Positions 1 through 41,881 of a stretch of 41,881 nucleotides of DNA are shown here, piece after piece. The DNA comes from Methylophilaceae bacterium (GTDB lineage Bacteria; Pseudomonadota; Gammaproteobacteria; Burkholderiales; Methylophilaceae). The translations under genes and the position numbers were made by a program. The notes beneath the pieces were generated by a model, which made no database searches, was not told the origin of the DNA, and worked only from the letters and a program-made list of their open reading frames with translations. The stretch spans positions 1-41,881 of the forward strand of contig JAOHSH010000007.1 in the NCBI GenBank assembly GCA_028122555.1, written 5' to 3'. The first letter of the stretch is position 1. Every line of letters begins with the position of its first letter.

Positions 1-1119
1 GGTCCTGTTGTGCATGTTTCTGATGCGTCTCGATCAGTCTCTGTGATGCAATCTTTGATGGATCCAAAACAAAAAATGGAGTACATCGTCAATTTATCTA
101 AGGACTATGAAAACGTTCGACAACTGCATTCAAAGAAAAAAGGGGCAACATTCATATCTATTGATGAAGCACGAAAAAATAAATTAGACCTTGAATTTAA
201 ACCTAAGAAACCTAAGTTTATCGGTCGAAGAATATTTAAAAATATTGACCTTAATTTAATTAAAGAATATATCGATTGGTCTCCTTTCTTTCAAACATGG
301 GATCTTCATGGAAAATATCCTGATATCCTTAAAGACAAAGTAGTAGGTAAAAGTGCAACAGATCTTTTTAAAGAAGCACAAAAAATGTTAAATAAACTTA
401 TTAATGAAAAAAAACTAAAAGCTAATGGGGTTGTAGGTTTTTACCCTTCAAATTCTGTCAATGAAGATGATATCGAAATATTTAAAGATGAATCTATGGA
501 GTTAGCTTTCACTTATTATTGTTTGAGACAGCAAACAAAAAAACCAATTATTAAGGGTGATCAAAAACCAAATTTATGTTTAGCTGATTTTATTTCCCCA
601 AAAGAAAATAAAGTTACAGATTACATTGGTCTCTTTGCTGTCACATCAGGGATAAATGCTGATATTTATGAAGATATCTTTATGAAGGCGGAAGATGATT
701 ACAGTAGCATCATGGTCAAAGCCATCACAGATCGATTAGCTGAAGCTTTTGCAGAGTATATGCATGATAGAGTTCGACAAGACCTATGGGGATATCAAAC
801 TGAAAAACTGAGCAATGAAGCAATGATAAAAGAAAAATACCAAGGAATAAGGCCTGCCCCTGGCTATCCTGCTTGTCCTGAACATACAGTTAAAAACGAT
901 ATATTTGCATTGCTTCAAGCAAAAGAAATTGGCATGGAACTTACAGAAGGTATGTCAATGATGCCTGCATCCTCAGTTAGTGGTTTTTATTTTGCTCATC
1001 CAGAAGCGAAATATTTCAGTGTTGATAAGATTGATGAAGATCAAATTAGTGACATGGCTAAAAGAAGATCAGTTTCTAAAGAACAATTAAAAAAATGGCT
1101 TGCATCCAACCTTAAATAA
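1..1119 (+). CDS. metH: Cobalamin-dependent methionine synthase, C-terminal part (5'-truncated by window edge)
   Basis: MetH transfers a methyl group from methyl-tetrahydrofolate through cobalamin to homocysteine, making methionine in the cytoplasm. The frame is open from base 1, so only the last 372 or so residues are here. The first residues (GPVVHVSDASRSV) match the end of the cobalamin-binding domain. The remainder is the AdoMet-dependent reactivation domain, with its hallmark RPAPGYPACPEHT near residues 279-291 of this fragment. The gene ends two bases before mpl, so the two are probably co-transcribed. A GTG at base 10 is an internal Val codon, not a start. The family assignment is secure; nothing can be said about the upstream domains. 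Confidence 0.95.
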   Translation, partial: GPVVHVSDASRSVSVMQSLMDPKQKMEYIVNLSKDYENVRQLHSKKKGATFISIDEARKNKLDLEFKPKKPKFIGRRIFKNIDLNLIKEYIDWSPFFQTWDLHGKYPDILKDKVVGKSATDLFKEAQKMLNKLINEKKLKANGVVGFYPSNSVNEDDIEIFKDESMELAFTYYCLRQQTKKPIIKGDQKPNLCLADFISPKENKVTDYIGLFAVTSGINADIYEDIFMKAEDDYSSIMVKAITDRLAEAFAEYMHDRVRQDLWGYQTEKLSNEAMIKEKYQGIRPAPGYPACPEHTVKNDIFALLQAKEIGMELTEGMSMMPASSVSGFYFAHPEAKYFSVDKIDEDQISDMAKRRSVSKEQLKKWLASNLK

Positions 1120-1121
1120 TT

Positions 1122-2483
1122 ATGCACATTCATATATTAGGTATATGTGGAACATTTATGGCAGGAATTGCTGCTTTAGCAAAAGCTAGTGGTCATAAAG
1201 TAACTGGATGCGATCAAAATGTATATCCACCCATGTCCACTCAACTAGAACAATTAGGTATAGAAATTACTGAAGGTTATAACGAAAACCAAATTAAATT
1301 AAATCCAGATATATTTATTATCGGGAATGTAATTTCACGAGAAAATCCTTTAATTGAATCTATATTGAATCGTAAACTTTTATATCAATCAGGACCTCAA
1401 TGGCTTTATGAAAATATTTTATATAATAAATGGGTTCTTGCTGTAGCAGGAACACATGGCAAAACTACCACATCTTCTATGTTAGCTTGGATCCTAGAGT
1501 TTAATGAATTAGCTCCAGGATTTTTAATAGGAGGAATACCAAATAATTTTAAAGTTTCAGCAAGACTACCAATTAATAATCAAAAAAATTCTCCAACTTT
1601 CTTTGTAATTGAGGCAGACGAGTATGACACCGCATTCTTTGATAAAAGGTCAAAGTTTATCCACTACAATCCTAATACCTTAGTTTTAAATAATCTTGAA
1701 TTTGACCATGCTGATATTTTTGAAAATATAGAACATATTGAAACACATTTTCATCATTTAATTAGAATAGTTCCAAGCATCGGAAAAATTATATTTAATG
1801 ATGATAGCGCTTCAATCAAAAAAGTATTAAAAAAAGGTTGTTGGTCGCAAAATGAAACTTTTGGCTCTAAAGGAAAGTGGTCTTACCAAAAGGTTAATGT
1901 AAATGAATTTGAAGTTTACTTTGAAAAGAAATCTCAAGGGAATCTTAAGTGGGATTTAATTGGCCATCATAATTCACTAAATGCTTTAGCAGCAATTGCA
2001 GCAGCAAAACATATAGGAATTACACCAGAAAAATCCATTGATGCATTAGCCAAATTTCAAAATGTAAAAAAAAGAATGGAGCTTATAGAATCAATAAAAA
2101 GTATAAATATTTATGATGATTTTGCACATCATCCTACAGCTATAGAAACTACTTTAGAAGGCTTAAGGAGTAAAATAGGTAATGACAGAATTTTAGCTGT
2201 TATTGAACCAAGTTCAAACACAATGAAATTAGGAAGTATGAAAAATGATTTACTAAAAAGTCTAAAAACAGCAGATATAATTTTTTGTTTTTCAAAAAAT
2301 TTAACATGGGACCCTAAATTCTTATTTAAAAATATTTCCAATGTAACTGTTATGACGGATATTGATATTTTGGCAAATAAAATTTTTAGTACTTGTCGCC
2401 CTAAAGATAATATAATTTTTATGAGTAATAGTGGATTTTCAGGACTTCAAAATAAAGTGGCTAAGATGTTAAAAAATGAATAA
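1122..2483 (+). CDS. mpl: UDP-N-acetylmuramate:L-alanyl-gamma-D-glutamyl-meso-diaminopimelate ligase
   Basis: Mpl is a cytoplasmic Mur-ligase-family enzyme that joins recycled murein tripeptide to UDP-MurNAc, saving peptidoglycan turnover products. The 453 residues are the usual length. The N-terminal Rossmann-like part opens with HILGICGTFMAG, the ATP-binding loop is AGTHGKTTTSSML near residue 109, and a Mur-ligase central segment (EADEYDTAFFD) and C-terminal domain (YDDFAHHPTAI) follow. GICGTFMAG is typical of Mpl rather than MurC. The gene follows metH by two bases, and its last codons overlap the next gene by 8 bases (ATGAATAA), indicating translational coupling. Confidence 0.95.
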   Translation: MHIHILGICGTFMAGIAALAKASGHKVTGCDQNVYPPMSTQLEQLGIEITEGYNENQIKLNPDIFIIGNVISRENPLIESILNRKLLYQSGPQWLYENILYNKWVLAVAGTHGKTTTSSMLAWILEFNELAPGFLIGGIPNNFKVSARLPINNQKNSPTFFVIEADEYDTAFFDKRSKFIHYNPNTLVLNNLEFDHADIFENIEHIETHFHHLIRIVPSIGKIIFNDDSASIKKVLKKGCWSQNETFGSKGKWSYQKVNVNEFEVYFEKKSQGNLKWDLIGHHNSLNALAAIAAAKHIGITPEKSIDALAKFQNVKKRMELIESIKSINIYDDFAHHPTAIETTLEGLRSKIGNDRILAVIEPSSNTMKLGSMKNDLLKSLKTADIIFCFSKNLTWDPKFLFKNISNVTVMTDIDILANKIFSTCRPKDNIIFMSNSGFSGLQNKVAKMLKNE

Positions 2484-3213
2484 TTTTAAAAAATATGGAT
2501 TTCTTATAGCAATTATTTTTTCAATCTTACTACACTTGATTTTTATAAATAATTTTTCTTTTAAAATTTTTCAGACTGATAACAAAGAAGATCTTAAAGA
2601 TTTTCAAGTGACCTTAATAGAATCGATTTCTTCTGAAGATAATTTATCCGATAAAGAAAAACCATCTTCGAAAGTTCCTTTAACTATTTCAAAAAAAAAT
2701 GCTGAAAAAAAAATTAATTTTAATATTATTAGCCAAAAAAAAGAAGATACTTCTCAAGAGAATACAAAATCTAAAAGTTCCCAAATTGATACATCAAGAA
2801 TTTTATCTCAAATAAGAAATATGAGTCTCTCAACTGAAACAGAAAATATTAAGATGCAAAAGAGAGTAAAATCTATTTCAGCCAGTACGACTGATTACTT
2901 ATATAAACTTTATTTTGAAGCATGGAGACAAAAAGTAGAGTCTATTGGTGCAATGAATTATCCGAAAGAAGCATCTGAGTTAGGTATGTTTGGTTCGCTT
3001 AGATTGACTGTGTCGCTTAACTCAGATGGAATGATTAAAAATTTATTTATTAATAAATCTTCCGGCTATAAGGAACTAGATCAGGCAGCTCTTAATATTG
3101 TTAAACTTGGGGAGCCTTACGCCAAATTTCCCGCAGAAATAAATAAAAATGTAGACATTATCAATATAACTCGTAAATGGAAGTTTACGGAGAAGAATAA
3201 CTTCTTTAAGTAA
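2476..3213 (+). CDS. TonB-family protein (C-terminal TonB domain)
   Basis: This 245-residue protein has a short basic N-terminus, one membrane segment (about residues 7-30), a charged Lys/Ser-rich linker with little proline, and a C-terminal TonB-type domain (about 145-240). In that domain SLRLTVSLNSDGMIKN and SSGYKELDQAALNIV match the conserved strand and helix. TonB proteins couple the inner-membrane proton-motive force to outer-membrane receptors. No exbB or exbD is adjacent, so I do not assign the symbol tonB; a TonB-like structural or transport role is also possible. The start overlaps the end of mpl. The gene runs convergently into hemE, with one base between the stop codons and no visible terminator. 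Confidence 0.8.
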   Translation: MNNFKKYGFLIAIIFSILLHLIFINNFSFKIFQTDNKEDLKDFQVTLIESISSEDNLSDKEKPSSKVPLTISKKNAEKKINFNIISQKKEDTSQENTKSKSSQIDTSRILSQIRNMSLSTETENIKMQKRVKSISASTTDYLYKLYFEAWRQKVESIGAMNYPKEASELGMFGSLRLTVSLNSDGMIKNLFINKSSGYKELDQAALNIVKLGEPYAKFPAEINKNVDIINITRKWKFTEKNNFFK

Positions 3214-3214
3214 A

Positions 3215-4282
3215 TTATTTTTTATGAAACTGAGGACTGTAATTACGAACAGTCTCTAATAATGCCTGAAGGTTTTCAGGTGGAGTAAACTGAGTTATTC
3301 CGTGGCCTAAATTAAATATATGTCCTTCACCATGACCGTAATCATCAAGAACTTCTTTTACAGCTTTTTCTATTAATTTAGGGTCAGATAATAAAATTGC
3401 AGGGTCAAGATTGCCTTGCAAAGCTACCTTATCATTTACTATTTTTCTTGCGGAACTAAGATTTGTTTGCCAATCAGTACCTAGGGCATTAGCTCCACTA
3501 TTTGCTTGTGCCTGTAACCATTGCCCCCCACCTTTTGTAAATAAAATTTTAGGGGTTTTTTGATAACCTAATAAATTTAAATTCGAAAGAATAACTTTCA
3601 TATAATTTAAGGAATAACTTTCATATTCTTGGTGAGCCAATACTCCGCCCCAAGAATCAAAAATCATAATAACATCTGCTCCTGCATCAATTTGACATGC
3701 TAGATATTTAGTTACTGTTTCTGTATTTATTTTAAGAATATGATTGATTAAATCTGGACGGTTATACAGCATTTTTTTTATTTTGAGAAAATCAGATCCT
3801 CCCTTACCTTCAACCATATACGTTGCAAGTGTCCAAGGACTGCCTGAAAATCCAATTAAAGGAACTCTATTTCTAAGAGCATCTTTAATTGATTTTACCG
3901 CATTAAATACATAATTTAATTTTTCTTCAACATCTGGTATATCTAACTTTTGTATTTCTTTCTCATTCTGAAGAGGGTTTTTAAATCTTGGGCCTTCTCC
4001 CTCTTCGAAATACAGACCCAGCCCCATAGCATCAGGAACAGTTAAAATATCAGAAAATAAAATCGCTGCGTCTAAGTCTGGATATCGATCAAGGGGCTGC
4101 ATTGCTACCTCTGTTGCAAAATCTTTATTTTTACAAAGATCTAGGAAACTACCTGCTTTTTTTCTAGTTTCAAGATATTCAGGGAGATAACGCCCGGCTT
4201 GCCTCATAATCCAAACTGGAGTGTAAGAAGTTTTTTCTCTTGAAAGAGTTTTCAAGAATACATCGTTGATAATGGATACCAT
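3215..4282 (-). CDS. hemE: Uroporphyrinogen decarboxylase
   Basis: HemE removes four carboxyl groups from uroporphyrinogen III to give coproporphyrinogen III in cytoplasmic tetrapyrrole synthesis. At 355 residues it is the standard length. The N-terminal signature PVWIMRQAGRYLPEY (about 22-36) carries the catalytic Arg residues, the active-site Asp lies in DAAILFSDI, and the substrate-binding GFSGSPWTLATYMVEG and C-terminal FNLGHGI motifs are present. It lies 15 bases after gltD on the same strand and is likely the last gene of a gltB-gltD-hemE operon. Its 3' end meets the TonB-domain gene almost base to base. Confidence 0.97.
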   Translation of the reverse strand: MVSIINDVFLKTLSREKTSYTPVWIMRQAGRYLPEYLETRKKAGSFLDLCKNKDFATEVAMQPLDRYPDLDAAILFSDILTVPDAMGLGLYFEEGEGPRFKNPLQNEKEIQKLDIPDVEEKLNYVFNAVKSIKDALRNRVPLIGFSGSPWTLATYMVEGKGGSDFLKIKKMLYNRPDLINHILKINTETVTKYLACQIDAGADVIMIFDSWGGVLAHQEYESYSLNYMKVILSNLNLLGYQKTPKILFTKGGGQWLQAQANSGANALGTDWQTNLSSARKIVNDKVALQGNLDPAILLSDPKLIEKAVKEVLDDYGHGEGHIFNLGHGITQFTPPENLQALLETVRNYSPQFHKK

Positions 4283-4297
4283 ATTGAGTTAATTAAA

Positions 4298-5725
4298 TTA
4301 TCTTGGGAGAACTGAAGTCCCCATTAAAAATTCATCTACGGCTCGTGCACATTGTCGGCCTTCTCTTATAGCCCAAACAACAAGTGATTGACCTCGTCGC
4401 ATATCACCAGCAGCAAAAACTTTTTTTCTTGAAGTAAAATAAGCTCTGTCTCCCTCAGTTGATGCTTGAGCATTTCCACGTTGATCTTTTTCAATTGAAA
4501 ATTTATCAAGCATTTTCTGTTGTGGCCCCATAAAACCCATCGCTAATAAAACTAAATCTGCTTTTAATTTAAACTCTGTATTAGGTATTTCCTGCATTTT
4601 TCCATCTCGCCATTCTACTTTTACACCTATCAGTTCTTTAACTTTTCCTTCCTTTCCTACAAAGGATTTAGTGGCAATTGACCAATCTCTGTCACAACCT
4701 TCTTCATGTGAACTAGATGTTCGCATCTTTAATGGCCAATAAGGCCAAACCATAGACTTATTTTCTTGCTCAGGCGGTTGCGGCATTAATTCAAATTGGG
4801 TTACTGAAGCAGCGCCATGCCTGTTAGAAGTTCCCACACAATCAGACCCAGTGTCGCCACCACCAATAACCACGACATGCTTTCCGGTAGCTTTAATTTG
4901 TTCAGAAACTTTATCCCCTGCTACAACTTTATTTTGAGATGGTAAAAAATCCATTGCAAAATTAACACCTTCTAATTCTCTCCCAGGAACTGGAAGATCT
5001 CTTGGCCACTCTGCCCCTCCAGTTAAAAGTACTGCATCATAATTTTGAACTAAGTTCTCTGGGTCAACTGTCACACCAACATTTTGATTTGTTTTAAATT
5101 TTACGCCTTCAGCTTTCATTTGATCAACTCTTCGATCTATATGAAATTTCTCCATCTTAAAATCTGGAATTCCATATCGAAGAAGTCCTCCTACTCGATC
5201 ATTTTTTTCATAAACATCAACATCATGACCAACTCTTACCAATTGCTGAGCTGCTGCCAGGCCTGCTGGTCCTGATCCAACGATAACTATCTTTTTTCCA
5301 GTTTTGTTTTTTGCAATTTGAGGAAGAACCCAATTATTTTCCCATGCCTTATCTATAATTGCATGCTCAATTGACTTAATCCCAACAGGGTCTGAATTAA
5401 TATTTAAAGTACATGCTGCTTCACATGGGGCAGGACATATTCGCCCAGTAAACTCTGGAAAATTATTTGTAGAATGAAGTACATCAATTGCTGCCTTCCA
5501 ATTTTGCTTAAAAACTAAATCATTCCAATCTGGGATTATATTATTTACTGGGCAACCATTATTACAAAATGGAATTCCACAATCCATACATCGCGCACCC
5601 TGAACTTTTGCTTCTTCATCTGATAAATGTAAAATAAATTCTTTATAATTTTTTACACGCTCTTGCGCAGGAACATTCCTCTGAGCTTGTCGAGGAAAAT
5701 CTAAAAATCCTGTTACTTTTCCCAT
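4298..5725 (-). CDS. gltD: Glutamate synthase, small (beta) subunit
   Basis: GltD supplies electrons from NADPH through FAD and iron-sulfur clusters to GltB, which makes glutamate from glutamine and 2-oxoglutarate. The 475 residues show the N-terminal Cys-rich cluster region ([17 protein letters not shown] and [11 protein letters not shown], about 46-110), an FAD-binding [13 protein letters not shown] near residue 151, and a second nucleotide-binding glycine loop, [16 protein letters not shown]-terminal FAD motif with [16 protein letters not shown] completes the family pattern. Its ATG overlaps the stop codon of gltB by one base (TAATG), so translation of the two subunits is coupled, which suits a fixed-ratio complex. 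Confidence 0.97.
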
Positions 5726-8700
5726 TAAACAACTTCCTTAGTTTTAATTTCTTTCATTTCATTCAATGCTCTTTTATATTCTATCGGCATAACTTTGACA
5801 AAATTGTCTAATTCAACATCCCAATTTTTTAATATTTCTATCGCTTTATTACTATTAGTATATTGACAGTGATTTTCAATAAGAGTTTTCAAAATTATCT
5901 CATCTGCTAAATTTAAATGGAGTGGCATATCAGTTTTAATATTTTCTTTTTCAACTTTATGGAGCGTTACCATTGATAAATTACAGTAATTTTTAAAGCT
6001 TTTATTAGGATCATATACATATGCAACTCCCCCAGACATGCCGGCTGCAAAGTTTTGACCTGTTCTACCTAAGATTACTACCGTACCTCCAGTCATATAC
6101 TCACAACCATGATTTCCAACACCTTCTATAACAGCTGAAGCACCAGAATTTCTTACACAAAATCTCTCGCCACCAATACCATTAAAATATGTTTCACCAG
6201 ATGTTGCTCCATACATAGTTGTATTCCCAACAATAATATTCTCTTCTGCTATGCCACTGAATTTTTGCGGTGGTTTTATAATAATCTTTCCGCCACACAA
6301 TCCTTTTCCAACATAATCATTACCTTCTCCACTTAGGTTAAAAGTTATACCTTTAGCTAAAAATGCTCCAAAGCTTTGGCCTGCAGTGCCATTTAAATTA
6401 ATTTTTATAGAATCGTCTGGTAAACCAGCATTACCATATTTTTTTGCTATTTCATGAGAAAGCATGGTACCTACGGTTCTATTTACATTTGTTATAGATG
6501 CATCAAACTCGATATTTGATTTATCATTTATTGTAGACATAGTTTTTTTAATTAATTCATTATCAAGTGCATTTTTTAAACCATGATCTTGTTTTTCAGT
6601 ATTGTATCTGTCAATATCATTACTCTTTTCAGGTTGATAAAATATTTTACTAAAATCAAGTCCATTTATTTTCCAATGTTCAATCCCTTTTTGTTTATCT
6701 AATAAATCAGATCGTCCGATTAAATCGTTAAATTTCCTAATACCTAAAGAAGCCATTATTTCTCTAGCCTCTTCAGCTACAAAGAAAAAGAAGTTAACTA
6801 CATGTTCTGGCTGTCCAGAAAATCTTTTACGTAATTCTGGGTCCTGAGTGGCAACTCCTACTGGACAAGTATTCAAATGACATTTCCTCATCATTATGCA
6901 ACCTTCCACTACAAGTGGTGCTGTTGCAAACCCAAATTCGTCAGCCCCCAACATTGCTCCCACAACAACGTCTCTACCTGTTTTTAATTGTCCATCTACT
7001 TGAAGTATTACTCTACTTCTTAATTGGTTTAATATCAGGGTTTGCTGAGTTTCTGCTAATCCAATTTCCCACGGACCCCCTGCATGTTTAATAGAAGTCA
7101 ATGGGGATGCTCCTGTACCTCCATCATGCCCAGCTATAACAATATGATCTGCTTTTGCTTTAGTTACTCCGGCTGCTACAGTCCCCACACCAGTTTCTGC
7201 AACTAATTTAACTGAAATACTAGCATTTGGATTTGCGTTTTTTAAATCATGTATCAATTGAGCTAAATCTTCAATGGAATAAATATCATGATGAGGTGGT
7301 GGTGAAATTAATCCAACTCCGGGAACAGAGAATCTGAGCTTAGCAATATAATCACTGACTTTATGCCCTGGTAATTGGCCGCCCTCACCTGGCTTAGCGC
7401 CTTGTGCCATTTTAATTTGAATTTGATCTGCAGAAGCTAGATATTCTGCAGTTACTCCAAACCTTCCTGATGCAACCTGCTTAATTCTTGATCTTAAAGA
7501 ATCTCCTGCTTTTAAATTAATATTTGTGATGACAATATTTGAATCTAAATGATCAGATATTGTAGTGTCATTTAAAATCGGAATACTACGTCGAATATCT
7601 TCGCCGCCTTCTCCAGTATTAGATTTACCGCCTATTCGGTTCATTGCAATTGCTAAAGTGGAATGAGCTTCAGTTGATATGGAACCTAAAGACATTGCCC
7701 CTGTTGTAAATCTTTTAACAATTTCTTTAGCTGATTCAACTTCATTTATAGGAATTGATTTCCCTAATTTAAATGAAAATAAGCCTCTTAATGTCATGTG
7801 TCTATGGGCTTGATTATTTATAAGTTCCGCATACTCTTTATATGTATCAAAGTTATTTTTTTTAGTTGAATGCTGGAGTTTAGCAATAGATTCTGGGGTC
7901 CACATATGTTCTTCACCTCTAATCCTAAATGCATACTCCCCACCAGCATCAAGCGCGTTACTTAAAACAGGATCATTACCATAGGCTAATTGATGAATTC
8001 TCTCTGTCTCTAAAGCAACTTGCTCAATTCCAATTCCATCAACATTTGAAACAGTTCCAGTAAAATATTTTTTAACAAATTGTTCACTTAATCCAATTGC
8101 CTCAAAAACTTGCGCACCACAATAAGATTGATAAGTTGATATTCCCATTTTAGACATAACTTTAAATAAACCTTTTCCTATAGCCTTAATATAATTTTCT
8201 TGGGCCGAAAAGAAATCATTAGTTAATGTTTTAATTGTTTCATAAGTTAGCCAAGGACAAATAGCTTCTGCACCGTAACCTGCAAGTAAAGCAAAATGAT
8301 GAACTTCTCTTGCAGATCCAGTATCTATTACTAATCCTGCATTTGTTCTATTTCCAGACTTAACTAAATATTGATGTGTTGACGAACATGCAAGCAGTGC
8401 TGGAACTGCTACCCTTTTAGATGACGTATTCCTATCAGAAAGAATAATTATATTAAATCCATCATTAATTGCTTGGTCTGCATCTTCACAAATGCCATCT
8501 AAAGCATTTTTTAACCTAATATCGTGACCTACTTTTAAATCAGGAGAATGATCATAAGTGATATCTATTACTTTTGATTTAAACTTATTTTTCGTCAATG
8601 AATCAATTTGTTTTAATTGTTCTAATTCATTAATACTTAAAACTGGCTGGCTAGCTTCTAATCTGAATGGCGGCTCTTTATCTTCTATTCCTAAAAGATT

Positions 8701-10350
8701 AGGTTTAGGGCCAATAAATGTTACTAAAGACATCACAATATCTTCGCGAATTGGGTCTATTGGTGGATTCGTAACTTGTGCAAATAATTGCTTAAAGTAA
8801 TTATATAAAAGTTTAGGGCGGTTTGATAGAACAGGTAGCGCAGAGTCATTGCCCATAGAGCCAGAATTTTCTTGTCCTGCTTTAATCATAGGACTTAAAA
8901 TGAATGACAGATCCTCTTGGCTATATCCAAAACTTTGCTGTAAATCTAATAAATTTTCTTGTTTATCAAATTGAGCATCAACGGCCTTCAAATCTCCTAA
9001 AAAATACCGAGATTTATTTAACCACTCTTTATATGGTTTTTCTGTAGACAAAAGCTTTTTAATTTCATCATCCTCAATCAGCTTTCCTTTATCTAAATCA
9101 ATCAGCAACATTTTTCCTGGCTCAAGCCGCCATTTTTTTATAATTTTCTCTTCAGGAAATTTTAAAACTCCCATTTCCGAAGCCATCATTAAGTCACCAT
9201 CTTTGGTTAATAAATATCTAGCTGGTCTCAATCCATTTCTATCTAATGTCGCTCCAATCATTTTTCCATCTGTAAAAGCAACTGCTGCTGGGCCATCCCA
9301 TGGCTCCATCAAAGCCGCATGATATTCATAAAATCCTTTTCTTTCCTCACTCATAAGTGCATTTCCAGCCCATGGCTCTGGGATTAGCATCATCATTGCA
9401 TGAGGCAAGGTATAACCACCAGCTATTAAAAGTTCTAAGCAATTATCAAAACAAGCAGTATCTGACTGACCATCCTCAATCAATGGCCATATTTTTTCTA
9501 AGTCCTTCCCAAGGTGCAATGAATTCATTTTTTCACGCCGTGCATTCATCCAATTAACATTACCTTGTACAGTATTAATTTCTCCATTATGAGCTATTAA
9601 CCTGTAAGGATGTGCCAACTCCCAGGAAGGAAAGGTGTTGGTTGAAAACCTTTGGTGAACCAAAGCTAATGCGGACTGCATTAATTCATTTAATAAATCT
9701 TCGAAATAAATACCAACTTCACATGCAAGTAACATGCCTTTATAAACAATTGTTCTTGAAGACATTGATGAAATATAAAATTTAGCTGAATCTTCAATGT
9801 TTAGCTTATTGACTTCAATTTCAACTCTTTTACGTATAACAAATAATTTTCTTTCAAAATCGTCTTGAGAATTACAATTTTGATCTCTTTTGATAATAAT
9901 TTGCTTGATGACAGGCTCAACATCCCGTGCTGCAGTTGCAATATTTCTATTATTAACTGGTACATCTCTCCATAAAATATCAGCTTGATCTTCCTCCGAA
10001 ATTATCCTTGAAATAATTGCCTCACATTTTTTTCTTTCTATCTTTAACTGAGGTAGAAAAATCATTCCAATACCGTAATACCCCGGCTTTGGAAGTTCTA
10101 TTTTTAAATTTTTAGCCTCTTTTCTAAAAAATCGATCTGATATCTGTATTAAGAGTCCTGCTCCATCGCCAAGCTTCGGATCATATCCAGTTGCCCCACG
10201 ATGTGTAAGATTTGTAAGGATTTCAAGTCCTTGCTGCACAATATGATGACTTTTCTTGCCGTGTATATTAGCAATAAAACCCACACCACAAGAATCATGT
10301 TCATTTTTTGGGTTATATAAGCCTTGTTTTAAAAAATTTTTATTTGCCAT
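5725..10350 (-). CDS. gltB: Glutamate synthase, large (alpha) subunit
   Basis: GltB hydrolyses glutamine at an N-terminal amidotransferase site and channels ammonia to 2-oxoglutarate at the FMN/3Fe-4S site. At 1541 residues it is full length. The nucleophile Cys sits in [16 protein letters not shown] (about residue 21), implying removal of a short propeptide. The synthase domain includes [10 protein letters not shown] and [14 protein letters not shown], the FMN region includes [13 protein letters not shown], and the 3Fe-4S Cys residues lie in [15 protein letters not shown]. The C-terminal beta-helix (GXXG-rich) domain is complete. It is the first gene of the gltB-gltD-hemE run and has its own likely promoter in the 93-base gap before hemL. 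Confidence 0.98.
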
Positions 10351-10395
10351 TAACTTTATTCTTTATATATTTTACTCATCTAAACGGAACCGCCA

Positions 10396-10424
10396 ATTTT
10401 ATGCTTATTTGTACGTTTATTCAA
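10396..10424 (-). promoter_or_regulatory. Putative sigma70 promoter for gltB-gltD-hemE
   Basis: On the minus strand TTGAAT (10419-10424) and TAAAAT (10396-10401) are separated by exactly 17 bases and lie about 45 bases upstream of the gltB start. The match to the sigma70 consensus is good (4/6 at -35, 5/6 at -10) and the spacing is ideal. No repressor operator is evident. AT-rich sequence produces chance matches, so confidence is moderate. Confidence 0.5.
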
Positions 10425-10443
10425 TGATTTGAAAGAAATTAAT

Positions 10444-11730
10444 TTAATCACTTATGCTCTCAAATGCCTTATATGATGCTTTAATTGTGTCTTTAATATC
10501 TTTTTTTGAATGCGCTGCTGATACAAAACCAGCCTCAAATGCTGAAGGACCAAAATAAATACCCTGTTTCAACATGGAATGAAAGAATAAATTAAATTTT
10601 TCTCGGTCACTTTTCATAATTTCATCGAAACTATTTGGGGGGACTTCCCTAAAATAAATACCAAACATACCCCCTACGCTTCTAGCAGAAAATGCAATTC
10701 CTTTTTTTCTCGCCCCCTCTTTCATTCCATCAACTAATTCTTTTGTATTTAATGATAATTGTTTATAGAAATTTGGTTTTTGGATCAGTTCAAGTGTTTT
10801 TAAACCAGCTGCAACTGCAACTGGATTCCCTGATAAAGTACCTGCTTGATATACTGGCCCCAATGGAGCTAATTTTTGCATAATATCCTTTCTGCCTCCA
10901 AAAGCACCAACTGGTAATCCACCACCTATTATTTTTCCTAATGTAGTCATATCAGGTATCACCCCATATAAATCTTGAGCTCCTCCTAATGCAACTCTAA
11001 ATCCAGTCATTACTTCATCAAAAATTAAAATAGCTCCATATTTTGTACAAAGTTTTCTTAATTTTTTTAAGAATTTAATATGAGGTAAAATTAAATTCAT
11101 GTTTCCCACAATGGGTTCAATAATTACACATGCGATTTTTTCTCCCATCTTATTAAAACATTTCTCTAGGCCCTCGATATCGTTAAATGTAAGTGTGTGT
11201 GTGTGTTTTGCTATATCTTTTGGTACGCCAGCAGAACTTGGTTGGCCAAATGTTAAAGCACCTGAGCCAGCCTTTACTAATAAAGAATCTGCATGTCCAT
11301 GATAACAACCTTCAAATTTAACTATTCGATCTCGTGAAGTAAATCCTCTTGCAACTCTAATTGCGCTCATAGTTGCTTCCGTCCCACTACTTACCAATCG
11401 AACTTGCTCAATACTTGGCACTAATTTAACTAATATTTCTGCCATATCTAACTCTCTTGAAGTCGGTGCTCCAAAAGATAGGCTATTTTTGGCAACCTTT
11501 TGAACTGATTTAATCACTTCTGGATGAGAGTGCCCTAAAATCATTGGGCCCCATGAGTTAATATAGTCAATATATTCTTTATCATTTTCATCCCAAAGCT
11601 TACTTCCCAAGCCTTTTTTAAAAAAAATTGGCGTTCCTCCAACTGAAGAAAAGGCTCTTACTGGAGAATTTACTCCTCCAGGAATAAATTTCTGAGATAA
11701 TTTAAATAAGTTTTTATTTTTATCGTTCAT
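10444..11730 (-). CDS. hemL: Glutamate-1-semialdehyde 2,1-aminomutase
   Basis: HemL is a cytoplasmic PLP enzyme that isomerises glutamate-1-semialdehyde to 5-aminolevulinate, the start of C5-pathway heme synthesis. The 428 residues are typical. The N-terminal [17 protein letters not shown], the cofactor-site [16 protein letters not shown], the FDEVMTGFR aspartate and the PLP-binding lysine in [18 protein letters not shown] are all visible. Its start overlaps the end of thiE by 11 bases, so it is translationally linked to the thiamine genes, an arrangement common in betaproteobacteria. The 3' end stops just before the gltB promoter region; no clear terminator is seen there. Confidence 0.97.
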
Positions 11731-12373
11731 AGTTTCTCTTTTTTATAAGACTTGAAAATTCTCTAGCCGTTCCTTCTATATCTTTTACTTTAAATAAACT
11801 ATTAATTAATGCAAAACAATTAACTCCAATATTAATAAGTAATTCTATATTCTTAAGATTAATACCTCCAATTGCTACTAAAGGTATTTTGAATTCTTTT
11901 AAAACAAAAGTTATTAGATCTGATGAAGCAGAAGGTGCATTTGGTTTTGTTGTAGTTGGAAAACATGCCCCTAATGCTATATATGTTGCGCCCTTATCTA
12001 CCGCGCTTTGTACTCGATCAATCGAATTGTAACAAGAAATTCCTATTATTTTTGAAGGCCCGAGGACTAAATTCGCTTCCTCTAAACTATCGTCATCTTC
12101 TCCTAAATGTACACCATCAGCATCTAAAATACGACATAATTCAATATCATCGTTTATAATAAGTGGTACTTTATAGTAATCGCATACTTTTTTTATTTCT
12201 CTTGCTTGTTTATTCTTCTCAATTTGAGAAAGTTTTTTTGATCGATATTGAACTAGTCTTGCCCCACCTTTAATACAAGACTCTACTTGCGAACTTAATA
12301 CAAATGAATCCTTTTCTTCAGGAGTGATAGCATAAAGACCTTTAATTATGTTTAAATTTTCCATCATCTTCAA
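11720..12373 (-). CDS. thiE: Thiamine-phosphate synthase
   Basis: ThiE condenses hydroxymethylpyrimidine diphosphate with hydroxyethylthiazole phosphate to give thiamine phosphate. The 217-residue TIM-barrel protein shows VQYRSK (diphosphate contact), [40 protein letters not shown] and the phosphate-binding VAIGGI. The first ATG gives MKMMENLN; an ATG three codons later (12364) is equally possible. Either start overlaps the end of thiD, so the genes are coupled. No TPP riboswitch is recognisable upstream of the thiD-thiE-hemL run. Confidence 0.95.
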
Positions 12374-13175
12374 CGTCGTTGGCTCGAAAAAAGCGATTTG
12401 GAATCAATTGACCCATTCCGATTTTAAAACCATGCCTTAATGTTTGCCATGTAAAATGCTGAGCCTCCTCTACAGCATCACAAATTGAAAATCCTAATGC
12501 ATAATAAGCACAAATAGCAGCAGTCAATGTACATCCAGATCCATGGTAAATACTCTGAAGTCGATCCCAATGGTAAGGAATTATTTGATTTGATGAACTA
12601 TATAAAGTATTAATTACATTTTCTGTTTTTTCATGGGTTCCCGTTATCAAAATATTCTCACATCCCATGTCTTTAAAGCGATCTACACATTCTATAATAG
12701 ATAATTCTGAAAGATCTTCATCATTACTTATTAGCTGCCTGGCTTCTAAACTGTTTGGAGTTATTAATAAAGATTTAGGAAATAATAATTCAATCATCAT
12801 TTTCCTAGCTTCAATATCAGTAAATTCATCTCCGCGCCCAGAAGATAGGACAGGATCAATTATTAAAGGTATATCAGGATAATCCGAAACAATTTCAGCT
12901 ATAACATTAATATTTTCTTTGCTACACGCTAATCCTATTTTAAATATCTCTACTTCCATATCTGCTAATATAAGCCTAGCTTGATCGTTAACCAATTTGG
13001 CATCATTAGGAATTAATTTACTAACTCCAATAGTGTCTTGAACACTACAACCTGTAGCAATTGAGATTGGATGACAGCCTAAACTTGAAATAGTTAAAAT
13101 ATCTGCTTGCAAACCAGCACCCCCCGTAGGGTCAGTTGCAGAAAAAGTCATAACTTTTGGTGGAGATTTAATCAT
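12342..13175 (-). CDS. thiD: Hydroxymethylpyrimidine/phosphomethylpyrimidine kinase
   Basis: ThiD phosphorylates HMP and then HMP-P, giving the pyrimidine diphosphate used by ThiE. This ribokinase-fold protein (277 residues) has the N-terminal SATDPTGGAGLQADI substrate loop, DPVLSSGRGDE, LLITPNSLEA and ILITGTHE in the core, and the catalytic anion hole YHGSGCTLTAAICA near the C-terminus. It starts 31 bases after the priA stop codon on the same strand and overlaps thiE by about 30 bases. It is probably read from a promoter inside or upstream of priA. Confidence 0.95.
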   Translation of the reverse strand: MIKSPPKVMTFSATDPTGGAGLQADILTISSLGCHPISIATGCSVQDTIGVSKLIPNDAKLVNDQARLILADMEVEIFKIGLACSKENINVIAEIVSDYPDIPLIIDPVLSSGRGDEFTDIEARKMMIELLFPKSLLITPNSLEARQLISNDEDLSELSIIECVDRFKDMGCENILITGTHEKTENVINTLYSSSNQIIPYHWDRLQSIYHGSGCTLTAAICAYYALGFSICDAVEEAQHFTWQTLRHGFKIGMGQLIPNRFFRANDVEDDGKFKHN

Positions 13176-13206
13176 ATTGTTATTGTATATGAATTGAATA
13201 AACCAT

Positions 13207-15396
13207 TTAAAATTCTATCGGATCAACATCAATAGACCACTTAACTCGATTAGATAAAGGACATTGTATTAAATAAGAAGCCCACTGATTTAATAATTTT
13301 TGTAAGTCTGTTCGGCTATTAGCTTGAATATATAATTGAAATCTTTCATAACCTTTTAATCTTTCTATTGAAGGTCTTACAGGGTCATAAATTACAACTT
13401 TATTAGATAAAGATTCAGCAAATTTAGCTGCTTCATTTACAAATTGTTCAGCATATTTTAGTTGTTTAGATTCAGCCCTTAGAATAGCAGCAAAGCTATA
13501 AGGTGGTAAACCCATTTGCTCTCTCTCTTTAAGCTGTGTAAGAGCAAAAATTTCATAATCATGTTTTTTAACCCCTTCAAATACTGGATTATTTGGAAAT
13601 GCAGTTTGAATAAGTACCTCCCCCTTTATGTTAGATCGACCTGCGCGACCAGATACCTGTATTAATTGTGAAAATAATTTTTCTGGAGCTCTATAATCGG
13701 GAGAATATAGAGCATTATCTGCATCAAGAACTCCTACCAAAGTCAGAAAAGGAAAATCATGTCCTTTCGCTAACATTTGAGTACCAACTAAAATATCAAT
13801 TTCTCTATTATTCATTTTTTGATAAAGTAAGGCCAATGATTTTTTAGATCTTGTTGTATCTCTATCAACTCTTAATATTTTAGCCTCAGGGAAAATTGTA
13901 TTTAAAACCTCTTCTATTTTTTGGGTTCCTGAACCAAGTGAAACTAAATTAGTACCATCACAGTTTGGGCACCGACTAATAAGATTCTGATCATGTCCAC
14001 AATGATGACATTTTAATCTTTTTGTCTTTAGATGAATTACTAGTTTTGAGCTACATCTTTTGCACTCTGATGTCCAGCTGCAAGAAGAACAGAAAAGAGT
14101 TGGGGCAAAACCTCTTCTATTAATAAAAATCAAAGATTGTTCTTTTCTTTTTAGGCGTGCTTTTATTTCATCAACTAATAATCTTGATATCCCATTTTTA
14201 GTTTTATCGTTTACTAGGACTGTTTTAATTTCTGGGAGCGTTGAATTTTTAACAGCTCGAAAATTTAACTTTAAAAGATTATACTTTTTATCTATTCGAC
14301 TGGCATTATGCCAACTCTCCAAGGATGGGGTCGCCGTTCCTAACACAATAGGTATATTAGTATTTTTCGCCCTAACCATCGCCACATCTCTTGCATGATA
14401 TCTCAAGCCGTCTTGCTGCTTAAATGAAATATCATGCTCTTCATCAATAATAATTATTTTAATAAATGGCATTGGTGTAAAAATCGCTAGCCTTGTACCA
14501 ATAATAATATCCGCTTCTCCTGACTTTGCTTTTCTCCAATTATCTAGGCGCTCAATATCAGTTAAATGGCTATGAAGACTTACTAATTTTTTATTAGTAA
14601 AACGTTTGCGGAATCTACTTTCTAACTGTGGGGTCAAATTAATCTCAGGAACTAAAATCAGAACCTGGCTCTTTGGAACATTTAAAATACTTTCGATTAA
14701 CTTGATATAAACCTCTGTTTTACCACTGCCAGTTACACCAAAAATTAAAGATGCTTGATATCCATGTTTCTTTGTAATGGCTTTAATAATTTTTAATTGT
14801 TCAGTATTTAATGATGGTGCTACACTTGGTGTAAAATCTATACTTGGCTCGTATTTTTTTGATTTTACACAGCCATAAGCTTCTAATTGTTTAATACATT
14901 CCGACCAATTTGAAACTAATTTCATAACAAAACTCTGTCTTCTATCTTTAGCCAATATTGCTTCGGCCACTTTTCTTATTCTTATTTGACGACTTGGTAA
15001 TTGATCAATAAATTTTCTATTTAGTTTTGGGGTTGATTGATAAATTAATTCAAACTGCCGTAATTGATTTAAGTTCCTTTTTAAACGACTAGGAACAACA
15101 GACATTATAGTTTGACCAATTGGGTAATGATAATATTTTGAAACAAAATTTAATAATTTAAACATTGGAGCATCAAAAATGATTTCATCATCTACATTAA
15201 TCACTGTTTTTAATTTAGATGGATGGATATCTGAATTTAAAGATATCCCACAAATTACCCCGATTACCTTTCTTCTTCCAAATGGAACTGTTACATATTG
15301 CCCAATAAAACATGGCTTATTGTTTGGTAAATAATCAAATAGTTTATTAATAGGGACATCAATAGCTACTTTTAAAAATTTTTGTTTATCGTTCAT
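13207..15396 (-). CDS. priA: Primosomal protein N', replication restart helicase
   Basis: PriA recognises stalled forks and D-loops and reloads the replisome. The 729-residue protein has an N-terminal DNA-binding domain, a Walker A GVTGSGKTEVY (about residue 220), the DEEH box, and a cysteine-rich zinc region inserted in the helicase core (CSSCSWTSECKRC followed by CHHCGH and CPNCDG). Helicase motifs ILVGTQMLAKGHDFP and LIQVSGRAGR follow. Length and domain order are standard. It is divergent from argS, with a 78-base gap that must hold both promoters. Confidence 0.97.
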   Translation of the reverse strand: MNDKQKFLKVAIDVPINKLFDYLPNNKPCFIGQYVTVPFGRRKVIGVICGISLNSDIHPSKLKTVINVDDEIIFDAPMFKLLNFVSKYYHYPIGQTIMSVVPSRLKRNLNQLRQFELIYQSTPKLNRKFIDQLPSRQIRIRKVAEAILAKDRRQSFVMKLVSNWSECIKQLEAYGCVKSKKYEPSIDFTPSVAPSLNTEQLKIIKAITKKHGYQASLIFGVTGSGKTEVYIKLIESILNVPKSQVLILVPEINLTPQLESRFRKRFTNKKLVSLHSHLTDIERLDNWRKAKSGEADIIIGTRLAIFTPMPFIKIIIIDEEHDISFKQQDGLRYHARDVAMVRAKNTNIPIVLGTATPSLESWHNASRIDKKYNLLKLNFRAVKNSTLPEIKTVLVNDKTKNGISRLLVDEIKARLKRKEQSLIFINRRGFAPTLFCSSCSWTSECKRCSSKLVIHLKTKRLKCHHCGHDQNLISRCPNCDGTNLVSLGSGTQKIEEVLNTIFPEAKILRVDRDTTRSKKSLALLYQKMNNREIDILVGTQMLAKGHDFPFLTLVGVLDADNALYSPDYRAPEKLFSQLIQVSGRAGRSNIKGEVLIQTAFPNNPVFEGVKKHDYEIFALTQLKEREQMGLPPYSFAAILRAESKQLKYAEQFVNEAAKFAESLSNKVVIYDPVRPSIERLKGYERFQLYIQANSRTDLQKLLNQWASYLIQCPLSNRVKWSIDVDPIEF

Positions 15397-15474
15397 TGCC
15401 TATTTACAATTTATTCCTTAAAAATAACTCAATGGATAGGGTAAAATAACCCTTTAAACTATTATTGTAACCTT

Positions 15475-17133
15475 GTGAAAGCACACCTGACCGAATTACT
15501 TTTTTCAGTAGTTAAACAAATCACTGATTACACTGATTCGTCTATTATCGTAATTGATAGACCCAAAATAATCAGCCATGGTGATTTTTCTACAAATCTT
15601 TGCTTAATATTATCTAAAAAATTAAAAAAACCCCCCCGTGAAGTTGCAGCAATTATTCTAAAACAAATACCACCCTCTGAATTAATTAGTAAAATTGAAA
15701 TAGCAGGAGCAGGTTTTTTAAATTTCTTTTTAAGTAGCAAAGCTAATAATGAAATAATTAATAATGTTCTAAGCCTAAAAGAGTCATACGGTAAAAATAA
15801 AACTGGTAATAATCAAAAAATACAAATTGAATTTGTTTCTGCAAATCCTACGGGGCCACTTCATGTTGGTCATGGAAGAGGGGCAGCAATAGGCGATTGT
15901 TTAGCAAGGCTTTTTGAAGCATCTGGCTGGATTGTAACAAGAGAATTTTATTACAATGATGCTGGAGAACAAATTAATAATTTAACCCAGTCTGTAAAAG
16001 CATCCTGCCAAAACATTTCAACTGACGATCCTAGATTTCCTTCTGATGGCTATCATGGAGATTACATACATGATATTGCAAAAGCTTATTTATCAAAGAA
16101 AAAAATAGAGTGTCAAGGACAAATTATTAAAGCAACTGGAGAAATAAAAGATACCGAATCTATTCAAGAATTTAGTATCGCTTACCTTAGGAATGAACAA
16201 GATCAAGATCTAATAGCATTTAGAACTAAATTTGATGTCTATACTTTGGAGTCTTCTTTTTATAAAAATGGGAAAGTTGATTCAGTAGTTAATAAGCTTA
16301 TTGAAGAAGGGCACACATATGAAAAAGATGGCGCTCTATGGCTTAAAACGACTAATTTTGGGGACGATAAAGATCGTGTAATGAAAAAGACTGATGGAAG
16401 CTATACTTACTTCATACCTGATGTTACTTATCATTTAGATAAATGGGAAAGAGGATTTAAGAAAGTTATTAATGAGCAAGGGGCTGATCATCACAGCACA
16501 ATCAGTCGTGTTCAAGCCGGCCTTCAAGGATTAAATAAAAATATTCCCGAAAACTGGCCAGAATATGTACTCCATCAAATGATTACAGTTACTAAAGCAA
16601 AAAAAGAAATTAAAATTTCAAAAAGGGCAGGCAGTTATTTAACCTTGAGAGAATTAATCGATGAGGTAGGTTGCGATGCAACTAGATATTTTTTAGCAGC
16701 GAGAAGACCTGACTCACAATTAATTTTTGATATTGATCTAGCTAGAAGTCAAAGTAATGACAACCCTGTTTTTTATATTCAATATGCCCATGCAAGAATC
16801 TCCAAAGTAATAGAACAATGGGGGGGAGACGTTTCAAAACTGAAGCTTGATGAATCTTTTACTTTTGAAAACTCAGCTGAACTAAAATTGATTAAAAGTA
16901 TTAGTATTTACCCTGAGATTGTTTTACAAGCAACTAACGAGCTAGCTCCACACCAAATTGCTAATTTTCTCAAAGATTGTGCAGCAGAACTCCATAGCTA
17001 TTATAATGACAGTAAATTCCTAGTGGCAGATAAAAATATTAAATTAGCTAGGCTATCATTAATAAATAGTGCAAGGTATGTATTAAAAAATGGTTTGCAA
17101 TTATTAGGTATTGAAGCCCCCCAACAAATGTAA
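15475..17133 (+). CDS. argS: Arginyl-tRNA synthetase
   Basis: ArgS charges tRNA-Arg. The 552 residues show the N-terminal Add-1 domain, the class I HIGH box as PTGPLHVGHGRGAAIGD (about 122-138), the KMSK region as KISKRAGSY (a variant common in ArgS, so not a defect), and a C-terminal DALR anticodon-binding domain. The start codon is GTG; the conserved N-terminus begins there and no better in-frame ATG exists. It leads a run with the SPOR-domain gene, dsbA-like gene and alternative oxidase, all closely spaced on the plus strand. Confidence 0.96.
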   Translation: MKAHLTELLFSVVKQITDYTDSSIIVIDRPKIISHGDFSTNLCLILSKKLKKPPREVAAIILKQIPPSELISKIEIAGAGFLNFFLSSKANNEIINNVLSLKESYGKNKTGNNQKIQIEFVSANPTGPLHVGHGRGAAIGDCLARLFEASGWIVTREFYYNDAGEQINNLTQSVKASCQNISTDDPRFPSDGYHGDYIHDIAKAYLSKKKIECQGQIIKATGEIKDTESIQEFSIAYLRNEQDQDLIAFRTKFDVYTLESSFYKNGKVDSVVNKLIEEGHTYEKDGALWLKTTNFGDDKDRVMKKTDGSYTYFIPDVTYHLDKWERGFKKVINEQGADHHSTISRVQAGLQGLNKNIPENWPEYVLHQMITVTKAKKEIKISKRAGSYLTLRELIDEVGCDATRYFLAARRPDSQLIFDIDLARSQSNDNPVFYIQYAHARISKVIEQWGGDVSKLKLDESFTFENSAELKLIKSISIYPEIVLQATNELAPHQIANFLKDCAAELHSYYNDSKFLVADKNIKLARLSLINSARYVLKNGLQLLGIEAPQQM

Positions 17134-17146
17134 AAGGAATAAAACT

Positions 17147-17704
17147 ATGGCGGACGATTACAGGACTAAGCAAGCAAAAAAAGCTGAAGGAACTCCTTTT
17201 ACTAATGGGGTATTTGTTGGGTTACTTTTTGGTATTCTGGTTTCTATAGCTGTAACTCTATTTATTACAAATGGTAAAAGTCCCTTTGTATCGAAAGATA
17301 CTGCTGGAGCATGTATTGAAATTAATTCTGCACTTGGGGACGAGGATGTAATTAATATTGATGAAGATACAGGCTTTGACTTTTATGATGCACTCCCTCG
17401 TGATAGTAGAGATTATTTAAATGAAAATATAAAAGCTGATCCAGATCAAAACAGAGATGTAAATTACTACCTACAAGTTGGTGCTTTTTCACAAGTCAGC
17501 CCAGCTGACAATTTAAAAGCTAAATTAGCCTTAATGGGTTTTGAATCGGTAATCATGTCTGCCAAAATTGGAGATAATAATTTTCATCGTGTTTGTGTTG
17601 GGCCTTATAGTGATTTTATTAAAACAAGGGATATGCGAGAAAAACTTATTAAAGAAGGATTTAAAGCGAACTTAATTAAACTTACCAAGCCTAAATCAAA
17701 CTAA
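17147..17704 (+). CDS. SPOR-domain membrane protein
   Basis: A 185-residue protein with a short basic cytoplasmic tail, one membrane segment (about residues 20-43), an acidic linker, and a C-terminal SPOR domain (about 107-182; YYLQVGAFSQVSPADNLKAKL, VCVGPYSD). SPOR domains bind denuded glycan strands at the septum, so an FtsN-like division or cell-envelope role is likely. The family is diverse, so I give no symbol. I place the start at the ATG at 17147, 13 bases after the argS stop, because AAGGA precedes it and the membrane topology is sensible. A TTG 12 codons earlier overlaps argS and adds a Lys-rich tail with no family support. Confidence 0.85.
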   Translation: MADDYRTKQAKKAEGTPFTNGVFVGLLFGILVSIAVTLFITNGKSPFVSKDTAGACIEINSALGDEDVINIDEDTGFDFYDALPRDSRDYLNENIKADPDQNRDVNYYLQVGAFSQVSPADNLKAKLALMGFESVIMSAKIGDNNFHRVCVGPYSDFIKTRDMREKLIKEGFKANLIKLTKPKSN

Positions 17705-17719
17705 TAAAAAAGGGAGACC

Positions 17720-18358
17720 ATGAATAAACTTATATTAATAATTTTGATTGCATTTTCAACTTTAGCAATCGGCGTGCAGCCTCAACCTGGCGTTAACTTT
17801 AAGCCCACTAAAGAGATAATTCCTACTGAATCAAAAAATAAAATTGAAGTAGTTGAATTGTTTTGGTATGGCTGTGTTCATTGCTACAATATGGATCCTT
17901 ACTTGGATAAATGGGCAGATAATCTTCCTAAAGATGTTACCTTTAAAAGAGTTCCTGCAATACCAAGAAAAGACTGGGTTGAATCTGCAAAAGCCTTCTA
18001 TGCTTTAGAATCTCTAGGTCTTTTAAATAAACTACATGAAAAATTATTTGATGCTATTCATAAAGAAAAACAATTTAAACACAATGATACAAAAGCACTC
18101 ATTAATTGGATAACCACCACAGGAAAATTAGATAAAAAAAATGTAGAAGCAGCTTTTAACTCTTTCTCTATGAAATCTAAGCTATCTCGCTCATTTAAAA
18201 TATTTAAGGCAGCTGGTGCAACTGGTGTTCCAACAATGATTATAGATGGAAAATATTTTACATCTAGCACAATGGCTGGTGGAGAACAGAATGCTATTGA
18301 TATCATGAATTTTATTATCAAAAATGTTCGAAAAGATAAGGCAAAAGCTAAGAAATAA
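17720..18358 (+). CDS. dsbA: DsbA-like thiol:disulfide interchange protein
   Basis: A periplasmic thioredoxin-fold protein of 212 residues. A signal peptide covers about residues 1-18. The active site is CVHC (residues 52-55, within ELFWYGCVHCYNMDP), the cis-proline loop is ATGVPTMIIDG, and the all-alpha insertion between them is present. DsbA introduces disulfides into exported proteins and is reoxidised by DsbB, which is not in this window. CVHC instead of CPHC is a known variant. AGGGAG precedes the ATG at good spacing. It sits 15 bases after the SPOR gene and 4 bases before the alternative oxidase, a compact envelope/redox cluster. Confidence 0.92.
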   Translation: MNKLILIILIAFSTLAIGVQPQPGVNFKPTKEIIPTESKNKIEVVELFWYGCVHCYNMDPYLDKWADNLPKDVTFKRVPAIPRKDWVESAKAFYALESLGLLNKLHEKLFDAIHKEKQFKHNDTKALINWITTTGKLDKKNVEAAFNSFSMKSKLSRSFKIFKAAGATGVPTMIIDGKYFTSSTMAGGEQNAIDIMNFIIKNVRKDKAKAKK

Positions 18359-18362
18359 ACTA

Positions 18363-18977
18363 ATGATTGAACACAGAAGACCTGAAACCGCTAGTGATTT
18401 TGTTGCTTTGAGTATTACTAAATTTTTAAGACTTTTTGCTGATACTTTTTTTGCTAGAAGATACGGGCATAGAGCTGTTGTTCTAGAAACTGTTGCTGGT
18501 GTTCCAGGTATGGTAGCTGGTATGTGGATTCATTTGAAATGTCTAAGAAAAATGCAGAGTGATCGGGGGTGGATAAAGTTACTCCTAGATGAAGCAGAAA
18601 ATGAACGTATGCACCTCATGACATTTATTGAAATCGCTAAACCTAATTGGCTCGAAAGAGCTATGATATTATTTGCTCAAGCTTTATTTTGGCATTTCTA
18701 TTTTATTTTATATGTATTCTTTCCTCGAACTGCACACCGGTTAGTAGGTTATTTTGAGGAAGAAGCTGTCATAAGTTACACCGCTTATTTAGAGCAAGTC
18801 GAAAAAAATCCTGATCTAAATATACCCGCCCCTCAAATAGCAATTGATTATTGGAATTTAAAAAGTGATGCCAAATTAATTGACGTTATTAAAGTTGTTC
18901 GCAAAGATGAAAAAGGTCATTCAGAAGTAAATCATGGCTTGGCTGATACATTAGATAATGATTCTAAAAATACCTAA
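18363..18977 (+). CDS. aox: Alternative oxidase (non-heme di-iron quinol oxidase)
   Basis: A cyanide-insensitive-oxidase-family protein (204 residues) that would oxidise ubiquinol and reduce O2 to water at the inner membrane without pumping protons. All di-iron ligand motifs are visible: LETVAGVPGM (E42), ENERMH (E81, H84), FEEEAVISYT (E133) and DEKGHSEVNH (E183, H186, preserving ExxH). Hydrophobic helices around residues 40-60 and 100-122 fit the monotopic membrane-binding surface. I choose ATG 18363, 4 bases after the dsbA stop; ATG 18324 would overlap dsbA by 35 bases and add a basic 13-residue tail. The 3' end overlaps the convergent nuclease gene by 4 bases. Confidence 0.88.
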   Translation: MIEHRRPETASDFVALSITKFLRLFADTFFARRYGHRAVVLETVAGVPGMVAGMWIHLKCLRKMQSDRGWIKLLLDEAENERMHLMTFIEIAKPNWLERAMILFAQALFWHFYFILYVFFPRTAHRLVGYFEEEAVISYTAYLEQVEKNPDLNIPAPQIAIDYWNLKSDAKLIDVIKVVRKDEKGHSEVNHGLADTLDNDSKNT

Positions 18978-19780
18978 TCTATTTTGGCTCTCTGCCTTGC
19001 GTATGCACAATTTTCACAGCTAGAATGAGATTCAGGAATAGTTTCTTGATTAATTAATGCAATCATTTCTTCTACTTTATCCGGAATCCAAGAAATATTA
19101 TGCTCATATGGTACTAAAGTTTCACTAAAGTCCATCTTTCCGTGAAATCCCTGAGCTGATCGATCCGCATTGACTACTAAAAAATATGAAAAAATACCTA
19201 CTTGAAACCCCATAGCAGTTAATAAGAAATTATAAAAATCCATCTGAATTTTATACCCTTCATGATAAGGGGATGCTAAGTAATAATCCGTTCTTACCTC
19301 ATAATTACTTGCTTGAGACTTATAATCAACGACAATAAGATCTTTTGTTTTTGTATCTTGCCAAATATCATCAATTCCTCCTGATAAGATAATATTAGTC
19401 TTATTAAATCGAGAAATAAGTCCTTTACTTAACGAATTTCTCCAATCGTCCATGTCGGGATGTTTAAAGGGTACAAGATGATCTAATCCATTTTCAATAA
19501 ATATTCTGTGAGGCTTTTGCTCTTCTCGACATACATCAAATTCTTTCTTCAATAATATGTCTGTAGTTTCATTTAATGACCACCCTGGCATACCAGGACT
19601 TTGAAATCCTTTAACACGATCTAAGTAAAAACATCGCTGACAGGTTAGAAAATCATTAAATTTACCACGGCTAATTTTAAAATCTTTTGATTGATTAGGC
19701 TTATATATCGAAGAAGCTCGACTTCGAGCTCCAGTTGCTTCTACTAATTCTAATTTATTATTTCTTTTTAAATTAATCAT
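18974..19780 (-). CDS. PD-(D/E)XK nuclease, Cas4/RecB-like
   Basis: A 268-residue protein with a PD-(D/E)XK core: GGIDDIW (134-140, acidic residue) and LIVVDYKSQ (149-157; D152, K154), then a RecB-type QMDFYNFLL helix (179-187). Cysteine pairs flank the core, CQRC at 47-50 and CENC at 255-258, resembling the metal-binding (often 4Fe-4S) arrangement of Cas4 and AddB nucleases, although Cas4 normally has one N-terminal and three C-terminal Cys. There is no cas1, cas2 or repeat array nearby, so a CRISPR role is not supported. It lies 5 bases after the YqaJ-type exonuclease on the same strand, so the two are probably one DNA-processing operon. Its precise function is unknown. Confidence 0.7.
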   Translation of the reverse strand: MINLKRNNKLELVEATGARSRASSIYKPNQSKDFKISRGKFNDFLTCQRCFYLDRVKGFQSPGMPGWSLNETTDILLKKEFDVCREEQKPHRIFIENGLDHLVPFKHPDMDDWRNSLSKGLISRFNKTNIILSGGIDDIWQDTKTKDLIVVDYKSQASNYEVRTDYYLASPYHEGYKIQMDFYNFLLTAMGFQVGIFSYFLVVNADRSAQGFHGKMDFSETLVPYEHNISWIPDKVEEMIALINQETIPESHSSCENCAYARQRAKID

Positions 19781-19785
19781 TATAT

Positions 19786-20409
19786 TTATAAGTATTTATA
19801 AAGTTCTTCTGAGTTCTGTAACTTCATTTCCCTATATTTCTCTTCTACTTCACCAATGAAAATAACTGCTTTTTCATGAATATCTTTTATTACTTCATGT
19901 TCAGGCAAAACTCGTTTTACATAAAGTACGTCGGCAGCTTCAGGGTGGTATGCCACAAAATCACACCACGCTCTATTTGTACATGCTAATTGGAACTGAA
20001 TCTGAAAATTATATTGCTTGGGTAAGATTTGTTTTTTTATAATTTCATTGTGACTTTTTATATTGAGACATTTAATCTCAATTATTCCATCCTCCCCAAC
20101 CAGGCCATCAGGACTGACTCCTGCTTCTTTTATAGTTGGATGATCTATAAAACCAATTAATGTTACTTCTTGGTTTAATTTTTCGTATGCTTTTCTTGCC
20201 TCTGATTCAAGTTCTAAGCCTCTAGCCATTGGAGCAGTAACAATATTTTTAGTGGGGGAGCCAGATATTCGTTCAAGCGTTAAATCTTGTAATAATTTCA
20301 ACCTTGTCGATGAATTCTCTTTGGCTGACATGATTTTATGGATAGTAGACCCGGTAATCTTACCTAATCTTTTTTTTAACCATTCTTCTGTACCTTGAGG
20401 GGCGTTCAT
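19786..20409 (-). CDS. Lambda-exonuclease/YqaJ-family nuclease
   Basis: This 207-residue protein matches the YqaJ viral recombinase (lambda Red alpha-like) family: an N-terminal TEEWLKKRLGKITGS, a MARGLELESEARKAY helix, then GVSPDGLVGEDGIIEIKC with D101, E111 and K113. That D-x9-E-x-K spacing is the same as in lambda exonuclease (D119, E129, K131). A QIQFQLACT helix follows. These enzymes resect one strand of duplex ends for single-strand annealing recombination and are mostly phage-borne. No Beta/RecT/Erf annealing protein is adjacent. It is upstream of, and co-directional with, the Cas4-like nuclease. A prophage or mobile origin is inferred, not shown. Confidence 0.8.
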   Translation of the reverse strand: MNAPQGTEEWLKKRLGKITGSTIHKIMSAKENSSTRLKLLQDLTLERISGSPTKNIVTAPMARGLELESEARKAYEKLNQEVTLIGFIDHPTIKEAGVSPDGLVGEDGIIEIKCLNIKSHNEIIKKQILPKQYNFQIQFQLACTNRAWCDFVAYHPEAADVLYVKRVLPEHEVIKDIHEKAVIFIGEVEEKYREMKLQNSEELYKYL

Positions 20410-20512
20410 AAAACTATATTACTAGAAAATTGAGCTGTCAGTTATAAATATATTTTGTTGAAAAGACTAATCTGATATTTACATTTCTTTTTCTTTTGAC
20501 TGTAGATTTTAA

Positions 20513-21115
20513 TTACTGGTTAAATGCTAACTGCCGAATAAGGTGTTGTTCACATATATCATGTGCTCTTTGTTTAGCAGCAAGATATCCATTTAGATCG
20601 TATACATCCGATACAATATCAAATAAATCTGAATGAGGAGAATCTACTTCAATTTTTATTTTATTTAATTCGCTCATTCTTGAATCAAAAACAGGCCCCA
20701 TAAGAAAATGAGAAAAATTTGCTACAGTTAATGAAGGGGTATAGTCCATCGCAGATAAAAAATCTGTTTTAATTTTTACTGATTCAGGAATCTCAGTTAT
20801 TTCTGGGAAAGAAACTTTTAAAGAAACACTTTTACCATTAAGATTTTTTTTAAGAGAAGCAGCATTTTCTTTATATGTGGATATTGATAAATACAAAACA
20901 TCAACATCACATACTCCAGGTTTAATCATCCATCCAAATATATGCCCATTAACATTACTACCGTTTGTTGAATACCTTATAATGCCATCGATAAAAAAAT
21001 CAACAGTCCAGTTTTCATATTTAATTGCTTGAGAATCTTTAGCATGAGAGTAGCTGAATGGTAAAACAAACATAAAGACAATAAGTATTAACATAAATGC
21101 TTTTTCTAATTTCAA
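20513..21115 (-). CDS. Exported protein of unknown function
   Basis: I do not recognise this 200-residue protein. The start is a TTG preceded by AAGGAG at 8-9 bases, giving a basic-hydrophobic signal peptide (about residues 1-25) ending in SYSHAKD, a plausible signal peptidase I site. The mature part has no membrane segment and two cysteines (in GVCDVDVLY and HDICEQHL) that could form a disulfide. The TTG overlaps the TGA of the upstream lipoprotein-like ORF (TTGA), suggesting coupled translation. A downstream in-frame ATG would shorten the signal peptide by seven residues and remains possible. Confidence 0.65.
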   Translation of the reverse strand: MKLEKAFMLILIVFMFVLPFSYSHAKDSQAIKYENWTVDFFIDGIIRYSTNGSNVNGHIFGWMIKPGVCDVDVLYLSISTYKENAASLKKNLNGKSVSLKVSFPEITEIPESVKIKTDFLSAMDYTPSLTVANFSHFLMGPVFDSRMSELNKIKIEVDSPHSDLFDIVSDVYDLNGYLAAKQRAHDICEQHLIRQLAFNQ

Positions 21116-21294
21116 TATACTTCTCCTTTACTTACAGTTTTAATTGGTTCTTTAATTACAACTGTAGCTTTTCCAACTTTAACTTTAGGAGTTGAACAAC
21201 CAATCAAAGAAAATACAATTAATATTTTAAAAAAAAGAAAGGGAAGGCTTTCACCCTCCCGATCCCACAGGAGAAACCTATTTTGTTGAAACAT
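21112..21294 (-). CDS. Small putative lipoprotein
   Basis: A 60-residue ORF with a hydrophobic stretch ending in a lipobox-like LIGC (Cys at about residue 33) followed by STPKVKVGKATVVIKEP, as in short lipoproteins. Its stop overlaps the TTG start of the following exported protein. Oddities: the only in-frame ATG lies inside the preceding 40-residue ORF, has a poor ribosome-binding site, and gives an unusual charged n-region (WDREGES). That region coincides with a strong hairpin plus T-run. The coding call rests on the lipobox and the coupled downstream gene. It could also be a shadow of the terminator, with translation only of the downstream gene. Confidence 0.45.
   Translation of the reverse strand: MFQQNRFLLWDREGESLPFLFFKILIVFSLIGCSTPKVKVGKATVVIKEPIKTVSKGEVY
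21229..21260 (-). terminator. Rho-independent terminator or attenuator
   Basis: On the minus strand GGGAGGG, loop TGAAAG and CCTTCCC form a seven-pair stem (one G-U), followed immediately by TTTCTTTTTTTT. This is a textbook intrinsic terminator and would end transcripts of the Sel1-repeat gene and the 40-residue ORF. It lies within the reading frame of the small lipoprotein-like ORF. Confidence 0.75.
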
Positions 21295-21400
21295 TTATCT
21301 TTTCGATATTTTTTTGATTTCCATTCTCAACTGCTTCTACTAGAAAAGTTAGGGCTGCTATAATTAAAAGAACCATATAAAAATTTTTACGTGTATACAT
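21278..21400 (-). CDS. Small membrane or exported peptide (40 residues)
   Basis: An ATG at 21400 preceded by a strong AGGGGGA ribosome-binding site opens a 40-codon frame, MYTRKNFYMVLLIIAAL and onward, ending in TAG. It has three basic residues at the start, one hydrophobic segment (about residues 8-21) and a hydrophilic tail. It begins 8 bases after the stop of the Sel1-repeat gene and is followed by an intrinsic terminator, so it would be the last gene of that transcript. I recognise no family. The good ribosome-binding site and tight spacing are the main support. Confidence 0.55.
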   Translation of the reverse strand: MYTRKNFYMVLLIIAALTFLVEAVENGNQKNIEKINVSTK

Positions 21401-21408
21401 TTATCCCC

Positions 21409-22716
21409 CTAGTTAGCAATATAAAGTTCGACATCGTTTGGCTCTCTTAAAGCTAATGCTGCGGTCATTAATTTTGCTTCATCTAAATTTTGCTCTGCAG
21501 CTTTTTCAAACCAATAATTAGCTTGATCTAAATCTTTTTTTACTGACTGGCCATTTTGGTAAAGAAGACCTAAGTGATACTGTGCTTGAGGTATATTATA
21601 TTTTGCAGCTCTAGTAAAATATTTGAAAGATTTTTTATGGTCCTTTGAGGTGCCTAAACCATAATGATGTAAAAATGCAATATTTAAATCGGCCTCGGGA
21701 ATTGAATGGTCTGATGCTTTTAAGTAATGACTCATTGCTTGAACATAGTCTTGATTAGTTCCACGCCCGTAGTGAGCCATCAAACCTAAATTAAATTCTG
21801 CTTCAAACATTCCTTGTTTTGCTGACTTTTTATACCATGCATACGCTTGATAATGATCTTGTGCTTGACTTGGTCCATAGTGATAAATTTGAGCCAAATT
21901 AAGTTGTGCTTCAGCAAGCCCCTGTTCTGCTGCAAGTTTATAATTCTCCATAGCTCGATCAAAATCATAATTAATTCCCTCTCCAGATAGTAATAATTTA
22001 GCTAAATTAAATTGAGCTTCTTTCATATTATTAGCTGCAGCTTTTTCATACCATTTAGCAGCTAAATGCATGTCTTTAATAGTTCCAATTCCGTAATGGT
22101 GCATTTGAGCTAAATTAAATTGAGCCTCTGTAACCCCTGCTACTGAAATTTTGCATTGATTAATATCTAAAGTTGTTTGGTCTTTTGCTGACTTTGAAAA
22201 CCATTCATAAGCTTTATATTGATCTTTATTTCTACCCAATCCGTATCGGTTCATTAGGCCTAAATTAAATTGTGCTTCGGGACTATTATGTATAGCAGCT
22301 TTTTCATAATATGAATAAGCCTCTGATAAATTTTTTACTTTCCCTTGTCCATAGTGATTAATTAATCCTAATTTAAAGTTAGCTTGTGTTAATCCTGATT
22401 CAGCTGCTCGAGTGAATAAATCTAGTGCACGTTGGTAATCTTTTGTTAACACTTTCCCATTATGATAATTTTCTGCGAATCTATACTGTGCTTTCGAAAT
22501 TTCTTTTTGACTAGGTGGTACTCCAAATCCTTTAAATTGATTTGTGTTATCAAACCAAGATGTCCAAAAAGTTTCTTGTTTACAATTCTCTGTATTTACT
22601 TTCTTAGTTTGATCAATTTTTTTCATTGGTTCATCATTTTGTTTTGCTACAGTCACACCAATTGCAGAAACTAAACCAAGTTGTGCTAAAACTAATATTA
22701 TTTTTTTGAATTTCAT
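21409..22716 (-). CDS. Exported Sel1-repeat protein
   Basis: A 435-residue protein with a signal peptide (about residues 1-24, ending near SAIGVTVAKQ) and about nine Sel1-type TPR repeats from about residue 75 to 420. Each is roughly 36 residues with the pattern AQFNLGLM-HYG-G--KD--KA--WY-KAA. Sel1 solenoids are protein-interaction scaffolds, often exported. Repeat 3 carries an insertion of about 14 residues with a Cys (NQCKISVAGV). GGGAAG precedes the ATG. It follows the membrane-anchored Sel1 protein, from which a terminator at 22728-22763 separates it, so it is probably also transcribed separately. The specific role is unknown. Confidence 0.8.
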   Translation of the reverse strand: MKFKKIILVLAQLGLVSAIGVTVAKQNDEPMKKIDQTKKVNTENCKQETFWTSWFDNTNQFKGFGVPPSQKEISKAQYRFAENYHNGKVLTKDYQRALDLFTRAAESGLTQANFKLGLINHYGQGKVKNLSEAYSYYEKAAIHNSPEAQFNLGLMNRYGLGRNKDQYKAYEWFSKSAKDQTTLDINQCKISVAGVTEAQFNLAQMHHYGIGTIKDMHLAAKWYEKAAANNMKEAQFNLAKLLLSGEGINYDFDRAMENYKLAAEQGLAEAQLNLAQIYHYGPSQAQDHYQAYAWYKKSAKQGMFEAEFNLGLMAHYGRGTNQDYVQAMSHYLKASDHSIPEADLNIAFLHHYGLGTSKDHKKSFKYFTRAAKYNIPQAQYHLGLLYQNGQSVKKDLDQANYWFEKAAEQNLDEAKLMTAALALREPNDVELYIAN

Positions 22717-22727
22717 AATCTTCCCTT

Positions 22728-22763
22728 AAAAAAAATGGTTACGCCTAAATGACGTAACCATTT
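22728..22763 (-). terminator. Rho-independent terminator after the membrane Sel1 gene
   Basis: On the minus strand AAATGGTTACG, a nine-base loop and CGTAACCATTT form a perfect 11-pair stem, followed by a run of Ts (complement of the As at 22728-22735). It lies 24 bases after the stop of the 233-residue gene and just before the ribosome-binding site of the exported Sel1 gene. It therefore separates the two units or attenuates read-through. Confidence 0.8.
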
Positions 22764-22786
22764 ATAAAAAAGTCAGATTAATATAA

Positions 22787-23488
22787 CTATTTATTAATCA
22801 TTTTCTTACTTATCATATATTCAATATTAAACTTTGCTCTCTGATTTCCTTGGTTAGCTGATTTTTGATACCATTCGTAAGCTTTTTCTGGATTTTTTTC
22901 TACACCGCTCAGTCCTTGCTCATAAATTAGCCCTATATTAAATTGCGCTTGGTGCTTATTTTGAAATTTAAGGCACCCATCTAGAGTTAATAATTCTGAA
23001 GAACAGTCAACTGCATTAACTATTGTTGTTTTTATTTTTGTCATCTGTTTTTTTTGTTTTGGCCAAAAAGCTGTTAATCTATTTCCCGTTTCATCCATGA
23101 CAATTTCCCAAAACGTTTCAGAAACTTGAACTTGCGTTGTTGGTACTTCTTGGACATCGGTGATATGAATACCATCTTTCATAGCATAAGAGAAAAAACT
23201 ACCCCCAATTAATAATGGAGCTAACCAATGGCCCTGGTCTCTTACTATTTTGCTTAAATTCAACGACGGTTTTTCTAAATACCCTATCTCTTCACATTTT
23301 TTAAGTATTTTTTGCAATAGAACATCATGATCTTTTTCTTGCCATTCTTTTTCGATTTTATTTTCATTTTCTTCAAATGCTGCTCGTACTAATCTTGCAT
23401 TCAATTGAGTTTTTTTATTTCCACCTTTGACCTTCTTACCATCGAAGGTATCGATCCATTGTCTTTTTTCTAAGTCTTTTTTTACCAT
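22787..23488 (-). CDS. Single-pass membrane protein with C-terminal Sel1 repeat; possible anti-sigma-like regulator
   Basis: A 233-residue protein in three parts. First comes a charged N-terminal region of about 85 residues with no signal peptide, rich in Lys/Glu and probably cytoplasmic. Next is one membrane segment (about 88-104, WLAPLLIGGSFFSYAM). Last is an outer part with a Cys pair (VDCSSELLTLDGC) and a Sel1 repeat (about 180-225, QAQFNIGLIYEQG to YEWYQKSANQG). The topology of short cytoplasmic domain, membrane segment and periplasmic sensor module resembles membrane anti-sigma factors. It starts 11 bases after an ECF-sigma-like gene, as anti-sigma genes usually do. I see no known anti-sigma sequence motif, so this role is inferred from position and topology. 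Confidence 0.6.
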   Translation of the reverse strand: MVKKDLEKRQWIDTFDGKKVKGGNKKTQLNARLVRAAFEENENKIEKEWQEKDHDVLLQKILKKCEEIGYLEKPSLNLSKIVRDQGHWLAPLLIGGSFFSYAMKDGIHITDVQEVPTTQVQVSETFWEIVMDETGNRLTAFWPKQKKQMTKIKTTIVNAVDCSSELLTLDGCLKFQNKHQAQFNIGLIYEQGLSGVEKNPEKAYEWYQKSANQGNQRAKFNIEYMISKKMINK

Positions 23489-23499
23489 CTAATTCTTCC

Positions 23500-24291
23500 T
23501 CAATCTTTTTTTAAATTTGAATATATACCAATTTCATTACATGGGGCAAAATAGGATCTTGCTTTTTCTTTACTAGCTCTTATAAATTCTCTTTGTGTTG
23601 CTTCTTTTCTATTTTGCATATTAGCAATATCTTTAATTTTTATACCGCTAAGTTGCATTGCTATTGCTTCTGCTCCCTCAGCACTTACTTCTCTAGCAAA
23701 TTTTTCTAATTTGCTTTTAATACATTCTTCGATCAATTGTTGCTTATTAATTTCATCATCAAATGATAATTCTCCATCTTGCTCTGTCTCTTTTTTTTCA
23801 CTTTTAAATGATAATTCTCCATCTTTTTTTGGTTCAAAATATCTACTTTGACTCGCAGCCCGCGCTGCTTCTTCAGGTATATCTGTTACCACTTCTCTTT
23901 GTTTTTGTTTTCCCATTTTCCTCTCAAGATCTATTACTAATAATTTACATTTCCAAAAAGCAAAAGCTTCTAAATTATTAATTACAGGAGCTTTTTTTTC
24001 TTTAGCAAGCTCTTCTTGACTTAAAACTTTGCCACCTGTTTTGAATCGTCTCGAAATATATTCGAAAAATTGAATTACTATTTCGTCTGCTTCATCGTTA
24101 TTCCAAGTCCTTCTTCGAATTGTTCTCCATAACTTAGTATGCTTATAAGATGAATTTTTATTTACCTCTTTTTTAATTTTTTTGTCATCATCTTTTGGCG
24201 TTGTTAACAATTCGTAATACGCAGAAACCCCTTTAAGTCTGCGTTCTTTATCATCACTTTCAAGTAATTTTAAAATTTCCTCTTTTTGCAT
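23500..24291 (-). CDS. ECF-like RNA polymerase sigma factor (divergent, putative)
   Basis: A 263-residue protein. Residues about 60-130 resemble sigma region 2: WNNDEADEIVIQFFEYISRRF is like the core-binding helix, and NLEAFAFWKCKLLVIDLERK is like the NLRAWLFRIARNLAIDRLRR pattern of ECF factors. Residues about 200-250 (LSGIKIKDIANMQNRKEA, then FIRASKEKARSYFAPC) resemble the region 4 helix-turn-helix and final helix. The linker (about 145-185) is long and charged and carries a duplicated DGELSF. No other DNA-binding family fits as well, but the match is from pattern reading only. A generic phage-type or regulatory helix-turn-helix protein is the alternative. Confidence 0.5.
   Translation of the reverse strand: MQKEEILKLLESDDKERRLKGVSAYYELLTTPKDDDKKIKKEVNKNSSYKHTKLWRTIRRRTWNNDEADEIVIQFFEYISRRFKTGGKVLSQEELAKEKKAPVINNLEAFAFWKCKLLVIDLERKMGKQKQREVVTDIPEEAARAASQSRYFEPKKDGELSFKSEKKETEQDGELSFDDEINKQQLIEECIKSKLEKFAREVSAEGAEAIAMQLSGIKIKDIANMQNRKEATQREFIRASKEKARSYFAPCNEIGIYSNLKKD
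23761..23825. repeat. 20-bp direct repeat within the sigma-like gene
   Basis: AAATGATAATTCTCCATCTT occurs at 23761-23780 and again, identical, at 23806-23825. The offset of 45 bases keeps the frame and duplicates the residues DGELSF in the inter-domain linker. The bases after each copy differ, so this is not a full 45-base tandem duplication. Confidence 0.9.
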
Positions 24292-24376
24292 TCTTTCCCC
24301 TGTTTTTTATTAGACGCTATTACTTGTTCATAAGTCAGGATTTTCATTAGTTTTATCTAATTAGCATAATAAACTG

Positions 24377-24495
24377 ACTTTTTTTTCACATTAAACGTCA
24401 ATAGTTGGTAATAGTTCTTATTTCCTCCTGTGAAGTTACTATTACCGCAGGGCCTGAGCGATATCCAGGCCACCTTTTATTTTTTTATTTTTTTT
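24377..24495 (+). ncRNA. Candidate small RNA with anti-Shine-Dalgarno loop
   Basis: Plus-strand sequence between two minus-strand genes. GGTAATAGT (24407-24415) pairs perfectly with ACTATTACC (24438-24446). Inside, ATTTC (24420-24424) pairs with GAAGT (24432-24436) using one U-G, leaving the seven-base loop CUCCUGU. A second GC-rich hairpin with a long U-rich tail follows (24451-24495). On the minus strand the U-G becomes a C/A mismatch and no T-run follows, so a plus-strand RNA is favoured. No plus-strand coding gene needs this terminator. A weak promoter (TTTTCA at 24341, CATAAT at 24365, spacing 18) would start it near 24377; that 5' end is a guess. Confidence 0.4.
24451..24495 (+). terminator. 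Rho-independent terminator of the candidate small RNA
   Basis: GGCCTG (24451-24456), a nine-base loop and CAGGCC (24466-24471) form a perfect six-pair GC-rich stem. Three bases later comes a T-rich tail running to 24495. The tail is also the 3' coding end of the convergent 83-residue gene on the other strand. Confidence 0.55.
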
Positions 24496-24728
24496 GGATT
24501 TTCAATATTTAGATTTAAATCAATTCCATCTACGCCCTGTAAAAATTGTTTGGTATATTTCATTTTTTGATTTTTTGATTTTTTGATTTTTTTGATTACA
24601 TCATTATCTTTTAAATTAAAAAATACAAAGATAATTGAAATTAGAACAATAATAATTGAAAGTATCAGAACTCCCATAATAATTTCTCTAAAATAAATAT
24701 CGAAGTATGTTTGGAGAATATTAGCCAT
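24477..24728 (-). CDS. Small single-pass membrane protein of unknown function
   Basis: An 83-residue frame with a hydrophobic segment (about residues 14-37, IIMGVLILSIIIVLISIIF) followed by a Lys/Asn-rich cytoplasmic-type tail. I recognise no family. There is no clear ribosome-binding site before the ATG. The tail is encoded by an eight-base tandem repeat and an A-rich tract, so part of it may be low-complexity by composition rather than selection. It is divergent from the 42-residue ORF at 24808 and lies upstream of the sigma-like gene. Coding status is uncertain. Confidence 0.45.
   Translation of the reverse strand: MANILQTYFDIYFREIIMGVLILSIIIVLISIIFVFFNLKDNDVIKKIKKSKNQKMKYTKQFLQGVDGIDLNLNIENPKKIKK
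24562..24597. repeat. Octamer tandem repeat inside the 83-residue ORF
   Basis: On the plus strand ATTTTTTG is repeated three times without change (24562-24585), followed by a nine-base variant (24586-24594) and a partial unit. The unit length of eight is not a multiple of three, so gain or loss of one copy would shift the reading frame of the overlapping minus-strand gene. Confidence 0.85.
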
Positions 24729-24807
24729 AGTTTTTATTTTAAAATTTATGTTTTAATTATAATGTGTTAATGTTGCTGTGGTATTAATTTTTTGAAGGAT
24801 TAATTTT

Positions 24808-24936
24808 ATGTTGAAAAATATTATTGTTTTAGTCATTATCTTTTTAGCTGGGTATTATGCATATTCTATGTATGGAGGTGGGGATGGAATAGCTCCTATG
24901 GATGCTTCTGATTTACCGCCGTTAACTTCTGAGTAA
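24808..24936 (+). CDS. Small membrane protein (42 residues)
   Basis: An ATG preceded by AAGGA at 8 bases opens a 42-codon frame: a short N-terminus, one hydrophobic segment (about residues 4-20, NIIVLVIIFLAGYYAYS), a Gly-rich turn and an acidic, Pro-containing tail (DLPPLTSE). A strong bidirectional terminator follows 16 bases after the stop, as expected of a one-gene transcript. A TATAAT at 24758-24763 could be its -10 element, though the -35 is poor. I recognise no family; it may be a small membrane-complex subunit. Confidence 0.6.
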   Translation: MLKNIIVLVIIFLAGYYAYSMYGGGDGIAPMDASDLPPLTSE

Positions 24937-24952
24937 AGATAGTCAAATTTTG

Positions 24953-24980
24953 AAAAGGCTTATTTTATAAGCCTTTTTTT
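24953..24980. terminator. Bidirectional terminator between the 42-residue gene and pntB
   Basis: AAAAGGCTTA (24953-24962), the loop TTTTA and TAAGCCTTTT (24968-24977) form a perfect ten-pair stem with a T-run on the plus side and TTTTCAAAATTT on the minus side. It lies between convergent genes and overlaps the pntB stop codon. Confidence 0.85.
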
Positions 24981-26346
24981 AATCGATTGATTTAATCAAA
25001 TCTTCAACAACTTTTTTTGCATCACCAAATACCATCATAGTTTTATCTAAATAAAAAAGTTCATTATCTAGACCAGCATATCCTGGAGCCATTGACCTTT
25101 TATTTACTATTATCATTTTTGCTTTTTCGGCTTCTAAAACTGGCATCCCATAAATAGCACTGCCTGGTGTCTTCGCTGCTGGATTTACAACATCATTAGC
25201 GCCAATTACAAGAACAACGTCTGTTTGCCCAAATTCACTATTAATATCGTCCATTTCAACAACTTGTTCATATGGAACATCTGCTTCTGCCAACAAAACA
25301 TTCATGTGGCCTGGCATTCTTCCAGCTACTGGATGAATTGCATATTTGACATCGACTCCCATAGCTATTAATTTTGTAGTTAGTTCTTGCAGGGCATGTT
25401 GAGCTCTTGCAACTGCTAACCCATAGCCAGGAACAATAATAACGGTATCTGCATTAGTAAGTAAGAATGATGCATCATCAGCAGAGCCTGATTTTACAGG
25501 TTTCTCAGTTTGAGATGCTGTATCTGAAGCAATATCTGATCCGAAGCCACCTAACATCACTGAAATAATAGATCTGTTCATTGCTTTGCACATAATATAA
25601 GATAAAATTGCACCTGATGAACCAACACATGCCCCTGCAATAATTAATACTGAATTGTTTAAAGTAAATCCAATACCTGCAGCCGCCCATCCAGAATAAC
25701 TATTGAGCATCGAAACAACAACTGGCATGTCTGCTCCGCCTATTGGAATAATTAAAGTTATTCCAAGAATTAAAGCAATGGTAACCATAATAAAAAAAGC
25801 ACTTATTGACTCTGTTTGGAAATAAATTGTTCCAAAGAAAATCATAGCTAATGCTAATAATAGATTAATCCAATGTTGAGCCTTAAATACAGTAGCTTTA
25901 GCCCCAAATTTCCCTGATAATTTTCCAAATGCAATTACGGATGCAGTAAATGTAATTGCTCCAATGAATGCTCCGATAAATAATTCAAATCTTTGAACTA
26001 TAGAGTGAGCCTCACCCGCATTTAATACTGCTGCAATAGCAATTAAAACAGCTGCAAGTCCTACAAAAGAATGCATTAGTGCTACTAATTCTGGCATCTT
26101 TGTCATCTGGACTGTCTTGGCTGCAAATATTCCGATACACGCGCCAAGCAACAACGGCACAAATATAAATAAAGTTATTAGATTCTGTCCTACCCATAAA
26201 GTAGCTACAACAGCAATAGTCATACCGATCATGCCAAATAAGTTACCTTGTCTAGCAGAAGTAGGTGATGACAAACCCTTTAAAGCTAATATAAAAAATA
26301 TCGCAGATACTAAATATGCCGACATTGATAATGTTTGTATTGTCAT
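24979..26346 (-). CDS. pntB: NAD(P) transhydrogenase, beta subunit
   Basis: PntB carries the membrane helices and the NADP(H)-binding domain III of the proton-pumping transhydrogenase, which uses the proton-motive force to make NADPH from NADH. The 455 residues have about nine hydrophobic segments up to about residue 265. Domain III begins with [18 protein letters not shown], then [33 protein letters not shown] and [17 protein letters not shown]. The start overlaps the pntAB stop by 4 bases (ATGA). It is the last gene of the pntAA-pntAB-pntB operon and ends in a bidirectional terminator. Confidence 0.97.
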
Positions 26347-26651
26347 TTCTTCTTCTCTTTTTTATTTTTAAACATCTCTAACATCCTTTGAGTAACAAAA
26401 AATCCACCAAATATATTAATTGCAGCGAAAAATATAGCAAAAGCGCCTAAAATACTACTAAATGTCACTAACTCCCCGTTAATTTCCACAACTTGCAATA
26501 TTGCTCCAACAATCACAATGCCAGAAATTGCATTAGTTACAGACATTAGCGGGGTATGAAGAGCGGATGTAACATTCCAAACCACGTGATAACCCACAAA
26601 AATGGCTAACACAAAGATACTTATATTCTGAATTGTCATTAATTCACCCAT
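26343..26651 (-). CDS. pntAB: NAD(P) transhydrogenase, alpha subunit part 2 (membrane)
   Basis: A 102-residue membrane subunit corresponding to the C-terminal membrane part of a fused PntA. Three hydrophobic segments are visible (about 8-25, 41-57 and 66-88). The conserved [19 protein letters not shown] motif lies at the second segment. It sits 9 bases after pntAA and overlaps pntB by 4. The split PntAA/PntAB arrangement, rather than a fused PntA, is common in proteobacteria outside the enterics. Confidence 0.95.
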
Positions 26652-26660
26652 TGTTACTCC

Positions 26661-27785
26661 TTAGTTAATTAAATTACCCTTAGTTGTTAACAAAGCTCCT
26701 GCTACAAGTTCATCTTCTCTATTAATATAAAGATTCCCTTGCTCATTTATCAATAATTTTATGAATTCAAATATATTTCTAGAATACAGAGCTGATGCAT
26801 CAGAACTTAATAAGCTTGGTAAATTATTAAGGCCAATAATTGTTATGCCGCCAGCATCTATTATTTTATTATCTTCCGATAATGGGCAATTACCAGAGCC
26901 ATCCTTAGCCAAACCTGCTGCCATATCTACAATTACTGATCCTTCTTTCATTTTATAAATAGTTTCTTTAGAAATTAGTTTTGGGGGTTCTTTACCAGGA
27001 ATTAAAGCTGACGTAATTATGATATCTGCAGTTATAGCTTTTTCAGCGACCAATTTTGATTGTCTGTCTAACCAAGATTTTGGCATTGACTTTGCATAAC
27101 CACCCTCACCAGAAGCATTATTTTTTTCTTCCTCTGTTTCATAAGGGACGTCAATAAATTTTGCTCCTAACGATTCAATTTGTTCTTTAACCGCTGGGCG
27201 AACATCTGAAGCCTCTACAACTGCTCCAAGTCTTTTTGCAGTTGCAATTGCTTGTAAACCGGCGACGCCAGCACCCAACACAATTACTCTTGCAGCTTTA
27301 ACAGTTCCAGCAGCAGTCATTAGCATAGGAAAGAATTTCTTAAAATAATCAGCAGCTAGAATAACAGCTTTATATCCCGCAATGTTTGCTTGTGAGGATA
27401 AAACATCCATTGATTGTGCACGTGTATTTCTAGGTAAAGATTCAAGCGAGAATGCTGTTACTTTTTTAGTTGATAATTGACTTGTTAAATCATTATTAAA
27501 TGGTTCTAACAAACCTACAATAAATTGATCGGGCCTTAATTTTTCTATTTCTGCGTCATTAGGAGCCCTTACTTTTAATAACAAATCAGACTTAAAAATA
27601 TCAGAATTATTCTTAATTAAACCCCCTGCATCGGTAAACATTTCATTTGTAATAGATGCAGCAATACCGGCATTTGATTCTATATAAACTGAATGGCCTA
27701 ATTTGGTTAATTTTTTTACTGTCTCTGGTGTTGCTGCGACTCTAAATTCACCTTCTAATATTTCTTTCATGACACCTATAATCAT
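26661..27785 (-). CDS. pntAA: NAD(P) transhydrogenase, alpha subunit part 1 (NAD-binding)
   Basis: The 374-residue soluble domain I binds NAD(H). Motifs in order are MIIGVMKEILEGEFRVAATPETV at the N-terminus (alanine-dehydrogenase-like), SMDVLSSQANIAGYKAV, the Rossmann loop VLGAGVAGLQAIATAKRLGA (about 170-189) ending in EASDVRP, and IITSALIPGKEPPKLI. GGGAAAAGAG lies before the ATG. The first gene of the operon; just upstream is a tpiA remnant whose stop codon overlaps this ATG. Any promoter must lie within or beyond that remnant. Confidence 0.97.
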   Translation of the reverse strand: MIIGVMKEILEGEFRVAATPETVKKLTKLGHSVYIESNAGIAASITNEMFTDAGGLIKNNSDIFKSDLLLKVRAPNDAEIEKLRPDQFIVGLLEPFNNDLTSQLSTKKVTAFSLESLPRNTRAQSMDVLSSQANIAGYKAVILAADYFKKFFPMLMTAAGTVKAARVIVLGAGVAGLQAIATAKRLGAVVEASDVRPAVKEQIESLGAKFIDVPYETEEEKNNASGEGGYAKSMPKSWLDRQSKLVAEKAITADIIITSALIPGKEPPKLISKETIYKMKEGSVIVDMAAGLAKDGSGNCPLSEDNKIIDAGGITIIGLNNLPSLLSSDASALYSRNIFEFIKLLINEQGNLYINREDELVAGALLTTKGNLIN

Positions 27786-27952
27786 TATCTCTTTTCCCTA
27801 CAATTCAATTGATCCGCTATATGACATAATTTAATAAAAGAATTTGGATCAATAGAACATCGGCCTACAAGACCTCCATCTCTATTATTCATACTAAATA
27901 ATGACTTGGAATTTTCTGGTGTTAAGCTGCCACCATAAATTATTTTACCATA
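27785..27952 (-). pseudogene. tpiA: 3' remnant of triosephosphate isomerase gene
   Basis: Between oxyR and pntAA the minus strand reads 55 codons without a stop: IIYGGSLTPENSKSLFS followed by DGGLVGRCSIDPNSF. This is the C-terminal phosphate-binding end of TpiA, whose family pattern is YGGSV-P-N, then DG-LVGGASL. The frame has no start and is closed upstream by a TAA inside the last codons of oxyR. The rest of the gene (about 200 residues) is missing from the window. Gly-Arg-Cys in place of Gly-Gly-Ala in the LVGGAS loop suggests relaxed constraint. It is best explained as a deletion scar or partial duplication; an intact tpiA is presumably elsewhere. Confidence 0.8.
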
Positions 27953-28860
27953 TTAAATATTCCATGTTTGTTATGTTCTAATGATTTAATAACATCTATA
28001 ATTCTATTTATTGCTTCTTTTTTTACAGCACTTTTTCTATATGCTAAAGCTACTCTTCTAAAAGGTGCTGGAGCTTCAAATAAAATTGTTTTAACTTGTG
28101 AATTATCATGTGTTTCTGTTGTTGCACTTTTAGGTAATACAGAAATACCTAAATTTGAAGCTACCATACTTCTAATCGTTTCTAAAGAATTGCCAAGTTG
28201 TATTTCACTATTCTTTGAAAGACCTGGACATGCTTCAACAACTTGATTACTGAAACAATGCGTTCTATCAAGCAATAAAACTTTTTCTTGGGCTAAATCT
28301 TTAGCTTTAATAGTATTGTTAACATCCCACCTGTGAACTAAAGGCGCAATTACCACAAACGACTCATCATATAAAATTTCAGTTGCAACACCAGGAATAT
28401 CAAAAGGTAAAGCAATAACAGCAGCATCAATTGAGCCTTGTTTTAATGCAGTTTCTAAATTTTTAGTTATGTTCTCATTTATTTCTAAAGGCATTTGAGG
28501 TGCCTTTTTTCTTAACTCTGGGATAATTAAAGGTAGTAAATATGGAGCAATAGAATAAATTAATCCTAACTTGAAAGGGAGGTCGAGTTGTTTGTCGCCA
28601 TTAGCAGACAAATCTTTTATTTTAGCGGCTTCTTCTAAAACAATAACTGCCTGATCAATTATTTTTTGGCCCGTCGGAGTAATTTTTACATCGCCACCTG
28701 CTCCAACACTTCTTTCAAATATAGATATATTTAATTCTTGTTCTATTTTCTTTATACCTAGACTTAATGCTGGCTGGCTAACAAATGATCTTTCAGCAGC
28801 CTTTCGAAAGTTTTTTTCGTGCGCTAATGCTACGATAAATCTTAATTCACTTAAGGTCAT
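27940..28860 (-). CDS. oxyR: LysR-family peroxide sensor, OxyR-like
   Basis: A 306-residue LysR regulator. The N-terminal helix-turn-helix spans about residues 1-60 (RKAAERSFVSQPALSLGIKK). The effector domain contains Cys202 (DRTHCFSNQ) and Cys211 (VEACPG), nine residues apart exactly as the redox pair Cys199/Cys208 of E. coli OxyR, so peroxide sensing by disulfide formation is well supported. It starts 10 bases after the gyrB stop on the same strand and is probably transcribed with it. Its last few codons overlap the closed end of the tpiA remnant, so the C-terminus (HNKHGIFNMVK) may have been remodelled by that event. Confidence 0.88.
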   Translation of the reverse strand: MTLSELRFIVALAHEKNFRKAAERSFVSQPALSLGIKKIEQELNISIFERSVGAGGDVKITPTGQKIIDQAVIVLEEAAKIKDLSANGDKQLDLPFKLGLIYSIAPYLLPLIIPELRKKAPQMPLEINENITKNLETALKQGSIDAAVIALPFDIPGVATEILYDESFVVIAPLVHRWDVNNTIKAKDLAQEKVLLLDRTHCFSNQVVEACPGLSKNSEIQLGNSLETIRSMVASNLGISVLPKSATTETHDNSQVKTILFEAPAPFRRVALAYRKSAVKKEAINRIIDVIKSLEHNKHGIFNMVK

Positions 28861-28870
28861 TAAGCACCTA

Positions 28871-31306
<2,436 letters not shown>

Positions 31307-32407
31307 TTAAATGCGCATTGGCATTACAACATACTTATATTTTTCGTTATCTGGGATAGTTACTAAACAGCTACTGCTTGAATCATTGAAGGCAATAGTT
31401 AATTTATCTGACTGAATATTTGTTAAAACATCAATTAAATAAGTAACATTAAAACCGATATCTATTTTTTCACCTTTATAATTAATTTCTAATTCTTCTT
31501 CTGCTTGTTCTTGTTCGCTATTATTACTTACTAGTTTTAAATTTCCTTCTTCTAAAACCATTCTTATACCTCTATATTTATCATTTGATAAAATAGAAGC
31601 TCTTAACATTGAATCCAATAGCAATGATCGATCAACATTAAAAACATTATTATGTCCTTGTGGAATAACCCTACTATAATCTGGAAACTTTCCATCGATT
31701 ACCTTTGTAATTAGATCAATTTCATTAAATTTGAAATTGACTTGATTTTTTGTAAAGCTTATTTCTAGTTGGTCCTCTGTGTCATTTAATAATTTTGTCA
31801 ATTCTACAATGGTTTTTCTAGGAACAATAACTTGTGCAGGGTGAGTTGGGTTTTTTAACTTTAAAGAAGTAAAACTCAATCTGTGACCGTCTGTTCCAAC
31901 AATATTTATATTATTATCTTTCACTTCTATTAATAATCCATTTAAATAATATCTAATATCTTGTTGAGCCATTGCAAAGTCAACTTGTTTTAGAAGTGTT
32001 TTAAATTCTTTTTGGGATAATTTTAAGTCAACTGTATCCTTTTCTTCTTTTTTCATGACGGGATAATCTTTTGGAGGGAGCGTTTGTAAATTAAAGCGAC
32101 TTTTTTTTGCTTTAACTAATACTTTACTTTCCTCAATTTGAATATCCATTTTACTTTCATCAGGAAGCGCTCTTGTAATATCAAAAAGCTTTTTAGCTGA
32201 TATTGTTATTTGGAAATCATCTGCTATTTCAGTTTTAATATGTGTTGAGATTTGCATTTCAAGATCTGTCGCCGTAAATGTTAGTTTTCCTTGATTACCT
32301 TCTAATAATAGATTTGAAAGTATTGGTAAAGCATGCCTTTTTTCGACTATGCCAGACACGGTTGCAAGGGGTCTAAGTAATAATTCTCTGTCGATTTTTA
32401 TATTCAT
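31307..32407 (-). CDS. dnaN: DNA polymerase III sliding clamp (beta subunit)
   Basis: The ring-shaped processivity clamp that holds polymerase III on DNA. The 366 residues are normal, with three similar domains visible from the N-terminal RPLATVSGIVEKRHALPIL and LEMQIST, through YYLNGLLIEV and GTDGHRLSF in domain 2, to the C-terminal YVVMPMRI that lines the partner-binding pocket. It lies downstream of dnaA with the probable replication origin in the gap, and is transcribed in the same direction as dnaA and gyrB. Confidence 0.98.
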   Translation of the reverse strand: MNIKIDRELLLRPLATVSGIVEKRHALPILSNLLLEGNQGKLTFTATDLEMQISTHIKTEIADDFQITISAKKLFDITRALPDESKMDIQIEESKVLVKAKKSRFNLQTLPPKDYPVMKKEEKDTVDLKLSQKEFKTLLKQVDFAMAQQDIRYYLNGLLIEVKDNNINIVGTDGHRLSFTSLKLKNPTHPAQVIVPRKTIVELTKLLNDTEDQLEISFTKNQVNFKFNEIDLITKVIDGKFPDYSRVIPQGHNNVFNVDRSLLLDSMLRASILSNDKYRGIRMVLEEGNLKLVSNNSEQEQAEEELEINYKGEKIDIGFNVTYLIDVLTNIQSDKLTIAFNDSSSSCLVTIPDNEKYKYVVMPMRI

Positions 32408-32622
32408 AGTTTTATAGTTTTTTCTTTATATAAATAATAATAATAATAATAGCCTTTGTTTATCTTCTTTTGTTAATTTTTTCTTTTAATAATAAGTAGT
32501 TATATAACTTTTAAACTTATTATTATGTATGTCTTTAAGTGTGTATGAATTGTGGATTAAAATTTCATTAATCAATTTTTTTATTTACCTATAATCTAAT
32601 CCACAATTAATCCACATGTTTA
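32408..32622. other. oriC: Probable chromosomal replication origin (dnaA-dnaN intergenic region)
   Basis: This 215-base gap is extremely AT-rich, includes a run of AAT triplets near 32433-32452, and carries three DnaA-box-like nonamers one mismatch from TTATCCACA: TGTGGATTA at 32551-32559 and TAATCCACA at 32597-32605 and 32608-32616. The last two are direct repeats 11 bases apart. DnaA boxes beside an AT-rich unwinding region between dnaA and dnaN are typical of bacterial oriC. Whether initiation occurs here or upstream of dnaA is not shown. Confidence 0.6.
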
Positions 32623-33966
32623 TTATCCTCTTAAAACTTGAGTTAAAAAACCTAAATCTTGACTAATATTCTGATCGTTTAACCTTAAATTCTCAACCTC
32701 ATCACAAGCATGCATAATGGTGGTATGATGCCTTCCTCCAAAAGCTGCTCCAATTTCAGGAAAACTTAAATTAGTTAATTCTCTTGTTAGACACATTGCT
32801 AACTGTCTTGGGCGAGAAAAGTTTCTAGATCTTTTCTTGCTTAAAATATCAACTATCTTAATTTTATAGTATTCTGCGACAGTTTTCTGAATATTTTCAA
32901 CACTCACTTGTCTTCCTCTAACTGCAATCAAGTCACGTAATGATTCTTTTGCTAAGTTAGTATCAATATCCCGTCCAGTAAAATTAGCCATGGCGACAAT
33001 TCTATTTAAAGCACCCTCAAGCTCCCTCACGTTTGAGCGAATCTGTTTTGCAACAAAAAAAGCTACGTCTTCTGGTAAAACAGTTTTGTTTTCTTCTGCT
33101 TTTTTTAATAAAATAGCTACACGCATCTCAAGCTCTGGAGGATCAATTGCCACAGTTAAGCCCCAACTAAATCGCGTTCTCAGTCTTTCATCAACACCAG
33201 GTATTTCTTTAGGATAACTATCACAAGTAATGATAATTTGCTTTTCGTTTTCAATAAGAGTGTTGAAAGCATAAAAAAACTCTTCTTGTGTTCGATTCTT
33301 TTTCCCAATGAACTGTATATCGTCAATTAATAATAAGTCCAAAGAATGGTATGCTTTTTTGAAGCTATCAAAAGCCTTGTTTTCATATGCTTTTACAACA
33401 TCATGGACGTAGCGCTCAGCATGTAAATATTTGATTTTAGCGTCAGGCTGTAAATTTTTTAGATAATTGCCAATTGCATGTATTAAATGTGTTTTCCCTA
33501 AACCTACACCACCATATATAAATAAAGGGTTATAAGCTTTACCTGGATTTTCTGCAATTTGTTTTGCAGCTGCTGTTGCTAATTGATTCGCTTTTCCAGT
33601 AACAAAATTTGAAAAATTGAAAGCTGGATTTAAACCATTTGCTTTTTTTGAAACCGGTTTTAAACTTATATTGTTAAGCTTTGAAGTTATGTCGACTGAA
33701 TTTTTTGATTTTTCATTTATCTTCTTGATTACAATATATTCAAGATTGATATCTTTTAAGTGTTTTGTAGCTAATGTTTCGATTTGCTTTGAAAATTTTT
33801 CTTTAACCCACTGGAGTACAAATTGATTTGGCGCAATAATTTGAGCCTTTTTTCCTTGCACCTTGAAACTTAATGGTTTGATCCAGGTGGTAAGTTGTTG
33901 TTTGGTTAGCTCGCTAGAAAATTTATCTACACAAAGCGGCCAAAAAGTATCGTTGGGGTTTTTCAA
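32623..33966 (-). CDS. dnaA: Chromosomal replication initiator protein
   Basis: DnaA binds origin boxes and opens oriC. The 447 residues show domain I (FWPLCVDKFSSELTKQQ), a short linker, the AAA+ domain with Walker A YGGVGLGKTHLIHA (about 151-164) and Walker B LLLIDDIQF, and the C-terminal DNA-binding domain with the signature GGRHHTTIMHACDEV. The linker is short, in keeping with a compact genome. It is divergent from rpmH; a perfect DnaA box lies upstream (34031-34039), which suggests autoregulation. Confidence 0.98.
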   Translation of the reverse strand: MKNPNDTFWPLCVDKFSSELTKQQLTTWIKPLSFKVQGKKAQIIAPNQFVLQWVKEKFSKQIETLATKHLKDINLEYIVIKKINEKSKNSVDITSKLNNISLKPVSKKANGLNPAFNFSNFVTGKANQLATAAAKQIAENPGKAYNPLFIYGGVGLGKTHLIHAIGNYLKNLQPDAKIKYLHAERYVHDVVKAYENKAFDSFKKAYHSLDLLLIDDIQFIGKKNRTQEEFFYAFNTLIENEKQIIITCDSYPKEIPGVDERLRTRFSWGLTVAIDPPELEMRVAILLKKAEENKTVLPEDVAFFVAKQIRSNVRELEGALNRIVAMANFTGRDIDTNLAKESLRDLIAVRGRQVSVENIQKTVAEYYKIKIVDILSKKRSRNFSRPRQLAMCLTRELTNLSFPEIGAAFGGRHHTTIMHACDEVENLRLNDQNISQDLGFLTQVLRG

Positions 33967-34030
33967 AATTTAATTTGTTAATATATTTTGTTTAATTAAG
34001 GACTTCTAATCTTAGCCTAATTAACTTTAG

Positions 34031-34039
34031 TTATCCACA
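34031..34039 (+). promoter_or_regulatory. Consensus DnaA box upstream of dnaA and rpmH
   Basis: TTATCCACA matches the consensus DnaA nonamer exactly. It lies about 65 bases upstream of the dnaA start and about 32 bases upstream of the rpmH -35 element, so it could autoregulate dnaA, affect rpmH, or form part of the origin. Confidence 0.7.
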
Positions 34040-34070
34040 GGCTTTTTAAATAAATAATAAGGTATATTTA

Positions 34071-34099
34071 TTGACATAAATCAGCTTGAAGAGTATTCT
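34071..34099 (+). promoter_or_regulatory. Sigma70 promoter for rpmH-rnpA
   Basis: TTGACA (34071-34076), a 17-base spacer and TATTCT (34094-34099) form a near-consensus sigma70 promoter about 34 bases upstream of the rpmH start. Such a strong promoter suits a ribosomal protein gene. Confidence 0.8.
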
Positions 34100-34132
34100 T
34101 CGCCTTCAAAGTTTAAAGAACAGACAACAAAT

Positions 34133-34267
34133 ATGAAACGTACCTATCAACCATCAAAAGTTAAACGTGCAAGAACCCATGGTTTTCTAGTTAGAATGAA
34201 AACGAGGGGAGGACGCAACGTTATCGCTTCTAGAAGGGCTAAAGGAAGAGTTCGTTTAGGAATCTAA
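34133..34267 (+). CDS. rpmH: Ribosomal protein L34
   Basis: A 44-residue basic protein starting [19 protein letters not shown] and continuing through [15 protein letters not shown] to the end; this is the full, unmistakable L34 sequence of the large ribosomal subunit. It follows a strong promoter, is divergent from dnaA, and precedes rnpA by 3 bases, the classical rpmH-rnpA arrangement. Confidence 0.98.
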
Positions 34268-34270
34268 TTT

Positions 34271-34609
34271 ATTCTACCAAAGTATAAATTATCAAAGCTA
34301 CAGTCCTCAGAAGATTTTTCTTCTGTCTTTAATTTCAGGAAAAAATTATCGTCCCCCCATCTTTATTTTCACTATGCACCTAACAACATATCTCAAATTC
34401 GATTTGGTTATGTTGTAAGCACAAAAGTTGAAAAATTATCTGTAAGAAGAAATTACATGCGACGCTTATTAAGGGAGATGTTAAAAAAACAACTTTCTTA
34501 TTCTGTTTCATTAGATATAGTTGTAAGAATACATAAAACTTTTTATAAGAAAAATTTTAAACAAATTGAAGAAGAGATTCATAATCTTATTAAAGGTCTT
34601 CCTTCATGA
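34271..34609 (+). CDS. rnpA: Ribonuclease P protein component, with non-canonical start codon
   Basis: RnpA helps the RNase P RNA process the 5' ends of tRNAs. The frame runs LPKYKLSKLQSSEDFSSVF, FNFRKK, and the basic RNA-binding motif RRNYMRRLLREM, all family hallmarks. There is no in-frame ATG, GTG or TTG before the ATG inside that motif, and a stop (the rpmH TAA) closes the frame three bases upstream. The most likely start is ATT at 34271: AGGA lies 9 bases before it, and initiation there gives Met-Leu-Pro-Lys, matching the usual N-terminus of the family. Length is then 112 residues. The stop overlaps the yidD start (ATGA). Confidence 0.88.
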   Translation: MLPKYKLSKLQSSEDFSSVFNFRKKLSSPHLYFHYAPNNISQIRFGYVVSTKVEKLSVRRNYMRRLLREMLKKQLSYSVSLDIVVRIHKTFYKKNFKQIEEEIHNLIKGLPS

Positions 34610-34815
34610 AAAATTGCTTAATCTTATTAGTTAAATTTTATCAAAAATGCTTAAGTCCTTTTTTTCTTTCGAGATGCAGGTATACACCTACCTGTTCAAT
34701 GTATACAATTGAATGTTTAGAAAAATATGGAGCTATAAAAGGATCTTGGCTTAGTATAAAAAGAATATGTAAATGTAGACCAGGATCAAGTGGCGGTTTT
34801 GATCCAACACCATAA
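34606..34815 (+). CDS. yidD: Membrane protein insertion efficiency factor YidD
   Basis: A 69-residue protein with the YidD hallmarks: a basic amphipathic N-terminal helix (LVKFYQKCLSPFF), CRYTPTCSMYTIECLEKYG, and the C-terminal KRICKCRPGSSGGFDPTP. YidD associates with the inner membrane and aids YidC-dependent insertion. It overlaps rnpA by 4 bases and precedes yidC by 17, as in most proteobacteria. Confidence 0.97.
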   Translation: MKNCLILLVKFYQKCLSPFFLSRCRYTPTCSMYTIECLEKYGAIKGSWLSIKRICKCRPGSSGGFDPTP

Positions 34816-34832
34816 TCTAATATAGGGACAGT

Positions 34833-36470
34833 ATGGATACAAAACGTTTAATTTTATTTGTTATTTTTTCATTTTCATTAATGTTGCTTTGGGACTCATT
34901 CCAAAAACAAAATATAGAACCTGAGCAAGTTATTAACACTGATAAAAGTTTGCCTCAATTATCATCAGATTTGGCGGCTAAGAATGATTTACCAGAAGCA
35001 AAATCTGAGTTTTCGTTAAACACAGGCGAATCAATAAATATCAATACTGATTTGATGGAATTAGTTATTAATTCATCAGGTGGTGATATACGTCAACTTA
35101 AGTTTAATAAACATAAATCTGAAGATTCTAAAAATAAATATACTTTTTTTACTTCAGAGGGGGCTCCTTTATTTTATGTAGCTCAGTCTGGTCTACTTGG
35201 AGATGGTTTACCAACTCATAAATCAAAATTTAGTATTAATCAAAAGTCATACCAAATGGATGATGATAAATTAGTTGTTCCAATGGTATATGAGAATTCA
35301 GATATAACTGTAAAAAAAATCTATGAATTCAATCGAAATTCTTATCTTATAAAAACAACTTTTGAAATACAAAATAAATCAAATAAAATTATTAATCCAT
35401 CTGCTTATTTTCAATTTGTACATGATGGACTTTCTAGTCAAGGTTCTGCAATGATGCCAACTTTTACAGGGCCAGCATTTTTTACTGAAAAAGAAAAATT
35501 TGATAAATTAGATTTTTCAGATGTCGATAAAAAATCTTTTTCAAAAATTACTAACGATGGTTGGATTGGAATAATTCAGCGATATTTTGCTGCTACTTGG
35601 ATTTTACCAAAAGATATAGCAAGGGAATTTTATACTAAAAAAATATTTGATAATATATATTCGGTTGGAGTGATAACAAAATTATCGGAAATACCAGCTG
35701 GACAAACTGCAACTTTTGAAAGTACTATGTTTGCCGGGCCTCAGGCTAAAGATTTACTTAATCAGGCAGCCCCAGGAATGAATTATGCAGTAGATTACGG
35801 CATACTGCATTTTATAGCAGCCCCTTTATTTTCTGTATTAACGGGCATACATAAAATGGTTAGTAATTGGGGTATTTCAATTATCCTACTAACAGTATTG
35901 ATTAAGTTATTGTTTTACCCTTTATCAGCAGCAAGCTATCGCTCAATGGGCCAAATGAGAGAGTTAGCACCAAGACTTCAAAGTATGAAAGAAAAGTTTG
36001 GTGATGATAAACAGAAAATGCAACAAGCAATGATGGAGCTTTATAAAACTGAAAAGATTAATCCATTAGGGGGTTGTCTACCAATTTTAGTTCAGATACC
36101 AGTATTTATTGCGCTTTATTGGGTTTTACTTGGCTCTGTAGAGTTAAGAGGCGCAAGTTTTATGTGGCTCCCAGATTTATCTAAACCTGATACTTTATTT
36201 GGAAACCTATGGTTTCTTCCACTTGGACCACTGCCAATTTTAATGGCAGCTTCTATGTTTTTACAAACAAAACTCAATCCAAAACCAACTGATCCCATGC
36301 AGGCTAGATTAATGATAATGATGCCAGTTATATTTAGTTTCTTCTTCTTCTTCTTTCCAGCTGGATTAGTCCTATATTGGTTAGTTAATAATATTTTATC
36401 TATTGCACAACAGTGGTATGTAAATAGAAAAATTCATGCAGAAGCATTAAAAAAGAAAGGTAATGCTTAA
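34833..36470 (+). CDS. yidC: Membrane protein insertase YidC
   Basis: YidC inserts and folds inner-membrane proteins, alone or with Sec. The 545 residues have an N-terminal signal anchor (about 5-20), a large periplasmic domain (about 50-325), and the conserved five-helix C-terminal core starting at GILHFIAAPLFSVLTGIH and including PLGGCLPILVQIPVFIALYW and the final FFFFFFPAGLVLYWLVNN. AGGGA precedes the ATG. The last 8 bases overlap mnmE. Confidence 0.98.
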   Translation: MDTKRLILFVIFSFSLMLLWDSFQKQNIEPEQVINTDKSLPQLSSDLAAKNDLPEAKSEFSLNTGESININTDLMELVINSSGGDIRQLKFNKHKSEDSKNKYTFFTSEGAPLFYVAQSGLLGDGLPTHKSKFSINQKSYQMDDDKLVVPMVYENSDITVKKIYEFNRNSYLIKTTFEIQNKSNKIINPSAYFQFVHDGLSSQGSAMMPTFTGPAFFTEKEKFDKLDFSDVDKKSFSKITNDGWIGIIQRYFAATWILPKDIAREFYTKKIFDNIYSVGVITKLSEIPAGQTATFESTMFAGPQAKDLLNQAAPGMNYAVDYGILHFIAAPLFSVLTGIHKMVSNWGISIILLTVLIKLLFYPLSAASYRSMGQMRELAPRLQSMKEKFGDDKQKMQQAMMELYKTEKINPLGGCLPILVQIPVFIALYWVLLGSVELRGASFMWLPDLSKPDTLFGNLWFLPLGPLPILMAASMFLQTKLNPKPTDPMQARLMIMMPVIFSFFFFFFPAGLVLYWLVNNILSIAQQWYVNRKIHAEALKKKGNA

Positions 36471-37815
36471 CGCATCAAAAACAATTGCTGCTATATCTAC
36501 AGCTGCTGGTGCTGGAGGAATAGGGGTAATTCGTATTTCAGGACCACTTGCTTTAAAAATAGGAAAAAAAATTTCAGGGGGTGAATTGCTGCCTCGAATT
36601 GCTAACTTTAAGAGTTTTAAAGATTTAAATGGCTCTTTAATTGATCAAGGACTTATTCTGTTTTTTCCTGCTCCTAATTCCTTTACTGGTGAGGATATTA
36701 TTGAATTGCAATGTCATGGCGGTAGAGTTGTTACGCAATCTATCTTAAATTTTTGTATTAAAAATGGTGCCAATCTAGCCGAACCAGGAGAATTTACAAA
36801 AAGGGCCTTTTTAAATAATAAAATCGATTTAGCACAGGCTGAGTCAGTAGCCGATTTAATTAATGCTTCAACTGAAGAAGCAGCTTTGAGCGCAGCAAAT
36901 TCATTATCTGGTAAATTTTCTATAGAAATCAATAACTTATTAAAACATTTAATAGAGATAAGGATGTATGTTGAAGGAAGCTTAGACTTCCCAGAAGAAG
37001 ATATTGATTTTATTAAAGAAGGACATGTTGAAGATATGCTAGAACATTTATCATATACCATGATAAATATTATGAATGCTGCTTCACAGGGGCAATTATT
37101 AAGAGACGGGATAAGTTTGGTGCTAGTTGGACAGCCAAACGTAGGTAAATCAAGTCTACTTAATCAATTGTCTGGGGAAGATAAAGCAATTGTGACAGAT
37201 ATTCCTGGAACGACTAGAGATGCTATTACTATTGATATAAACCTCAATGGGATCCCTCTTAATCTAATAGATACAGCAGGATTACGCGAAACAGATGACC
37301 CTATAGAAAAGTTTGGTATCGACAAAACATGGTTATCTCTTGAAAGAGGACATATTGCTTTGTTTTTGGTTGATGTAGGAAAAGGTATTACAGATTATGA
37401 AAAATCAATTGTTAACCGATTTCCAAAAGAGATGAAGCGTATATGGATTTATAATAAAATTGATCTTATAAAAACTAAAGCTAAAGTAGAACAAATAAAT
37501 AATGACCAAATAGTTTATATGTCAGCTAAAACTGGAGAGGGATTAAGCTTATTAAAAAAAGTAATTTTAAATACTGTTGGTTTTGAAGGGAATGTTGAAG
37601 GCAATCAAAGTAAGTTTATGGCAAGAAAAAGACATTTGGAAGCTTTGGAAAAGGTTCACCAATCCATTCAAAGAGCTCAACTAAATATAACTTCTCCAGA
37701 ATTAATCGCAGAAGAATTAACAATTGCGCAACAATGTTTGTCTTCTATAACAGGTTCTTTTACTTCTGATGATTTATTAGGTGAAATATTTAGTAAGTTC
37801 TGTATAGGAAAATAA
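36463..37815 (+). CDS. mnmE: tRNA modification GTPase MnmE
   Basis: MnmE and MnmG together place the cmnm5 group on the wobble uridine of several tRNAs. The 450-residue protein has the N-terminal folate-binding domain (STAAGAGGIGVIRISGP), a helical domain, and the inserted G domain (GQPNVGKSSLLNQL, DIPGTTRDAI, DTAGLRE, YNKIDL). It ends in the catalytic FCIGK with its essential Cys. It overlaps yidC by 8 bases and is separated from its partner mnmG by two parS sites. Confidence 0.98.
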   Translation: MLNASKTIAAISTAAGAGGIGVIRISGPLALKIGKKISGGELLPRIANFKSFKDLNGSLIDQGLILFFPAPNSFTGEDIIELQCHGGRVVTQSILNFCIKNGANLAEPGEFTKRAFLNNKIDLAQAESVADLINASTEEAALSAANSLSGKFSIEINNLLKHLIEIRMYVEGSLDFPEEDIDFIKEGHVEDMLEHLSYTMINIMNAASQGQLLRDGISLVLVGQPNVGKSSLLNQLSGEDKAIVTDIPGTTRDAITIDINLNGIPLNLIDTAGLRETDDPIEKFGIDKTWLSLERGHIALFLVDVGKGITDYEKSIVNRFPKEMKRIWIYNKIDLIKTKAKVEQINNDQIVYMSAKTGEGLSLLKKVILNTVGFEGNVEGNQSKFMARKRHLEALEKVHQSIQRAQLNITSPELIAEELTIAQQCLSSITGSFTSDDLLGEIFSKFCIGK

Positions 37816-37816
37816 T

Positions 37817-37832
37817 TGTTTCACGTGAAACA
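37817..37832. promoter_or_regulatory. parS: parS centromere site 1
   Basis: TGTTTCACGTGAAACA is a perfect 16-base palindrome and an exact match to the universal bacterial parS consensus bound by ParB. It begins two bases after the mnmE stop codon. Confidence 0.95.
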
Positions 37833-37858
37833 ATAAAAAATAATCTTATATTTATATT

Positions 37859-37874
37859 TGTTTCACGTGAAACA
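37859..37874. promoter_or_regulatory. parS: parS centromere site 2
   Basis: A second identical TGTTTCACGTGAAACA, 42 bases from the first centre to centre and about 63 bases before the mnmG start. ParB spreading from here may also affect mnmG transcription. Confidence 0.95.
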
Positions 37875-37937
37875 TATCAATATCATTTTTAATACAAATA
37901 AAGTAAAATTTCACTTTTAAACATAATTAAGATTCAT

Positions 37938-39842
37938 ATGGAATTTCCTAGAAATTTTGACGTAATAGTAATAGGCGGCGGCCATGCTGGAACAGAAGCA
38001 GCCTTAGCTTCAGCACGTATGGGCCAAAAAACATTATTATTAACACATAATATTGAGACTTTAGGTCAAATGTCATGTAATCCGTCAATTGGTGGCATTG
38101 GTAAAGGACACCTAGTTAAAGAAATCGATGCTATGGGTGGGATTATGGCAAGAGCTGCAGATGAAGCTGGGATACAATTTAGAATTCTCAATCAAAGTAA
38201 GGGAGCTGCTGTAAGAGCAACTAGAGCGCAGGTTGATCGAATATTATATAAAGCAGTAATTCGCAAAACAATCGAAAACCAGTCAAATTTATGGTTATTT
38301 CAACAATCTGTTGATGACGTTATCTTAAAAAATAATAATATAGAAGGTGTTGTTACGAAAATGGGCCTAACTTTCAATGCACCAGCTGTCGTGCTAACAG
38401 CGGGAACATTTTTAGGTGGTTTAGTGCACATTGGATTACAAAATTATGAAGCAGGAAGAGCAGGAGACCCATCAGCTTCAGTACTTGCACAAAAGTTAAA
38501 AGATTTAAATTTGCCTGTCGGCAGGCTTAAAACTGGCACACCACCGAGAATTGATGGTAGATCTATTGATTTTTCTAAAATGGAAGAGCAGCCAGGAGAT
38601 ATTCCAGTCCCTCATTTTTCTTTTATTAAACCTGTTATTAATCATCCAGAACAGATATCTTGTTGGATTACACGTACAAATAAAAATACACACAACATAA
38701 TCCGTAAAGGGTTTAACCGTTCTCCAATTTTTAACGGAAAGATAGAGGGCGTTGGCCCAAGATATTGTCCCTCTGTTGAAGATAAGATTTATCGTTTTGC
38801 AGATAAAGATTCACATCAAATTTTTATAGAGCCAGAAGGTTTGAAGACAAATGAAATTTATCCAAATGGTATTTCAACAAGTTTACCATTTGACGTGCAA
38901 TATGAATTAGTAAGATCGATTAAAGGATTAGAAAATGCACATATTTTAAGACCTGGCTATGCAATTGAATATGATTATTATGACCCTAGAGCTTTAAGAA
39001 TGAGTTTAGAAACTAAGGGAATAGATGGTTTATTTTTTGCAGGACAGATTAACGGTACTACTGGTTATGAAGAAGCAGCTGCACAAGGTTTAATTGCAGG
39101 AATGAATGCAGCATTAAAAGTACAGGGAAAAGAAAGCTGGACTCCCTCTCGTGATCAAGCTTATATGGGTGTTTTAATAGATGACTTAATAACAAGAGGT
39201 GTAAGTGAGCCATATCGAATGTTTACAAGTCGAGCTGAATATAGGCTACTTTTAAGAGAAGATAATGCAGATGAACGTTTAACTGAACAAGCCAGGAAAT
39301 TGGGTTTGATATGTGACAATCATTGGGATAATTTTAGTAATAAAAGAAAAGAAATTGCACAAGAAGAAAAAAGGCTTAAAAAATTAATATTGAATCCAAT
39401 TAATATTGAAAAAAAACTGCAAAAAAAATGCTTGGGGAAAACAATGGAAAGGGAATATTCTGCTTTTGAATTGTTAAGAAGGCCTGAAGTAGGTTATAAA
39501 AATATTATAGCTTTATCAGGAATTTCGGGAGTAGATAATCATATAATAAGTGATCAAATAGAAATTTTGGCAAAGTATTCAGGCTATATTGTTAGACAAA
39601 AAGCAGAAATTGATAAACAAAAAGCTCAATTCGAGTTGAAAATACCTTTAGATATAAATTATGATGATATTCATGGCCTTAGTAACGAATCAAAGCAAAA
39701 GCTAGAAGAGTCGCGCCCAGAAACTATTGATCAAGCTACTAGAATATCTGGAGTAACTTCAGCAACAATTTCAATTTTACTTGTTTATATCAAATCTAAA
39801 TATCGAAAAGCAACTCAAACGGCTTCAACTAAAGTTGCATAA
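37938..39842 (+). CDS. mnmG: tRNA uridine-5-carboxymethylaminomethyl modification enzyme MnmG
   Basis: The FAD-dependent partner of MnmE (634 residues). The N-terminal dinucleotide loop [19 protein letters not shown], the GidA signatures GMPCNPS-type ([17 protein letters not shown]) and [21 protein letters not shown], and the C-terminal helical domain ([15 protein letters not shown]) are all intact. It reads into rsmG with an 8-base overlap. The standard mnmE-mnmG-rsmG-parA-parB order near the origin is kept. Confidence 0.98.
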
Positions 39843-40452
39843 TTTAGAAGAGACTTTAAGGTTAGGAATAGGAAAATTAAAATTAGAAAATAAAGATTAT
39901 TTGTTTACTAAACTATTGATTTATAAACGTTTATTGATTAAATGGAATAAAGTATATAATTTAATATCAGTTAAAGGCGCTGAAGAAATAGTAACTCATC
40001 ATTTTTTGGATTGTTTGGCAATAGTGCCTTATATTGAAGGGAAATATATTCTTGATGTTGGAAGTGGGTCCGGAATGCCTGGCATTATAATTGGACTATG
40101 TTACCCAAAAAGAAATATTACATTAATCGATTCTGTAGGAAAGAAGACAATTTTTTTAAAACATGTTTGCATAGAATTAAGTTTGGATAATATTAAAGTA
40201 GTGCATGATCGAGTTGAAAATATTACAACTAACCGATTATTTGATTCAATTATTGCTAGAGCATTTGCAGAAATGCAAATCCTTGTAAACCTTACAAGTC
40301 ACTTGATAGCTAAAAAAGGTATTTGGTATGGTATGAAGAGTAAAAAAATTAATGAAGAAGGTTTAAGTACAAAGTTTATTGAAGAAAAAAAAGATATCAA
40401 GGTACCCTATTTGGATGCAGAGCGTTATTTAGTAAAAATTATTAACCATTAG
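39835..40452 (+). CDS. rsmG: 16S rRNA (guanine-527-N7) methyltransferase
   Basis: RsmG methylates G527 of 16S rRNA. The SAM-binding loop [17 protein letters not shown] and the upstream [11 protein letters not shown] and [13 protein letters not shown] motifs identify it. No ATG is available at the 5' end. I choose TTG at 39835, giving 205 residues, which places the first conserved helix at the family's usual distance from the N-terminus and overlaps mnmG by 8 bases. A TTG 54 bases earlier would add 18 residues encoded inside mnmG. Upstream SD sequence is weak, so the start is moderately sure. Confidence 0.9.
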
Positions 40453-40482
40453 GTTTTTTAAACAATTATTTTAAGCGAGTCT

Positions 40483-41244
40483 ATGAGAATATTTGCAATT
40501 TCAAATCAAAAAGGCGGAGTTGGTAAAACTACAACTACAGTTAATCTATCTGCAAGTTTAGTAGCTAGAAAGAAAAAGGTTCTTTTAATTGATCTAGACC
40601 CACAAGGTAATGCTACATCTGGCTCAGGACTGAATAAGGCTAGAACTGCAAAATCAATATACGATGTCTTAATTGGAAGAGAAAGTATATTAAATGTTAT
40701 TCAAAAGTCCGCTGAAAGTTTTTTCGACATTGTACCTGCCACTCAATCATTAGCAGGGGCAGAGGTGGAATTAGTTGATATTGAAGATCGAGAATACATC
40801 TTAAAGAAACAGTTAAGTCAAATTAAAAAATATGATTATGTTTTAATTGATTGTCCCCCAGCTTTAAGTTTATTAACATTAAATGCTCTTGTAGCAGCTG
40901 ATTCAGTTTTAATTCCTATGCAATGTGAATATTATGCATTAGAAGGTTTATCAGATTTGGTTAATACTATTAAAAGAGTAAAAAAAAATTTAAACCCCAA
41001 AATTGAGATAGAAGGTTTATTACGCACCCTGTTCGATAAAAGAAATACTTTAGGAAAACAAGTGTCCGATCAATTATCTGCACATTTTGGAAATAAAGTT
41101 TATAGCACCATTATTCCAAGAAATGTCAGGCTTGCAGAGGCTCCAAGTCATGGAAAAGCTGCTTTATTTTATGATAAATCATCTAAAGGTGCCAAGGCTT
41201 ATTTAGAATTAGCAGATGAAATTTTAGAAAGGAATAATTACTAA
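40483..41244 (+). CDS. parA: Chromosome partitioning ATPase ParA
   Basis: A 253-residue ParA/Soj ATPase that moves ParB-parS complexes over the nucleoid. The deviant Walker A KGGVGKTTTTVNLS with its signature lysine starts near residue 10, LLIDLDPQGNATSG is the A' motif, YVLIDCPPALSLLTLNAL is Walker B, and EAPSHGKAALFYD is near the C-terminus. There is no N-terminal regulator domain, so this is a chromosomal type. The stop overlaps the parB start by one base. Confidence 0.98.
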   Translation: MRIFAISNQKGGVGKTTTTVNLSASLVARKKKVLLIDLDPQGNATSGSGLNKARTAKSIYDVLIGRESILNVIQKSAESFFDIVPATQSLAGAEVELVDIEDREYILKKQLSQIKKYDYVLIDCPPALSLLTLNALVAADSVLIPMQCEYYALEGLSDLVNTIKRVKKNLNPKIEIEGLLRTLFDKRNTLGKQVSDQLSAHFGNKVYSTIIPRNVRLAEAPSHGKAALFYDKSSKGAKAYLELADEILERNNY

Positions 41245-41881
41245 TGATAAAAAATAAAGGTTTGGGAAGGGGATTAGACGCTCTGTTAAGTGCTGAAGAT
41301 GATCAAAAAAATGAAAATAATAGCTTAATAAATTGTTCAATAGACGACCTTATAACAGGCAAATATCAACCTAGAAGTAATATGAATAAGCAAGCCCTAA
41401 TTGAATTATCAGAATCTATAAAGTCTCAAGGTATTATGCAGCCAATAGTTGTCCGTCTTGTAGAAAATAATAAATATGAAATTATTGCTGGTGAAAGAAG
41501 ATGGAGAGCAGCAAAATTAGCAAATTTAATTGAAGTACCTATTTTAATTAAGAATATCCCCGATGAGTCTGTTTTAGCAATGGCTCTTATTGAAAATATA
41601 CAAAGAGAAAATTTAAATTCAATTGAAGAAGCAAACGGCATTCAAAGATTAATAACTGAATTTGGTATGACTCATGAATCAGCATCAAAAATATTAGGTA
41701 AATCAAGGACAACTGTTACAAATTTATTGAGACTACTAAATTTATCAGATTATGTTCAAAAGGCGTTACTTGAAGGCAAAATTGAAATGGGCCATGCAAG
41801 AGCATTGATTCCATTAACTGCAGCTGAACAAGTAATGGTTTGCCAGAAAGTAATTAGCACAAAATTATCCGTCAGAGAAGT
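41244..41881 (+). CDS. parB: Chromosome partitioning protein ParB (3'-truncated by window edge)
   Basis: The first 212 codons of ParB. Visible parts are the N-terminal ParA-interacting motif KGLGRGLDALL, the CTPase/ParB-N domain with AGERRWRAAKLA and IENIQRENLNSIEEA, and the start of the helix-turn-helix that reads parS (THESASKILGKSRTTVTNLLRLL). The C-terminal dimerisation domain lies beyond the window. The ATG overlaps the parA stop codon (TAATG), so the two are coupled. Confidence 0.97.
   Translation, partial: MIKNKGLGRGLDALLSAEDDQKNENNSLINCSIDDLITGKYQPRSNMNKQALIELSESIKSQGIMQPIVVRLVENNKYEIIAGERRWRAAKLANLIEVPILIKNIPDESVLAMALIENIQRENLNSIEEANGIQRLITEFGMTHESASKILGKSRTTVTNLLRLLNLSDYVQKALLEGKIEMGHARALIPLTAAEQVMVCQKVISTKLSVRE

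Follow-up and report, generated by a model that had tools for sequence, protein, structure and literature searches.

Results

Genes and features of the locus

The window analyzed here is the whole stretch of 41,881 bases, part of an 857-kb assembly that is 69% complete and whose group we take, from its small genomes and its taxonomy, to be an OM43-like aquatic lineage. Along the minus strand it carries, in this order, a gene that is presumably pntB, an 83-aa ORF, a hairpin region, a sigma gene, a gene whose product combines a hydrophobic segment with a Sel1 repeat, and a Sel1-type repeat gene (21409-22716, minus strand; named by eye). Alignment with relatives, at E-values from 1.9e-96 to 4.3e-4, identifies the sigma gene (23500-24291, minus strand; 263 aa), which is divergent from the hairpins, as ECF-like. 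The window protein has no direct match in Pfam or NCBIfam; its relative in genome G017 passes Pfam Sigma70_r2 (30.9 bits, cut-off 24), with region 4 (13.7 vs 25.7 bits) and TIGR02937 (38.0 vs 42.9) both below cut-off. Together with the family alignment, this relative indicates that the adjacent regulator is an ECF sigma factor. The sigma proteins of the window and of G028 (245 aa) are longer than most relatives (about 185-220 aa). A phage origin of the sigma protein was rejected, with no match among the phage records searched.

The gene at 22787-23488 (minus strand) encodes an N-terminal domain, a hydrophobic segment and one Sel1 repeat (48.2 bits), and because of its operon position its product is a putative anti-sigma factor. 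The 83-aa ORF (24477-24728, minus strand) is of a small membrane type and converges tail to tail with the RNA described below; ORFs occupy the same position in four related loci (L010, L011, L012, and L052). Between it and pntB, at about 24808-24985 on the plus strand, a small 41-aa membrane-type ORF with a terminator-like repeat after it was seen by eye.

A two-hairpin RNA element with an exposed CUCCUGU loop

Between the sigma gene and the 83-aa ORF lies a conserved two-hairpin RNA element (24406-24475, plus strand), which the covariance model matches at 89 bits, the window sequence being included in that model. Both hairpins and the CUCCUGU loop that the first-pass annotation had described on the plus strand are present by sequence and by folding. 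In stem-loop 1 (24407-24446, plus strand), supported by folding and covariation, 24407-24415 (GGUAAUAGU) pairs with 24438-24446 (ACUAUUACC) over nine pairs, and an inner stem (24420-24424/24432-24436, AUUUC/GAAGU, with one U-G on the plus strand) closes the apical loop CUCCUGU (24425-24431, plus strand), which is anti-Shine–Dalgarno-like. Stem-loop 2 (24451-24471, plus strand), in which 24451-24456 pairs with 24466-24471, is likewise supported by folding and covariation and is the probable terminator hairpin of the RNA; after ACC comes a U-rich tail (24475-24495, plus strand), the predicted 3′ end and of the U-rich kind through which Hfq would bind an Hfq-dependent sRNA, and the 5′ end is predicted near 24406.

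RNAfold reproduces the outer stem identically, with slightly different apical pairing. The plus-strand segment 24406-24488 has a folding energy of -22.7 kcal/mol (z -3.3; none of 200 shuffles equal or better). The interval originally singled out, 24377-24495, does hold the element but also takes in most of the promoter at 24374-24399, and folds with z -2.6 (equaled by 2 of 200 shuffles). On the minus strand the fold is nearly as stable (-22.4 kcal/mol, z -2.85, equaled by 2 of 200 shuffles), so that folding alone does not decide the strand. A simple terminator scan of 23400-25600 returned no match, because ACC separates the stem from the U run and the loop has nine bases. Read on the minus strand, part of the T run codes for the lysine-rich end of the 83-aa ORF. 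A U run directly follows the second stem in L038 and L052.

A candidate pseudoknot (24446-24460, plus strand) would join CGC at 24446-24448 to GCG at 24458-24460; 97% of its cells are paired over 22 sequences, but since these pairs are nearly invariant, this is no more than suggestive. Rfam 15 gave no match at the gathering threshold across the whole window and none at E up to 1 in the window, L053, and L054, and no tRNA or tmRNA was found. The search of the window's own assembly for a second DNA copy returned only short, low-scoring matches, and the covariance model finds one copy there.

Conservation and covariation

A first covariance model, built from nine sequences (alignment A2), found 22 copies in 18 of the 31 genomes of the genus (E up to 0.1; weakest 0.053). 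A second, built from these 22 copies and run with stricter filters across the family, matched 18 of 187 Methylophilaceae genomes, all in the genus, and none of the 156 others. In the 22-sequence alignment (A3), 83.1% of cells pair against 68.4% after shuffling, 14 of 15 stem pairs show change on both sides, and the covariation score is 0.492 against 0.254, a value reached in 0 of 500 shuffles; when the partner is slid, all measures drop and are much worse. Further pair types are not above shuffles (79/500), and since A3 was fitted to the model, it leans toward it. The nine-sequence MAFFT alignment, which is unfitted, gives 81.8% paired cells against 77.6% shuffled (3/500) and a covariation score of 0.252 against 0.193 (12/500), with slid versions pairing at most 53%; double-change pairs (59/500) and further pair types (487/500) are not above shuffles in this alignment. 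Preservation of the stems by compensatory changes, on which the first-pass annotation had staked its RNA, held up when checked on these alignments. The CCTCCTG loop is present in all nine sequences of A2 and in 15 of the 22 of A3, varying in L053, L057, and L060-L064. We regard the hairpins as confirmed and conserved, with the RNA on the plus strand, and the earlier claim of a plus-strand RNA with an exposed CUCCU beside the sigma gene as supported.

Three genomic contexts of the element

The 22 copies fall into three contexts. Ten are divergent from the sigma gene (the window, L010, L011, L012, L038, L039, L040, L052, L056, and L064, the last with a broken sigma frame); four are leader-like and stand directly behind an ECF-type motif (L060, L062, and L063, where a gene follows, and L057, where the contig ends); and eight are intercistronic and in gene sense (L034, L036, L053, L054, L055, L058, L059, and L061). 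A free sRNA is therefore not the sole form, since 12 of 22 copies lie within or head mRNAs.

Such placement would be expected if the element were mainly a cis-acting part of ECF-regulon mRNAs, in leaders or between cistrons and perhaps answering to a ligand or protein, with the divergent copy detached and its free transcript a decoy for that ligand or protein. In line with this account, sequence is conserved in the second hairpin, its CGC/GCG included, and an 85-aa gene, detected in 10 of 31 genomes, adjoins the element in all ten; the element follows the gene in eight and precedes it in two. However, the loops of the second hairpin are group-specific (AGCGAUAU vs GUGCGAAAA), and in the assembly to which the window belongs, 69% complete, the element is present but no 85-aa gene was detected. 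Nor do the loops match their own downstream ribosome-binding sites better than those of other loci: in a swap test over nine loci, own pairs reached -8.8 and mismatched pairs -9.0 kcal/mol. Cis pairing at L062 had looked striking by eye (10/11) before this test came out negative; L034, L036, and L057 were omitted from it because no gene lies close downstream in the available sequence. We consider a mainly cis-acting element unlikely. No Pfam family matches the 85-aa protein above cut-off; its own family (L053 1237-1494 and relatives) is a candidate for an RNA-binding protein.

With a strong match to the sigma profile set at E of at most 1e-25, 21 of the 31 genomes have a strong sigma match and 15 of these 21 also carry a model match. 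In five of the remaining six (G001, G003, G006, G011, and G015) the corresponding divergent position is taken by another kind of RNA-like region, and in the sixth, G016, no element was seen by motif within the 2,482 bases examined. Three genomes have a model match without a strong sigma match (G009, G021, and G025; 84, 84, and 61% complete). At L031, L032, L033, L035, and L037 a longer RNA-like region lies upstream of sigma, with CCUCC, a CGCC/GGCG pseudoknot-like motif and the promoter variant CTGAC..CATC; these regions stand outside the 22 because the model does not match them.

Several further features were seen beside the element. A Fur-box-like sequence, AATGATAATGATTCGCA, lies just 3′ of it in L038, L039, L040, L052, and L056; none was noticed within 90 bases behind the window element. 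At L061 the element is followed by a VIT/VWA protein (1583-3064, cut by the locus end) that is close to TIGR03788, a marine proteobacterial sortase target family (504.7 bits, cut-off 551.65), and at L060 a VIT/VWA-like protein, similar by eye only, lies on the minus strand downstream of the element.

ECF-type promoter motifs and the coding strand of the RNA

The first-pass annotation had left the 5′ end and promoter uncertain. An ECF-type motif, CTGAC-N17-CGTC (24374-24399, plus strand), now stands upstream of the element, its CGTC ending 6 nt before it, and a motif search places a divergent counterpart, CTGAC-N17-CGTCTA (24311-24338, minus strand), before the sigma operon; the upstream promoter of the RNA thus matches that of the sigma factor's own operon. 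The strict motif has exactly two matches in the 857-kb assembly, namely this divergent pair (reversed control, one). The looser motif has four, three of them in this module, a count that is uninformative by itself because the reversed control gives five. The third of these motifs (22751-22776, minus strand) lies upstream of the Sel1-type repeat gene. It falls partly inside an inverted repeat (22735-22761) followed by a T run, and in L039 and L040 both arms of the repeat have changed in step. The region (22728-22776, minus strand) looks like a sigma-operon terminator that overlaps the promoter of the gene behind it.

Among the ten divergent copies, CTGAC-N16/17-CGTC stands 6-7 nt ahead of the element in seven; as searched, it is absent from L052, L056, and L064, where weaker variants are seen by eye. 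A motif faces the sigma gene in nine of the ten divergent loci, L056 being the exception. TGAC-N-C(A/G)TC occurs upstream of 7/10 divergent, 4/4 leader-like and 0/8 intercistronic copies, and in the leader-like copies CGTC ends 7, 7, 8, and 19 nt before the element. As transcription usually starts six to eight bases after the -10 element, this spacing predicts a transcript start within the first one or two bases of stem-loop 1.

If the function lay instead on the minus strand, the structure could belong to the 3′ untranslated region of the 83-aa gene or to the sigma leader, its loop bound by a CsrA-like protein; the nearly equal minus-strand fold and the AGGAGG that this loop carries fit such a role. 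Against it, the ECF-type promoter is directed toward the plus strand at a nearly fixed spacing, every one of the 11 mRNA-type copies for which a gene is visible lies in plus sense (at L057 the contig ends first), and wobble cells comprise 21 G-U against 9 A-C. In addition, the sigma operon's own promoter motif sits downstream of the element. Promoter direction, the sense of the mRNA-type copies and the G-U excess thus favor the plus strand, and a minus-strand function is very improbable. The wobble and the U tail had earlier been cited for the plus strand; the wobble argument gains from the G-U excess, whereas the long U run of the window is not kept in all relatives. The idea of a mere transcription terminator or of chance inverted repeats with no regulatory role can hardly be right, for although the second hairpin is terminator-like in the window, L038, and L052, stem 1 covaries, CCTCCTG recurs throughout A2, and the element is promoter-proximal, with leader copies upstream of genes.

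Candidate targets of the loop

The loop is of the CCUCC type, conserved and exposed, as expected of an anti-Shine–Dalgarno RNA. Titration of a GGA-binding regulator, the other function initially suggested for it, appears unsupported, because the plus strand exposes CCUCC rather than GGA. Duplexes of the loop with ribosome-binding sites were ranked in eight genomes over 32-56 sampled genes each. The genes came from the window and from 20 stretches of 20 kb, as ORFs of 120 aa or more whose ATG starts were assigned by script, and the ranks refer to these sampled stretches. The sigma gene, proposed at the outset as a possible target, has the best-pairing site in five of the eight (G000, G014, G019, G024, and G026), but it comes fifth in two others, G004 and G028, and seventh in the last, G017. 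A swap test in the eight genomes, which left out L056 and L064 of the ten divergent copies, shows no co-evolution of loop and sigma site (own -14.05, mismatched -14.56 kcal/mol). For plain 16S pairing, too, most genomes place the sigma site close to the top; with mismatched pairs as good and 16S pairing high, a strong Shine–Dalgarno sequence could suffice without co-evolution. Another gene of the module, for a secreted protein (window counterpart 20513-21115), ranks first in G028 and second in G004 and is outside the top six of G000.

The choice of a DUF1097 membrane-protein gene followed from a search for the pattern ACAGGAGGA ahead of ATG, in which it recurred; 14 of the 31 genomes carry it. 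With flanks shuffled, its pairing goes beyond the Shine–Dalgarno sequence in G000 (p 0.0015) and G004 (p 0.0005), two genomes with a common target sequence. In the other four of the six (G014, G019, G024, and G026) it does not exceed chance, the p values in this group being 0.83, 0.17, 0.17, and 0.33. As a genus-wide target the gene was rejected, both on this account and because the ACAGGAGGA site also occurs in G002 and G016, where the model finds no element. When RNAs are paired with the G000 site, the closest four (those of G000, G028, G017, and G004) reach -28.3 to -34.8, compared with -17.8 to -23.9 for the remaining twelve; in G028 and G017 the gene itself was not detected. The sigma mRNA, by way of feedback, appears to be the most general target candidate and DUF1097 a lineage-specific one, and since the swap tests show no loop–site co-evolution, candidates is what they are.

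Discussion

A conserved, covarying element, its position divergent from the sigma gene and a matching strict promoter pair make it very likely that the locus encodes an ECF-driven sRNA with a CUCCUGU loop. To the hairpins already recognized in the first-pass annotation, the present analysis adds the pair of divergent promoter motifs, the recurrence of the element in leaders and between cistrons, and the linked 85-aa gene. From structure, covariation, conserved position and motif pair, all of them read from sequence, we infer how such an RNA may be transcribed, depend on the sigma factor, pair and regulate. The matching motifs suggest that the ECF sigma factor would drive a divergent promoter pair, serving its own operon and the RNA, and polymerase carrying it would transcribe a plus-strand RNA of ~75-85 nt that starts at 24406 and ends at about 24480-24490. 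The first hairpin would expose CUCCUGU and the second would end the transcript. By pairing with strong Shine–Dalgarno sequences, the loop may lower translation of selected mRNAs, the best candidates being the sigma mRNA (negative feedback) and, in the window's lineage, the DUF1097 gene; the RNA would be the repressing arm of a sigma factor with very few recognizable promoters. Action by Shine–Dalgarno pairing is the mode toward which the balance leans, and we hold with moderate confidence the account as a whole, in which a sigma-driven, two-hairpin sRNA covers Shine–Dalgarno sites to repress selected mRNAs.

MicA, RybB, and MicL of Escherichia coli are sigma-E-dependent sRNAs. In Acinetobacter, the ECF sigma factor SigAb has a small direct regulon that includes the sRNA SabS, according to the available text of PMC12153292, whose references also name MicL. 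The RNA described here would resemble SabS, MicA, RybB, and MicL in its membership of a small direct ECF regulon; it differs from them in its position, divergent from the gene of the sigma factor itself, and in having a module that is found again in mRNA leaders; the sequence relation to these RNAs was compared through Rfam. Neisseria meningitidis is also betaproteobacterial. Its NmsR sibling sRNAs have a UC-rich single-stranded loop and a linker that are partly complementary to the Shine–Dalgarno sequences of their targets (PMC5362039, available portion). The UC-rich loop complementary to Shine–Dalgarno sequences is a shared feature, whereas the NmsR RNAs are tandem siblings with three stem-loops and belong to the stringent response rather than to an ECF sigma factor. 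The Caulobacter sRNA GsrN depends on sigma-T and, in contrast to the RNA described here, is not known to be adjacent to its sigma gene. It is a stress sRNA whose C-rich 5′ loop pairs with G-rich mRNA leaders (PMC5869019, available portion). The C-rich loop is common to both; unlike the RNA proposed here, GsrN activates translation, that of katG. The CcsR1-4 RNAs of Rhodobacter carry CCUCC loops. They are cotranscribed with ccaF1, the gene of a small RNA-binding protein, and in the same genus StsR lowers rpoE mRNA as feedback (both from the available part of PMC8307010). The ccaF1–CcsR arrangement is the nearest parallel to the intercistronic copies after the 85-aa gene, and StsR the nearest for feedback. 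CcsR1-4 differ in that they are processed out of a 3′ UTR and are governed by other stress sigma factors, and the 85-aa protein lacks a Pfam match above cut-off. The literature on ECF-linked sRNAs held no description of this RNA among the matches listed, subscription papers being mostly outside its scope, and among the matches listed for sRNAs of this bacterial group none described one.

Streamlined aquatic methylotrophs keep few regulators. With about three recognizable sigma promoters in an incomplete assembly, a built-in anti-Shine–Dalgarno RNA would provide a repressing response at little genomic cost. The occurrence of one module as an sRNA, a leader and an intercistronic RNA would also permit a direct test of whether sRNAs arise from leaders or the reverse. 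A further, rather doubtful, proposal is that a single module serves one ECF regulon in all three forms: as a free anti-Shine–Dalgarno sRNA divergent from the sigma gene, as a 5′ leader that begins at +1 of further promoters of this kind, and as an intercistronic element bound by the small protein. If this is true, then the free RNA would repress translation and, as a decoy, also determine how much of that protein is present, and the sigma factor, the RNA and the protein would form a self-contained circuit in genome-streamlined aquatic bacteria.
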